Source: Nitrospinota bacterium
GTDB lineage: Bacteria; Nitrospinota_A; UBA7883; JACRGQ01
Reading direction: 5' to 3'
DNA: 46,083 nucleotides
Assembly: GCA_016217735.1 (NCBI GenBank)
Contig: JACRGQ010000035.1
Span: 1 to 46,083, forward strand
Part shown: piece by piece, positions 1-46,083 of the stretch
Numbering within the stretch: position 1 is the stretch's first letter
Layout of the letters: each line of letters begins with the position of its first letter
Program-made: the position numbers and the translations under genes
Notes under the pieces: model-generated
Seen by the model: only the letters and a program-made list of their open reading frames with translations
What the model was told of the DNA's origin: nothing
Database searches by the model: none

Positions 1-140
1 GCGACGCCTATGCACCCATAACAGGTATTTCAAAAGCCTTGAGGAGTTGATTGTCGTTATCGGAAAACAGTTGGATAAATGGCTGAGGCCAAACGGACAG
101 CTTAAAAGACTATGCGCAATTATTTAAGACGCTGTGTATA
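1..140 (+). mobile_element. 3' end of an IS630-family-like insertion sequence
   Basis: The first 127 bases encode the tail of a transposase (next entry). Eleven bases after its stop the sequence turns in frame into a PAS-domain coding sequence (I-G-K-N-P-R). This is the layout expected if the element inserted inside the kinase gene. IS630-type elements target TA, and a TA sits at 139-140 exactly where PAS coding resumes, so it could be the target duplication. The right terminal repeat would overlap the transposase stop codon. The other end lies outside the window, so the family call rests on the C-terminus only. Confidence 0.6.
2..127 (+). CDS. IS630-like transposase, C-terminal 41 residues only
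   Basis: Frame 2 reads open from the window edge to a TAA at 125-127. The peptide has the features of an IS630/Tc1-like DDE transposase tail: N-R-Y-F-K-S-L-E-E-L, then an aromatic and basic stretch, ending R-L-C-A-I-I. The DDE catalytic residues would be upstream of the window. Whether the full gene is intact cannot be seen. The call is inferred from resemblance of the terminal motif and from the abrupt junction with the kinase gene. Confidence 0.55.
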   Translation, partial: RRLCTHNRYFKSLEELIVVIGKQLDKWLRPNGQLKRLCAII

Positions 141-155
141 GGAAAGAACCCGCGC

Positions 156-1118
156 GTGCTCAAAAGCGGCCGCCATGACCGCCCGTTCTACGAAGAGCTT
201 TGGAAAACCATCAAGGCGGGGCGCGTCTGGCGCAACCGTATCGTCAACCGCAGGAAGGATGGTTCCCTGTATGACGAAGAGATGACCATCTCCCCCATCG
301 CGGACGCATCAGGCGCGATCATGAACTTCGTCGCGGTGAAACGCGACGTTACCCGCGAAGCGGCCCTGCAAAAATCGCGCGCCTATTTCACCGATATCAC
401 CGCGCATGAACTCCGCACGCCGCTGACGAAGCTGCATCTTGTGGAGAACATGCTCAAGCAGATCGAAACCGCCGGGTCCGGGGAGCGCATTGGGGATGTG
501 CGCAACGCGCTGCTGGAATCGATGGCGGCGTTCGACCGGATCGTCAACGCCACCACCCTGATCTCGGACATGACCCGGACCGGCGCCGAAAAGCCGTTGG
601 TCAGGGATTTCATCTACTACGACATCGCGGCGGCGCTGGAAAACACCCAAAGCAATATCGAAGGCGCGCGGCGGGATATCAGGATTGAAACGGACATGGC
701 GGGTATCCCGCGTCATGCCATCGTGATGGGAAACCGCGGCATGATCAAGCAGGCGCTGGACGAGGTGCTTTCCAACGCCGTCAAATTCACGCCGGACGGC
801 AAAACCATCAGCGTCCGGGCATATTCCGGCGGCGGTTTGGTACATATTGAAGTGGCCGACGAAGGGGAGGGAATACCCGAAGACAAATTGCGGGATGTGT
901 TTATTCCCTACTACTCCCTCGAAAGCTCGCTGAAACACTCGACGGGCCGCTATAAATTCCACGGCGGCGGGATGGGGCTGGGGCTGACTATGGCCAAACT
1001 GATAATGGAATACCACAACGGCACGCTCGCAATCGCAAACCGCGCCGATGGCGCGGGTGCGTCGGTTGTCTTGAACTTCCCCCTCGCTTCGGATGAAAAC
1101 CCGCCGCCCTCCGCATAA
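156..1118 (+). CDS. PAS-sensor histidine kinase, 5'-truncated by an insertion sequence
   Basis: The product is a transmitter kinase lacking its N-terminus. In order it has the end of a PAS domain with its PAC motif (R-K-D-G-S-L-Y, about residues 1-66), a HisKA dimerisation helix with the phospho-accepting His84 in AHELRTPL, and a HATPase domain: N box around SNAVKFTPDG, G1 box ADEGEGIPED, G2 box GGGMGLGLTMAK. Coding continues in frame upstream of the GTG at 156 to about 139, where the insertion element begins, so 156 is not the original start. An AGGAAAG at 140-146 stands nine bases before this GTG, so a shortened protein could still be made, but with a broken sensor. No partner response regulator is adjacent. 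Confidence 0.85.
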   Translation: MLKSGRHDRPFYEELWKTIKAGRVWRNRIVNRRKDGSLYDEEMTISPIADASGAIMNFVAVKRDVTREAALQKSRAYFTDITAHELRTPLTKLHLVENMLKQIETAGSGERIGDVRNALLESMAAFDRIVNATTLISDMTRTGAEKPLVRDFIYYDIAAALENTQSNIEGARRDIRIETDMAGIPRHAIVMGNRGMIKQALDEVLSNAVKFTPDGKTISVRAYSGGGLVHIEVADEGEGIPEDKLRDVFIPYYSLESSLKHSTGRYKFHGGGMGLGLTMAKLIMEYHNGTLAIANRADGAGASVVLNFPLASDENPPPSA

Positions 1119-1130
1119 GTCAGTCCCCAC

Positions 1131-1305
1131 CGGTAGGTACACAATTCGGGAGGCGCGGAAGGATTTTCAATCCGCGCCGGAGGTGGCCTATAGGCCATAT
1201 TGTGTACATTGGCGCGAAGCGCCAACCTCCCTCCCCCCGGTAGGTCGCACTTTCCAGTGTGACTTTGGCGCAAAAGCGCCAACCCTGTCGGCCCGTTGGG
1301 CCGAT
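1131..1305. repeat. Modular stem-loop array, copy A
   Basis: Tandem palindromes fill this non-coding stretch. GTACACAAT (1137-1145) pairs with ATTGTGTAC (1199-1207) and encloses GGCGCGGA/TCCGCGCC (1152-1178) and TGGCCTATAGGCCA (1184-1197). Then come TTGGCGC-GAA-GCGCCAA (1209-1225), GTCGCACT/AGTGTGAC (1244-1263, one wobble pair), TTGGCGC-AAAA-GCGCCAA (1265-1282) and TCGGCCC-GTT-GGGCCGA (1288-1304). CCGGTAGGT occurs twice, before the first and the fourth modules, suggesting two joined units. The TCGGCCC/GGGCCGA module recurs at 28376, 44639 and 45861. No protein is supported here. Confidence 0.8.
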
Positions 1306-1398
1306 GGCAGGAAAGTTGGAAACAGGAATAAATAGAACAGAGACTATTTTTCTAATTCCCATTCGCGCGCTTCGTGCTATTCGTGGTTCATGCTCCTG

Positions 1399-1585
1399 TT
1401 CCGGAAAGAGATCCTTCGCCCTTGAAGGGCGTTTTACACTGCGCACCAGAGGCGCTTGTGTTAAAAAGACGGAACAGTCCTGCGGACTGTCCGCTTTTTT
1501 CGCGGCGGTTTGTACACGGCTGGCTCCATTGCATTTCGCCGCCGCATTTTATTCCGCCGCTCCCTCGCCCGCGGCTCAGGATGAC
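1399..1585. repeat. Split REP-like element with inserted hairpins
   Basis: The reverse complement of 1399-1420 (GGCGAAGGATCTCTTTCCGG) matches bases inside the repeat at 13229. The reverse complement of about 1570-1585 (GTCATCCTGAGCCGC) matches that repeat's left end. In this copy the two pieces are about 140 bases apart, separated by other palindromes including ACAGTCC-TGC-GGACTGT. This and copy A explain most of the 520-base gap between the kinase and the next gene. The rest of the gap (about 1306-1398 and 1586-1625) shows nothing I recognise. Confidence 0.55.
1470..1500 (+). terminator. Intrinsic terminator-like hairpin
   Basis: A stem built from CGGAACAGTCC and GGACTGTCCG around a TGC loop is followed by C and six T. 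This is a good Rho-independent terminator for the plus strand. It lies about 350 bases after the kinase stop and before the glycosyltransferase, so it would separate the two transcripts. It may be part of the local repeat. Confidence 0.55.
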
Positions 1586-1625
1586 CGGAACGGCGGAAGC
1601 CATAAATTATCCCGATAAAATGGGA

Positions 1626-1631
1626 TAGAAT
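1626..1631 (+). promoter_or_regulatory. -10-like box directly upstream of the GT2 gene
   Basis: TAGAAT ends nine bases before the ATG at 1641. No ribosome-binding site is present. The layout predicts transcription starting at or near the initiation codon. One of ten such cases in the window. Confidence 0.35.
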
Positions 1632-1640
1632 ATTCTCCAC

Positions 1641-2576
1641 ATGGATACCCCAAACCCCCTCCTCTCCGTGGTGATCGTGAACTGGAACGGCCGTGAGCCG
1701 CTGCGCCTCTGCCTCGAAAGCCTTTACCGGCATGAAAAAACGGCGGACATGGAGATCATCGTTTCGGATAACGCATCAACCGACGGCTCGGTGGCGATGC
1801 TGCGGGAAAAATTCCCCGCCGTGCGGATCATCGAAAACGGCGAAAACCTGGGATTCGGCGCGGGAAACAACCGGGCGCTGGCCGTGGCGCGCGGTGAATA
1901 CGTGCTGATGCTCAATCCCGACATGGAGTTCATCGAGCCGGGCCTCGAAAAGCTTGTCGCCTTCATGGCCGCGCGTCCGGCGGCGGGCCTCATCGGCTGC
2001 CGCGTGGAAAACCCCGACGGCGGCTTCATGCGCCAGTGCCGCCGCGGCTATCCCGATCCGCTTTCCGCCTTCTACAAGGCCAGCGGCCTCATCCGCCTCT
2101 TCCCCCGCCACCCCCGCATCGCCCGCTATTTTTACGGCGGCGCGCCGGAGGATGCCGTGATGCCGGTGGACGCCGTCTCCGGCAGCTTCATGCTGGCGCG
2201 GCGCGAGGCCCTCAAGAAAGCGGGCAATTTTTGCGAAGAGTACTTTATGTACGTTGAAGACGTCGACCTCTGCAAAAAAATCCGCGGCGCGGGGTACGAG
2301 GTGCTCTATGCGCCGCTCATGCGGATACGCCACCACGGCGGCCGCTGCGTGGCCAAAATGCCCCGGCGATCCGCCTTTTACCACTACCACATGACCCGCT
2401 CGCACCTTGTCCTCTACCGCAAGGACGGCTCACTTTCGGCGCTGGTCTTCTGGTTCATCGCGGCGCGCTACATCCTTGTTTCGCTGCTGAGCGGAAACCG
2501 GCACCTGAACGCGCACCTGCGCGAGTTCTTCGCCATCCGCTCCGGCACGGTCACCGAAGCGATGAGGCGGCTATGA
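1641..2576 (+). CDS. Family 2 glycosyltransferase (rhamnosyltransferase-like)
   Basis: An inverting GT-A transferase that probably adds a sugar to a cell-surface glycan from a nucleotide-sugar donor at the inner face of the cytoplasmic membrane. The N-terminal nucleotide-binding motif is VVIVNWNG, followed by DNASTDGSV, the metal-binding segment MLNPDMEF, GSFMLARREAL and YVEDVDLC, the acceptor-side acidic motif. The length of 311 residues is normal for the WbbL/RfbF-like group. A hydrophobic patch near residues 265-280 may help membrane contact. Its stop overlaps the next start as ATGA, so it is translationally coupled to the WecA/MraY-like transferase. The precise sugar cannot be read from sequence. 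Confidence 0.88.
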   Translation: MDTPNPLLSVVIVNWNGREPLRLCLESLYRHEKTADMEIIVSDNASTDGSVAMLREKFPAVRIIENGENLGFGAGNNRALAVARGEYVLMLNPDMEFIEPGLEKLVAFMAARPAAGLIGCRVENPDGGFMRQCRRGYPDPLSAFYKASGLIRLFPRHPRIARYFYGGAPEDAVMPVDAVSGSFMLARREALKKAGNFCEEYFMYVEDVDLCKKIRGAGYEVLYAPLMRIRHHGGRCVAKMPRRSAFYHYHMTRSHLVLYRKDGSLSALVFWFIAARYILVSLLSGNRHLNAHLREFFAIRSGTVTEAMRRL

Positions 2577-3643
2577 ACGAACTCCTGACGGCGGGACGGC
2601 TTCAAATGATGTTCTGGATTTCCTACGCCATGCTCTTCGCCATCGGCATTTTGGGCGCGGCGTTCCTGGCCGGGCGGCTCCCCGCATTTCTGGAGCGCAA
2701 CGGCTTTTTCGACCAGAAATCGCTCCCGCAACGGCGGCTCACCGCCGGGGGTATCGCCATCATTATCCCCTTCCTCGCGGTGCTGGGAGCCGCGGCCCTG
2801 TTCAACCCGCTCGCCTTCAACGCCGGCCGGGGGCAGCTCGGCTTTCTTTTCGCGGCCCTTGCCATCATCGCCGCGCTGGGCCTCTACGACGACCGCAAAG
2901 GGGCTTCACCGGTGCTGAAAATCGCCGTGCAGGCCGCGGCGGCGCTGGTCTTCATGGCCGGGGGGCAGTCGCTCGATTTCATCACCAGTCCGATCCACAG
3001 CGCGGTCGCCGTCGGCGCGTGGGGAGCCGTGCCGCTGGTGATATGGATTCTCGCCGTCACCAACGCCATGAACCTCATCGACGGCATAGACGGCCTCGCC
3101 GCCGGTATCGCGCTGATCTCGGCCATCACCCTCTTCGCCATCTCGCACATCTTCGGCGAAAACACGCTCGCCTCGTTCGCCGTGCTGCTGGCGGGATGCC
3201 TGTTCGGTTTCATCAGGATGAACCTCCCCCCCGCAAAACTGTTTTTGGGGGACACCGGCTCGCTCTTCCTCGGCTTCGCGCTGGCGGCCGCCTCGGTGAT
3301 GGAGCGGCGCAAAGGCTCCGTCACCCTCACCCTCCTCGTGCCGATGGTGATACTCGCCATTCCGCTGCTGGACGCGGTGCTCGCTTTTTTCCGCCGTGCG
3401 CTGAAAGGACAAAACCCGATGCGCGGCGACAGCGGCCACATCCATCACCGGCTGCGGCGGCTCGGCCTTTCCGATACGCAAATCGATATGATGCTCTACC
3501 TCTTCAGCGCCTATCTCGCCATCACCGCCGGAGTGCTCGCCTTCTTCCCGAAAGAAACCGCGATGGTCGTCCTCATCCTCCTGGCTATCGGGATATTCAT
3601 CGCTTTGGAAATTCTCCGCGCCATCGAACGCGGCATCAAGTAG
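2573..3643 (+). CDS. Undecaprenyl-phosphate glycosyl-1-phosphate transferase (WecA/MraY family)
   Basis: A polytopic membrane enzyme that transfers a sugar-1-phosphate (likely GlcNAc-1-P) to undecaprenyl phosphate, starting synthesis of a lipid-linked glycan. Seen motifs: GGIAIIIP, LYDDRKG (paired Asp), NAMNLIDGIDGLAAG, FLGDTGSLFLGF and the C-terminal cytoplasmic DSGHIHHRL. The HIHHRL motif is typical of WecA/TagO rather than MraY, so a role in O-antigen or other surface polymer is favoured over peptidoglycan. About ten hydrophobic segments span the 356 residues. The start overlaps the preceding GT2 stop by four bases, indicating one operon. Confidence 0.88.
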   Translation: MNELLTAGRLQMMFWISYAMLFAIGILGAAFLAGRLPAFLERNGFFDQKSLPQRRLTAGGIAIIIPFLAVLGAAALFNPLAFNAGRGQLGFLFAALAIIAALGLYDDRKGASPVLKIAVQAAAALVFMAGGQSLDFITSPIHSAVAVGAWGAVPLVIWILAVTNAMNLIDGIDGLAAGIALISAITLFAISHIFGENTLASFAVLLAGCLFGFIRMNLPPAKLFLGDTGSLFLGFALAAASVMERRKGSVTLTLLVPMVILAIPLLDAVLAFFRRALKGQNPMRGDSGHIHHRLRRLGLSDTQIDMMLYLFSAYLAITAGVLAFFPKETAMVVLILLAIGIFIALEILRAIERGIK

Positions 3644-3675
3644 CCTCCGCCCCGCCGATACGCTAAAATACAAAA

Positions 3676-4800
3676 ATGCGATTTATACTTTTGCGCGCCG
3701 TATTGTTGGCTTTGGCGTTTTTGACGCCGTTGACGCCGCTGGCGCGCGCGGTGGATTTGCAGGAAATGGAGGAAGATGCTCCGCCTCCGCCCGATCCCTA
3801 CGCCATCATCGAGGAAACCACCCGCGCTATCGTAAAAAACCCCGCTGATTCAAAAGCTTATAGCGACCGCGCCGCCGCCTATCACATGCTCGGCCAGCTC
3901 GAACGAACCCTCGATGACATGAACCACGCCGTCGTCCTCAACCCAAATGATTCCGCATACTTACAACAACGCGGCGAAACATTGCGCGACGTGGGCAACC
4001 CCGCAAGCGCCATCACCGATTTCAACCGCGCTCTCAAAATTGATCCTGTAAATACAGATGCTTACGTGGGGCGTGGCTTAGCCCGCTATATGCTGGGAAA
4101 ATACCGTGAGGCGGTGAACGATTATACCTTGGCACTCGCCCTCGATCCTCTGGACGACTTCGCTTACAACAATAGAGGCAATGCTTTCAGTGAGTTGCGA
4201 GAGTGGGACAAGGCTTTCGCCGATTACGATGCCGCCATCGCCATCAGCCCTGAAAATACAAACGCCCGCTACAACCGCGGACAGGCCCATATCGCCAACG
4301 GCCGCCATGCAGCCGCGCTGGATGACTTGAATTACGTTATAGAAAATTCCCCGGATGACGCGGAAGCGCTGACCCTGCGCGCCGAGGCGCTCATCGCGCT
4401 GGGGAGTGACCGTGCCGCCGTGGATGACCTCAACCGGGCGCTGGCGCTCGACCCCCACAACGCCGAAGCATGGGGGAAACGCGGGATGGCCCGCATACGG
4501 GTTGGCGAAACCGGCGGCCTGGACGACCTGACCCGCGCCATCAATATCGACCCCTCCGCTGAAAACTACGCGGCGCGCGGCAACGCCGCCTATCAAACAG
4601 GCGACTACCCGAAAGCCCTCAAAGATTTCGACCGGGCGCTGAATTTAAAACCGGAATTTCATCAGGCCCACCTCCGCCGCGCGAAGACGCACGAAAAACT
4701 GGGCAATGCCGGCGCGGCGCTGGAGGACTACCAAGCGGCCGCGCGGCGCGGCAACGGACAGGCGAAACGGCTGCTCAAAGCCCGCAATATCGTCTGGTGA
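3676..4800 (+). CDS. Exported tetratricopeptide-repeat protein
   Basis: The first 25 residues form a signal peptide (basic start, Leu/Ala-rich core, cleavage expected after LARA). The rest of the 374 residues is a run of about nine TPR units of 34 residues, recognisable by repeating Y-x-x-R-G/A, A-x-x-D-F/L-x-x-A-L and L-x-P patterns. Such proteins are periplasmic or outer-membrane scaffolds. No enzymatic domain is seen. TAAAAT (3664-3669) stands six bases before the ATG and no ribosome-binding site is visible, so it may have its own leaderless transcript rather than being read with the glycan genes ending 32 bases upstream. Confidence 0.8.
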   Translation: MRFILLRAVLLALAFLTPLTPLARAVDLQEMEEDAPPPPDPYAIIEETTRAIVKNPADSKAYSDRAAAYHMLGQLERTLDDMNHAVVLNPNDSAYLQQRGETLRDVGNPASAITDFNRALKIDPVNTDAYVGRGLARYMLGKYREAVNDYTLALALDPLDDFAYNNRGNAFSELREWDKAFADYDAAIAISPENTNARYNRGQAHIANGRHAAALDDLNYVIENSPDDAEALTLRAEALIALGSDRAAVDDLNRALALDPHNAEAWGKRGMARIRVGETGGLDDLTRAINIDPSAENYAARGNAAYQTGDYPKALKDFDRALNLKPEFHQAHLRRAKTHEKLGNAGAALEDYQAAARRGNGQAKRLLKARNIVW

Positions 4801-4921
4801 CATCCCGCCGCGGCGCGCGGCAAACACTTGCGGGGCACCATTTTTCTTTAAGAATCAGTACCCATGCCTGTACTATTATTTATTGCCTGAATCATAAAAA
4901 TAAAAATGTAAGGAGCCGAAA

Positions 4922-5458
4922 GTGGGACATATGCACCTCGTTCTCAACCATGCCCCGGTCATGGGACTTTTTTTCAGCATCGCGCTGGGGGGATATGCCT
5001 TTTACGTTAACGACAACCATATGAAACGTGCCGCCCTGTGGGCTTATGTGGTTGTTGGCGTCGCCACCATCTTCGCCTACTTGACCGGAGAGCCGGCCGA
5101 AGAAATGGTGGAACACAAACCGGGGGTGCTCAAAGCAATGATTGAGACCCACGAAACGGCGGCGCTCGTGGCCGGCATTTTAATCGGCGTCATCGCGATC
5201 CTTGCGGCGATTGAGCTATGGAACCAGAAAAAAGGGAAACCGCTTAATCCCAAACTCATGATGGGGATCGTCATTCTGTCAGTCATCACCACAATCCCGA
5301 TTGCCCGCGCATCCTACCTAGGGGGGTTGATCGGCCATTCAGAAATCCACCCTTCCGGCTATGCAACCCAACAGGAAATTCCAGGGATCGAGGCGGGAGA
5401 AGAATCAGGCGAGATGGAAGGCGAAAACGCCGGCATGCCCGAACCGGCCAACCACTAA
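4922..5458 (+). CDS. Four-helix membrane protein of DUF2231 type
   Basis: A 178-residue integral membrane protein with four hydrophobic spans (about residues 8-27, 39-57, 80-100 and 110-130). The histidine-rich N-terminus (GHMHLVLNHAPVMG) resembles DUF2231-like proteins, in which conserved His may bind haem or metal. Further His lie in ETHE and GHSEIH. The C-terminal 40 residues are acidic and probably outside the membrane. GTG at 4922 is chosen because AAGGAG precedes it at good distance; an in-frame ATG three codons later is less well placed. It stands alone between a TPR gene and a convergent small membrane gene. Function unknown. Confidence 0.7.
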   Translation: MGHMHLVLNHAPVMGLFFSIALGGYAFYVNDNHMKRAALWAYVVVGVATIFAYLTGEPAEEMVEHKPGVLKAMIETHETAALVAGILIGVIAILAAIELWNQKKGKPLNPKLMMGIVILSVITTIPIARASYLGGLIGHSEIHPSGYATQQEIPGIEAGEESGEMEGENAGMPEPANH

Positions 5459-5513
5459 ACGCCCAATTATACGCAACGCGGGGCGGTGCGCGCGGTTTCC
5501 AGCGGGGCGTCCT

Positions 5514-5777
5514 TCAGACGAGGCTGGTTTCGTACCGGGCCTCCCGGGCCTCTTCCTCCTTGCGCCGATCCTCTTCGATCCGCGTCTGCTGGCTATGGTA
5601 TATCCGGTAGAAATTTTCAATAAATTCGGCCCGTTCGCGGTAGCGCAAACGGATTTCGATATCCATACATATGGCCCCGACAACGATAACCAGCCCCCGC
5701 AACGCCACCAAGGCGAAGAGAATGGCGAACACCGCCGCAAAAACCCATTCGAGATCGTATATCGTAAATAAACCCAT
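5514..5777 (-). CDS. Small membrane protein with charged C-terminal helix
   Basis: An 87-residue product: one long hydrophobic segment (about residues 10-38), then a strongly charged helical tail rich in Arg and Glu (E-E-D-R-R-K-E-E-E-A) that could form a coiled coil. I do not recognise a family. The hydrophobic-then-charged pattern, the fit to an otherwise empty gap and the low overlap with neighbours favour a real gene. It is read toward the DUF2231-like gene and lies just past the ferredoxin terminator, so it is probably transcribed separately. It might be an accessory membrane subunit, which is speculation. Confidence 0.55.
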   Translation of the reverse strand: MGLFTIYDLEWVFAAVFAILFALVALRGLVIVVGAICMDIEIRLRYRERAEFIENFYRIYHSQQTRIEEDRRKEEEAREARYETSLV

Positions 5778-5820
5778 AGTTGTCCACTATATCGGCATCC
5801 GCAGCCGGGGGCTTTAGGCG

Positions 5821-5853
5821 AAAAAAAACCGGCCATCCGGACGGATGACCGGC
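5821..5853 (-). terminator. Rho-independent terminator of the activase-ferredoxin operon
   Basis: On the minus strand a GC stem of about 11 bp (CCGGTCATCCG / CGGATGGCCGG, one wobble pair) is followed by eight T. It lies about 20 bases after the ferredoxin stop and would end that operon cleanly. Confidence 0.85.
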
Positions 5854-5870
5854 CATGGATAGCGGTTCGA

Positions 5871-6134
<264 letters not shown>

Positions 6135-9100
6135 TTAAGCCACACTGCCTTCCGCAGCCTTGCGTTCCTTATACTGCTTCGCCTGGAAAACAAATGCTTC
6201 AAGGCGGGAACGTCCATTATTCTCATCCATCCCGTCGATGTCAATATTCAACCAAGGGATGTTACCACACTCTTCACGCACGCGTTTGGAGACGGCGCTT
6301 ACTACCGTACCCGGCATGCAACCGAAAGGCAAGAGGTTAATTATCCCCGCGCACCCCTTGCCCGCATAGTCTACCGCCTTCCCCACGCTAAGCGTCGCTT
6401 CCCCCTCAAATGTTGCGTCAATGTACGGCGCGGAGCGGGCCAACACTTCCGGCGTGGAAGGCTCATGCCAGTTTAGCAAATCGTCTTTGAATGGTTCCAT
6501 CATTTTTTTCTCATCGTTGTGCGTTATTCCGTTGAGCATCATCCCCGACAGCACTCCCACCCATTTGCCATCACGCCGGTTTTTGGCGATAAAGCGGTCG
6601 GTGCAATAGAAGAACCATTCGCCCAACGGCGCGAGCCACGCCTCCCCACCCATCTCCTCGATACGGCGGATAACATTCCCGTTGCTGTAGCTGTGCAACC
6701 GGACGTAAATTTCCCCAACCACGCCGATGACCGGCCGGCGTACGCTTTTCTCAACCGGCACGGCGCGGAATAGGGCGCGCACGTCATACATGCGTTTAAA
6801 GATGTCCTTTGCGCCCCCCCGCACCGATTTCACCACGATATCCAGCGCCTGCTGATAAGCCCTGTCGGCGGTGCCGGGAACTGTTTCATACGGGCGCGTC
6901 TCGTGCAGCAATTTGAGCAGGATATCCGTCGCCACGATACCACGCCAGGTCATCCGCTTGAAATTACGCCCCACGCCCTCAAAGCCGCCGTAATTCCCTT
7001 CGGCCGAAGGGGCCATCAGCCGCGCATCGACATGTCCCAGCCGGTCCAGTTGTATCCGGAGCGCTCCCTGATACTGTCCCAGGCGGCAAGGGCCTTCGGT
7101 GGTCGGAATAAGAAAGGAGGCGGCCGCCGGGTCGAAGCCGTTTTCCAACGCCTTTTTCAATACATCCCCAGCCACCAACGTGTAGGGGATGCACTCCTTG
7201 CCGGTGCTGTAGCGGCGGCCCACCTCCAGCGACGCCGCGTCGGTCCTCGGCAACACCTCGGCGTCCACTCCGTAGTACCGGAACGCCGCCGCCATGGCGT
7301 AGGAGTGATCGCACATCCAAGGAATGAAGAGTTTGCGGTTGTGGCCGTTAAGCCGGGCGGTCTTTTGCCGCTGACGCCGCGCATAATCACCCCCGTCCAC
7401 GTTTTCCAGCGAGTCGAAAAACGCCTCGCAGCGGGTAATGGCTCCGGCATCCGCCGAATGTTCGTCCACTTCCAGATGGAGGTAGGGTTTTCCCATCATC
7501 TGCTGCTGGACATGGTAGGTTATAAAACTGTCCGGACCGCACTTGAAGTTCGAGATGTAGATGGCGTTGAGCTTCGGATTCTTGCGCACCACTTCCGCGG
7601 CGGCCTGAAGACGCTGGCCGGAACGCCAATACATGTCCGGGTTGCTTTCGTAAACCGGGTCTTCACTCAGTTCCAGCATGTCCATCGGGATGGCGATTTT
7701 CCCCATATCCTTGAGTTTGCGCGGCAGGTCCATGTTGATGCCGCTGTCGCAGCCATTGTAGGGACGCGCGATGATGACCACCGCCTGGCGGTCGTCCTTG
7801 AGGCCCGCCAGCGCTTCACGGCCGCGAGCCTTGAGCGCGGCGTAGAAGGCACTCTGCGCGGCGCGCGCCACACGCACCGCCGCCGCCACTTTCGACGCCG
7901 AAGCCCCCAGCCGGCTTCCCAGCGGGATCAGCGCCTCGGCGACGGCGGCGTCCCCGCGTTGAAAGTTGATGACCGGCTCCCAAAGCTCCAACCCTTTCCC
8001 TTTGAGATCCATGGCGTTTTTTACTATATAGCTGTTGGCTTGCACCAGCGGGCACATCTGGCTGTTCTTGAACTTGCTGGTTCCCTTCTGGCTCATGGTG
8101 AGCACACTGGGCATAAAAATAACGTTGGCCCCCTTGTTGGCAAGATCCACCACATGGCCGTGGATAACCTTTATCGGGAAACAGGTCTCGGCGGTAATGT
8201 GCTCCATCGAATCGCGGGCGATCTGCTGGTTCGTCTTGCCCGAGAGGATGATGTCCGCCCCCAGTTCCTCAAGAAAAGCGCGCCAGAAGGGGAATGACTC
8301 GTACATGGTGAGCACACGCGGCACACCGACCACCATGCCACCCTCCGCCGCCGGCTTTTTCTTCTCCAGATAAGGGCCGAAGCAAAGCCGGTCGCGCTCG
8401 GCGAAAAGATCGGGAAGGCCATTGTCGGCCTTTTTTGCGTCTTTTTCAAACAGCTCGCACCGCGCGCCGTAGTAGTGCGCCGGCTCGTCGACGAATTTCA
8501 CGCGGGAAACATCGCATACGTTATCGCACGCCTTGCACTCGAAACTGGTCACCTTGTAATTGCGTCCGCGCAGATCAAACCCCTTGAAGCGGGTCTTCAA
8601 ATCCGGCCGGTTGCGCATGTAGCGCGCCGCGATGATGGCGGCCCCCACCGCGCCGGTGCAATCATGGTGCGGCGGCACATGTATCTTCTTGCCGGTGATC
8701 GCGCCAAAGGCGGCCACCACGGCGCGGTTCCAGGCCACGCCCCCCTGGAAGAGCACTTTCGCGCCGATGATACGGTCTCCCACCACGCTCAAATAGTTTT
8801 TTACGATGGAATAGGCCAGCCCCGCCGCGAGGTCGGCCGCGGGCGATCCCTTCTGCTGGTTGGACACCAAATCGGATTCTATGAAGACGGTGCAACGCTC
8901 GCCGAATTTCCCCGGACGCGGCGCCGAAAAGGCGGCATCGGAAAAATCTTTCTTGATATCGAGGCCGAGCCGCTCCGCCTGCTCCTCGATGAAACTGCCG
9001 GTGCCGGCGGCGCAAACCTTGTTCATCTCGAAATCGACCACCGCCCCATCCTTGATGGCGATGTATTTGCTGTCCTGCCCGCCGATCTCGAAGATGCTTT

Positions 9101-10337
9101 CCACATCCGGCACAAAATGGACGGCCGCCGTGGCCTGCGCGGTGATTTCATTGCGCACCGCGTCGGCCCCCGCGAAATCGCCGATCATATAGCGCCCCGA
9201 TCCGGTGGCGCCAACCCCCTTGACGACCACCATGCCGCCGATCTCGCCGCCGATTTCCAGCAATCCCTGCGTCACCATCTGAATCGGCTTGCCGGAAGTG
9301 CGGAGGTAGCGGCGGGCCACCACGCGGAACTGCTCGTCGATGGCAACCACATTGGTGGAGAGTGAGCCGATGTCAATGCCGACGTAGACCGCCGCCCCCG
9401 GCTGGACCGGGTGGACGCCGATGTCATAGCCGTGTCCGTTGCCATCCAGCAGCGGATCCATCGCCCCTTCCACCGCCCGCCGCACGCGGAGGTATTCCTC
9501 CACCGGTTGCTCCCAAAGGAATTCCGCGCGCCGCCCCTCGTCCAGCGCGCTGAGGGCGGCCCCCAACGCGCCGGTGACGTTGTGCAGCGCCGGGATGACC
9601 AACGCGCCGTCGGCCAGTTCCAGTTCGCTCTCAAAGGCCTTCACCACACCGCTGTTTGAGGCAACCCCTCCCACGAAGGCTATCGGAGTTTCCATTTTTT
9701 TGCCCCGGGCAATATTGCTTTTAAAGCTGCGGGCCACGGCGTGGCACAGGCCGGCGATAATATCGTAGTTTGGCGTGCCTACCTGCTGCAGGTGGATCAT
9801 GTCCGACTTGGCGAAGACGGAGCAGCGCCCCGCCACGCGGGCCGGGTTTTTCGATTTCAGCGCCATGCCGCCAAACTCCTTGTCGATGGAATAGCCGAGC
9901 CGGGTAGCCTGCTGATCGAGAAAACTTCCGGTGCCGGCGGCGCAGACGGTGTTCATCGCAAAATCTTCCAGCACGGCTCCCTTGGCGGTATCCGGCTTCA
10001 TGATCATCAGCTTGGAATCCTGCCCTCCCATTTCGATAACGGTGCGGACTTCCGGGTGCAGGTGGGCGATGGCGCGGCTTTGAGCAACAACCTCATTGTA
10101 AAACGCGCCGCCGATGAGCGAAGCGGCCAGTTCGCCGCCGGTGCCGGTGGCGCCGCAGGCCTCAATGATGGCATCGGGGTGCTGTGCGCGAAGTTCCTTG
10201 AGAATTTCCGCCAGAACGGGCAACGGTTTGCCGTACATGCGCCGGTAAACGGTGGTGGAAACGTTTTTTTGGCCGTCAAGCAGAACCGCTTTGACGCTGA
10301 TGGATCCGATGTCTACACCGAGGAACAGTCTCTTCAC
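6135..10337 (-). CDS. Giant acyl-CoA dehydratase activase-related fusion protein
   Basis: A 1400-residue fusion. Residues about 4-265 and 317-575 are two BcrA/HgdC-type ASKHA ATPase modules, each with D-I-G-S, G-A-T-G-(T)-G, G-G-Q-D-S-K and CAAGTGSF; Cys132/Cys172 and Cys442/Cys482 would hold the bridging [4Fe-4S] cluster. A Cys cluster follows (601, 604, 608, 627), then a DUF2229-like region (about 670-890, VGVPRVLTMYE) and a C-terminal HgdB-like part with TGKECIPYTL, TEGPCRLGQY and LPFGCMPGT. In characterised relatives, ATP hydrolysis pushes electrons to very low potential for hard reductions or dehydrations. The substrate of this long form is unknown. GTG start with GGGAGGT ahead. Co-transcribed with the ferredoxin. 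Confidence 0.9.
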   Translation of the reverse strand: MKRLFLGVDIGSISVKAVLLDGQKNVSTTVYRRMYGKPLPVLAEILKELRAQHPDAIIEACGATGTGGELAASLIGGAFYNEVVAQSRAIAHLHPEVRTVIEMGGQDSKLMIMKPDTAKGAVLEDFAMNTVCAAGTGSFLDQQATRLGYSIDKEFGGMALKSKNPARVAGRCSVFAKSDMIHLQQVGTPNYDIIAGLCHAVARSFKSNIARGKKMETPIAFVGGVASNSGVVKAFESELELADGALVIPALHNVTGALGAALSALDEGRRAEFLWEQPVEEYLRVRRAVEGAMDPLLDGNGHGYDIGVHPVQPGAAVYVGIDIGSLSTNVVAIDEQFRVVARRYLRTSGKPIQMVTQGLLEIGGEIGGMVVVKGVGATGSGRYMIGDFAGADAVRNEITAQATAAVHFVPDVESIFEIGGQDSKYIAIKDGAVVDFEMNKVCAAGTGSFIEEQAERLGLDIKKDFSDAAFSAPRPGKFGERCTVFIESDLVSNQQKGSPAADLAAGLAYSIVKNYLSVVGDRIIGAKVLFQGGVAWNRAVVAAFGAITGKKIHVPPHHDCTGAVGAAIIAARYMRNRPDLKTRFKGFDLRGRNYKVTSFECKACDNVCDVSRVKFVDEPAHYYGARCELFEKDAKKADNGLPDLFAERDRLCFGPYLEKKKPAAEGGMVVGVPRVLTMYESFPFWRAFLEELGADIILSGKTNQQIARDSMEHITAETCFPIKVIHGHVVDLANKGANVIFMPSVLTMSQKGTSKFKNSQMCPLVQANSYIVKNAMDLKGKGLELWEPVINFQRGDAAVAEALIPLGSRLGASASKVAAAVRVARAAQSAFYAALKARGREALAGLKDDRQAVVIIARPYNGCDSGINMDLPRKLKDMGKIAIPMDMLELSEDPVYESNPDMYWRSGQRLQAAAEVVRKNPKLNAIYISNFKCGPDSFITYHVQQQMMGKPYLHLEVDEHSADAGAITRCEAFFDSLENVDGGDYARRQRQKTARLNGHNRKLFIPWMCDHSYAMAAAFRYYGVDAEVLPRTDAASLEVGRRYSTGKECIPYTLVAGDVLKKALENGFDPAAASFLIPTTEGPCRLGQYQGALRIQLDRLGHVDARLMAPSAEGNYGGFEGVGRNFKRMTWRGIVATDILLKLLHETRPYETVPGTADRAYQQALDIVVKSVRGGAKDIFKRMYDVRALFRAVPVEKSVRRPVIGVVGEIYVRLHSYSNGNVIRRIEEMGGEAWLAPLGEWFFYCTDRFIAKNRRDGKWVGVLSGMMLNGITHNDEKKMMEPFKDDLLNWHEPSTPEVLARSAPYIDATFEGEATLSVGKAVDYAGKGCAGIINLLPFGCMPGTVVSAVSKRVREECGNIPWLNIDIDGMDENNGRSRLEAFVFQAKQYKERKAAEGSVA

Positions 10338-10513
10338 ACCGACCTCCCATTATAATGCATGGCTTTCCCTCCGCCGTGGAAAGGGGATATAGCCCGCATT
10401 CAGACACGCGCTCGCAGGTTACCCCATCGCCAACTTACTTCCATAATCCCAAAACAAGCCGGATTTGACAAGGAGTAAAATCCCCATACACACACGGAAA
10501 AAGCCGCGGCGGA

Positions 10514-11071
10514 TCAATCTTCCTGCCAGTAGCGGCGGTATTCCTGTGTAAAGCTCAAGGTCTGGAACCCCTCCATCCGGTCAATAAAAAGCTTCCCGTA
10601 GAGATGGTCGATTTCATGCTGGAACACCACGGCCTGAAACCCCTCCGCCTTAATAGTGATCTCCTTGCCGTCCACCGACAGCGCTTTCAGGGTGATACCA
10701 GCGGCCCGTTTTACCTTGCCCCAGAGATCCCGCACACTCAGGCACCCTTCCCACCCCTCTTCCACATCCTGCGAAAACGCGGTGATTTCCGGATTGATCA
10801 ACACGGTGAGCGGAATCGCCTCCTTGCCGGGGTAGCGCGGGTTTTCCTGCGTCTCGATAACCGCCACCTGCCGCGAAACACCTACTTGGGGGGCGGCAAG
10901 CCCCGCGCCGTTATACTCCCGCATCGTGTCGATCATCGACTCGATGAAGAGCTTGAACCGCGGATCCTTGAGTTCCTTTGGAGTCACCGGGTCGGCCCGC
11001 TTGCGCAAGACGGGGTGCCCCAAAAGAGTCACTTTAAGGATTGACGGTTCGTCCAGAAACAGTTCAGACAA
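10514..11071 (-). CDS. def: Peptide deformylase
   Basis: Removes the formyl group from the N-terminal Met of new proteins. All three family motifs are present: GAGLAAPQVG, EGCLSV (metal-binding Cys) and QHEIDHLYG (two metal-binding His and the catalytic Glu). Start choice: the frame stays open well upstream into the [2Fe-2S] gene. TTG at 11071 is favoured because GAGGG lies about nine bases ahead and it overlaps the preceding stop by only eight bases; this gives 185 residues, slightly long for the family because of a dozen extra N-terminal residues. A GTG at 11032 would start closer to the usual N-terminus but has no good ribosome site. Confidence 0.92.
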   Translation of the reverse strand: MSELFLDEPSILKVTLLGHPVLRKRADPVTPKELKDPRFKLFIESMIDTMREYNGAGLAAPQVGVSRQVAVIETQENPRYPGKEAIPLTVLINPEITAFSQDVEEGWEGCLSVRDLWGKVKRAAGITLKALSVDGKEITIKAEGFQAVVFQHEIDHLYGKLFIDRMEGFQTLSFTQEYRRYWQED

Positions 11072-11252
11072 GGTATTTTGCCCTCGCATCCTTAAATGTC
11101 TTGATGGCGTCCACGATGCATCCGCCACAACCGGTGCCCACATGGGTGATCGCCTGCACCTTGTCGAAGGTATCGGCGCCGTTTTTCACGGCTTCTTCGA
11201 TCTGCGTGTTGGTCACGCGGCGGCAATCGCAAATCTGATACGTCTCACCCAT
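11064..11252 (-). CDS. BFD-type [2Fe-2S]-binding protein
   Basis: A 62-residue protein consisting of a single BFD-like domain as found in bacterioferritin-associated ferredoxin, NifU and nitrite reductases. The four cluster ligands are visible: C-D-C near residues 8-10 and C-G-G-C near residue 42. The ATG is preceded by AAGGAGAG. It overlaps the peptide deformylase start. Bfd itself releases iron from bacterioferritin, but no bacterioferritin gene is present here. A general electron-transfer or cluster role is all that can be said. Confidence 0.88.
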   Translation of the reverse strand: MGETYQICDCRRVTNTQIEEAVKNGADTFDKVQAITHVGTGCGGCIVDAIKTFKDARAKYLV

Positions 11253-11366
11253 GCTGCTCTCCTTGGCATTAAGGTTGTTAATCGAAATTTTTTGCCCGTT
11301 ACCGAACCTGTATACCTTATCAAAAATGTCGGGTAATTGTAAGTGGGGATTTTTTTGGGGGAGGGA

Positions 11367-12047
11367 TCAGCCAACCGTGTCGGACAACGGACTGGAGCGA
11401 TCCACGTCTATCATTTTGGTGGAACCGACATAGGTCGATTCCACCACCTTGGTGACAGAACCGAGCTTCGTCACCAAATCACGGATGCGGCAGGCCTGCG
11501 TATTCACCGCCTGGATGCACTCAAACACATCCTTGGCATCCATTTTTTGCCAATCTTTGAGCATCTCGGCGTTGCCCATGATGCCGGCGAGCGGATTGTT
11601 GATCTCGTGCTGGAGGGTAACCGTCATAGCAAGGACGGTCTGGAGCTGTTTCGCGTCCACCAGGTCCTTTTCAAGTTCCCGGATGCGGAGGCGGGCCTTC
11701 ACCCTGCTTAACAGTTCATCCGGATCAAACGGTTTGACGATGTAGTCATCGGCCCCCAAATCCATCCCTTTGATCTTGTCCCCCATCTCGCGCCGGGCGG
11801 AGAGCATAATAACGGAAATGAACTTGGTTTCGGGGCTCTCTTTTATCGTCCGGCAGACCTCATAGCCGTCAATGCCGGGCATCATGATGTCAAGCAGTAT
11901 CAAATCCGGCTGCTCCTTGGCCAGCCGCTCCAGCGCCATCTCGCCACTGGAGCAGTTGATGATGTCGAAGTTCCCCTTTTTGCGCAGGGTCATCTCGACC
12001 AGCAGCCCGATATTCGGGTCATCGTCCACGATCATTATTTTAGCCAT
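11367..12047 (-). CDS. Response regulator with HisKA-like dimerisation domain, no ATPase
   Basis: A 226-residue signalling protein. Residues 1-122 form a receiver with acidic pocket D8-D9-D10, phospho-acceptor Asp53 (LLDIMMPG) and Lys105 (VKPFDPDEL). Residues about 130-200 look like a kinase dimerisation domain with His147 in LQHEINNPLAGI, preceded by a helical linker. No N, G1 or G2 box follows, and only a short tail remains before the stop, so it cannot bind ATP like a kinase. It may act as a phosphotransfer or dimer-exchange partner. TATAAT lies on the minus strand at 12074-12079 with TTGAGA 19 bases further. It is separated by about 114 bases from the following [2Fe-2S] gene. Confidence 0.85.
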   Translation of the reverse strand: MAKIMIVDDDPNIGLLVEMTLRKKGNFDIINCSSGEMALERLAKEQPDLILLDIMMPGIDGYEVCRTIKESPETKFISVIMLSARREMGDKIKGMDLGADDYIVKPFDPDELLSRVKARLRIRELEKDLVDAKQLQTVLAMTVTLQHEINNPLAGIMGNAEMLKDWQKMDAKDVFECIQAVNTQACRIRDLVTKLGSVTKVVESTYVGSTKMIDVDRSSPLSDTVG

Positions 12048-12109
12048 TGTCGCGCTTCCGTCTCCAATCCGGTATTATACGCCATCGGTACGTCATTTTC
12101 TCAAGACCA

Positions 12110-12139
12110 TTTCCATTTCACGCCGTTTTTCACTATAAT
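12110..12139 (+). promoter_or_regulatory. Putative sigma-70 promoter for the dehydrogenase gene
   Basis: TTTCCA (12110-12115), an 18-base spacer, and a perfect TATAAT (12134-12139). The transcript would start near 12146, leaving a leader of about 30 bases that contains the AGGAG ribosome site. Confidence 0.45.
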
Positions 12140-12176
12140 CAATCGCAGTTCTCTACAAATCGGCAGGAGCGGCCAA

Positions 12177-13205
12177 ATGATCAAACCGCGCGTGGTTCTC
12201 ACTCACTGGGTGCATGACGAAGTCATCGACTATCTAAGCTCCCAATGCGAGCTGATCCGCAATGACAGCCGTGAGCCCATGCCGCGCAAAACGCTCCTCA
12301 AGGAAATCGGCACCGCCGAAGCATTGATGGTCTTCGGCAAAGACGTGGTGGACGGCGAGATGATCGCCGCCGCCCCAAAGCTGCGTATCGCCGCCGCCAC
12401 CACCACCCAACCGAAGAACGTGGATATGGACGCCTGCACCAAACGCGGCGTCTGGTACACCACCGTGCCGGACATGCGGCACACCCCGGCCTCCGAGCTG
12501 GCCGTCGGCCTTTTAATCGGCGTGACGCGGATGCTTCCCGAAGGAGACCGCTTCATCCGTTCCGGCAAGTTCAAAGGGTGGCGCGCCGACCACTACGGCA
12601 CCGGCCTTTCGGGCAAGACGCTCGGCATCCTCGGCATGGGAGCGCTGGGACAGGCAATCGCCAAGCGGCTGGAGGGATTTGAAATGAAGCTGCTCTACGC
12701 CGATCCGAATCCGCTGTCAAAAGACCGCGAATACGCCCTGAAACTTACCCGCAAATCGCAAGACGACCTGCTGGCCTCTTCCGACTTCGTCATCCTCTCG
12801 CTCCCCCTCCTGCCCGAAACGCGCGGGCTCATCAACGCGGATACGGCGTGGAAGATGAAAAAGCGCGCCTACCTCGTCAACATGGCGCGCGGCAGCGTGG
12901 TGGAGGAATCGGCGGTGGTAAAAGCGCTGGAAACCGGCCATCTTGCCGGCTATGCGGCGGACGTATTCGCCATGGAAGATGACATGTTTTTGGATCACCC
13001 CGAAAGCATCCATCCGGCGCTGGTTAAAAACAGCCTGCACACCGTATTCACCCCGCACATCGGCAGCGCGGTGGATGACGTGCGGCGGAACATCACGCTC
13101 GACGCCGCGCAGAACATCCTGGAAGCCATCGCCGGCCAGCGCCCCCACGGCGCGCAGAACCAGCCCGAAGTCTCGCTCGGCACCGCCAGCGAACCGTTCT
13201 TTTAA
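12177..13205 (+). CDS. D-2-hydroxyacid dehydrogenase, phosphite dehydrogenase (PtxD)-like subfamily
   Basis: An NAD-dependent oxidoreductase of 342 residues. It has the Rossmann motif GILGMGALGQ, the catalytic Arg in NMARGSVV, the Glu in AADVFAME and His294 in TPHIGSA. Several stretches closely resemble phosphite dehydrogenase (GWRADHYGTGLSG, YAADVFAMED, FTPHIGSAV). However, aligned by eye, the phosphite-binding Lys (K76 in PtxD) is Thr77 and the nearby Asp79 is Lys80. It is therefore more likely a glyoxylate, hydroxypyruvate or other 2-oxoacid reductase. AGGAG precedes the ATG at normal distance. It stands alone and converges on larE across a repeat element. Confidence 0.85.
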   Translation: MIKPRVVLTHWVHDEVIDYLSSQCELIRNDSREPMPRKTLLKEIGTAEALMVFGKDVVDGEMIAAAPKLRIAAATTTQPKNVDMDACTKRGVWYTTVPDMRHTPASELAVGLLIGVTRMLPEGDRFIRSGKFKGWRADHYGTGLSGKTLGILGMGALGQAIAKRLEGFEMKLLYADPNPLSKDREYALKLTRKSQDDLLASSDFVILSLPLLPETRGLINADTAWKMKKRAYLVNMARGSVVEESAVVKALETGHLAGYAADVFAMEDDMFLDHPESIHPALVKNSLHTVFTPHIGSAVDDVRRNITLDAAQNILEAIAGQRPHGAQNQPEVSLGTASEPFF

Positions 13206-13228
13206 TAGCGGTCTGTTAAAAATTCCCT

Positions 13229-13295
13229 GTCATCCTGAGCCGCAGGCGAAGGATCTCTTTCCGGAATGGGATTCTTCGCTCCGCTCAGAATGACA
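13229..13295. repeat. REP/MITE-like palindromic element
   Basis: TGTCATCCTGAGC at the left end is an inverted match (one mismatch) to GCTCAGAATGACA at the right end. The interior GCGAAGGATCT and ATTCTTCGCTCCG also pair. This GTCATCCTGAGC...CTCAGAATGAC pattern is a widely distributed intergenic repeat type. Here it lies between the ends of two convergent genes and could act as a bidirectional terminator. A split, inverted relative is at 1399-1585. Confidence 0.75.
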
Positions 13296-13309
13296 TGTAT
13301 AAGGCGCGG

Positions 13310-14155
13310 TTATTGGGACAGATTCAGGGAGCCGGTGCGGTAGCCTTCCAGGTCGAGCGTTACATAGGTGAAGCCAAGCGCTTTTATCGCCGCCGCCCAC
13401 TCGCCATAGCGCGGGTCGCCCATAAAGGCGGCCAACTCGCTTTTGGCGATCTCGATCCGGGCGATGCCGTCGTGATCGCGCACGCGGAGTTGCCTGTACC
13501 CCGCCTTCTTCAAAATGTCCTCCGCCTGTTCCACGCGGCTTAATTTCTCGGCGGTGATCTTCACGCCGTACGGGAAACGGCTGGCGAGGCACGCGGCGGC
13601 CGGCTTGTCCCAGTTCGGCAGGCCAAGCCGTTGCGCGTGATGGCGGATGTCCTCCTTGGTGAATCCCGCCTCGATGAGCGGCGAGCGGACGCCCTGTTCC
13701 GCCGCCGCCTTGCGCCCCGGACGGTAATCGCCGAGGTCGTCCATATTCGCCCCGTCGCAGACGAAGGCATACCCCTCTTCCTTCGCCATTTTGGAAAGGA
13801 TGCCGAAAAGCTCCCCCTTGCAGAAAAAACAGCGGTTCGGCGGATTGTCGGCATAACCGGGGATATCCAGCTCTTCGCTGACGATCACCCGGTGCGGCGC
13901 GCCGATCCGTTTGATGATATCAAGCGCCTGCCGGAATTCGCTTTCCGGATACGTGCTGCTGCGGGCGGTGACGGCAAGCACCCGGCCACCGTTATCCTTC
14001 AGCGCATCCCACGCGGCGGCGGCCAAAAACGAGCTGTCCACCCCGCCCGAATAGGCGATGACGACGCTCTCCATGCCGGCGAAAATGGCGCGCAACTTTT
14101 CGTATTTCTCAGCCTTCGTCAAGCTCAAGACGGCTTTTGATTCCTTTGTAGGCAT
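13310..14155 (-). CDS. larE: ATP-dependent sacrificial sulfur transferase LarE family
   Basis: A PP-loop ATP pyrophosphatase of 281 residues. AYSGGVDSS (residues 34-42) is the adenylation loop. NPPNRCFFCK carries two Cys. Cys189 in AAACLASRFPYG matches the position of the sulfur-donating Cys in LarE. In Lactobacillus, LarE gives its Cys sulfur to the nickel-pincer cofactor of lactate racemase. Neither larB nor larC is nearby, so the substrate is uncertain. The ATG start overlaps the preceding GT2 gene by 47 bases; TTG codons 27 and 33 bases further in are possible alternatives that would shorten the overlap. Confidence 0.85.
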   Translation of the reverse strand: MPTKESKAVLSLTKAEKYEKLRAIFAGMESVVIAYSGGVDSSFLAAAAWDALKDNGGRVLAVTARSSTYPESEFRQALDIIKRIGAPHRVIVSEELDIPGYADNPPNRCFFCKGELFGILSKMAKEEGYAFVCDGANMDDLGDYRPGRKAAAEQGVRSPLIEAGFTKEDIRHHAQRLGLPNWDKPAAACLASRFPYGVKITAEKLSRVEQAEDILKKAGYRQLRVRDHDGIARIEIAKSELAAFMGDPRYGEWAAAIKALGFTYVTLDLEGYRTGSLNLSQ

Positions 14156-15035
14156 TGGCGTATTCCCTGTCTCCGATCATTTTGTAATACAGCGCCCAAA
14201 AACGCACGCCAAAAGCGAACATCGCCTTCAGAATGGCGCTTTTCAGGCCGGGATGGTGTTTTTCAAAGTACAGCCGGTAGCTCAAAAATTTTTCCAGCAA
14301 CACGCGCGGCTTTTCCTTTTGCGAACTGTAGCCGACGTAATGCTCAATCTCAAACGACGGATCAAACACCACGTTAAACCCGGCCCGCTTGCAGCGCAGG
14401 CACCAGTCGATCTCCTCGCAAAAAAGGAAAAACCGCTGGTCGAACGGCCCCGCTTTATACCACGCCAGCCGCTTCACCAGCAAGAACGCGCCGGTGACAT
14501 AATCCACCGGCTTCGGACGGCTGTGCGGGTCGAACTGCCCGAAACGTCCTTTAAGGAACGGCGTGAGCAGCGTTTTGACGCCCGGCAGATGAAGCAGTTC
14601 CCGCAAGCGGAAAACCCACGCGAATACCAGAAAAAGCGTGGGGAACCCGTAGGCGGAGGTCTGGATACTCCCATCCGGACGGCGATTCTGGCAACCGAGG
14701 GCGCCAGCCGATTTATCGGCCTTGAAATTGTCCAGCAGCGCGCCGATGCCGTCAGTAAGAATGCGGGTATCGGGATTGAGAAAGAGCAGAAAATCCCCGA
14801 TGGCGATATCGGCCCCAGCGTTGCAGCCGGCGGCAAAGCCCATGTTCGTTTCGCTCATGATGAGCGCGGTATGGCGGTCGGCCCGCGCGGCGGGAGTGAT
14901 GCTGCCGTCGGTGCTGGCATTATCGACGATGATGACCTCGTATTCGAGGCCGCCGAATTTTTCGGCCATCGAGGCGACGCATTTCTCCAGATAGGGGCCG
15001 CTGTTGTAATTGACGATGATGACGCTTAGGCGCAT
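14109..15035 (-). CDS. Family 2 glycosyltransferase
   Basis: An inverting GT-A enzyme of 308 residues, similar in layout to the one at 1641. Motifs: VIIVNYNSGPYL at the N-terminus, DNASTDGSI, FLNPDTRIL (metal-binding Asp), GAFLLVKRLAW and LFCEEIDWCLR. It likely extends a surface glycan at the cytoplasmic membrane. No transport or other glycan genes flank it, and it overlaps larE, with which it is probably co-transcribed. TATGAT lies six bases upstream of the ATG, which has no ribosome site, suggesting a leaderless transcript. Confidence 0.87.
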   Translation of the reverse strand: MRLSVIIVNYNSGPYLEKCVASMAEKFGGLEYEVIIVDNASTDGSITPAARADRHTALIMSETNMGFAAGCNAGADIAIGDFLLFLNPDTRILTDGIGALLDNFKADKSAGALGCQNRRPDGSIQTSAYGFPTLFLVFAWVFRLRELLHLPGVKTLLTPFLKGRFGQFDPHSRPKPVDYVTGAFLLVKRLAWYKAGPFDQRFFLFCEEIDWCLRCKRAGFNVVFDPSFEIEHYVGYSSQKEKPRVLLEKFLSYRLYFEKHHPGLKSAILKAMFAFGVRFWALYYKMIGDREYANAYKGIKSRLELDEG

Positions 15036-15041
15036 GACTCA

Positions 15042-15047
15042 ATCATA
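15042..15047 (-). promoter_or_regulatory. -10-like box directly upstream of the second GT2 gene
   Basis: On the minus strand TATGAT ends six bases before the ATG at 15035. No Shine-Dalgarno sequence is present between them. No clear -35 box is seen. Confidence 0.35.
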
Positions 15048-15059
15048 GCGGGTATTTTT

Positions 15060-15097
15060 GGAAAAAAGAAAGGCGGCGGGCCGGAAAGCCCGCCGCC
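15060..15097 (-). terminator. Strong Rho-independent terminator after the parvulin gene
   Basis: On the minus strand a perfect 10-bp stem GGCGGCGGGC / GCCCGCCGCC with a six-base loop is followed by T-T-C-T-T-T-T-T-T. It sits about 12 bases after the parvulin stop. Confidence 0.9.
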
Positions 15098-15108
15098 GCA
15101 ATGCCGGG

Positions 15109-16200
15109 TCAGATGTTGATCTTTATCTTGGCCTTTGCCTTCAGGTTTTCAATGTAGCTTTTCACCGCGTCGCCCTTCTTCTGCGATTCGAGGCCGCGGA
15201 TAAGGTCGTTCTTCATTTCCGCGAACGGAACGGAACCGGCCGCTTTGCGTTCCTCAAACTTGATGATGTGCAGGCCGAACGGGGTGGCCACCACGCCGCT
15301 CACCTCGCCCGGCTTCATGTTCCAAACCGCGTCTTCGAATTCCTTCACCATCGCCCCTTTGGGGAAGAAACCGAGGTCGCCGCCGCTCTCGGCGCTGCCG
15401 TCCTGCGAATGTTTCTTCGCGACATCCTCGAATTTCGCCCCGCCCTTGAGCTCCGCCTGGATTTCATCCATCTTTTTCTTCGCTTCGGCCTTCTTGGCGT
15501 CATCAGCCGCCTTGTCCACCAGCAGGATTATGTGACGCGCGCGGACCATTTCCGGGCGGTCAAACTCCTTGGTGTGCTCGTCGTAATACTTCTTGGCTTC
15601 CGCCTCGTCAACTTTCACCCCGGCGGCGGCCTTTTCGTCAAGCAGGCGGCGGATTGCGAGGTTTTTGCCGATGTCCCTTTTCAGGTCTTTTTCGGTGATT
15701 CCCTGCTCCTTCAGCCCCTTTTTGTATTCTTCCGGGGAAGGAAACGATTTGGCGATCTTGTCGATCTGATCCTGCACTTCCTTATCGTCCACCTTTATTT
15801 TTTTGGCTTGGGCGTCCTGATAAAGAACTTCGGCGACCACCATCCGGTCAGCCACCTGCTTTTGCGCGTTCTTCAGCCATTCTTCGGTGATGGGCTGGCC
15901 GTGCGACTTCATCTGTCTTATCAGGTTGTCCAGCACCCTTACGAATATTTCCCTGTTAACTTCAACCCCCCCGATGGTGGCGATCACTTTCGGAAGTTTC
16001 TTCGGGTCATAGGCCACTTCCTTCACCGGCGCCGGTGCGGCAACTGGCGGCGGAGCGGCAGCCGGCGCCGGAGCGGCCTTGGCGGCCGCTTTCTCTTCCG
16101 CCGCCGCGGCGGGGGCCACGTTCGAATCGAGGAAGGACATAAAGACGAGGCCGATCACAACAAACACAGCCAACGCCATGCCCACCGCTTTTTTGTTCAT
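15109..16200 (-). CDS. Periplasmic parvulin peptidyl-prolyl isomerase (SurA/PrsA-like)
   Basis: A 363-residue exported folding factor. The N-terminus is a membrane anchor or signal (about residues 3-24), followed by an Ala/Pro-rich linker. A SurA-N-like helical chaperone region (about 70-215) precedes a single PpiC rotamase domain (about 220-330) marked by VRARHIILL, GGDLGFFPKGAMV and PFGLHIIKF. Start choice: GGAGAG is about eight bases before the ATG at 16200; a TTG five codons earlier overlaps that site and is not favoured. It follows fabG by 45 bases and ends at a strong terminator. Outer-membrane protein folding is the likely role. Confidence 0.9.
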   Translation of the reverse strand: MNKKAVGMALAVFVVIGLVFMSFLDSNVAPAAAAEEKAAAKAAPAPAAAPPPVAAPAPVKEVAYDPKKLPKVIATIGGVEVNREIFVRVLDNLIRQMKSHGQPITEEWLKNAQKQVADRMVVAEVLYQDAQAKKIKVDDKEVQDQIDKIAKSFPSPEEYKKGLKEQGITEKDLKRDIGKNLAIRRLLDEKAAAGVKVDEAEAKKYYDEHTKEFDRPEMVRARHIILLVDKAADDAKKAEAKKKMDEIQAELKGGAKFEDVAKKHSQDGSAESGGDLGFFPKGAMVKEFEDAVWNMKPGEVSGVVATPFGLHIIKFEERKAAGSVPFAEMKNDLIRGLESQKKGDAVKSYIENLKAKAKIKINI

Positions 16201-16245
16201 TTTAAGACTCTCCAATAAAAAAGGTTGAGTGAGGGGCTACAGCCC

Positions 16246-16986
16246 TTACATGTACATTCCGCCGTTTACGTGCAGCACCTGCCCGGTGATGTAATCCGCC
16301 GCGCCGGAGGCGAGAAACACCACCGCGTTCGCCACGTCCCGCGTGGCGCCAAACCGCTTTACCGGGATACCTTCCAGCACCGCTTTCTTCACGTCGTCGC
16401 CCAGAATATCCGTCATTTCGGTAACTATATAGCCGGGGGCGATAAGGTTCACCAAAATATTCCGGCTGGCAAGCTCCTTCGCCACCGCCTTGGTCAGCCC
16501 CTCCTGCCCCGCCTTGCTGGCGGCGTAGTTGGCCTGCCCGGCGTTGCCGGTGGTGCCGACCACCGAGCCGATATTGATAATCCGCCCGGCGTGTTTTTTC
16601 ATCATCGGGCGTGAAACCGCGCGGGTCATGTTGAACGCGCCTTTCAGGTTGGTGTCCAGCACCTCGTCCCAGTCGGCGTCCTTCATCCGCATCAGCAGGC
16701 CGTCCTTGGTGATCCCGGCGTTATTCACCAGGATATCCACCCCGCCCAGTTTTTCGATGCACTCTTTCACCACGGCGTCGCACCGCGCGCCATCGGCCAC
16801 ATTCAATTGCGCCTGCTCCCCCCGCGCGCCGTGGGCGCGGATGGCGGCAAGCACGCCATCGGCGGGATTGGCGTTATAGGTGATAAAAACATCGGCCCCC
16901 GCCTCGGCCAGCGTCACGGCGATTTCCCTGCCGATTCCGCGCGAAGCCCCGGTGACCAGGGCCACCTTGCCGCTAAGCGTTTTGAT
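16246..16986 (-). CDS. fabG: 3-oxoacyl-[acyl-carrier-protein] reductase, probable ATC start
   Basis: Reduces beta-ketoacyl-ACP with NADPH in fatty-acid elongation. It has the Rossmann motif TGASRGIG, NNAG, and the Ser141, Tyr154, Lys158 catalytic set (GSVVG, NYAASKAG). The end PGYIVTEM...HVNGGMYM is typical. Start choice: no ATG, GTG or TTG lies where the conserved N-terminus begins. ATC at 16986 is six bases after GGAGG and gives 246 residues, close to E. coli FabG at 244. Upstream TTG (17019) or ATG (17031) would add 11 or 15 residues rich in Trp and Arg. The start overlaps fabD by 14 bases, indicating translational coupling. Confidence 0.93.
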   Translation of the reverse strand: MKTLSGKVALVTGASRGIGREIAVTLAEAGADVFITYNANPADGVLAAIRAHGARGEQAQLNVADGARCDAVVKECIEKLGGVDILVNNAGITKDGLLMRMKDADWDEVLDTNLKGAFNMTRAVSRPMMKKHAGRIINIGSVVGTTGNAGQANYAASKAGQEGLTKAVAKELASRNILVNLIAPGYIVTEMTDILGDDVKKAVLEGIPVKRFGATRDVANAVVFLASGAADYITGQVLHVNGGMYM

Positions 16987-17917
16987 TGAGCACCTCCAGC
17001 GTCTTTTCCAGGCTGGCAAGGTCTTCCACATTGCAGAGCGTCAGGCCCTTGTCCATCCGCTTGAACATGCCGCAAAGGGTCTTGCCAATGCCAAATTCTA
17101 TTACCGTCCGCACCCCATTATCAAGCATCGTTTGCATCACGCCGGTCCAGCGCACCGCGCCGGTCACCTGCCGCTTTACTCCTTCGCGGGCCTCGGCGGC
17201 GGCGGTCACGATCTTCGCGTCCACGTTGTTCACCAGCGGCACCGCGGGATCGGCGAACTTCATCCGGTCAAGGTCGGCGGCCAGCCGCGCGGCGGCATCG
17301 TTCATGAACGGGGAGTGGAAAGCGGCACTTACGTTGAGCACCACCACCTTCTTGGCTCCGCGCTCCTGCAGAAGCGGAACAGCTTTCTCTATCAATTCCT
17401 TACGGCCAGCAATAACCGTCTGCGCATCGCCGTTGTAGTTGGCGGGTTGCAGCGCGCCGGGGGCATCGCCCACTTCGCGGCAAACCTCCTCGATGACCGC
17501 CGCATCCAGCCCCAGCACCGCCGCCATGCCGCCGCCGCGCGCCTCGCTCATGTAAAGGCCGCGCCGCCGCACGATGGTGACGGCATCTTCAAAAGAAAGC
17601 GCGTTCGCGGCGTAAAGCGCCGTGAATTCGCCCAGCGAGTGGCCGGCCACGAAATCGGGCTGTACCCCGCTCCGGGCGCGGAAGGCGGCCAGCGCCATCG
17701 CGCCAACGGTGAATAACGCCGGCTGGGTATTTTGAGTCTGGGAAAGCTCTTCCTCCGGCCCCTCGTAACAAAGTTTGCCGAGATCGATGCCGATGACTGC
17801 GGAGGCGGACTCCATCAGGCCGCCCACCGGGGAGCAATTTTGCGCGAGGTCTTTGCCCATGCCCACGGCCTGCGCCCCCTGTCCGGGGAACACAAACGCG
17901 ATTTTTCCCGTTGCCAT
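16973..17917 (-). CDS. fabD: Malonyl-CoA:ACP transacylase
   Basis: Loads malonate onto acyl carrier protein for fatty-acid synthesis. The 314 residues contain the N-terminal FVFPGQGAQ, the nucleophile Ser94 in AGHSLGE, the catalytic His in SAAFHSPFM and the C-terminal EFGIGKTL. This is the usual size. It is followed directly by fabG. TAGACT lies ten bases before the ATG and there is no ribosome site, so the mRNA may be leaderless. Usual partners fabH and acpP are not adjacent. Confidence 0.95.
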   Translation of the reverse strand: MATGKIAFVFPGQGAQAVGMGKDLAQNCSPVGGLMESASAVIGIDLGKLCYEGPEEELSQTQNTQPALFTVGAMALAAFRARSGVQPDFVAGHSLGEFTALYAANALSFEDAVTIVRRRGLYMSEARGGGMAAVLGLDAAVIEEVCREVGDAPGALQPANYNGDAQTVIAGRKELIEKAVPLLQERGAKKVVVLNVSAAFHSPFMNDAAARLAADLDRMKFADPAVPLVNNVDAKIVTAAAEAREGVKRQVTGAVRWTGVMQTMLDNGVRTVIEFGIGKTLCGMFKRMDKGLTLCNVEDLASLEKTLEVLNQNA

Positions 17918-18035
17918 AATGGGCTAGAGTCTATCCGGTGGTGTACTAAGATTCAAGGAAATTCAGGGATTTTTCGGGGATTTTTATAATTCCGGCGGCG
18001 GAATTGGAATCACGTCCGCCAGGAAGAACCGCGGA

Positions 18036-19145
18036 CTACGCCTTGGCGGCGGGCTGTTCCCCTTTTGTGATTTTGTCCATCATCTCGCGGGCTTCATTCA
18101 TTTCCGGGTCGAGAACGAGCGCCTGCTTGAACTTCTCCGCCGCCTTGTCGTTCTTCTGCTGGCGCATCCACATCATGCCAAGGTTGAAGTAGATGCCGGG
18201 GTCGTTCTCGTCCAGCTTCAGCGCGTGATTGTAGCTCTCCTCCGCCTCGCCGAACCTCCCCGCGCGGCTCAGGGCTATGCCGATGCGGTTGTAGGCGTAA
18301 ATGAAGTCGGGCGACTGGCCCTTGGCCATATTGAAAAAATAGAGGGCTTCCTCGATGTGGTTTTTTTCCAGAAATGCGTTGCCGCAATCCATGATGAGCT
18401 TGATGTTGCGCGGATCCAGCGCGATCGCCTTTTTGCAGAGATCGACGGCGGCGGTTTTGTCCCCTTTCGCCAGTTGCACCATCCCCATCTTGAAAAACAC
18501 GCGCGCGTCATTGGGCTGTATTTCATTTGCCTTTGCCAGCACCCGCAAGGCGGTATCGTAATCCTCCTGCCCGGTCAGAACTTCGGCCATCTTCAGGTAG
18601 CCGTCGAAGAACTTCGGATCCTCCTTAAGCGCCAGCCGGAGCTGCTCCTTCGCCTCGGCCAAATTTCCCTGCTCCATCGCCTTGCAGCCGAGCGCGTAAT
18701 GCTGCAACACCCCCGCCAGCGCGCCGATCTGGCTTTTCTCTATCTTTCCTTCTTTCATCAGCGCCAGCAGGTATTTTTCCACCTCGTTGATATTCACCGG
18801 CAGGCGGCAGAAAACCCCCTTCATCCGGCGTTTTTCGTAGCTGTACTGGTACACCATCGGCGTTTTTGAAAAAACAAAGATCGGCGTATTGGCAAAGCGG
18901 GTGGTCTCCACCACCTGTTCCAGCAGGGTGTGGTTGTTGTGAAGATCGACATTGATGAAAAAAAGGTGGAAGCTGGCAAGCTCCAGCTTGTCGAGGGCCG
19001 TTTCGGCATCGCGCGACTCGGTGACGCCGGTGATATGCTTGCCGTACAGGTATGCCTTCAGCAGCTTGAATTCCGGCGGCGTAAAGCCGACGATGAAAAC
19101 GCGGGCCTTTTCATATTTGAGGAACAGCTTCTCTTCCGGTGTCAT
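18036..19145 (-). CDS. Pseudo-receiver domain plus TPR protein
   Basis: Residues about 12-125 follow the alternating pattern of a CheY-like receiver (RVFIVGFT, LFFINVD, PIFVFSK, GVFCRLPVN). However, the N-terminal Asp pair and the Lys of the conserved K-P motif are missing and the phospho-site region reads I-N-V-D, so phosphorylation is doubtful. Residues about 145-365 hold five to six TPR units with typical A-x-x-x-Y/F-x-x-A-L and D-P patterns. It is probably a cytoplasmic scaffold tied to signalling or pilus motility, which is inference. TATAAT precedes the gene on the minus strand at 19175-19180, with AAGGAG between it and the ATG. It is upstream of fabD. Confidence 0.75.
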   Translation of the reverse strand: MTPEEKLFLKYEKARVFIVGFTPPEFKLLKAYLYGKHITGVTESRDAETALDKLELASFHLFFINVDLHNNHTLLEQVVETTRFANTPIFVFSKTPMVYQYSYEKRRMKGVFCRLPVNINEVEKYLLALMKEGKIEKSQIGALAGVLQHYALGCKAMEQGNLAEAKEQLRLALKEDPKFFDGYLKMAEVLTGQEDYDTALRVLAKANEIQPNDARVFFKMGMVQLAKGDKTAAVDLCKKAIALDPRNIKLIMDCGNAFLEKNHIEEALYFFNMAKGQSPDFIYAYNRIGIALSRAGRFGEAEESYNHALKLDENDPGIYFNLGMMWMRQQKNDKAAEKFKQALVLDPEMNEAREMMDKITKGEQPAAKA

Positions 19146-19187
19146 TCCCTTTTACAACTCCTTGAGTTGCCCGTATTATATTGGAAC

Positions 19188-19922
19188 ATGAGCGCGAATC
19201 AAAACCCGCACGGCACACTGTATCTGGTTGCCACCCCGATTGGCAACCTGGGGGATATGACCTACCGCGCCGTGGAAGTGTTGAAGGCGGCGGACATCAT
19301 CGCCGCCGAAGACACCCGCACCAGCAAACGGCTGCTGGATCACTATGCCATCGGCCCGAAACGGATGGTGAGCTACTTCGGGCCGAAGGAGCACCAGCGG
19401 GCCGAAACGCTGCTGCACCTGCTGCTGGAAGGAAAGAACGTGGCGCTTATCACGGACGCCGGCACCCCCGGCATCAGCGACCCGGCGGTGAAGGTGGTGC
19501 GGCGCGCCGTGGCGCACGGAATACGGGTAATGCCGGTGCCGGGGGCTTCGGCGCTGCTGGCCGGACTGAGCGGCAGCGGACTTGATACGTCCGCCTTCAC
19601 CTTCGAGGGGTTTTTGCCCGTCAAAAGCGGGCGGCGGATGAACGCGCTGAAACGGCTCGCGGAAGAGCCGCGGACGGTGGTGCTGTTTGAAAGCACGCAC
19701 CGCATCGCCAAGCTGCTGGATGAACTGGAGCTGATCATGCCGGAACGGCTGATCGTGGTGGCGCGGGAACTGACGAAAATCTACGAAGAATTCCTGCGCG
19801 GCACTCCCGCCGAAATAAAGGCCCGCGTGAAAGGGGGCCGCCTGAAAGGCGAAATGGTGGTGATTATTCCGGCTTCGGATTCGCATCCGCTGGCGCTTCG
19901 GCCGGATGCGGAAGACGATTGA
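19188..19922 (+). CDS. rsmI: 16S rRNA (cytidine-2'-O)-methyltransferase
   Basis: Methylates the ribose of C1402 in 16S rRNA using S-adenosylmethionine. It belongs to the tetrapyrrole-methylase fold. Motifs: LVATPIGNLGDM at the N-terminus, AAEDTRTSKRLL, TDAGTPGISDP, PVPGASALLAGLSGSG and FEGFLP. The ATG at 19188 begins the conserved N-terminus; earlier codons in the same frame are antisense to the TPR gene. Length is 244 residues, shorter than E. coli RsmI (286), because the C-terminal helical part is reduced. Its last 59 bases overlap the end of grpE on the other strand. TATATT or TATTAT lies 5-8 bases before the ATG, suggesting a leaderless mRNA. Confidence 0.92.
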   Translation: MSANQNPHGTLYLVATPIGNLGDMTYRAVEVLKAADIIAAEDTRTSKRLLDHYAIGPKRMVSYFGPKEHQRAETLLHLLLEGKNVALITDAGTPGISDPAVKVVRRAVAHGIRVMPVPGASALLAGLSGSGLDTSAFTFEGFLPVKSGRRMNALKRLAEEPRTVVLFESTHRIAKLLDELELIMPERLIVVARELTKIYEEFLRGTPAEIKARVKGGRLKGEMVVIIPASDSHPLALRPDAEDD

Positions 19923-20436
19923 TCAGCACTCCGGCGGGACGCACCAGCCGGTCATGCAGCATATAGCCGGGACGCTGCACCGCCAAGACGGTGTTATCCG
20001 GCTTCGTGGGATCGGCCAACATTCCCATCGCTTCGTGCAGCTTCGGGTCGAACGGCCGCCCCGCCGCCTCCACCCTGCGCACGTTGAACTGCTCAAGCGT
20101 TTTTAAAAAACTGTCAAACACCATTCCCACCCCTTGCCGCATGGGATCATCCGCCGTGGCGTGGGTAAGGGCAATTTCCAGCGTATCGAGCACCGTCACC
20201 AGTTCGCGCGCCATCGGCAAAGCGGCGTACTTCACATCCTCTTCCTTTTGCCGTTCGAGGCGCTTGCGCGTATTTTCGAAATCAGCGCGTTGCAGCAACA
20301 TCTCGTAACGGAGTTTCTCCACTTCGGCTTTCAACGCCTCCTTTTCAGCGGCGGCTGCCGCCTCGGGAGACGGGGCCGCGGCCTCCGGCACGTTCTGGCC
20401 GGCCGCGGGCTGTTTTTGTTCCCGTTCCCCGGTCAT
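19864..20436 (-). CDS. grpE: Nucleotide exchange factor GrpE
   Basis: Co-chaperone that releases ADP from DnaK. The 190 residues comprise an acidic, Ala/Pro/Glu-rich N-terminus, a long helix (KAEVEKLRYEML ... RADFENTRKRLE), and the C-terminal beta domain (GRPFDPKLHEAM, VLAVQRPGYMLHDRLVRPA). The ATG overlaps the hrcA stop (ATGA), so the two are coupled. dnaK and dnaJ do not follow; the next gene is rsmI on the opposite strand with 59 bases of overlap at the 3' ends. Confidence 0.95.
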   Translation of the reverse strand: MTGEREQKQPAAGQNVPEAAAPSPEAAAAAEKEALKAEVEKLRYEMLLQRADFENTRKRLERQKEEDVKYAALPMARELVTVLDTLEIALTHATADDPMRQGVGMVFDSFLKTLEQFNVRRVEAAGRPFDPKLHEAMGMLADPTKPDNTVLAVQRPGYMLHDRLVRPAGVLINRLPHPAEAPADANPKPE

Positions 20437-21479
20437 TTTTTGCTCCCCACCATGATGCCGTTCAACGATTTTGAAAAATAATCCAGCAACCCCAGCATAT
20501 ACGGATAATCCATCCGCGTGGGTCCGATCACGCCGATGGCCCCTTCCCACCCTTCCGGCGTGCCGCCGCAGGCGTGGGCCACGAACGCGCAGTCTTCGAT
20601 GCCGCCGTCGCATTTGAATTCAGCGCCAACCTCGACCACAATTTGGCTGGCGCCTTCCTCCATGCAACGATCCAAAATGGCAAGCAGCCGTTTCTTGTCC
20701 GCAAGCAGCTTTAACAGTTTTTTCAGCTTCCCGGCATCCCTTTGGAATTCCGGAATGTCGAACAGCGCCTCCGCCCCCTCCACCGCAAGATCAAGCCCCT
20801 GGCCGTGCAACGCCAGTTGCTCCTGTATCTTGAACGCCCGCTCGCGCAGGCGGACGGCCCGCGCCTCTTCGGTGCCCGCCCGGCGGCGGAGCGCGGCGCG
20901 TATCTGCTTCAAGCCCTTGCCGGAAAAATGGTGGTTGATGTAGTTCGCCAGTTCGGCCAATTCCATGTCGGTCAGTTCTTCATCCAACGTGATGAGCACA
21001 TTCCGCACGTGCCCCAAAGCCCCCACCAGCACCACCTGCACGCGGCGGGGAGGGATGTTGACGAAATGGAACCGGTTGATCGGCTCCGAAGAAAGCTTGG
21101 GGAAAAGCACCAGCCCCGCCTGATGCGAAACCGATACCAGCAGGCGGGACGCCGCGGTGAGCATATCCCCCGCGCCGGCATCGGCGATGGAGAGGCCGCT
21201 GTCGATGGTCTGACGTTCCCGCGGAGTAAGCGGGCGGGCCTGCATCAGCTCGGCGATATAGATGCGGTACCCCTTGTCGGTCGGCACGCGGCCGGCGGAG
21301 GTGTGCGGCTGGGTGATATACCCCATCTCGTCCAAATCCGCCATGATGTTGCGGATGGTGGCCGGGCTGAGTCCCAGCGCGGAAAGCGTGCGGCTGGCGA
21401 CCGGCACGGGGTTGTAGATGTGGTTCTCCACCACCGCCCTCAATACTTGCCGCTCCCGCTCTCCCAGCGTCTCCTTCAC
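20433..21479 (-). CDS. hrcA: Heat-inducible transcription repressor HrcA
   Basis: Repressor of class I heat-shock genes. The 348 residues begin with the winged-helix DNA-binding domain (RERQVLRAVVENHI, LSPATIRNIMADLDEMG, QPHTSAGRVPTDKGYRIYI) and continue with the GAF-like inducer-binding domain, ending in GVIGPTRMDYPYMLGLLDY. GTG start with AGGGAG ahead. No CIRCE operator (TTAGCACTC-N9-GAGTGCTAA) is seen upstream. Instead a 12-bp palindrome TCCTTATAAGGA lies at 21506-21517. The gene is followed directly by grpE. Confidence 0.95.
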   Translation of the reverse strand: MKETLGERERQVLRAVVENHIYNPVPVASRTLSALGLSPATIRNIMADLDEMGYITQPHTSAGRVPTDKGYRIYIAELMQARPLTPRERQTIDSGLSIADAGAGDMLTAASRLLVSVSHQAGLVLFPKLSSEPINRFHFVNIPPRRVQVVLVGALGHVRNVLITLDEELTDMELAELANYINHHFSGKGLKQIRAALRRRAGTEEARAVRLRERAFKIQEQLALHGQGLDLAVEGAEALFDIPEFQRDAGKLKKLLKLLADKKRLLAILDRCMEEGASQIVVEVGAEFKCDGGIEDCAFVAHACGGTPEGWEGAIGVIGPTRMDYPYMLGLLDYFSKSLNGIMVGSKK

Positions 21480-21505
21480 CCGTCACTCCCTTGGTTGCGC
21501 ATTAA

Positions 21506-21517
21506 TCCTTATAAGGA
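21506..21517. promoter_or_regulatory. Palindrome TCCTTATAAGGA upstream of hrcA
   Basis: A perfect 12-bp palindrome 27-38 bases before the hrcA GTG. It could include a -10 element (TATAAG on the minus strand) or bind a regulator. It does not resemble CIRCE. Confidence 0.35.
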
Positions 21518-21532
21518 ATACCCCCGGCAAAT

Positions 21533-22735
21533 TCAAGCGCTATTTCGCAGCGCCGTCCCGCCAACCATCACGAAGGAAGCTTTGCCGGCGGTGAAAAGCG
21601 CATCCAGCATTAAGCCGCCCCGCGCCGGAAAAACGGCGATATCGGCCCACCGCCCCGCTTCGAGCGCGCCGCATTCAAGGCCAAGCGCCCGCGCGCCGTT
21701 TATCGTGGCCGCCTCCACCAGCCGCTCCGGCGGAACAGCGGGGAAATACTCCCGCGCGGCGCGCAGTTCATCCAGCATCGACAGGGAATTGTTGCTCGCC
21801 GCCGAATCGGTGCCAAGGCAGGGGGCAAGCCCCGCCTCGATGAAACGATCCAAGGGCATAATCTTCTTCCGGCCGAACCAGCGGGACGAGCCGGGGCAAA
21901 AAACCGGGATCGCCTTCGCCGCCGCCAGCGCGGCAATATCTTCTTCGTCCACCTCGTTCAGATGCGCCGCCAGCAAACGTCTCAGCGCTCCCTGTTCCCG
22001 TATCAACATCACCGGACTTTTCCCATAGCCGTGGAAATCATCAATCAGAGATTCCCGTTTCCGCAGCAACGCGCGGAACGGCCCCTCCCCTTTTTCAATG
22101 AAACGCCGCTCTTCCGGCGTTTCCGCCACATGGGACATGAGCGGCATCCCCCGCTCCCCGGCATGGCGCGCCAACGAGGAAAAGAGCGCCGGTGCCGCCG
22201 TATGGGGCCCGTGCGGGGAAAGTCCGGCGCGTCCGCCGGACTCGGCGACGCTTTGGGCCAGCTTCACCGCCGCGTCATGCGCCTGTGCCGCCCGCGCCGG
22301 CTGCGGCGCCACAGCCTCGGCAAAAAGCGCCGCGCGCAGCGGACCCCGCATGACCGCCGTGGCGGCGGCTATATCCGAGAAAATATCCCCCACCGCCGTC
22401 GTTCCGCCGGCGAGAAGCTCTTTCATGCCCTCTTCCACGCCGCGGATAATTTCACCCGCGGAGGTTTTTTCAGAATATGCGATGACCGCCGCCACCCACT
22501 CCATGAAATCGCCGCGCGGCATGGTTCCCCGCGCGGCGGTGAATTGCAGGTGGCAGTGGGCGTTGACGAGGCCGGGCATGACGAGGCAGCCCGGAAAATC
22601 CATCACCTCGTCAGCGCCGGGCGGCGCGCCGCCGCCCATACGGACAATCCGCCCGCCGCGCAGAAGCAGCCAGCCGCTTTCAACGGGGGGAGCGGTGACG
22701 GGATATAACAACCCCGCGCGGACAAGCGTATCCAT
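21533..22735 (-). CDS. Amidohydrolase, TRZ/ATZ or MtaD-like deaminase
   Basis: A cytosolic metal-dependent hydrolase of 400 residues. The beta-barrel carries VNAHCHLQF (metal His pair), HGPHTA, SHVAETPEE, AAHLNEVDEED and the metal-binding Asp in LGTDSAASNN. This set matches the group of 5-methylthioadenosine/S-adenosylhomocysteine, guanine and triazine deaminases. The exact substrate cannot be decided; a purine or methylthioadenosine deaminase is most likely because those are common housekeeping members. TAGAGT lies six bases before the ATG without a ribosome site. Confidence 0.82.
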   Translation of the reverse strand: MDTLVRAGLLYPVTAPPVESGWLLLRGGRIVRMGGGAPPGADEVMDFPGCLVMPGLVNAHCHLQFTAARGTMPRGDFMEWVAAVIAYSEKTSAGEIIRGVEEGMKELLAGGTTAVGDIFSDIAAATAVMRGPLRAALFAEAVAPQPARAAQAHDAAVKLAQSVAESGGRAGLSPHGPHTAAPALFSSLARHAGERGMPLMSHVAETPEERRFIEKGEGPFRALLRKRESLIDDFHGYGKSPVMLIREQGALRRLLAAHLNEVDEEDIAALAAAKAIPVFCPGSSRWFGRKKIMPLDRFIEAGLAPCLGTDSAASNNSLSMLDELRAAREYFPAVPPERLVEAATINGARALGLECGALEAGRWADIAVFPARGGLMLDALFTAGKASFVMVGGTALRNSA

Positions 22736-22779
22736 CCGGTTACTCTACCTCAGAAAAAAACGGGGAAATAAGGAAAGCG

Positions 22780-23241
22780 CTAGTTTGAAGGATATTCCTT
22801 AACCTTGCCGCCACCCTTTTTATCCTTCACCACGCCGGCGGGAACCAGCGCTTTCTGCTTCGCCGTCACGCCATATGGGTCGTAGGTTCCAACGACGCGG
22901 ATTGACGTGCCATCCGGATAATGGGCGTCAAACAAAACGGGGATCGGCTTTTGCCCGTGGGCCTCGAAAACGATGACCCACTTGCCGATGCCGCTTGCGC
23001 TCTCCGCCTGGGAACTGGTGATGAGAGTCCCTTTATCCTGCGCGGCGGCCAAGCGGACAGAGACCGGCGGCGGCCCGCTCACCGCGATGGTACACGCGGC
23101 CTGGAAGGCAGCCCCCTTTGCTTCGACGGTATCGCAGACGACGGTGACGGGGGGCTGCGGCTTCACCGCGTGGGCCGAACCCGCCAACGCGATGATAACC
23201 GCCGCCGCGAAAAACGACCGGCGGTTATTCTTCATCGGCAT
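22780..23241 (-). CDS. Exported protein of unknown function
   Basis: A 153-residue protein with a signal peptide (basic K-N-N-R-R, hydrophobic core, cleavage expected after GSAHA). The mature part is beta-rich with no motif I recognise, two Cys that could form a disulfide (VVCDTV, AACTIA) and a Lys-rich end. It follows fmdB by five bases. A second ATG two codons in (M-K-N-N-R-R) would also make a good signal peptide start. Confidence 0.65.
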   Translation of the reverse strand: MPMKNNRRSFFAAAVIIALAGSAHAVKPQPPVTVVCDTVEAKGAAFQAACTIAVSGPPPVSVRLAAAQDKGTLITSSQAESASGIGKWVIVFEAHGQKPIPVLFDAHYPDGTSIRVVGTYDPYGVTAKQKALVPAGVVKDKKGGGKVKEYPSN

Positions 23242-23246
23242 GACCG

Positions 23247-23489
23247 TCAGCTTTCGGCCTTCTTGGCGCCGCCGGACTTGTCACCGCCAGTGTTGGCGGC
23301 GCCGGTCTTGGCATAGCTGCCGGAGGTTTTAAACCAACCGTCCCCTTTAAGCTGGAAAGAGTTGGAGGAAATCACCCGCTTCATGGTTCTCCGGCAATCG
23401 GGGCATTTCACCTTGGGGGATTCGGCCATGCCGTGGGTAACTTCCCGGCTGGTTTCACAATGGGGACATTGATATTCGTAAATGGGCAT
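23247..23489 (-). CDS. FmdB-family zinc ribbon protein
   Basis: An 80-residue protein starting MPIYEYQCPHCE, with two Cys pairs (C-P-H-C and C-P-D-C) forming a zinc ribbon. This is the FmdB/CxxC-type regulatory family, named for a formamidase operon regulator but of unclear general role. The C-terminal 30 residues are Gly, Ser, Lys and Ala rich and disordered. AGGAGAAGG precedes the ATG. It probably heads a two-gene unit with the exported protein. Confidence 0.9.
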   Translation of the reverse strand: MPIYEYQCPHCETSREVTHGMAESPKVKCPDCRRTMKRVISSNSFQLKGDGWFKTSGSYAKTGAANTGGDKSGGAKKAES

Positions 23490-23532
23490 CCGCCTTCTCC
23501 TATGGTGTCTGTAAGTTCAGAATAAGACCGGA

Positions 23533-24450
23533 TTACAAAATGTCAAGCCACGCCAGATACTTTTCGTTCCGTCCCTGAATGGCGTCAAAAAACGTATCGT
23601 AAATCTTCCGCGTAACCGGGCCCACCGCGCCGCTCCCCACCTTCCGGTGATCCACTTCGCGCACCGGCGTGATCTCGGCGGCGGTGCCGGTGAGGAATAT
23701 TTCATCGGCGATGTACATCTCGTCGCGCGGGAAAAGCTGCTCCGCCAGCGGTATCCCCAGGTCGGACGCGATTTGCATCACGCTGTCGCGGGTGATCCCT
23801 TCCAGCACGCTGATCGCGGGCGGGGTCTTGATTTTGCCGTTGCGCACGACAAAAATGTTCTCGCCGCTCCCTTCGGCCACGTTGCCGAACGGGTCGAGCA
23901 AAATCGCCTCGTCAAAACCCATCCGCACCGCCTCCTGCTTCGCCAGCACGGAATTGATGTAGATGCCGGTCGCTTTGGCCTTGCTCATCGTGATGTTCGG
24001 GTGATGCCGGGTGAAAGAACTCACCGTCACGCGGATGCCGGTGTTGGCGGCGTCGTCCCCCAGGTATTTCCCCCAGGGCCAGACCGCCACACCCACATGC
24101 ACCTTCAGCCCCTTCGGATTTAAACCCCTGTTTTCGGTTCCAAGCCAGGCAATGGGGCGGATATAACACTCTTCCAGCCTGTTTTCGCGGATGGTCAGGC
24201 GCACCGCCCGCATCAGCTCTTCCACGCTGTAGGGCAACTCGTATCCCAGGATGTGCGCCGAAGCGGCCAGCCGCGCCATATGCTCACGATGGCGGAACAC
24301 GGCGGGGCCTTTGGCGGTCTTGTAGCAGCGCACCCCTTCAAACACACCGGTGCCGTAATGCAATGTATGCGTCAGCAGATGCACGTTCGCCTGTTCCCAC
24401 GGAACCAGCGCGCCGTCCATCCAGATAAAATCGCTTTTGGGAGCTGTCAT
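23533..24450 (-). CDS. ilvE: Branched-chain amino acid aminotransferase
   Basis: A fold-type IV PLP enzyme that makes Leu, Ile and Val from their 2-oxo acids with glutamate as donor. Diagnostic segments: N-terminal FIWMDGALVPW, THTLHYGTGVFEGVRCY, IRPIAWLG, the PLP Lys probably Lys159 in MSKAKATGIY, GSGENIFVV and LTGTAAEITPV near the C-terminus. Length 305 is normal. It lies alone on the minus strand with no other ilv gene near. TAGACT lies nine bases before the ATG and no ribosome site is visible. Confidence 0.93.
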   Translation of the reverse strand: MTAPKSDFIWMDGALVPWEQANVHLLTHTLHYGTGVFEGVRCYKTAKGPAVFRHREHMARLAASAHILGYELPYSVEELMRAVRLTIRENRLEECYIRPIAWLGTENRGLNPKGLKVHVGVAVWPWGKYLGDDAANTGIRVTVSSFTRHHPNITMSKAKATGIYINSVLAKQEAVRMGFDEAILLDPFGNVAEGSGENIFVVRNGKIKTPPAISVLEGITRDSVMQIASDLGIPLAEQLFPRDEMYIADEIFLTGTAAEITPVREVDHRKVGSGAVGPVTRKIYDTFFDAIQGRNEKYLAWLDIL

Positions 24451-24570
24451 AGAGGCAACAGTCTAGCGGGGGGTTCGCGCGGTTGTCAAACCGGCGGTTA
24501 ACGGCTAGGATGAAACCGGCTCCGGAACTGGCGGGGCTTTCATCAACGGCATTGGAAAGGGACATCGGGC

Positions 24571-25314
24571 ATGGGACAACGGTTACTCGTTTTCATCGCG
24601 GTGTTTTTCATCGCATCGGCCGGAACGTCGCTTGCCACCCCAAGCAGAATAATCGCCATCCCCTCCACCGACACGCTGGAATACGGCGCCGCCCGGTTCG
24701 ACATGGAGACGTACAACACCATGATGAAAACCGGCGCCGACGGCGGGTGGAACCTGATCAACTACGGCGTCGCCTGGGGCCTGATCCCCTACACCGTCAG
24801 CAAATCATTCGGCATTGAAATCGGCCTCGATTACCGCGATTTTAACGGCAGCGCTCCCACCGCCGCCGACAGCCCGCTCTTCCTCAATGCCAAATTCGCC
24901 CTGCGCGAAGGGGCTCTCTTTTTCGATTACTTCCCCGCCATCGCCGTTGGCCTCCTCGATTACGGCGGTAAAAGCGGAGTCACCAACGCAAACATCATGT
25001 ATTTCACCGCATCGGAAACTTTTTTCAGCTCTTTGCGGGCGGGAGCCGGCTTCTACAGCGGCAACGGCACCGTGCTGGTGGATGAAAACGGAAAAGCGGA
25101 CAACAGCGGCCCGATGGTATCGCTCGACTGGCAGGTGAACAAAAAATGGTGGGCCGCCTTCGACTGGGCCAGCGGCAGAAGCCGCTACGGCACGCTGAAC
25201 GTGGGGGCCGGATACCATCTGCGCCCGGACATAAAAATAATCGCCGCGTACGTCATGTTTAACAACTCGCAGATAAAGCCGGCGCTTTCGATTCAACTGT
25301 TGATGGATTTTTAA
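24571..25314 (+). CDS. Predicted outer-membrane beta-barrel protein
   Basis: A 247-residue exported protein: signal peptide with cleavage around SLATP (about residue 22), then alternating hydrophobic and polar strands rich in Gly and aromatic residues (YGVAWGLIPY, IEIGLDYRDF, LNVGAGYHL), ending in L-L-M-D-F. A terminal Phe is typical of proteins inserted by the BAM complex. No specific family is recognised. TAGGAT near 24507 may be its -10 box, leaving a long leader with GAAAGGGA before the ATG. It is followed 12 bases later by the DCoH-like gene. Confidence 0.68.
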   Translation: MGQRLLVFIAVFFIASAGTSLATPSRIIAIPSTDTLEYGAARFDMETYNTMMKTGADGGWNLINYGVAWGLIPYTVSKSFGIEIGLDYRDFNGSAPTAADSPLFLNAKFALREGALFFDYFPAIAVGLLDYGGKSGVTNANIMYFTASETFFSSLRAGAGFYSGNGTVLVDENGKADNSGPMVSLDWQVNKKWWAAFDWASGRSRYGTLNVGAGYHLRPDIKIIAAYVMFNNSQIKPALSIQLLMDF

Positions 25315-25326
25315 AGGGAGAAGACC

Positions 25327-25668
25327 ATGGACTTCACCAGCCGCAAATGCCGGCCGCTGAAAGCGGGCACACCCCCGATGCCCCCCGGCTCCATCGCCAC
25401 GGCGCTTCAGGCCGTTCCCGGCTGGGAACTGAAAGACGGGGTCATCACCCGCGAATTCGCTTTTAAAAATCACTACGAAGCCATCGCCTTCGTCAACGCC
25501 GTGGCTTGGGTCTCGCACACCGAGAACCACCACCCGGATATGTCCATTGGGTACAACCGGTGCCGGATCGGCTACGCCACCCACTCGGTGGGAGGAATCT
25601 CGGAAAACGACTTCATCTGCGCCGCGACGGTGAACGCGCTGGCCGGGATGGATGACAAATTAAAATAA
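25327..25668 (+). CDS. 4a-hydroxytetrahydrobiopterin dehydratase (DCoH-like)
   Basis: A 113-residue protein of the pterin-4a-carbinolamine dehydratase family, which recycles the pterin cofactor of aromatic amino acid hydroxylases. The core motif HTENHHPDMSIGYNRCRI followed by THSVGG carries the catalytic His residues. AAGGGAG stands before the ATG. No phenylalanine hydroxylase gene is in the window; in many bacteria these proteins have no known pterin partner and may serve another role, such as molybdopterin-related chemistry. Confidence 0.88.
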   Translation: MDFTSRKCRPLKAGTPPMPPGSIATALQAVPGWELKDGVITREFAFKNHYEAIAFVNAVAWVSHTENHHPDMSIGYNRCRIGYATHSVGGISENDFICAATVNALAGMDDKLK

Positions 25669-25687
25669 TGCCGCCGTTGGGCATTTT

Positions 25688-25695
25688 GATATAAT
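25688..25695 (+). promoter_or_regulatory. Extended -10 promoter giving a likely leaderless aroA mRNA
   Basis: T-G-A-TATAAT occupies 25687-25695, an extended -10 box with consensus hexamer. Only seven bases separate it from the aroA ATG at 25703, so transcription should begin at the start codon. No ribosome-binding site is present. Confidence 0.55.
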
Positions 25696-25702
25696 TCCGC
25701 GG

Positions 25703-26971
25703 ATGTTCATCGATTCTAAAGCGTCCGCCGTGCGTGGAACGGTGCGGATTCCAACATCCAAATCGCATTCCATACGGGCCGTTTTCCTTGCCGCCCTGGC
25801 CGAAGGAACCTCCACCATCCGTCACCGGCTGCGCAGCGCCGACGTCGATTCCGCCATCGCCGCCTGCAAAACGCTGGGCGCGGGGATAGAAGAATCTGGC
25901 GAAGTCCTTAGGATAACGGGTTTCAACGGCAAACCGACCGCCCCTAAAAACACCATCGACGTGGGGAACAGCGGCACCACCGCCAATTTCGCGCTGGCGC
26001 TTGCCGCCCTGTGCGATAAACCGGTAACCGTCACCGCCGACGACCAAACCCGCAAGCGGCCGATCGCCCCGTTGCTGGAATCGCTCAAACAGTTGGGAGC
26101 CGTCATCGAAAGCTCAAACAACGGACTGCTGCCGGTAACCATCCGTGGCCCCATCAAAGGGGGGATCGCCGATGTGGCGGGCAGCACTTCACAATACCTC
26201 TCGGCGCTTTTGATACACGGCATCTTTTGCGAAACAGCCGCCGTGTTTAAGCTGAAATCGCTGAACGAAAAACCGTATGCCGATATGACCGTTGCCTGGC
26301 TGAAAAAGCTGGGGGTGCGGCTTGAGCAGGACAACCACAGCGAATACCGCCTTGCCCCGCGGCAGTCCTTAAAGGCGTTTGAGGCGGACATCCCCTCCGA
26401 CTGGTCGTCCGCCGCCTTCTTCCTCGTGCTGGCCGCCATTCCCGGATGCGAGGTAACGCTGGAGGGGCTTGATTTCACCGACACGCAAGGGGACAAAGAG
26501 GTGGTGAACTACCTCAAGGCGATGGGAGCCGACATCGAAGTGGGCGACCGCGTGAAAATACGCGGAAAAAAACTGCGCGGCACAACATTGGACTTGAACA
26601 ACACCCCGGACGCCCTCCCCGCGATGGCGGTGGCGGGGGCGCTGGCCGAAGGGGTAACGCACCTTACCAACGTGCCGCAAGCCCGCATCAAAGAAACCGA
26701 CCGGATAGCGGTGATGTGCCAAGAGCTGGCCAAAATGGGGGCCGACATTACCGAAGAGCGCGACGGCCTGATAATAAAAGGGGGAACGCCGCTGCGGGGA
26801 ACCGCCGTGGCGGGCCACTACGACCACCGGGTGGTTATGAGCCTCGCCGTGGCGGGTTTGGCCGCCGCCGGAACCACCACCATCGACAGCGCCGAGGCGA
26901 TAAACATCACCTTCCCCGATTTTGTGGACAAGATGCGCGCGTGCGGCGCCGATATGCGGCTCTACCGATGA
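25703..26971 (+). CDS. aroA: 3-phosphoshikimate 1-carboxyvinyltransferase (EPSP synthase)
   Basis: Sixth step of the shikimate pathway, joining PEP to shikimate-3-phosphate. The 422 residues show both family signatures: IPTSKSHSIRAVFLAA at the N-terminus, GNSGTTANFALAL, RKRPIAPLLE (phosphate-binding), DWSSAAFFLVL, and the C-terminal RIKETDRIAVM plus YDHRVVMSLAVAGL. The S-H-S-I-R variant of the usual S-K-S may affect inhibitor sensitivity, which is inference. It overlaps the alkyltransferase start by four bases. aroB lies about 9 kb away. Confidence 0.95.
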   Translation: MFIDSKASAVRGTVRIPTSKSHSIRAVFLAALAEGTSTIRHRLRSADVDSAIAACKTLGAGIEESGEVLRITGFNGKPTAPKNTIDVGNSGTTANFALALAALCDKPVTVTADDQTRKRPIAPLLESLKQLGAVIESSNNGLLPVTIRGPIKGGIADVAGSTSQYLSALLIHGIFCETAAVFKLKSLNEKPYADMTVAWLKKLGVRLEQDNHSEYRLAPRQSLKAFEADIPSDWSSAAFFLVLAAIPGCEVTLEGLDFTDTQGDKEVVNYLKAMGADIEVGDRVKIRGKKLRGTTLDLNNTPDALPAMAVAGALAEGVTHLTNVPQARIKETDRIAVMCQELAKMGADITEERDGLIIKGGTPLRGTAVAGHYDHRVVMSLAVAGLAAAGTTTIDSAEAINITFPDFVDKMRACGADMRLYR

Positions 26972-27489
26972 CCCCATTCGGTTGCGCGATTAAAACGGAA
27001 CTCGGCTGGGCCGCCGTCCGTTTCAACGAACATCACGAAATCACCGGCTTCCTCCTCCCCTCTTCCACCCAAAAATCGCACGACTTCCTCGCGTGGACGG
27101 AACATAAGAATTTCCCGCAACTGGAAAAAGCGGTGGTGGGATATTTCGCGGGCAAAAAAATAGATTTCTGCAAATTCTCCGTCTCGCTTACCGACGCATC
27201 CCCCTTCTTCCAAAAAGTCTATGCGGCATTGCGCACGGTAAAATACGGCGAAACAGTCTCCTACAAAAAGCTGGCTGAAAAAGCCGGAAGCCCGTCGGCG
27301 GTGCGCGCGGTGGGGAGCGCGATGGCGCACAACCCGATACCGCTCATCATCCCCTGCCACAGGGTTATCCAGTCTGACGGCGGCCTCGGCGGCTTCTCCG
27401 CGGGCGGCGGCGTGGATTTAAAAAAGATAATGCTCGATCTGGAACACCCGCCCGTTTCCCCCGCCGCCGGCAGAAAAAAGACCGGCTGA
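26968..27489 (+). CDS. Methylated-DNA--protein-cysteine methyltransferase
   Basis: Suicide repair protein that moves alkyl groups from O6-alkylguanine to its own Cys. The 173 residues include the RNase-H-like N-terminal part, the helix-turn-helix (GETVSYKKLAEKAGSPSAVRAVGSAMAHNP, recognised around residues 97-126) with the Arg finger, and the active site IIPCHRV. The ATG overlaps the aroA stop as ATGA, so it is coupled to aroA; this pairing has no obvious functional logic. The C-terminal tail is Pro/Lys rich. Confidence 0.93.
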   Translation: MTPFGCAIKTELGWAAVRFNEHHEITGFLLPSSTQKSHDFLAWTEHKNFPQLEKAVVGYFAGKKIDFCKFSVSLTDASPFFQKVYAALRTVKYGETVSYKKLAEKAGSPSAVRAVGSAMAHNPIPLIIPCHRVIQSDGGLGGFSAGGGVDLKKIMLDLEHPPVSPAAGRKKTG

Positions 27490-27493
27490 TTCC

Positions 27494-28249
27494 TTAAAAT
27501 CCCCAGCTGCGGAGTTCGTCCAGATAGCTGTGGTTGGTCAGGTCGAAATGGATCGGCGTGATGGTGATATATCCTTTTTCGTTAAGCACGATATCAACGT
27601 TCGGATCGGGGTCTTTCGTATCCATCACCCCGCCTTGCCAATAGTAATCCATTCCGCGCAGGTCTTCCCTTTTCTCGAACGCCCCCCGGAATACGCAATG
27701 GCTCTGGCGGCAGATTTTTACCCCTTTAATTTCCTTTTCGGGAATGGCCGGGATGTTCACGTTGAGCAGCGTCCCCTTCTGCAGCCCTTTTTCCATAACC
27801 TTTTTGGTGATCGCCACCGCGTGCTTCACCGCCGGCGCGAAGTCCGGCTCCTTGCCGTGCGTGGTAAGCGAAAAGGCGATGGAGGGAACCCCCAATATGG
27901 TTCCTTCGGTGGCGGCGGAAACGGTGCCGGAGTAAATAATGTTCGTGGCGAGGTTCGCGCCGTGATTCATGCCGCTGATGACGATGTCCGGTGGCTCCTT
28001 CATGACCGCCAGCAATGCGATCTTCACGCAGTCGGCCGGCGTGCCGTCCACCGCATAGCCGAACGGCTGGCCGTGATCCTTCACCTCGCGTACGCGCAAC
28101 GGCATGGCGATGGTGATGGCGTGCCCCACCGCGCTTTTTTCCATCTCGGGCGCGGCCACCGTCACATCGCCGATGGTTTTCAGCCCTTTGTGCAGCGCGC
28201 GCAGGCCGGGCGCGTTGATACCATCGTCGTTCGCCAGCAATATTTTCAT
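27494..28249 (-). CDS. surE: 5'/3'-nucleotidase SurE
   Basis: A metal-dependent survival-protein nucleotidase that removes phosphate from nucleoside monophosphates and short polyphosphates. The 251 residues begin MKILLANDDGINAPG, where the paired Asp bind metal. Further motifs are VDGTPADCVKIAL and SGMNHGANLATNIIYSGTVSAA. It ends four bases from the convergent alkyltransferase stop. TG-C-TATACT ends nine bases before the ATG, with no ribosome site, again pointing to a leaderless mRNA. Confidence 0.95.
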   Translation of the reverse strand: MKILLANDDGINAPGLRALHKGLKTIGDVTVAAPEMEKSAVGHAITIAMPLRVREVKDHGQPFGYAVDGTPADCVKIALLAVMKEPPDIVISGMNHGANLATNIIYSGTVSAATEGTILGVPSIAFSLTTHGKEPDFAPAVKHAVAITKKVMEKGLQKGTLLNVNIPAIPEKEIKGVKICRQSHCVFRGAFEKREDLRGMDYYWQGGVMDTKDPDPNVDIVLNEKGYITITPIHFDLTNHSYLDELRSWGF

Positions 28250-28258
28250 GGTTGGTGC

Positions 28259-28267
28259 AGTATAGCA
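28259..28267 (-). promoter_or_regulatory. Extended -10 box directly upstream of surE
   Basis: On the minus strand T-G-C-TATACT, an extended -10 element, ends nine bases before the surE ATG at 28249. The gap lacks purine-rich ribosome-binding sequence. Confidence 0.5.
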
Positions 28268-28323
28268 CGCAAAAACGCGCCGCTTTTTCTAGAAAAATCC
28301 GCGGGGTCCGGCGTGCAACTCAC

Positions 28324-28418
28324 GGTGGGTACACAATTTATTGTGTACGTTGCCGCGCAGGCGGCAAGAGAGTGGTCGGCCCTGCGGGCCGATATACCCA
28401 TTAAAATGGGTACCCACC
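28324..28418. repeat. Modular stem-loop element with terminal inverted repeats, copy B
   Basis: A 95-base element bounded by perfect GGTGGGTAC (28324-28332) and GTACCCACC (28410-28418). Inside are GTACACAAT-TT-ATTGTGTAC (28329-28348), TTGCCGC-GCAG-GCGGCAA (28350-28367), TCGGCCC-TGC-GGGCCGA (28376-28392) and TACCCAT-TAAA-ATGGGTA (28395-28412). It fills the gap between the surE promoter and the end of priA. This is the cleanest copy of the family also seen at 1131, 44618 and 45813. Confidence 0.85.
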
Positions 28419-28430
28419 TAGGCGGGGTTT

Positions 28431-30614
28431 TTAAAAGAAGCCGTACGGATCGACATCAATGGAGACGGAAACATCCCGCTCCACCGCCGCTTCGATGCGC
28501 AGCGCCGCCTCGTGCAACGCCTTGCTGTTTTTGCCGCGCAGCATCATCTTCCAGCGGTAGCGGTTGCGTATCTTGTGGATCAACGCCTCCACCGGCCCCA
28601 GCGGCTCCACCCCCGGCGGCAGGGGCGGCATGGCGTGTGCCAGCTTCAGCATGGCGCTTGCAAGCCGCTCTTCGTTAACGTCGTCGAACATGATGCCGAT
28701 GAGCCGCGAAAACGGCGGATAGCCGGTACGCTTGCGCGCTAAAATCTCATCGGCGTAAAACGCCTGATAGTCGTGCAGCACGGCGTGTTTCACGGCGTAG
28801 TGGCCGGTGGTGCCGCTGATGATGACTTCGCCCCCTTTCTCCCCGCGCCCCGTGCGGCCCGCCGCCTGCGTCACAAGGCCGAAGGTGCGCTCGGCGGAAC
28901 GGAAATCGGGAAACGAAAGGTAGTCGTCCGCCGCCACGATGGCGGTGAAGGTGAGGTTGGCGAAATCGTGCCCCTTCGCGGTCATCTGCGTGCCGACCAG
29001 CACGTCGGTCTTCCCCTTTTCGAAACGCTCGAGGATGCCGAACGCTTTTTCCCGCGACGGGGCGGTGTCCTGGTCAAGGCGCTCAATGACCGCCTTCGGC
29101 ACCATCCCGCGCAAAAACTCTTCCACCTTTTGCGTGCCGGTTCCCCGGTAGTTGAAAAGTTCCCTCGCTTTGCAGGCGGGGCAGACCTTTGGCACCGCGA
29201 TCTGATAACCGCAGTAGTGACACAAGAGCTTCGCGCCGCTGCTGTGAAAGGTGAGCGATACCGAACAGTTGGGACAGCCCACGACCTCCTTGCAGACGCG
29301 GCACTTCACCCGGCTGGCGGCGCCGCGCCGGTTGATGAACACCAGCGATTGCTCGCCGCGCCCTTTGCGTTCCATGATTTTTTCGATGACGGCGGCGGGC
29401 AGCATCCGCTCCCCGTCTTCATCCTCTTCCACGATGCGGACGGCGGGCATCGGGCGGTTGTCTATCCGCTGGGTGAGGCGGCAGAGGCCATACTTGCCGT
29501 TTTGCGCGTTGTAGTAGCTTTCAAGCGATGGGGTGGCGGAGCCAAGCACCACCGCCGCGCCGGTCATCCCCCCCAGCACCACGGCAAGATCGCGCGCATT
29601 GTAATGCGGCGATTCCGACTGTTTATAGCTGGCATCGTGCTCTTCATCCACCACGATAAGGCGCGGCTGTTTAAGCGGCGCGAAGATGGCGGATCGCGCG
29701 CCGATGACCACCCGCGCCTGGCCGCCGCTGATGCGCCGCCACTCCTCGCGCCGCTGCGCCGGGGTAAGCCCGCTGTGCAACACCGCGATGTCGCGCGGGA
29801 ACCGGGCGCGGAAACGGCGGACGAACTGGAACGTCAAGGCGATTTCCGGCACCAACAGTATCGCGCCGCCGCCCAACTCCAACGCCTTTTTGCAGAGCGC
29901 GATGTAGACCTCCGTCTTGCCGCTGCCGGTTTTTCCCTCCAGCAAGGTTATCGCGCCGCTCTTCGCTTCAACATCTTTTGCGATCTTCTCTATCGCGGCA
30001 TTTTGTTCGGCGGTGTAGGTTGCGGGGTCGATGCTTTTTTCCGTTACCGCTTCTTCCCCATCTTTGGCGATAAGCTCCGATCCGCCAAAATAGTATTCCT
30101 CCCGCTTCACCAGCAATCCGCCCTTCACCAGGCTTTTCGCGGCTTTATCCAGCTCGGTGACGGTGAGACCGGCCTTTGCCGCCAGCGTCTGCGCGCCAAG
30201 GCTTTCTTTGACGGCATCGAGGATTCTCTTTTTGTCTTCCCGCAGGCGGCCCGGCTGCGCGCCGGTCTTTTCGTACACCACCCGTTTCTTAAGTTCCTCG
30301 CGCGGGCCGATACCCCGAAAGAGTTCGCCCGGAGCGGCGATGTAATAGTCAGCGGCCCAGAGCGCCAGCTTCATCAGGTGCGTGCTGAAGATCGGCGCGG
30401 CGTCCAGCACCGCCTTTATCTCTTTGGTTTCGATATCGGTCTCGCCGAATCCAACGAAGACGCCGATGTTCTCCCGGTTGCGGAACGGCGCCACCACCCG
30501 CACGCCGGGAATCAGCTTTGCCTCGTCTTCGGGTTTAAATGAGTAGGAGAAGAGTTTGCGCAGCGGCACATAGACCGCCACATGCGCGGCTTTTTTCTTT
30601 TTCGGCTGGATCAC
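28431..30614 (-). CDS. priA: Primosomal replication restart helicase PriA
   Basis: A 3'-to-5' superfamily 2 helicase that reloads the replisome at stalled forks. The 727 residues include an N-terminal 3'BD domain (YVPLRKLFSYSF), Walker A GKTGSGKTEVY, the D-E-E-H box in VVDEEHDASYKQ, GSATPSLES, eight zinc-binding Cys (C-R-V-C, C-P-N-C, C-H-Y-C, C-P-A-C), RGTGTQKVEEFL and AGRTGRGEKGG. GTG start placed immediately after the stop of the preceding gene (TAA-GTG), so it is translationally linked to the methyltransferase-MTHFR fusion. Length is normal. Confidence 0.95.
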   Translation of the reverse strand: MIQPKKKKAAHVAVYVPLRKLFSYSFKPEDEAKLIPGVRVVAPFRNRENIGVFVGFGETDIETKEIKAVLDAAPIFSTHLMKLALWAADYYIAAPGELFRGIGPREELKKRVVYEKTGAQPGRLREDKKRILDAVKESLGAQTLAAKAGLTVTELDKAAKSLVKGGLLVKREEYYFGGSELIAKDGEEAVTEKSIDPATYTAEQNAAIEKIAKDVEAKSGAITLLEGKTGSGKTEVYIALCKKALELGGGAILLVPEIALTFQFVRRFRARFPRDIAVLHSGLTPAQRREEWRRISGGQARVVIGARSAIFAPLKQPRLIVVDEEHDASYKQSESPHYNARDLAVVLGGMTGAAVVLGSATPSLESYYNAQNGKYGLCRLTQRIDNRPMPAVRIVEEDEDGERMLPAAVIEKIMERKGRGEQSLVFINRRGAASRVKCRVCKEVVGCPNCSVSLTFHSSGAKLLCHYCGYQIAVPKVCPACKARELFNYRGTGTQKVEEFLRGMVPKAVIERLDQDTAPSREKAFGILERFEKGKTDVLVGTQMTAKGHDFANLTFTAIVAADDYLSFPDFRSAERTFGLVTQAAGRTGRGEKGGEVIISGTTGHYAVKHAVLHDYQAFYADEILARKRTGYPPFSRLIGIMFDDVNEERLASAMLKLAHAMPPLPPGVEPLGPVEALIHKIRNRYRWKMMLRGKNSKALHEAALRIEAAVERDVSVSIDVDPYGFF

Positions 30615-32438
30615 TTACAAATATTTCTTCAATACCGCAAGCGACGCCTTCACCCCGCCCGCGGGGCTCATCACATAAACCCCCTGCACCATGCCGCGCA
30701 TCGCCTCCAGCGCTTCCACGGCCAGTTGCACGCCAAGCTCCGCCCCCTTGTCCCCCGCGTCGGCCATCTGTTTCCTGATGCCATCCGGCACGCTCATTCC
30801 CGGAACCTCGTGATGCAGGAACTCCGCCATGCGCGACGACGCCAGCGGCAAAATGCCGATCAGCGTCGGGATGGCGATGTCCTTCGTCAATTCCTTGAAG
30901 CGAATGAACATCTCGGTATCGAACACCGGTTGCGTAAAGATGAACTCCGCGCCGGCATCCACCTTCTGCCGCAGGCGGGAAATCTCCTGCTCAAGGTTGA
31001 TTGCAACCGGGTTCACCCCCACCCCGATGTGGATGGCGGCCGGCGCGCCGATGCGGTTGCCCGCCACGTCGAGTCCGTGGTTAAGATTGCTGATGATTTT
31101 TACCAGACCGATGGCGTCGACATCGTACACGGCGGTCGCATCGGGATAGTTCCCCAGTTTCGGCGGGTCGCCGGTGACGGCCAAAATATCGCGCAGGCCG
31201 ATTGCGTGCGCTCCCAAAATATCGGACTGCATCCCCAGAATATTCCGGTCGCGGCAGGTGTAGTGCAGCACCGGCTCTATCCCCACCTTCTGCTGAAAGA
31301 GAAGCGCCAACGACATCGGGCTCATGCGGGCGCTGGCGCGCGGGCCATCCGGTATGTTGCAGGCATCCACCCCGGCGTCCTTGAGCTGCTTTGCCATGTC
31401 GAGCACTTTCGACGGGTCGGCCCCCTTCGGCGGCAGTATCTCAACACAGGTGACGAATTTGCCTTGCGCCAATTTCTTCGCCAGCGGACTTTTTTCGGCG
31501 GTCGGCACGGCCGGCACCGCCTCTTCCTTCTTCGCCTCTTTCACCTCCACCGCCGGACGGGCCGGGGCGAGCGCCTTCACGGCGTGGCGCAGGGCGCGGA
31601 TGTGCGCTGGGGTGGTGCCGCAGCAGCCGCCGATCACTTTCACACCGGAGCGGATGAACCGCTTGGCGTAGGTCTCAAGATATTCGGGGGTGGTCATGTA
31701 TATGAGCCGCCCCTCGTGCATCCGGGGATAACCCGCGTTCGGCATGGCCGATACCGGCTTGTGCGTGACGGTTGCGATCTTCGCCACCATGTCGAGCATC
31801 GGCGCGGGGCCGACCGAGCAGTTCACGCCAATAACATCCACCGGCAATGCGTCCAACGCGGCGGCCACCTTCTCTATCGGCTCGCCCAGCGGGGTGTGGC
31901 CGTCTTCGCCGAACGTCATGTGCGCGATGAGCGGGATGTCGGCCTTCCGTGCGCGCACGGCGCCAACGGCAATTTCGAGTTCTTTCAGGTTGGCAAATGT
32001 CTCAAGGATGATAAGGTCGACGCCTCCGTCGATGAGCGCTTCCGCCTGCTCCCTGAAAACCGCGGCGGCCTCTTCCGGCGGCACGGTGCCGAGCGGTTGT
32101 ATGCCGGTGCCAAGCGGCCCGATGCTCCCCGCCACATAGACCGCGCCGCGCGCCTCGTAGACGGCGTTTTGTGTGGCGGCTATGTTTATCTCGCGCACCT
32201 TGTCCTGCAGGCCCCAGCGGGCCAGCCGCTGCCGGTTCGCGCCGAAGGAGTTGGTCTCGATGATGTCGGCTCCGGCGGCGATGTACTCGCGGTGGATTTC
32301 GCGCACGAGGTCGGGCTTGGTGAGGTTCAGCTCGTCGTAGGAACGGTTGATGTACTCCCCTTTTTCATAGAGGTAGGTACCCATCGCCCCATCACAGAGC
32401 AACACCCGTTCTTGCAGCGCTTCAAGGAATGGTTTCAT
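30615..32438 (-). CDS. Homocysteine S-methyltransferase / methylenetetrahydrofolate reductase fusion
   Basis: A 607-residue bifunctional protein. Residues about 1-290 are a Pfam S-methyl_trans barrel (LLCDGAMGTYL, VIGVNCSVGP, zinc-binding GGCCGTTPAHI). A short Ala/Glu/Lys linker leads to an FAD-binding MTHFR barrel (about 325-607: FVTCVEILPPKG, LAVTGDPPKLG, EFIFTQPVFD). It resembles YitJ-type fusions. It probably makes methyl-tetrahydrofolate and uses a methyl donor to form methionine. The cobalamin-binding and activation domains of MetH are absent. It starts seven bases after pgi and runs directly into priA. Confidence 0.92.
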   Translation of the reverse strand: MKPFLEALQERVLLCDGAMGTYLYEKGEYINRSYDELNLTKPDLVREIHREYIAAGADIIETNSFGANRQRLARWGLQDKVREINIAATQNAVYEARGAVYVAGSIGPLGTGIQPLGTVPPEEAAAVFREQAEALIDGGVDLIILETFANLKELEIAVGAVRARKADIPLIAHMTFGEDGHTPLGEPIEKVAAALDALPVDVIGVNCSVGPAPMLDMVAKIATVTHKPVSAMPNAGYPRMHEGRLIYMTTPEYLETYAKRFIRSGVKVIGGCCGTTPAHIRALRHAVKALAPARPAVEVKEAKKEEAVPAVPTAEKSPLAKKLAQGKFVTCVEILPPKGADPSKVLDMAKQLKDAGVDACNIPDGPRASARMSPMSLALLFQQKVGIEPVLHYTCRDRNILGMQSDILGAHAIGLRDILAVTGDPPKLGNYPDATAVYDVDAIGLVKIISNLNHGLDVAGNRIGAPAAIHIGVGVNPVAINLEQEISRLRQKVDAGAEFIFTQPVFDTEMFIRFKELTKDIAIPTLIGILPLASSRMAEFLHHEVPGMSVPDGIRKQMADAGDKGAELGVQLAVEALEAMRGMVQGVYVMSPAGGVKASLAVLKKYL

Positions 32439-32445
32439 GGCCGTG

Positions 32446-33858
32446 TCACAGTGTGCGGGAAGGAATGTTTTTCAGCTTGTCTTTTATCTCCGCCTTCAGC
32501 GCTTCGTACCCCTTGCGCCCCATCATCGCGTAGGCGTAGTTCTTGCCGAACTCCACCCCCGGCTGGTCGAACGGGTCAACGTTATACAAGCCCCCGGCGA
32601 ACGCGGTGGCGTGCTCGAACAGATATATGACCTGCCCCAGCGTATAGGGCGAAAGCTCCGGCAGGCGGATGACCATGTTCGGCCGGTGGTGAACGGTGAG
32701 CGCGTATTGCGTCCCCTCCAGCTCGGTTTTGATCAGTTCGTTAAGGCTGTGGCCGGCGAGGTAGGCAAGTTCCGGCTTGTCTTCCAGCACATGCGGGATT
32801 TCCGTGGTGGTCTTGAAGTTTTCCACTTGCAGGAAACAGAACGCCTTGTCGTTCGGCCCTTCCACGTAAAGCTGCACCTGCGAATGCTGGTCGGTGGCCC
32901 CCAGCGCCTTGATCGGCGTCTGGCCGGTGTGAACCTCCTTCTTCTGGAGATCGTACCGCTTGCCCAGGCTTTCGGCCCAAAGCTGGCGGAACCAGTCGGC
33001 GATGCCGTACATCTTGCTGCTGTAAGGCATCATCACCAGCATCGGCTTTTTGCGGGTGGTGTCGGAGAGGTACATAAGCGACGCAAAAAGATACGCCGGG
33101 TTATTCATCAATTCCGCGTCGTTGCACCGCCCGGCCATGCGCGCCGCGCCGGCCAGCAGTCCGTCGATGTCGATGCCCGCGCAGGCGAGCGGCAGCAAGC
33201 CCACCGCTGAAAAAACCGAGAAGCGGCCGCCGACATTCGCGGGCACCTCGAAGCTGTCCAGCTTGAACTCGTTGACAACCTCGCGCAGGATGCCCTTTGC
33301 CGGGTCGGTGGTGACCACCACCTTCTTTTTCCACTTTCCCTTCAGCTTCCGGTTCAGCATGTCGAACACGATCATGAACTGGCTCATCGTCTCGGCGGTG
33401 GTGCCGGATTTTGAGATGACGTTAAAAATGGTTTTTTTCGGGTCGAGGGTTTTGAGCAGTTCCTCAAACTGATCCGGATCGATGTTATCCGCCACGAAGA
33501 GACGCGGGTAGCCGTTGCGTTTGCGCTTGGTGAGCAAAGCGGAAAAGCTGTGGTTGACCGCCTGATTCGCGGCGATAGTGCCAAGCGCCGAGCCGCCGAT
33601 GCCCAGCACCACGAAGTTTTCGTACTTTTCCCGCACCTTGGCGGCGTATTTTTTAATCGGCTTGGTGTCCATTTCATGCTGGGTGAAAAAGCCGATGGTG
33701 CCGCCAGCCTTCAATTCCGCCAGCCGCTTGTGCGCGGCGGCGGCACGCCCTTTCAGGCCGTCCAATTCCCCCTGCAAGATGCCGTGGTCGGAGCCAACGG
33801 CCTGCATCATCATGTTGGAATAATCGAGAACGATGTCTTTCTTCCCGGCGTCACCCAT
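32446..33858 (-). CDS. pgi: Glucose-6-phosphate isomerase
   Basis: Interconverts glucose-6-phosphate and fructose-6-phosphate. The 470 residues carry GIGGSALGT, VISKSGTTAETMSQF (phosphate-binding SIS domain) and GGRFSVFSAVGLLPLA, plus QPGVEFGKNYAYAMM near the end. Size suits the shorter bacterial type. GGGAGG precedes the ATG and TACAAT about 30 bases further upstream could be the -10 box. First gene of the pgi, metH/F-fusion, priA run. The downstream partner in glycolysis, pfkA, lies at 42589. Confidence 0.94.
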   Translation of the reverse strand: MGDAGKKDIVLDYSNMMMQAVGSDHGILQGELDGLKGRAAAAHKRLAELKAGGTIGFFTQHEMDTKPIKKYAAKVREKYENFVVLGIGGSALGTIAANQAVNHSFSALLTKRKRNGYPRLFVADNIDPDQFEELLKTLDPKKTIFNVISKSGTTAETMSQFMIVFDMLNRKLKGKWKKKVVVTTDPAKGILREVVNEFKLDSFEVPANVGGRFSVFSAVGLLPLACAGIDIDGLLAGAARMAGRCNDAELMNNPAYLFASLMYLSDTTRKKPMLVMMPYSSKMYGIADWFRQLWAESLGKRYDLQKKEVHTGQTPIKALGATDQHSQVQLYVEGPNDKAFCFLQVENFKTTTEIPHVLEDKPELAYLAGHSLNELIKTELEGTQYALTVHHRPNMVIRLPELSPYTLGQVIYLFEHATAFAGGLYNVDPFDQPGVEFGKNYAYAMMGRKGYEALKAEIKDKLKNIPSRTL

Positions 33859-34024
33859 CTTCTAATCCTCCCGTTGATAAACCTGCGCCATTGTACCACC
33901 ACCACGCCGCGGTTACAGCCGGGGGTTTTGGGCGGCGGCCCCCGGCGATTTCCCGGCTTCCGGCGGCGCACGAAAATCGTTTATGATTACTGAATATGAA
34001 ACATGAAGGGAATCTGAAAAACCT

Positions 34025-35152
34025 ATGACACAACGGAACATCCGCTTTATCGACCTCCCGGCCCAGCAGCAGCGCATACGCGCCAACATTGAAAGCCGCA
34101 TCAAAAAAGTGCTGGATCACGGGCAATACATCATGGGACCGGAGGTGGCCGAACTCGAAAAGGGGCTGGCCGCATACACGGGAGCGAAATACGCCATCGC
34201 CTGCGCATCGGGAACCGACGCGCTGCTGATGGCGCTGATGGCCTACGATGTGAAACCGGGGGACGCCATTATCACCACCGCTTTCACTTTCATCGCCACC
34301 GCCGAGGTGGTGAGCCTGCTGGGGGCCACGCCGGTCTTCGTCGATATCGACCGGAAAACCTACAATATCGACCCCGCGCTCATCCCCGCCGCCATCGACA
34401 AGGCAAAAAAAGCGGGGTTGCGCCCCCGCGGCATCATTCCGGTGGATCTCTTCGGCCTCCCCGCCGATTTCGAGGCGCTAACCGCCATCGCACGGCAACA
34501 CCAGCTTTTCATCCTCGACGACGCCTGCCAGGGATTTGGAGGGATGTACACAGGGAAGCGGATCGGCGGGCTGGGAGACATCTGCGCAACGAGCTTCTTC
34601 CCGGCAAAGCCGCTCGGCTGCTACGGCGACGGCGGCGCGGTATTCACCAACGACGGCCGGCTGGCCGATATCATGGCCTCCATCCGCATCCACGGCAAAG
34701 GAACCGACCAATATGACAACATCCGCATCGGCATCAACGGGCGGCTGGATACCATCCAATGCGCCATTTTGCTGGAGAAGCTGGCGATTTTTGAGGAAGA
34801 AATCGTGAAGCGGCAGGATGTTGCCGCCGCGTATACCGAACGCCTCAAAGGGGCGGTGACCACTCCGCACATCCCGCAAGGAATGCGGAGCGCCTGGGCG
34901 CAGTACTCGATTCTGCACGACAGGCGCGACGCCATTATCGCCGCGCTGAAAGCCGAGGGGATACCGGCCATGGTCTACTATCCCAAGCCGCTCCACCTGC
35001 AAACCGCCTTCGCCGGCCTCGGCTACAAACAGGGCGAATTGCCGGTCTGCGAAGCGGTGTCAAAGAAGGTATTCAGCCTGCCGATGCATCCGTACCTGGC
35101 GACGGACGACATCGATTACATCGCCACGGCGGTGGTGAAAGCGGCCAAGTAA
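34025..35152 (+). CDS. DegT/DnrJ/EryC1 family sugar aminotransferase (WbpE-like)
   Basis: A PLP-dependent enzyme that aminates a nucleotide-linked keto sugar for surface glycans. The 375 residues begin IRFIDLPAQQQRI, contain CASGTDALLMAL, AFTFIATAEVV, the cofactor Asp in LDDACQGFGG, and the PLP Lys195 in SFFPAKPLGCYGDGGA. The F-F-P-A-K-P-L-G-C-Y-G-D motif is typical of the WbpE/WlbC group acting on UDP-3-keto-GlcNAc uronate. No other step of that pathway is adjacent. TATGAT (33982-33987) and a GAAGGGAA in the leader may serve expression. Confidence 0.9.
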   Translation: MTQRNIRFIDLPAQQQRIRANIESRIKKVLDHGQYIMGPEVAELEKGLAAYTGAKYAIACASGTDALLMALMAYDVKPGDAIITTAFTFIATAEVVSLLGATPVFVDIDRKTYNIDPALIPAAIDKAKKAGLRPRGIIPVDLFGLPADFEALTAIARQHQLFILDDACQGFGGMYTGKRIGGLGDICATSFFPAKPLGCYGDGGAVFTNDGRLADIMASIRIHGKGTDQYDNIRIGINGRLDTIQCAILLEKLAIFEEEIVKRQDVAAAYTERLKGAVTTPHIPQGMRSAWAQYSILHDRRDAIIAALKAEGIPAMVYYPKPLHLQTAFAGLGYKQGELPVCEAVSKKVFSLPMHPYLATDDIDYIATAVVKAAK

Positions 35153-35173
35153 ACGCCGATGGAAGCCTTCGGC

Positions 35174-35192
35174 AAAAAGCGGTTGTAAACCG
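35174..35192 (-). terminator. Weak terminator at the end of the pilus-aroB operon
   Basis: On the minus strand CGGTT-TAC-AACCG forms a short stem, followed by C and five T. It is about 3 bases after the aroB stop and between two convergent genes. Confidence 0.45.
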
Positions 35193-35194
35193 GT

Positions 35195-36271
35195 TCAGCG
35201 CATCGCGGCGGCGATTTCGGCGCGGGTGAGCCCGCCTTTCACAAAGGCGTTGCCGATCCGGTCATAAACCACGAACCGCCACGAACCGGAAATGATCTTC
35301 TTGTCGTGCTCCATCCCCAAAATCACCGCGTCGGCGGAAAGATATTTGGGAATGCGCGTCGGCAGCCCATAGGCGGCGATGAGCCGCGCCACCCGCTCGG
35401 CGGTCTTATACGGGATAAGCCCAAGGCTGTACGAAAGGCGGCTGGCCATCACCATGCCGATGGCGACCGCCTCGCCATGCTTGAGGCGTTTGTAGTCCAG
35501 CGCCGTTTCGATGCCGTGGGCGAAGGTGTGGCCGAAGTTGAGTATCGCGCGGATATCCGCCTCCCGCTCGTCCGCCGCCACCACCGCCGCCTTGCAGGCG
35601 CACGATTTGCGTATGACCGTTTCCAGCGCGCCGGTCTTGCGGGCCGCCACTTCTTTCACATTGTCTTCCAGCCAAGCGAAGAACCGCGCGTCGCGGATCA
35701 CGCCGTACTTTATCACCTCGGCCATGCCGCAGCGGTATTCCCGCTCCGGCAGCGTCTTAAGCGCGCCGAGGTCGCACACAACGAGGCGCGGCTGGTGAAA
35801 CGCGCCGACTATGTTCTTGCCGCCGGGATAATCGACGCCGGTCTTCCCCCCCACCGAGCTGTCGACCTGCGACAGGAGCGTTGTGGGAAACTGGACGAAG
35901 TCGATGCCGCGCATATAGGTGGCGGCGGCGAACCCGGCCATATCCCCCACCACCCCGCCGCCGAGGGCGAGGATGGCGTCGGCGCGGCCGCAATGGGCCG
36001 CTATAAGCCCGTCGTAGACGCGGGCAAGGTGTTTTATGGTCTTATACCGCTCCCCGTCGGGCAACGTGATGACAAGCGGTTTAAAGCCGGCCTTTTGCAA
36101 AAGCCGGACGGTTTTAGGCGCATAGAGCTTAGCCACCGTGGGGTTGGTGACGACGGCGATCTTTTTCCCGCGCAACAGACGCGGAAGCGCGGCGATACCC
36201 TCTTCGGAGACACCGTCTCCGATAAGAATGGAATACGACCTCTCGCCAAGGTCAACGCGCAAGGAAGCCAA
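35195..36271 (-). CDS. aroB: 3-dehydroquinate synthase
   Basis: Second step of the shikimate pathway. The 358-residue NAD-dependent cyclase shows PDGERYKTIKH, GGGVVGDMAGFAAATYMRG, PTTLLSQVDSSVGGKTGVD, LNFGHTFAHGIE (zinc His) and LKHGEAVAIGM. TTG at 36271 gives the expected short N-terminus before LRVDLGERSY; no ATG fits. It is the last gene of the pilus operon, as in many Proteobacteria where pilQ is followed by aroK-aroB, but aroK is missing here and a lipoprotein gene is in its place. Confidence 0.93.
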   Translation of the reverse strand: MASLRVDLGERSYSILIGDGVSEEGIAALPRLLRGKKIAVVTNPTVAKLYAPKTVRLLQKAGFKPLVITLPDGERYKTIKHLARVYDGLIAAHCGRADAILALGGGVVGDMAGFAAATYMRGIDFVQFPTTLLSQVDSSVGGKTGVDYPGGKNIVGAFHQPRLVVCDLGALKTLPEREYRCGMAEVIKYGVIRDARFFAWLEDNVKEVAARKTGALETVIRKSCACKAAVVAADEREADIRAILNFGHTFAHGIETALDYKRLKHGEAVAIGMVMASRLSYSLGLIPYKTAERVARLIAAYGLPTRIPKYLSADAVILGMEHDKKIISGSWRFVVYDRIGNAFVKGGLTRAEIAAAMR

Positions 36272-36285
36272 AATGCGGATAGCCC

Positions 36286-36705
36286 TTACGGAAGTATCTG
36301 CACCGGTATCGTTAAGCTCTTATCCCCAACGTTGGCGGTAATCTGAACATTCGTCCCGCCGGCACCGGTCACCGTAAGAAACATTCCGGCCCTGCCGTTG
36401 GCATCTATTGCTATCGGGTCAATCGCAGCCCCTGTTCCGCTAAAAAACACGTAAACCGTTGTCACAGTGCCATCGATCGGCGTGCCAGCGGCGTTGGTCA
36501 CCCATACATTTGCATGGGTGGTGCCGTCTTTTATGACGACAGCCGGGTGAACATCCAATGTGAAATAGTACCCGCCCGGCGATGTCGGGCCGGTGGGACC
36601 CACCTTATAGGTATTGCTATCGGCCTTAGTGCCGCAACCGCCGGCTATCAAGAAAGCCGCGCCGACCACCGCCACAAGCGCCGTTTTAAATCCGTTGTTC
36701 AGCAT
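36286..36705 (-). CDS. Predicted lipoprotein with Ig-like (Big-1 type) domain
   Basis: A 139-residue protein with a type II signal sequence and lipobox (L-I-A-G-G-C, Cys near residue 24). The mature part is a single beta-sandwich resembling bacterial Ig-like Big-1 domains: DGTTHANVWVTNAAGTPI, ANGRAGMFLTVTG, ITANVGDKSLTIPVQI. It sits between pilQ and aroB with short gaps, so it is co-expressed with the pilus. A role as secretin-assisting lipoprotein (a pilotin-like function) is possible but speculative, since pilotins are usually TPR or helical. Confidence 0.75.
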   Translation of the reverse strand: MLNNGFKTALVAVVGAAFLIAGGCGTKADSNTYKVGPTGPTSPGGYYFTLDVHPAVVIKDGTTHANVWVTNAAGTPIDGTVTTVYVFFSGTGAAIDPIAIDANGRAGMFLTVTGAGGTNVQITANVGDKSLTIPVQILP

Positions 36706-36718
36706 CCCCCATACCTCC

Positions 36719-38821
36719 TTACAGAATCTTCGGGGTTATGAATATCAGCAGTTCTTCGCCGGTGTTGGAGTTGGCCTTCCCCTTGAAAAACCAGCCCAGC
36801 ACCGGGATTTTAGAGAAGAACGGAACTCCCGATTCGGATTCGTTCTTCGTCTCCTTGAAGAGACCGCCGATGACCGTGGTATCGCCGTCCTTGATCAGCA
36901 CCTCCGTCTTGGCGTGCTTGGTGAGGATCGGCGGCGGCGAGTTCGGCAACTGGTTGGCGAAGTCGGCTTCGTCCTTGTTCGCCTCGATCTCCAGCCGGAT
37001 GAAGTTGTCCGGCGTAACGTGCGGGATCACCTTCAGCTTGAGGGTGGCCTTCTTGAATTCCGTCTTGGTGCCGTCGGCCGAAGTGGTCTGGTACGGGATT
37101 TCGCGGCCGCTTTCGATGAGCGCCTCGATGTTGTTCATCGTGGCGATCTTCGGCATGGAGAGGATGCGCCCTTTCCCCTCGTTCTGCAGGGCCATCAATT
37201 GCATGTCAAGCAGCGCGGTGCTGTCCACGCTGCCGAGCTTGAGGCCCAGCGTGCCGGTGACGCCGCTGGTGCCGGTATTCACGATGCTCCCCGCCGCGGT
37301 GCTCGCCGCGCCGCCCTGCACGCCGCTGAGGCCGATGGTGGCGGGGAAAGCGCTGCCGGTGTTGGCATTATAGTTGCCGCCCCACTTGATGCCCAGTTCG
37401 CGGGTAAAGGAGTGGTTCACTTCCACGATGCGGGCCTCGATGAGCACCTGCAACGTCCGCTTGTCCAGCGTTTCGATAAGTTTTTCCATTTCCGCCAGGC
37501 GGTCGCGGGTATCCTGGATGATAAGCGTGTTGGTCCGCTCGTTCACGTCGATGCTGCCGCGCGGGCTGGCGATCGACTTGAGGTTGTCCTTGAGTTTCAG
37601 GGCGGTCTCATAATTTATCTGGAACACCTTCAGGTAGAGAACTTCCGACTTATCGCTGACCTGCTGGTCGGCGGCGACCGTTTCTTTTTCCTTGTTCAGC
37701 TCGTCCGCCGTGGAAACGCGGATAATATTTCCGGTTTTCACCATCGCGAGCTTGTTGTTCTTCAGGATGGTTTCAAGCGCGAGGTCCCACGGCACGTCGA
37801 TCAGCTTCATGGTGACCTTGCCCTTGACGGTGTCGGACGTGATCACATTCATGCCGCTGACATCGGCGATGATCCGCAGGATGTTATGGATGTCGGCGTC
37901 CTGGAAGTCGAGCGAGATTTTCTGCCCCATGTAGTCGGAGGGGAGTTTTTCCTTCTTGGCGCTCACATCAACCGGCTTTTTGGCTTCGCCCTTCATTTCC
38001 GAAGCGGTGGCAAGCACCGCGTCCGGGCCGATGTCAAAGTAGACTTTGCCGTCCTTTTCAAACACGTTGGACGAGGTGAATTGGTTAAGATTGGCGATCA
38101 CCTTGACCGATGCGGGCTTGGTGGTGAACTGGAAGAGCGCCACGTTTTTCACCAGGCTCTCCGCCGTATCCACGGTGAGCAGTCTTTCGTTCGACTTGCG
38201 CACCTTGGCGTTGCTGATATCCAGGGTTATGCGGTTCATATCGCGGCGGCGGGTCATTGCAAACTGCGGCTTGGCTCCCTTATAGGATATGACCAAGCGG
38301 GCCATCCCCTGCACATCCCTCAGGTCGACGTCGGTAATCTCGGTCTGCCCCGGCTCCAATGCCATGTCGGATTCGGCGACCACCTGGGCCGCCTCCGCGG
38401 TGTAGGGGTTGACGTCCACCACGATTTTCTTGTCGTTAATCCGGCTTACCTTGTACAGAACCGCTTCTTTGAGGAAAATTTCAATGCGCGAGTTGCCGGG
38501 TTTCGGAAAGTAGTGCGGCTGTATCTGCCACACAACGCCCTTTGCCACCTCGATAGGCGCGGTAAAAGCTGAAGAGTCGGCATCCGGAATGTCGATCACA
38601 AGCCGTTTCGGATTCTCGAGCTTGTAGACGGTATATTGCAGCTTTCCGCTCCCTTCGATCGAAAGCTCCAGGCCGCCCTCACGCGCGACGGGCACGATAT
38701 TGGTGACAAAGATTCCCCCCTCGGGCACGGCCCCGGCGGGCCCCGAGTGATCTCCCGAAGCGCAGGCGTAGACCGCCAACGTCAGGGCAAAAGCCGCAAA
38801 AGTTCTCCAGCCTGTTCTCAT
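36719..38821 (-). CDS. pilQ: Type IV pilus secretin PilQ
   Basis: Outer-membrane channel through which the pilus passes. The 700 residues contain a signal sequence, an AMIN domain (about 55-200) and possibly a second AMIN-like stretch, the N0/STN domain (about 298-375, ISLDFQDADIHNIL), an N1 domain (from about 394) and the secretin domain (about 445-700) ending GVPFFSKIPVLGWFFKG. A Cys near residue 20 (V-Y-A-C) could be a marginal lipobox. It is last of the core pilMNOPQ set, eight bases after pilP. Confidence 0.95.
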   Translation of the reverse strand: MRTGWRTFAAFALTLAVYACASGDHSGPAGAVPEGGIFVTNIVPVAREGGLELSIEGSGKLQYTVYKLENPKRLVIDIPDADSSAFTAPIEVAKGVVWQIQPHYFPKPGNSRIEIFLKEAVLYKVSRINDKKIVVDVNPYTAEAAQVVAESDMALEPGQTEITDVDLRDVQGMARLVISYKGAKPQFAMTRRRDMNRITLDISNAKVRKSNERLLTVDTAESLVKNVALFQFTTKPASVKVIANLNQFTSSNVFEKDGKVYFDIGPDAVLATASEMKGEAKKPVDVSAKKEKLPSDYMGQKISLDFQDADIHNILRIIADVSGMNVITSDTVKGKVTMKLIDVPWDLALETILKNNKLAMVKTGNIIRVSTADELNKEKETVAADQQVSDKSEVLYLKVFQINYETALKLKDNLKSIASPRGSIDVNERTNTLIIQDTRDRLAEMEKLIETLDKRTLQVLIEARIVEVNHSFTRELGIKWGGNYNANTGSAFPATIGLSGVQGGAASTAAGSIVNTGTSGVTGTLGLKLGSVDSTALLDMQLMALQNEGKGRILSMPKIATMNNIEALIESGREIPYQTTSADGTKTEFKKATLKLKVIPHVTPDNFIRLEIEANKDEADFANQLPNSPPPILTKHAKTEVLIKDGDTTVIGGLFKETKNESESGVPFFSKIPVLGWFFKGKANSNTGEELLIFITPKIL

Positions 38822-38828
38822 AAGCCCC

Positions 38829-39722
38829 CTACTCTTCCTCTTTGAGTTTCAATTCTATCTCTCTTACACTAAAATCTCCGCGGGGAGTGGGGAATTTTTC
38901 GGCAATCACGATCCGCTCGGCGGTAATCTTGGTGATCTTGCCGCAGCGCCGCCCGATATATATCCCCGCTTTCAGCGTATAACCACTGCCATTGGGCGCC
39001 TCCACCAACGCGTAGTAGACGTTGTTCGTATTTACCATGCCGACCAGCTTGAACGAGAAAAGATCGAACCCTTCCAGGTATTGCCGCGGACGCCCCGGAT
39101 CGCACATGCGGGAAGGATCCGTTTGGGCCGCCCCCTCTCCGCCGGCCGTGTCAACGATGAGCGATTCAAAAGGGTCGCGTTTGCCCGCGGAGATGTAGCT
39201 CACTTTACGGGCGGCCATTTCGGCGTCTTCGGCCGCTTTCAGTTCGGCCGCCAGCTTGTCCTCGGCCTCCTTGCGCGCCTGCCGCAGTTTCGGCAACTGT
39301 GTGCGGTCGCTGGCGGACAACTTCACGAGACGCCACTTGCCGTCATCGTCCTTCACCCAGGTTTCGCCGGTGACTTGGGTGGTTTCCAGTTTCTTGCCCA
39401 CCATCTGTTTGCGCGAATAGTTCACCTCGGCCAGCGCATCCTTGATTTTAATGCCGGTGATTTCGGCCATATAGCCGACACGCTTGATGCCAAACTCTTC
39501 CACCGCCGCATTATAATCCATTCCGGCGTCATTAAATTTGCGGGAGATGAGATTTCCGACGTCGGCCTTGTTCCCCGCGGCAAGATCGGCGGAAAACTGC
39601 TTAAACGCCTCACGCAACGCCTGTTCGTCCTTGCCGGAACCCGCCATGACAAAGAACAGCAGCGCCCCCACCAGCACGGCGGCCACCGCCGCGCCGATCA
39701 TGATCTTCTTTTTCGTATCCAC
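38829..39722 (-). CDS. pilP: PilP with N-terminal anchor and NTF2-like domain
   Basis: Links the inner-membrane PilNO complex to the PilQ secretin. The PilP domain is at the C-terminus (about residues 178-297: AGKRDPFESL, YLEGFDLFSFKLVGMV, KAGIYIGRRCGKITKI), with two Cys (about 208 and 264) able to form a disulfide. Unlike the usual lipoprotein of about 180 residues, this one is 297 long. It has a transmembrane helix (7-27), then a domain resembling NTF2/SnoaL-like folds (about 33-137: ALREAFKQFSADLAAGN ... TWVKDDDGKWRLVKL), and a charged helix (142-172). The extra domain is not standard. Confidence 0.88.
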   Translation of the reverse strand: MDTKKKIMIGAAVAAVLVGALLFFVMAGSGKDEQALREAFKQFSADLAAGNKADVGNLISRKFNDAGMDYNAAVEEFGIKRVGYMAEITGIKIKDALAEVNYSRKQMVGKKLETTQVTGETWVKDDDGKWRLVKLSASDRTQLPKLRQARKEAEDKLAAELKAAEDAEMAARKVSYISAGKRDPFESLIVDTAGGEGAAQTDPSRMCDPGRPRQYLEGFDLFSFKLVGMVNTNNVYYALVEAPNGSGYTLKAGIYIGRRCGKITKITAERIVIAEKFPTPRGDFSVREIELKLKEEE

Positions 39723-39725
39723 GGC

Positions 39726-40409
39726 TTAATGCCCCCCCGCCGCGGGCGGTGAAGCCTTTACCGCCGCCGCGGCTGGCGCCGGCGTGTCGATTTTTGTTTC
39801 AAGGAAACGGAAAGTCACCGCCTTGCACTTGGCTTCCACCGGCGTCCCCTTAAGCCGCGTCCCCTTCATTTTGTTGCCGGACTTGCCAATTTCGATGTTG
39901 GTGATGGTTACGATACGGGGCATGCGGGCCACCTTGTCAAAAAACTCCACCACGTTGTGGAAACTGCCGAACACCACCAGATCAACCGGCACCTCGGCAT
40001 AAAAGTCTTTTTCCGCTTCGGGCAACGGCCTGAAAAGCTGAAACTGAAGGCCGCTTTGCGTGCCAAGGCTGGATATCTGATCCAGAAGATCCGGTATTTC
40101 CTTTTTTTCGGGGAGTTGGCGGCGGATCATCGCCAACTGCCCGTCCAACTCGGCGATTTTCTTTTCAAATTCCGGCAGCCGGCGCTCCAGCGCCTCTTTC
40201 ACCTGGACATCTTTTTGCGCTTTCAGCAGTTCCTCGCGGATGACGTCGGTTTCGGCCATGGTGCCGCTGATCAACAAGAAATAGGCCGCGACGATTAACA
40301 CCAACGGTATGCTGGCCACAATGCCCCAACGGACATTTAACGGCATCCCCGTAAGGCGGCCATAAGGTATCTTTGAGAAAACCTTTTCCTGTAAAACTTC
40401 CAATTCCAT
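39726..40409 (-). CDS. pilO: Type IV pilus inner-membrane protein PilO
   Basis: A bitopic protein that pairs with PilN in the pilus alignment complex. The 227 residues show a short cytoplasmic N-terminus, one transmembrane helix (about 30-50), a periplasmic coiled coil (about 55-105, rich in Glu, Lys and Leu) and a ferredoxin-like C-terminal domain (LQFQLFRPL, VDLVVFGSFHNVVEFFDKVARM, ITNIEIG). The Pro/Ala-rich tail is disordered. It lies between pilN and pilP with gaps of five and three bases. Confidence 0.92.
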   Translation of the reverse strand: MELEVLQEKVFSKIPYGRLTGMPLNVRWGIVASIPLVLIVAAYFLLISGTMAETDVIREELLKAQKDVQVKEALERRLPEFEKKIAELDGQLAMIRRQLPEKKEIPDLLDQISSLGTQSGLQFQLFRPLPEAEKDFYAEVPVDLVVFGSFHNVVEFFDKVARMPRIVTITNIEIGKSGNKMKGTRLKGTPVEAKCKAVTFRFLETKIDTPAPAAAAVKASPPAAGGH

Positions 40410-40414
40410 ACTGT

Positions 40415-41008
40415 CTATTTCTTTTCCGCGGGCGCTTTGGGCGAAGCGGGTTTCTCTTCAAGCTTTTTCACGGCTTCCCAACCGCAGTTTAGCGTAAAAT
40501 TCTTGATATCTTCGCCCTTCATCACTTCGTTCGTGATCTGGCCCAACTCCATATCGGAAAAGTTCGGCGATGCTTCCATCGCGCGCATCAGGTCGGCGAT
40601 GGCGGAGTTCGAGAAGCTGTAGCCCGACACGCTGATGGTAACGTCGCGCTGGGTGATCTTCGACAGCCAGACGTCGGATGGCAGTATCATGTTAAGATCG
40701 TCCAGGAAAAGGCGCGGCCCGACTTTGCGGGTCTCCAGCTTTTTGATCGCATCGAGAATCTGTTCGCGGCGCAGTTTTTTCTTTTCAAACTCTTCGATCC
40801 GCGTCGCGACCTGCTCCAGCCGTTGCAACTTCGCCTTTTCACCCTCAAGCTGGTTTTGCACTTCCTCCTTGGTGGCGCTGGCGTGACTCGCCCACCAGCC
40901 AACAATGATGATAGATAAAATAACCCCGCCGACAACCGACATGGCCTGCCGCTGAACGATCAGGTGATCTTTCGGTATTCTTACGGTTATAAGGTTTATC
41001 TTAATCAT
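40415..41008 (-). CDS. pilN: Type IV pilus inner-membrane protein PilN
   Basis: Partner of PilO and PilM. The N-terminal IKINLI is the motif that binds the groove of cytoplasmic PilM. One transmembrane helix follows (about 25-43), then a coiled coil (QNQLEGEKAKLQRLEQ and on) and a ferredoxin-like fold (LDDLNMILPSDVWLSKI, ISVSGYSFSNSAIADLM). Length 197 is normal. The ATG overlaps the pilM stop as ATGA, giving tight coupling that suits the binding partnership. Confidence 0.93.
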   Translation of the reverse strand: MIKINLITVRIPKDHLIVQRQAMSVVGGVILSIIIVGWWASHASATKEEVQNQLEGEKAKLQRLEQVATRIEEFEKKKLRREQILDAIKKLETRKVGPRLFLDDLNMILPSDVWLSKITQRDVTISVSGYSFSNSAIADLMRAMEASPNFSDMELGQITNEVMKGEDIKNFTLNCGWEAVKKLEEKPASPKAPAEKK

Positions 41009-42087
41009 TTATCGTTTGTCATCCTCAAAGCCAATCCAACGGGAATAGCGGCAACCGGCCCCATGGCCTCAATGTATTGCTCATCAAAGTTCTTGGTGTT
41101 GCAATATACGTTCCGAAATGAATTCATCACCTCAACTTCAATACCAAGATTCTGGTGCATCAAAAGATCGAGCCCTTCCATGAGGCAACTCCCCCCGGAA
41201 AGGTATATTTTTGACACCTTAAAATCCGACGTTTTCTCATACATATCAAAGGTTTTACGCAATTCTCCACAGATAAACTCAACGGAATCCTTCACTTGGG
41301 TTATGATGTCCGCACGGTTCATATCACGCGGAATCATGCCGAGCTTGATCTTCTCGGCCTCCTTAAACCCAATCGACATGTTTTTTTGGATTTCCTCAGA
41401 AATCGTAGACCCGCCTATCGTAATGTCCCGGCTAAAGGCGGTCACCCCCGCCTCCATTATATTGACGTTTGTCATCGACCCCCCGATATTCACCAAGGCG
41501 ATAGCCGCGTCCCTATCAACCTCGTAATTCAGTTCGAAGGCGTTTTCCAAGGCAAAGGCCGACAAATCGACAATTTTCACCTTCATGCCGACTTCTTTAA
41601 ACACATCCATGTATTTTTTAATGACCTCTTTGCGTACCGCGACAATGATAACGTCCATCTGGCGGTCTTCATTAGCCGCCCCTTTCTCCACGGGGATGTC
41701 CCCTTCCGCTTTCACGATCGCGAAATCGAGATGCACCTCGTCAATATCAAAAGGAATGTACTGCTCCGCCTCTTCGCGGATCATCTCGTTAAGCTCTTCT
41801 TCGGACATCAGCGGCACCGAGATTTTCTTTATGATGACCGACTGGCCGGAAATGCCGATAACGGCATTTTTATTCTTGATCTTTTCGGATTTCAGAAGAT
41901 TGCGCAACGCATCGGCGAGCGCTTGGGGATTCTCCAGTTCTCCGTCCATTACCGTGTCTTCCGGAAGCTGAATCATCCCGAAATTCAAGAGTTCCAACCC
42001 TTTGCGCCCTTTTTTAAGCTGGGCAAGCTTTACGCTATGGGCGCCAATATCCAGAGCCACAAGCAACTGCGAGGATGAAAAAAACAT
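41005..42087 (-). CDS. pilM: Type IV pilus assembly ATPase-fold protein PilM
   Basis: A cytoplasmic actin-like protein that binds PilN and links the motor to the alignment complex. The 360 residues show ASKHA motifs: VALDIGAHSVKLAQL, FDIDEVHLDF, ALVNIGGSMTNVNIM, ITIGGSTISEEIQ and IYLSGGSCLMEGLDLL. First of the pil genes proper, 26 bases after a small HTH regulator gene that shares its promoter. Confidence 0.94.
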   Translation of the reverse strand: MFFSSSQLLVALDIGAHSVKLAQLKKGRKGLELLNFGMIQLPEDTVMDGELENPQALADALRNLLKSEKIKNKNAVIGISGQSVIIKKISVPLMSEEELNEMIREEAEQYIPFDIDEVHLDFAIVKAEGDIPVEKGAANEDRQMDVIIVAVRKEVIKKYMDVFKEVGMKVKIVDLSAFALENAFELNYEVDRDAAIALVNIGGSMTNVNIMEAGVTAFSRDITIGGSTISEEIQKNMSIGFKEAEKIKLGMIPRDMNRADIITQVKDSVEFICGELRKTFDMYEKTSDFKVSKIYLSGGSCLMEGLDLLMHQNLGIEVEVMNSFRNVYCNTKNFDEQYIEAMGPVAAIPVGLALRMTNDK

Positions 42088-42113
42088 GGCCGTCCACTGC
42101 TCCTATTTTTTAA

Positions 42114-42323
42114 TTATTCCTCGTCGTTAAACACTTCAATCCGGTATTCAAGCCCCAAGCCGAGGGCAAGAAGTATTTTCCGTTTGGTATCGAGCCGGCA
42201 GATATGCCCTTTCTCTATGCGGTCAATGGTTTGCACCGAAAGACCGGTTTTCCGCGCAAGTTCCGCTTTACTCATCATCTTATCTTCGCGGATTTTTTTT
42301 ACTTTATTGCCGGGACTAACCAC
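42114..42323 (-). CDS. Small XRE-family helix-turn-helix regulator heading the pilus operon
   Basis: A 69-residue DNA-binding protein made almost entirely of one HTH_3/XRE domain: KVKKIREDKMMSKAELARKT, the recognition helix SVQTIDRIEKG, then KRKILLALGLGLEYRIEVF. Start choice: GGAGGAG lies seven bases before the GTG at 42323; the open frame extends 31 codons further but those cover the promoter. It is transcribed with pilMNOPQ. A 12-bp inverted repeat lies upstream, so it may regulate the operon and itself. It resembles solitary HTH genes rather than a phage repressor, because no signal-receiving domain is present. Confidence 0.82.
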   Translation of the reverse strand: MVSPGNKVKKIREDKMMSKAELARKTGLSVQTIDRIEKGHICRLDTKRKILLALGLGLEYRIEVFNDEE

Positions 42324-42384
42324 AACACAACTCCTCCAAACACCAGAACTCCGAACATCCTCCTCAAATCCTCCGAGCTTCCAA

Positions 42385-42413
42385 ATTATAGTAATTAAAA
42401 CCCTCTTTGTCAA
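42385..42413 (-). promoter_or_regulatory. Consensus sigma-70 promoter of the HTH-pilMNOPQ operon
   Basis: On the minus strand TTGACA (42413-42408), a 17-base spacer and TATAAT (42390-42385). Both hexamers and the spacing match the consensus exactly. Transcription should begin near 42378, leaving about 55 bases of leader with GGAGGAG before the HTH gene. Confidence 0.88.
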
Positions 42414-42439
42414 CATATTGTTTGAATTCCCATATATTT

Positions 42440-42472
42440 TATATAATACATATTAATTAGATGTATTATATA
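42440..42472. promoter_or_regulatory. 12-bp inverted repeat, candidate operator
   Basis: TATATAATACAT (42440-42451) and ATGTATTATATA (42461-42472) are perfect inverted copies nine bases apart. A further direct ATGTATTAT follows at 42472-42480. The site lies 27 bases upstream of the -35 box of the pilus operon and about 115 bases before pfkA, in an AT-rich island unlike the rest of the window. It is a candidate binding site for the adjacent HTH protein. Confidence 0.65.
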
Positions 42473-42570
42473 TGTATTATTGTTGACTTTTACATCAAAT
42501 AACGCTTCGATACGGTAATGGAAATTTTCAAAATAATAGCAATTTTATTTCATTGAAGGACTACGGCATC

Positions 42571-42579
42571 TGGTAAACT
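42571..42579 (+). promoter_or_regulatory. Extended -10-like box directly upstream of pfkA
   Basis: T-G-G-TAAACT ends nine bases before the pfkA ATG, with no ribosome site in the gap. A TTGACT at 42483-42488 is too far to pair with it. Confidence 0.4.
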
Positions 42580-42588
42580 CAAATAGTT

Positions 42589-43668
42589 ATGAAGGTAGGA
42601 ATTCTCACCGGCGGGGGCGACTGCCCCGGACTCAACGCGGTTATCCGTTCTGCGGTGAAGACGGCGGAAGAGCATTACCACTGGGACGTGATCGGCTTCC
42701 TGAACGGCTACAAAGGGCTGATCGAAAACAAATCGCGCCCCCTCACCGGCGACAACGTCGGCGGCCTCCTGCTGCGCGGCGGCACCATTTTGGGCACCTC
42801 GAACCGCGACAATCCGTACAATTACATCGAAGTTGCCGGCGGCAAAAAAATTACGCACGATGTTTCCGACCGCGTGGTGGCAACCTACAAGAGCAACGGC
42901 CTCGACGCCCTTATCATCGTCGGCGGAGACGGCACGCTCTCCACCGCGCTCAAGCTCTACAAGGAAAAAGGGCTCAACATCATCGGCGTTCCCAAAACCA
43001 TCGATAACGACCTTTCCGCCACCGACTACACCTTCGGATTCGATACCGCCGTCGGCATCGTCACCGACGCGGTGGACCGCATCCAAACCACCGCCGAATC
43101 GCATGACCGCGCGATGGTGGTGGAGGTGATGGGGCGCGACACCGGCTGGATAGCCCTTTACAGCGGCCTCGCCAGCGGCGCGCACATCATCCTGATCCCC
43201 GAAATACCGTACACCATCGAAAAGGTCTGCCAGAAGATTTACGAACGCAAAGGCAAGGGAAAGCATTTCTCCATCGTGCTGGTGGCCGAAGGGGCCAAGC
43301 CGGTGGGGGGCAGCGTCACCATCAAGAGGGTGGTGGACGACCCGACCACCGGCGCCCGCTATGGCGGCATAGCCAACGTGGTGGCGGACCAAATAGAAGC
43401 CGCCACCGGCATAGAAACCCGCACGGTGGTGCTGGGGCACATCCAGCGCGGCGGCAAGCCCTCGGCCTTCGACCGCGTCCTCTGCACCCGCCTCGGCGTG
43501 GAAGCGGTACACATGACGCACCGCAAGGAGTTCGGAAAGATGGCCTGCCTCCGGACGCCGGACATCAAGGCGGTGCCGCTGGAAGAAGCGGCGAAAAACC
43601 GGAAAGTCTCGCCCGGCGACCAGGTTATCGTGGCCGCCCGCTCCACGGGGATATCGTTCGGCGACTGA
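42589..43668 (+). CDS. pfkA: 6-phosphofructokinase, mixed G/K active-site type
   Basis: Phosphorylates fructose-6-phosphate in glycolysis. The 359 residues show LTGGGDCPGLNAVIR, IIVGGDGTLSTA (residues 110-120), PKTIDNDLSATDYTFGFDTA with catalytic Asp139, VVEVMGRDTGWIAL and LGHIQRGG. In this family Gly in GGDGT marks ATP use while Lys in PKTIDND is usual for PPi-dependent enzymes. Having both places it with the mixed group III seen in Actinobacteria and others, most of which use ATP. It is followed four bases later by cheV and diverges from the pilus operon. Confidence 0.93.
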   Translation: MKVGILTGGGDCPGLNAVIRSAVKTAEEHYHWDVIGFLNGYKGLIENKSRPLTGDNVGGLLLRGGTILGTSNRDNPYNYIEVAGGKKITHDVSDRVVATYKSNGLDALIIVGGDGTLSTALKLYKEKGLNIIGVPKTIDNDLSATDYTFGFDTAVGIVTDAVDRIQTTAESHDRAMVVEVMGRDTGWIALYSGLASGAHIILIPEIPYTIEKVCQKIYERKGKGKHFSIVLVAEGAKPVGGSVTIKRVVDDPTTGARYGGIANVVADQIEAATGIETRTVVLGHIQRGGKPSAFDRVLCTRLGVEAVHMTHRKEFGKMACLRTPDIKAVPLEEAAKNRKVSPGDQVIVAARSTGISFGD

Positions 43669-43672
43669 GGCG

Positions 43673-44608
43673 ATGCCACTGGTTGAACAGGTTCCCGCCC
43701 CCGCCGCCTCTTCCATCCTTGAAGTCATCGAATTCGAAATAGACGAAAAAGGCCCCGGCGGCGCGCCGCAATCGAACTTCTTCGGCATCAACGTCAACAA
43801 GGTGCGCGAGGTGATCGCCACCCCCGCCATCGCCCACTCCGCGCGCGAACATCCCGCGCTGGAAGGGGTCATCGACCTGCGCGGCGACGTGATACCGGTC
43901 ATCAACCTTCCCCGCTGGCTGGGGAAATGGGAGCCGGATTACCGCTACGAGCGGACCATCGTGGTGGAGTTCAACATGCTCCGCGCCGGCTTCATGGTGA
44001 GCCGCGTACACCGCATACACCGGATACCGTTCGACCAGCTATCCCCCCCCACCGCGTTCATGAAGCAGGGAAAGCAGCTCGCCTCCACCGGCCTCTACCG
44101 CAACGCGGGACACATCGTGATGATGCTCGACCTGGAGAAACTGCTCGCCGACATCGACCCCGATACGATGGAAGACGGAGCCGATATCGAAGCCGCCCCG
44201 GTGCCGGGCCACGCCGTGATGGTGGTGGACGACAGCGGCCTGACCCGCGGCATCATGGAAGCGGCCTTCACGGAGTCCGGCTACGAGGTGCTGACCGCCA
44301 CCAACGGCGTGGACGCGATACGCGATCTGGAAGAGCTGCAACGGCAGGCGGAAAACTTCAAGCGGCCGCTCAGCGACTTCATCAACGCCGTCACCGTCGA
44401 TGTGGAGATGCCGATGATGGACGGGCTGCACCTCGCCCGCATACTCAAGGCGGACAAACGCTTCGCCGGACTTAAGATAATCGTCTATTCCAGCATGGCC
44501 ACGCCGGAGCGGATCAAGGAATGGAAAGCTCTCGGCGTGGACGACGTTGTGGGCAAGCCGCAAGTGGCGCAGCTCATCCAAAAGGTGAACGCCCTCTCCT
44601 CCCTCTGA
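43673..44608 (+). CDS. cheV: Chemotaxis coupling protein CheV (CheW-receiver)
   Basis: Couples chemoreceptors to the CheA kinase, with activity modulated by phosphorylation. The 311 residues consist of a CheW-like domain (about 15-165: FFGINVNKVREVI, PALEGVIDLRGDVIPVINL, IVMMLDLEKLLADI) and a receiver (about 180-311: VMVVDDSGLTRG, phospho-Asp in VTVDVEMPMMDG, Lys in VVGKPQV). It shares a transcript with pfkA. No other che gene is in the window. It could serve pilus-based motility, which is inference. Confidence 0.92.
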   Translation: MPLVEQVPAPAASSILEVIEFEIDEKGPGGAPQSNFFGINVNKVREVIATPAIAHSAREHPALEGVIDLRGDVIPVINLPRWLGKWEPDYRYERTIVVEFNMLRAGFMVSRVHRIHRIPFDQLSPPTAFMKQGKQLASTGLYRNAGHIVMMLDLEKLLADIDPDTMEDGADIEAAPVPGHAVMVVDDSGLTRGIMEAAFTESGYEVLTATNGVDAIRDLEELQRQAENFKRPLSDFINAVTVDVEMPMMDGLHLARILKADKRFAGLKIIVYSSMATPERIKEWKALGVDDVVGKPQVAQLIQKVNALSSL

Positions 44609-44617
44609 CCTTGGCAG

Positions 44618-44662
44618 GACACACAATCCTGTGTGTCGTCGGCCCAACGGGCCGACCTTTTT
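44618..44662 (+). terminator. Terminator after cheV built from stem-loop modules, copy C
   Basis: GACACACA-ATCC-TGTGTGTC (44618-44637) is followed by GTCGGCCC-AAC-GGGCCGAC (44638-44656), then C and five T. The second stem is a textbook intrinsic terminator for pfkA-cheV. The same TCGGCCC/GGGCCGA module occurs in repeat copies A, B and D, and the preceding GGCAGG start resembles copy D. This suggests a mobile hairpin module doing the terminator's job. Confidence 0.8.
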
Positions 44663-44665
44663 CTT

Positions 44666-44691
44666 GTCATCCCCGCGAACGCGGGGACCCA
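44666..44691. repeat. GTCATCCCCGCG-type REP palindrome
   Basis: GTCAT followed by CCCCGC-GAAC-GCGGGG and ACCCA. This is a very common intergenic palindrome in unrelated bacteria, probably mobilised by REP-associated transposases. Between it and the next repeat (44697-44880) lies a pyrimidine-rich, G-poor stretch with no recognisable gene. Confidence 0.7.
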
Positions 44692-44927
44692 TACACACTA
44701 TCAAAGCTCTCTTCCCTCCCGCTCCGGCTCTCCCTCCCCACACCCACCCGAAAAATCTTCCTTCAATTCTTTCAAATCCCCCTAAACGCGCCAAATCCTC
44801 CAAATCCTTCAACCCGTCAGGTTTTTTCCGCCACTCAACGTTCCAACCGCGCCAACCGCGCCATTTCCACCAATTGTGCCGTCCGCGCTTGACCGCGCTG
44901 TGCGAATCGGGGGTGAAAGAATAAAGT

Positions 44928-44948
44928 CCTCCCCTTAGCAAGGGGAGG
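44928..44948. repeat. CCTCCCCTT palindromic repeat
   Basis: CCTCCCCTT-AGC-AAGGGGAGG, a perfect 9-bp stem, followed by GCGCGGGAAGGGG. This resembles a repeat family common in environmental bacterial genomes. It is 90 bases upstream of the toxin-antitoxin start. Confidence 0.65.
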
Positions 44949-44985
44949 CGCGGGAAGGGGTTTTAAAAAGAACATCCCCCCAATC

Positions 44986-45015
44986 TTGACCATTGACCTG
45001 TTTATGAACTATATT
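44986..45015 (+). promoter_or_regulatory. Putative promoter of the toxin-antitoxin pair
   Basis: TTGACC (44986-44991), 18-base spacer, TATATT (45010-45015). ACTA-TATT-TAGT overlaps the -10 box and could be an autoregulatory site for the antitoxin. Confidence 0.5.
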
Positions 45016-45041
45016 TAGTCATATCAAAATACGGAGCCATT

Positions 45042-45314
45042 ATGAAATCCAGCCGGATAAAGCCGATCAGTTACCTGAAGGCGCATGCCGCCGAGATCGT
45101 GCGCAACATAAGCGAAAGCGGCGGGCCGCTTGTCATCACCCAAAACGGCGAGGCGAAGGCCGTGATGCAGGACATCGCAAGCTACGAACAGAATCAGGAG
45201 ACGATGGCACTGCTGAAAATCCTCGCGTTGGGCGGCCGCCAAATCAAGGAAGGCAAAACCGAACCCGCCGCGCAGGTGTTCAAGCGCCTGAGGAAGCGCG
45301 GGGAAAACTGCTAA
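45042..45314 (+). CDS. Phd/YefM-family antitoxin
   Basis: A 90-residue antitoxin. The N-terminal part has the Phd/YefM DNA-binding fold: I-S-Y-L-K-A-H-A-A-E-I, then GGPLVITQNGEAKAVMQDI. The C-terminal part (KEGKTEPAAQVFKRL) would wrap and neutralise the toxin. ATACGGAG precedes the ATG. Its stop overlaps the toxin start (TAATG), so the two are translationally coupled. Such antitoxins usually repress their own promoter. Confidence 0.88.
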   Translation: MKSSRIKPISYLKAHAAEIVRNISESGGPLVITQNGEAKAVMQDIASYEQNQETMALLKILALGGRQIKEGKTEPAAQVFKRLRKRGENC

Positions 45315-45640
45315 TGCCATTCGCGGTTCACCTGACCAGCGACGCGGTGCATGACCTCGAAGAACTGTACGATCACATCGCCCGGCATGACGCTCCGGAA
45401 AAAGCGGAGCACGTTTTGGATAAAATTGAAAAGGCGGTCGCCACCCTTGCCGCATCCCCAAAGCGCGGCGCATATCCAAAGGAACTGCTGGCGCTGGGAA
45501 TACGCGATTACCGCGAGATATTTTTCAAACCCTATCGGATAATTTACCGGGTTATCGATAATGCCGTATATGTCCTGCTGATCTCCGATGGCCGCCGCGA
45601 CATGCAGACCCTTTTGCAGCGCAGACTGCTGACCGCTTAA
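45314..45640 (+). CDS. RelE/ParE superfamily toxin
   Basis: A 108-residue toxin. The fold shows an N-terminal VHLTSDAVHDLEELYDHI helix pair and the core strands DYREIFFKPYRIIYRVIDNAVYVLLISDGRRD. The sequence is closer to ParE (gyrase poison) or YoeB-like RelE (mRNA cleavage) than can be decided by eye. It lies in a repeat-rich island between palindromic elements, a common setting for mobile toxin-antitoxin pairs. Confidence 0.88.
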   Translation: MPFAVHLTSDAVHDLEELYDHIARHDAPEKAEHVLDKIEKAVATLAASPKRGAYPKELLALGIRDYREIFFKPYRIIYRVIDNAVYVLLISDGRRDMQTLLQRRLLTA

Positions 45641-45753
45641 AGCCTCTCTCTTTACGCAGCGGGAAAATTGTGAAGGTCACTGAATGCCATCCCGCCGTGA
45701 TCCTGTTCCCCGGCTGGAACGTGGAGCGCGAAAGCGCCGCCTGAAATTATTGT

Positions 45754-45780
45754 GTCATGCCGGACTTGATCCGGCACCCA
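45754..45780. repeat. GTCATGCCGGA-type REP palindrome
   Basis: GTCA followed by TGCCGGA-CTTGA-TCCGGCA and CCCA: the common REP type related to the one at 44666. The preceding bases (45641-45753) include GCGC-GAAA-GCGC near 45726 but no gene. Confidence 0.7.
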
Positions 45781-45812
45781 GAAATATTTTCAAAGCTTTC
45801 TTTATTTTTCCC

Positions 45813-45903
45813 GGCAGGTACATGCTCTCAGCATGTACATTTTTCCAAGGGAGAAACCCATCGGCCCCCGGGCCGATGTACAGGCTGAGAGCCTGTACCC
45901 ACC
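45813..45903. repeat. Modular stem-loop element, copy D
   Basis: A 91-base element bounded by GGCAGGTAC and GTACCCACC (7 of 9 bases inverted-complementary). Modules: GTACATGC-TCTCA-GCATGTAC (45818-45838), ATCGGCCC-CC-GGGCCGAT (45860-45877), GTACAGGC-TGAGA-GCCTGTAC (45878-45898). The two outer loops, TCTCA and TGAGA, are reverse complements of each other. Same family as copies A to C. Confidence 0.8.
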
Positions 45904-45930
45904 CGCCGAACCAATATGGAGGATTTTTAT

Positions 45931-45950
45931 GTGCGACAAGAATGTCGCAC
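45931..45950. repeat. Palindrome GTGCGACA-AGAA-TGTCGCAC
   Basis: A perfect 8-bp stem with a four-base loop. TGTCGCACCT recurs at 46003. The surrounding 45904-46083 has no gene I can support. Confidence 0.6.
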
Positions 45951-45988
45951 CTTGTATCTTGGAAATCGTAGAATTTCATTAAGTGGAA

Positions 45989-46051
45989 ACCGGGGAAAGC
46001 TGTGTCGCACCTAATGGCTGGGACCATGTTTGGTAGATAAGTTTCCCCGGT
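45989..46051. repeat. Inverted repeat ACCGGGGAAA / TTTCCCCGGT
   Basis: Ten-base arms at 45989-45998 and 46042-46051 are perfect inverted copies 43 bases apart, with partial matching beyond (GGAA outside). It may be part of a mobile element edge lying mostly beyond the window. No transposase is visible. Confidence 0.5.
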
Positions 46052-46083
46052 CTTCCGACAGACTCTGAACCGTATCTTAGGCC

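Follow-up and report, generated by a model that had tools for sequence, protein, structure and literature searches.

The 95-base element at positions 28324-28418 of the window, the whole 46,083-nucleotide stretch of DNA that we analyzed, is very probably a non-autonomous REP doublet (REPIN): a head-to-head heterodimer of GTAG-type REPs that a RAYT (HUH/Y1) transposase copies into intergenic sites of a Nitrospinota genus. It lies between two minus-strand genes that we take to be priA (28431-30614) and surE (27494-28249). By its nearest surE loci, found at 93-94% protein identity in MAG WY2.bin26 and in two groundwater MAGs of the Nitrospinales (nzgw266 and nzgw267), the organism is a member of Nitrospinota, and its genus is one of groundwater bacteria. 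We refer to its 2.53-Mb genome as G000 and to its congeners as G001, G002 and G003; all are MAG assemblies, this one being 95% complete.

The element comprises four hairpins. Its 5′ half reads G-GTGG-(GTACACAAT tt ATTGTGTAC)-g-(TTGCCGC gcag GCGGCAA)-gagagtgg, and its 3′ half continues (TCGGCCC tgc GGGCCGA)-ta-(TACCCATT aa AATGGGTA)-c-CCAC-C. REP unit A (28325-28348, plus strand) consists of the foot GTGG (28325-28328) and a stem-loop (28329-28348), and is followed by spacer hairpin H2 (28350-28367, a TTGGCGC variant), the genus-specific spacer hairpin H3 (28376-28392) and the inverted REP unit B (28394-28417, minus strand), whose foot CCAC (28414-28417) is GTGG on the minus strand. The four hairpins of the original prediction were borne out by a DNA fold of -30.4 kcal/mol, compared with a mean of -14.1 for shuffled sequences (z = -6.7); RNA from the opposite strand also folds stably (z = -6.3), with the ends pairing to close a clover. 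The 9-bp terminal inverted repeats reported earlier (GGTGGGTAC...GTACCCACC) are indeed perfect in the window copy, but they are not a classical TIR: because the outer hairpins are GTRG-footed REPs, the repeat is simply G, the foot GTGG and the GTAC common to both outer stems. RAYT-associated REPs are defined by a head of GT(A/G)G beside a palindrome (PMC2817692), and GTRG and GTGG degenerations of the GTAG foot, as well as “HH” dimers with their feet outside, are described in PMC3733652. The outer hairpins are thus GTRG-tagged REPs in inverted, head-to-head orientation, and the element is therefore a REP doublet (REPIN). An Rfam search at gathering score gave zero matches across the whole window.

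The hairpin TCGGCCC-N-GGGCCGA occurs four times in the window (1288, 28376, 44639 and 45861) against 0.01 expected by chance, in agreement with the earlier statement that three other loci share it. Another complete doublet, whose stems are of a different type, spans 45813-45903 with foot GCAG, a GTACATGCT stem, a degenerate TTTTTCC hairpin, the TCGGCCC hairpin, a GTACAGGCT stem and foot CCAC. Before it, at 45041-45640, adjoining small ORFs resemble by eye an antitoxin/RelE-type toxin pair. A partial doublet at 1239-1312 retains GTAG plus a GTCGCACT stem, a TTGGCGC hairpin and the TCGGCCC hairpin, its second REP having decayed, and a half element at 44613-44655 has foot GCAG, a GACACACA stem-loop and the TCGGCCC hairpin. 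At 1132-1225 stands a REP unit, GTAG plus GTACACAAT...ATTGTGTAC, which holds another palindromic repeat in its loop and precedes a TTGGCGC hairpin. This second repeat (CGGGAGGCGCGGA...TCCGCGCCGGA..TGGCCTATAGGCCA, 1137-1207) sits between the AAT and ATT of such stems, recurs at the independent loci G000:C1:29854, G003:C17:22942, G003:C32:8765 and G001:C18:6855, and may be either an insertion targeted to the loop or a REP variant with a long loop. Because its copies diverge, the family was missed when the window was scanned for generic direct repeats.

Genome-wide, the TCGGCCC/GGGCCGA hairpin is present in 56 copies, against 0 for a reversed-pattern control, and in 29, 6 and 70 copies in the three congeners, while 36 genomes outside the genus hold 0-2 each. 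The elements thus form a dispersed intergenic family, neither at background frequency nor confined to the window loci. We examined the surroundings of these hairpins among the matches listed, with the sites in G003 and G001 taken from a pattern search. A foot-plus-hairpin unit was found on both sides of 45/130 TCGGCCC-type hairpin sites and 7/4200 random positions, and on at least one side of 93/130 sites and 152/4200 random positions. Feet were selected by the rule G[TC][AG]G plus a hairpin, of which the all-site enrichment (45/130 against 7/4200) is independent; the 7-11 bp stem at every foot follows from this detection rule. At the remaining 85/130 H3 sites one or both flanks lack a recognizable REP, probably through decay. 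The feet of 41 oriented doublets are GTGG (51), GTAG (27), GCGG (2) and GCAG (2), so that 78 of 82 are GTGG or GTAG, and doublet lengths are mostly 89-91 bases (28/41). In orientation and spacing these doublets match REPINs, as two inverted REPs at fixed distance, and they would be expected to replicate as a unit. Being extragenic and numerous (38/38 hairpin sites intergenic, 56 H3 copies, 27 of one stem class), the REPs correspond to the GTAG type.

We identified Y1 transposases in this genome with PF01797. With a score of 81.4, the RAYT at G000:C23:17402-17896 exceeds the curated NF047646 (REP_Tyr_transpos) threshold of 80. It also matches entry 4er8, the solved structure of E. coli TnpAREP (E 9e-4), and lies between two near-identical element copies in the same (direct) orientation. 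RAYT proteins of other types are 47-53% identical to this first one, and the HxH motif and a catalytic-type C-terminal tyrosine are invariant in 11 RAYTs; HUH motif, single catalytic tyrosine and REP_Tyr_transpos membership together identify them as RAYTs. Another PF01797 match, G000:C53:18288, was unrecovered by RAYT queries and was dropped. The RAYTs of the genus are flanked by their cognate REPs, with stem pairs CACGGACA/GACGGACA, GTGCGACA/GTGCGACA, GACACGTT/TCACACT and, at G003:C125, GTACCCA/GTACACA, the pair of the window element; RAYT genes with matching ends, which the original prediction suggested seeking, are thus present (G000:C23 and G003:C125). A further pair, GTACATGCT/GTACAGGCT, comes with a TTTCTCC spacer hairpin and adjoins RAYTs in three congeners (G001:C84, G002:C129 and G003:C47); it is the pair of the second window doublet at 45813-45903. 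Well-supported RAYT sister pairs carry the same stem type, and it is on these pairs that RAYT-REP coevolution rests, because the RAYT tree is resolved near its tips only (2/13 forks well supported, the deep forks unresolved).

This assembly contains only two RAYTs, that on C23 with CACGGACA flanks and one on C57 with GTACCCA on one flank and a repeated GTGCGGCA on the other, and neither has the window element's stem pair on both sides. The stem class of the window element, GTRGGTACMCAWTNNAWTGKGTAC, is most abundant in G003, the congener with the matching RAYT: 74 copies, against 27 in G000, 14 in G001 and 2 in G002. Outside the genus, we found 2 copies in G010 and none in nine further genomes searched. 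The tie between RAYT presence and REP number follows the same trend as reported previously (PMC2817692). As the matching RAYT is known in G003 and not in this assembly, the window copy is probably immobile now.

Presence of the element differs between genomes at a few sites, of which only one is clean. At C11:15320, an element in G000 is missing from three congeners, and target duplication, raised earlier as a possible feature of the flanks, is absent from the junction. Such duplications are detectable in this genome, since an unrelated repeat of ~150 bp (TCCCCTCCTTTGCAAGGAGGGGA...) at G000:C11:3826-3976 (L045), absent from G001 and G003, bears an 8-bp target duplication (GGGATCAG). A classical MITE, bounded by TIRs and moved by a DDE transposase acting at the GGTGGGTAC ends, would explain the perfect 9-bp repeats of the window copy, the scattered copies and the empty sites. 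We consider this extremely unlikely: the ends differ between stem types and only the GTRG foot is constant, the single clean site lacks the kind of duplication visible at the unrelated repeat, and the associated transposase is a RAYT with elements flanking it in direct orientation. At the locus of the window element, the priA-surE junctions of three relatives (L027, L028 and L029) are without it; this absence was read directly from the sequences, and MAFFT aligned the element poorly there. The last codons of priA are present twice, on either side of the element (28290-28318 and 28407-28430), the copy nearer surE resembling L029 and the copy closing the present gene resembling L027/L028, which may reflect a local duplication or a recombination breakpoint at the element. 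At C7:11240, the corresponding place in G001 is taken by a similarly built but decayed element whose stems differ, consistent with either independent insertion or module exchange. At G000:C48:33911 (L058:11864-11952), a TGTCATCCTGAGC...CTCAGAATGACA repeat holds a REP doublet in its tip; the repeat is bounded by a ~18-bp duplication (GCGCTACGCTACGAAT) and is absent from G002 and G003.

All 38 hairpin sites examined for placement lie outside genes, as called by a purpose-written codon-usage gene caller at 86% coding density. They fall into 21 tandem, 9 convergent and 4 divergent gaps and 4 contig edges, where 101 tandem, 29 convergent and 40 divergent gaps are available in the region. The convergent enrichment (9 sites in 29 gaps against 4 in 40 divergent ones) and the very stable RNA fold would suit transcription terminators or stabilizers of mRNA 3′ ends kept for host function, as would a doublet at G000:C48:32449 that stands where two congeners (L186/L187) have a terminator-like hairpin and T6 just after the upstream gene, a hairpin that G000 has lost. 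T-runs nonetheless follow only 2/84 element ends, fewer than the 13% at random intergenic positions, and the elements are therefore not intrinsic terminators, which had been suggested as a possible role. The differing presence between congeners also speaks against a host function, which would leave RAYT linkage and genus restriction unexplained. Overall, we regard this explanation as highly unlikely, although the elements may still have some secondary function as RNA.

Several stem types have H2 (TTGGCGC and variants) and H3 (TCGGCCC) in common. Of the 37 intact non-tandem doublets, 18, or about half, are hybrids of two stem types, which would suit the original reading, free assembly of unrelated palindromic modules by an unknown mechanism. 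Using stem classes set by hand for both hybrid and slot counts, we found each type mostly or entirely on a single side of the spacer (H2 side : H3 side): CRCGGACA 8:0, GACGGACA 0:6, GTACAGGCT 0:6, GTACCCA 1:14 and GTACACA 13:3. In 10,000 permutations, stem type proved to depend on spacer side and on its partner (p < 1e-4 for each), and the stem pairs beside RAYT genes are matched. These slot and pairing results largely refute free assembly, which we rate as the least probable of the explanations considered. “Modular” was right, as variable hairpins surround a conserved one and copies are mosaic, but “freely interchangeable” was wrong.

RAYTs of sister genera have GTAG-type REPs with other spacer hairpins (for example GTTGCCCC in G005, TTGCCGC in G010 and TTTGCCCC in G006). 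TCGGCCC-type hairpins occur in the flanks shown for 7/11 RAYTs of the genus and 0/7 of the sister genera, an exact probability of about 0.01 with relatedness ignored. Since the hairpins divide by genus even though RAYTs from the different genera are intermixed on the tree, spacer identity seems to track the host genus and not RAYT descent. This pattern may well reflect exchange within the genome. More tentatively, the TTGGCGC and TCGGCCC hairpins might form a genus-specific exchange platform where REP families of different RAYTs swap halves, yielding hybrids with one end per RAYT, an idea that we hold to be possible and rather doubtful.

In the mechanism that we propose for the REP doublet, the outer hairpin and GTRG foot would be the site that the RAYT recognizes and nicks on single-stranded DNA. 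RAYT/TnpAREP is known to cut its single-stranded cognate REP, with foot and hairpin both needed (PMC8266576), and candidate substrates of the G003:C125-type RAYT are the single-stranded GTGGGTACACAAT.../GTGGGTACCCATT... hairpins. The inner hairpins would keep the REPs about 45 bases apart, setting spacing or folding, such that the excised strand could fold as a compact clover; a clover, as opposed to one long hairpin, has been proposed as the RAYT-competent form (PMC3116915). The RAYT would then move the folded, single-stranded doublet into DNA of the lagging strand where this is exposed, and hybrid doublets may arise by half-swapping at the spacer.

The original prediction set these elements apart from ordinary REPs and from any named family. 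Neither distinction holds: the outer hairpins have a GTRG foot, stand head-to-head and flank RAYT genes, and the element is of a known kind, the GTAG-type REP heterodimer or REPIN, of which heterodimers and hairpin-bearing spacers, for GTAG/CGTC REPs, appear in the available portion of PMC3733652. That portion includes no Nitrospinota family, and a literature search for REPs in Nitrospin* found no report; our analysis adds a RAYT/REPIN family for this phylum. Moreover, the occurrence of several RAYT types with one spacer inside one genus offers a handle on spacer function and on RAYT-REP co-divergence.

Like the REPINs of Pseudomonas fluorescens SBW25 (PMC3116915), the elements consist of two inverted REPs around a spacer, fold as a unit and are intergenic, each type having its own RAYT. 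The SBW25 elements are described as symmetrical with a less conserved spacer; in the present family the two REPs are often unlike each other, and the spacer is two conserved hairpins common to several REP types. This fixed two-hairpin spacer (TTGGCGC, TCGGCCC) is a departure from textbook REPINs, for which neither long, conserved hairpins in the spacer nor a hybrid share of about 50% is typical. The GTAG-tagged head-to-head heterodimers covered in the available portion of PMC3733652 share the outside GTAG/GTRG foot, stems of 6-13 bp, short loops, hybrid dimers, small stem-loops in spacers and RAYT association. In that portion, hybrids make up about 10% of Stenotrophomonas dimers, against about half here, and two spacer stem-loops are reported for Agrobacterium CGTC-3 dimers only. 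The E. coli REP/BIME and TnpAREP (yafM) system (PMC2817692) similarly has two different REPs, Y and Z2, flanking one RAYT, and mosaic composites; its REPs are imperfect palindromes with a bulge, whereas those of the Nitrospinota genus are mostly perfect, like the second group in PMC8266576.
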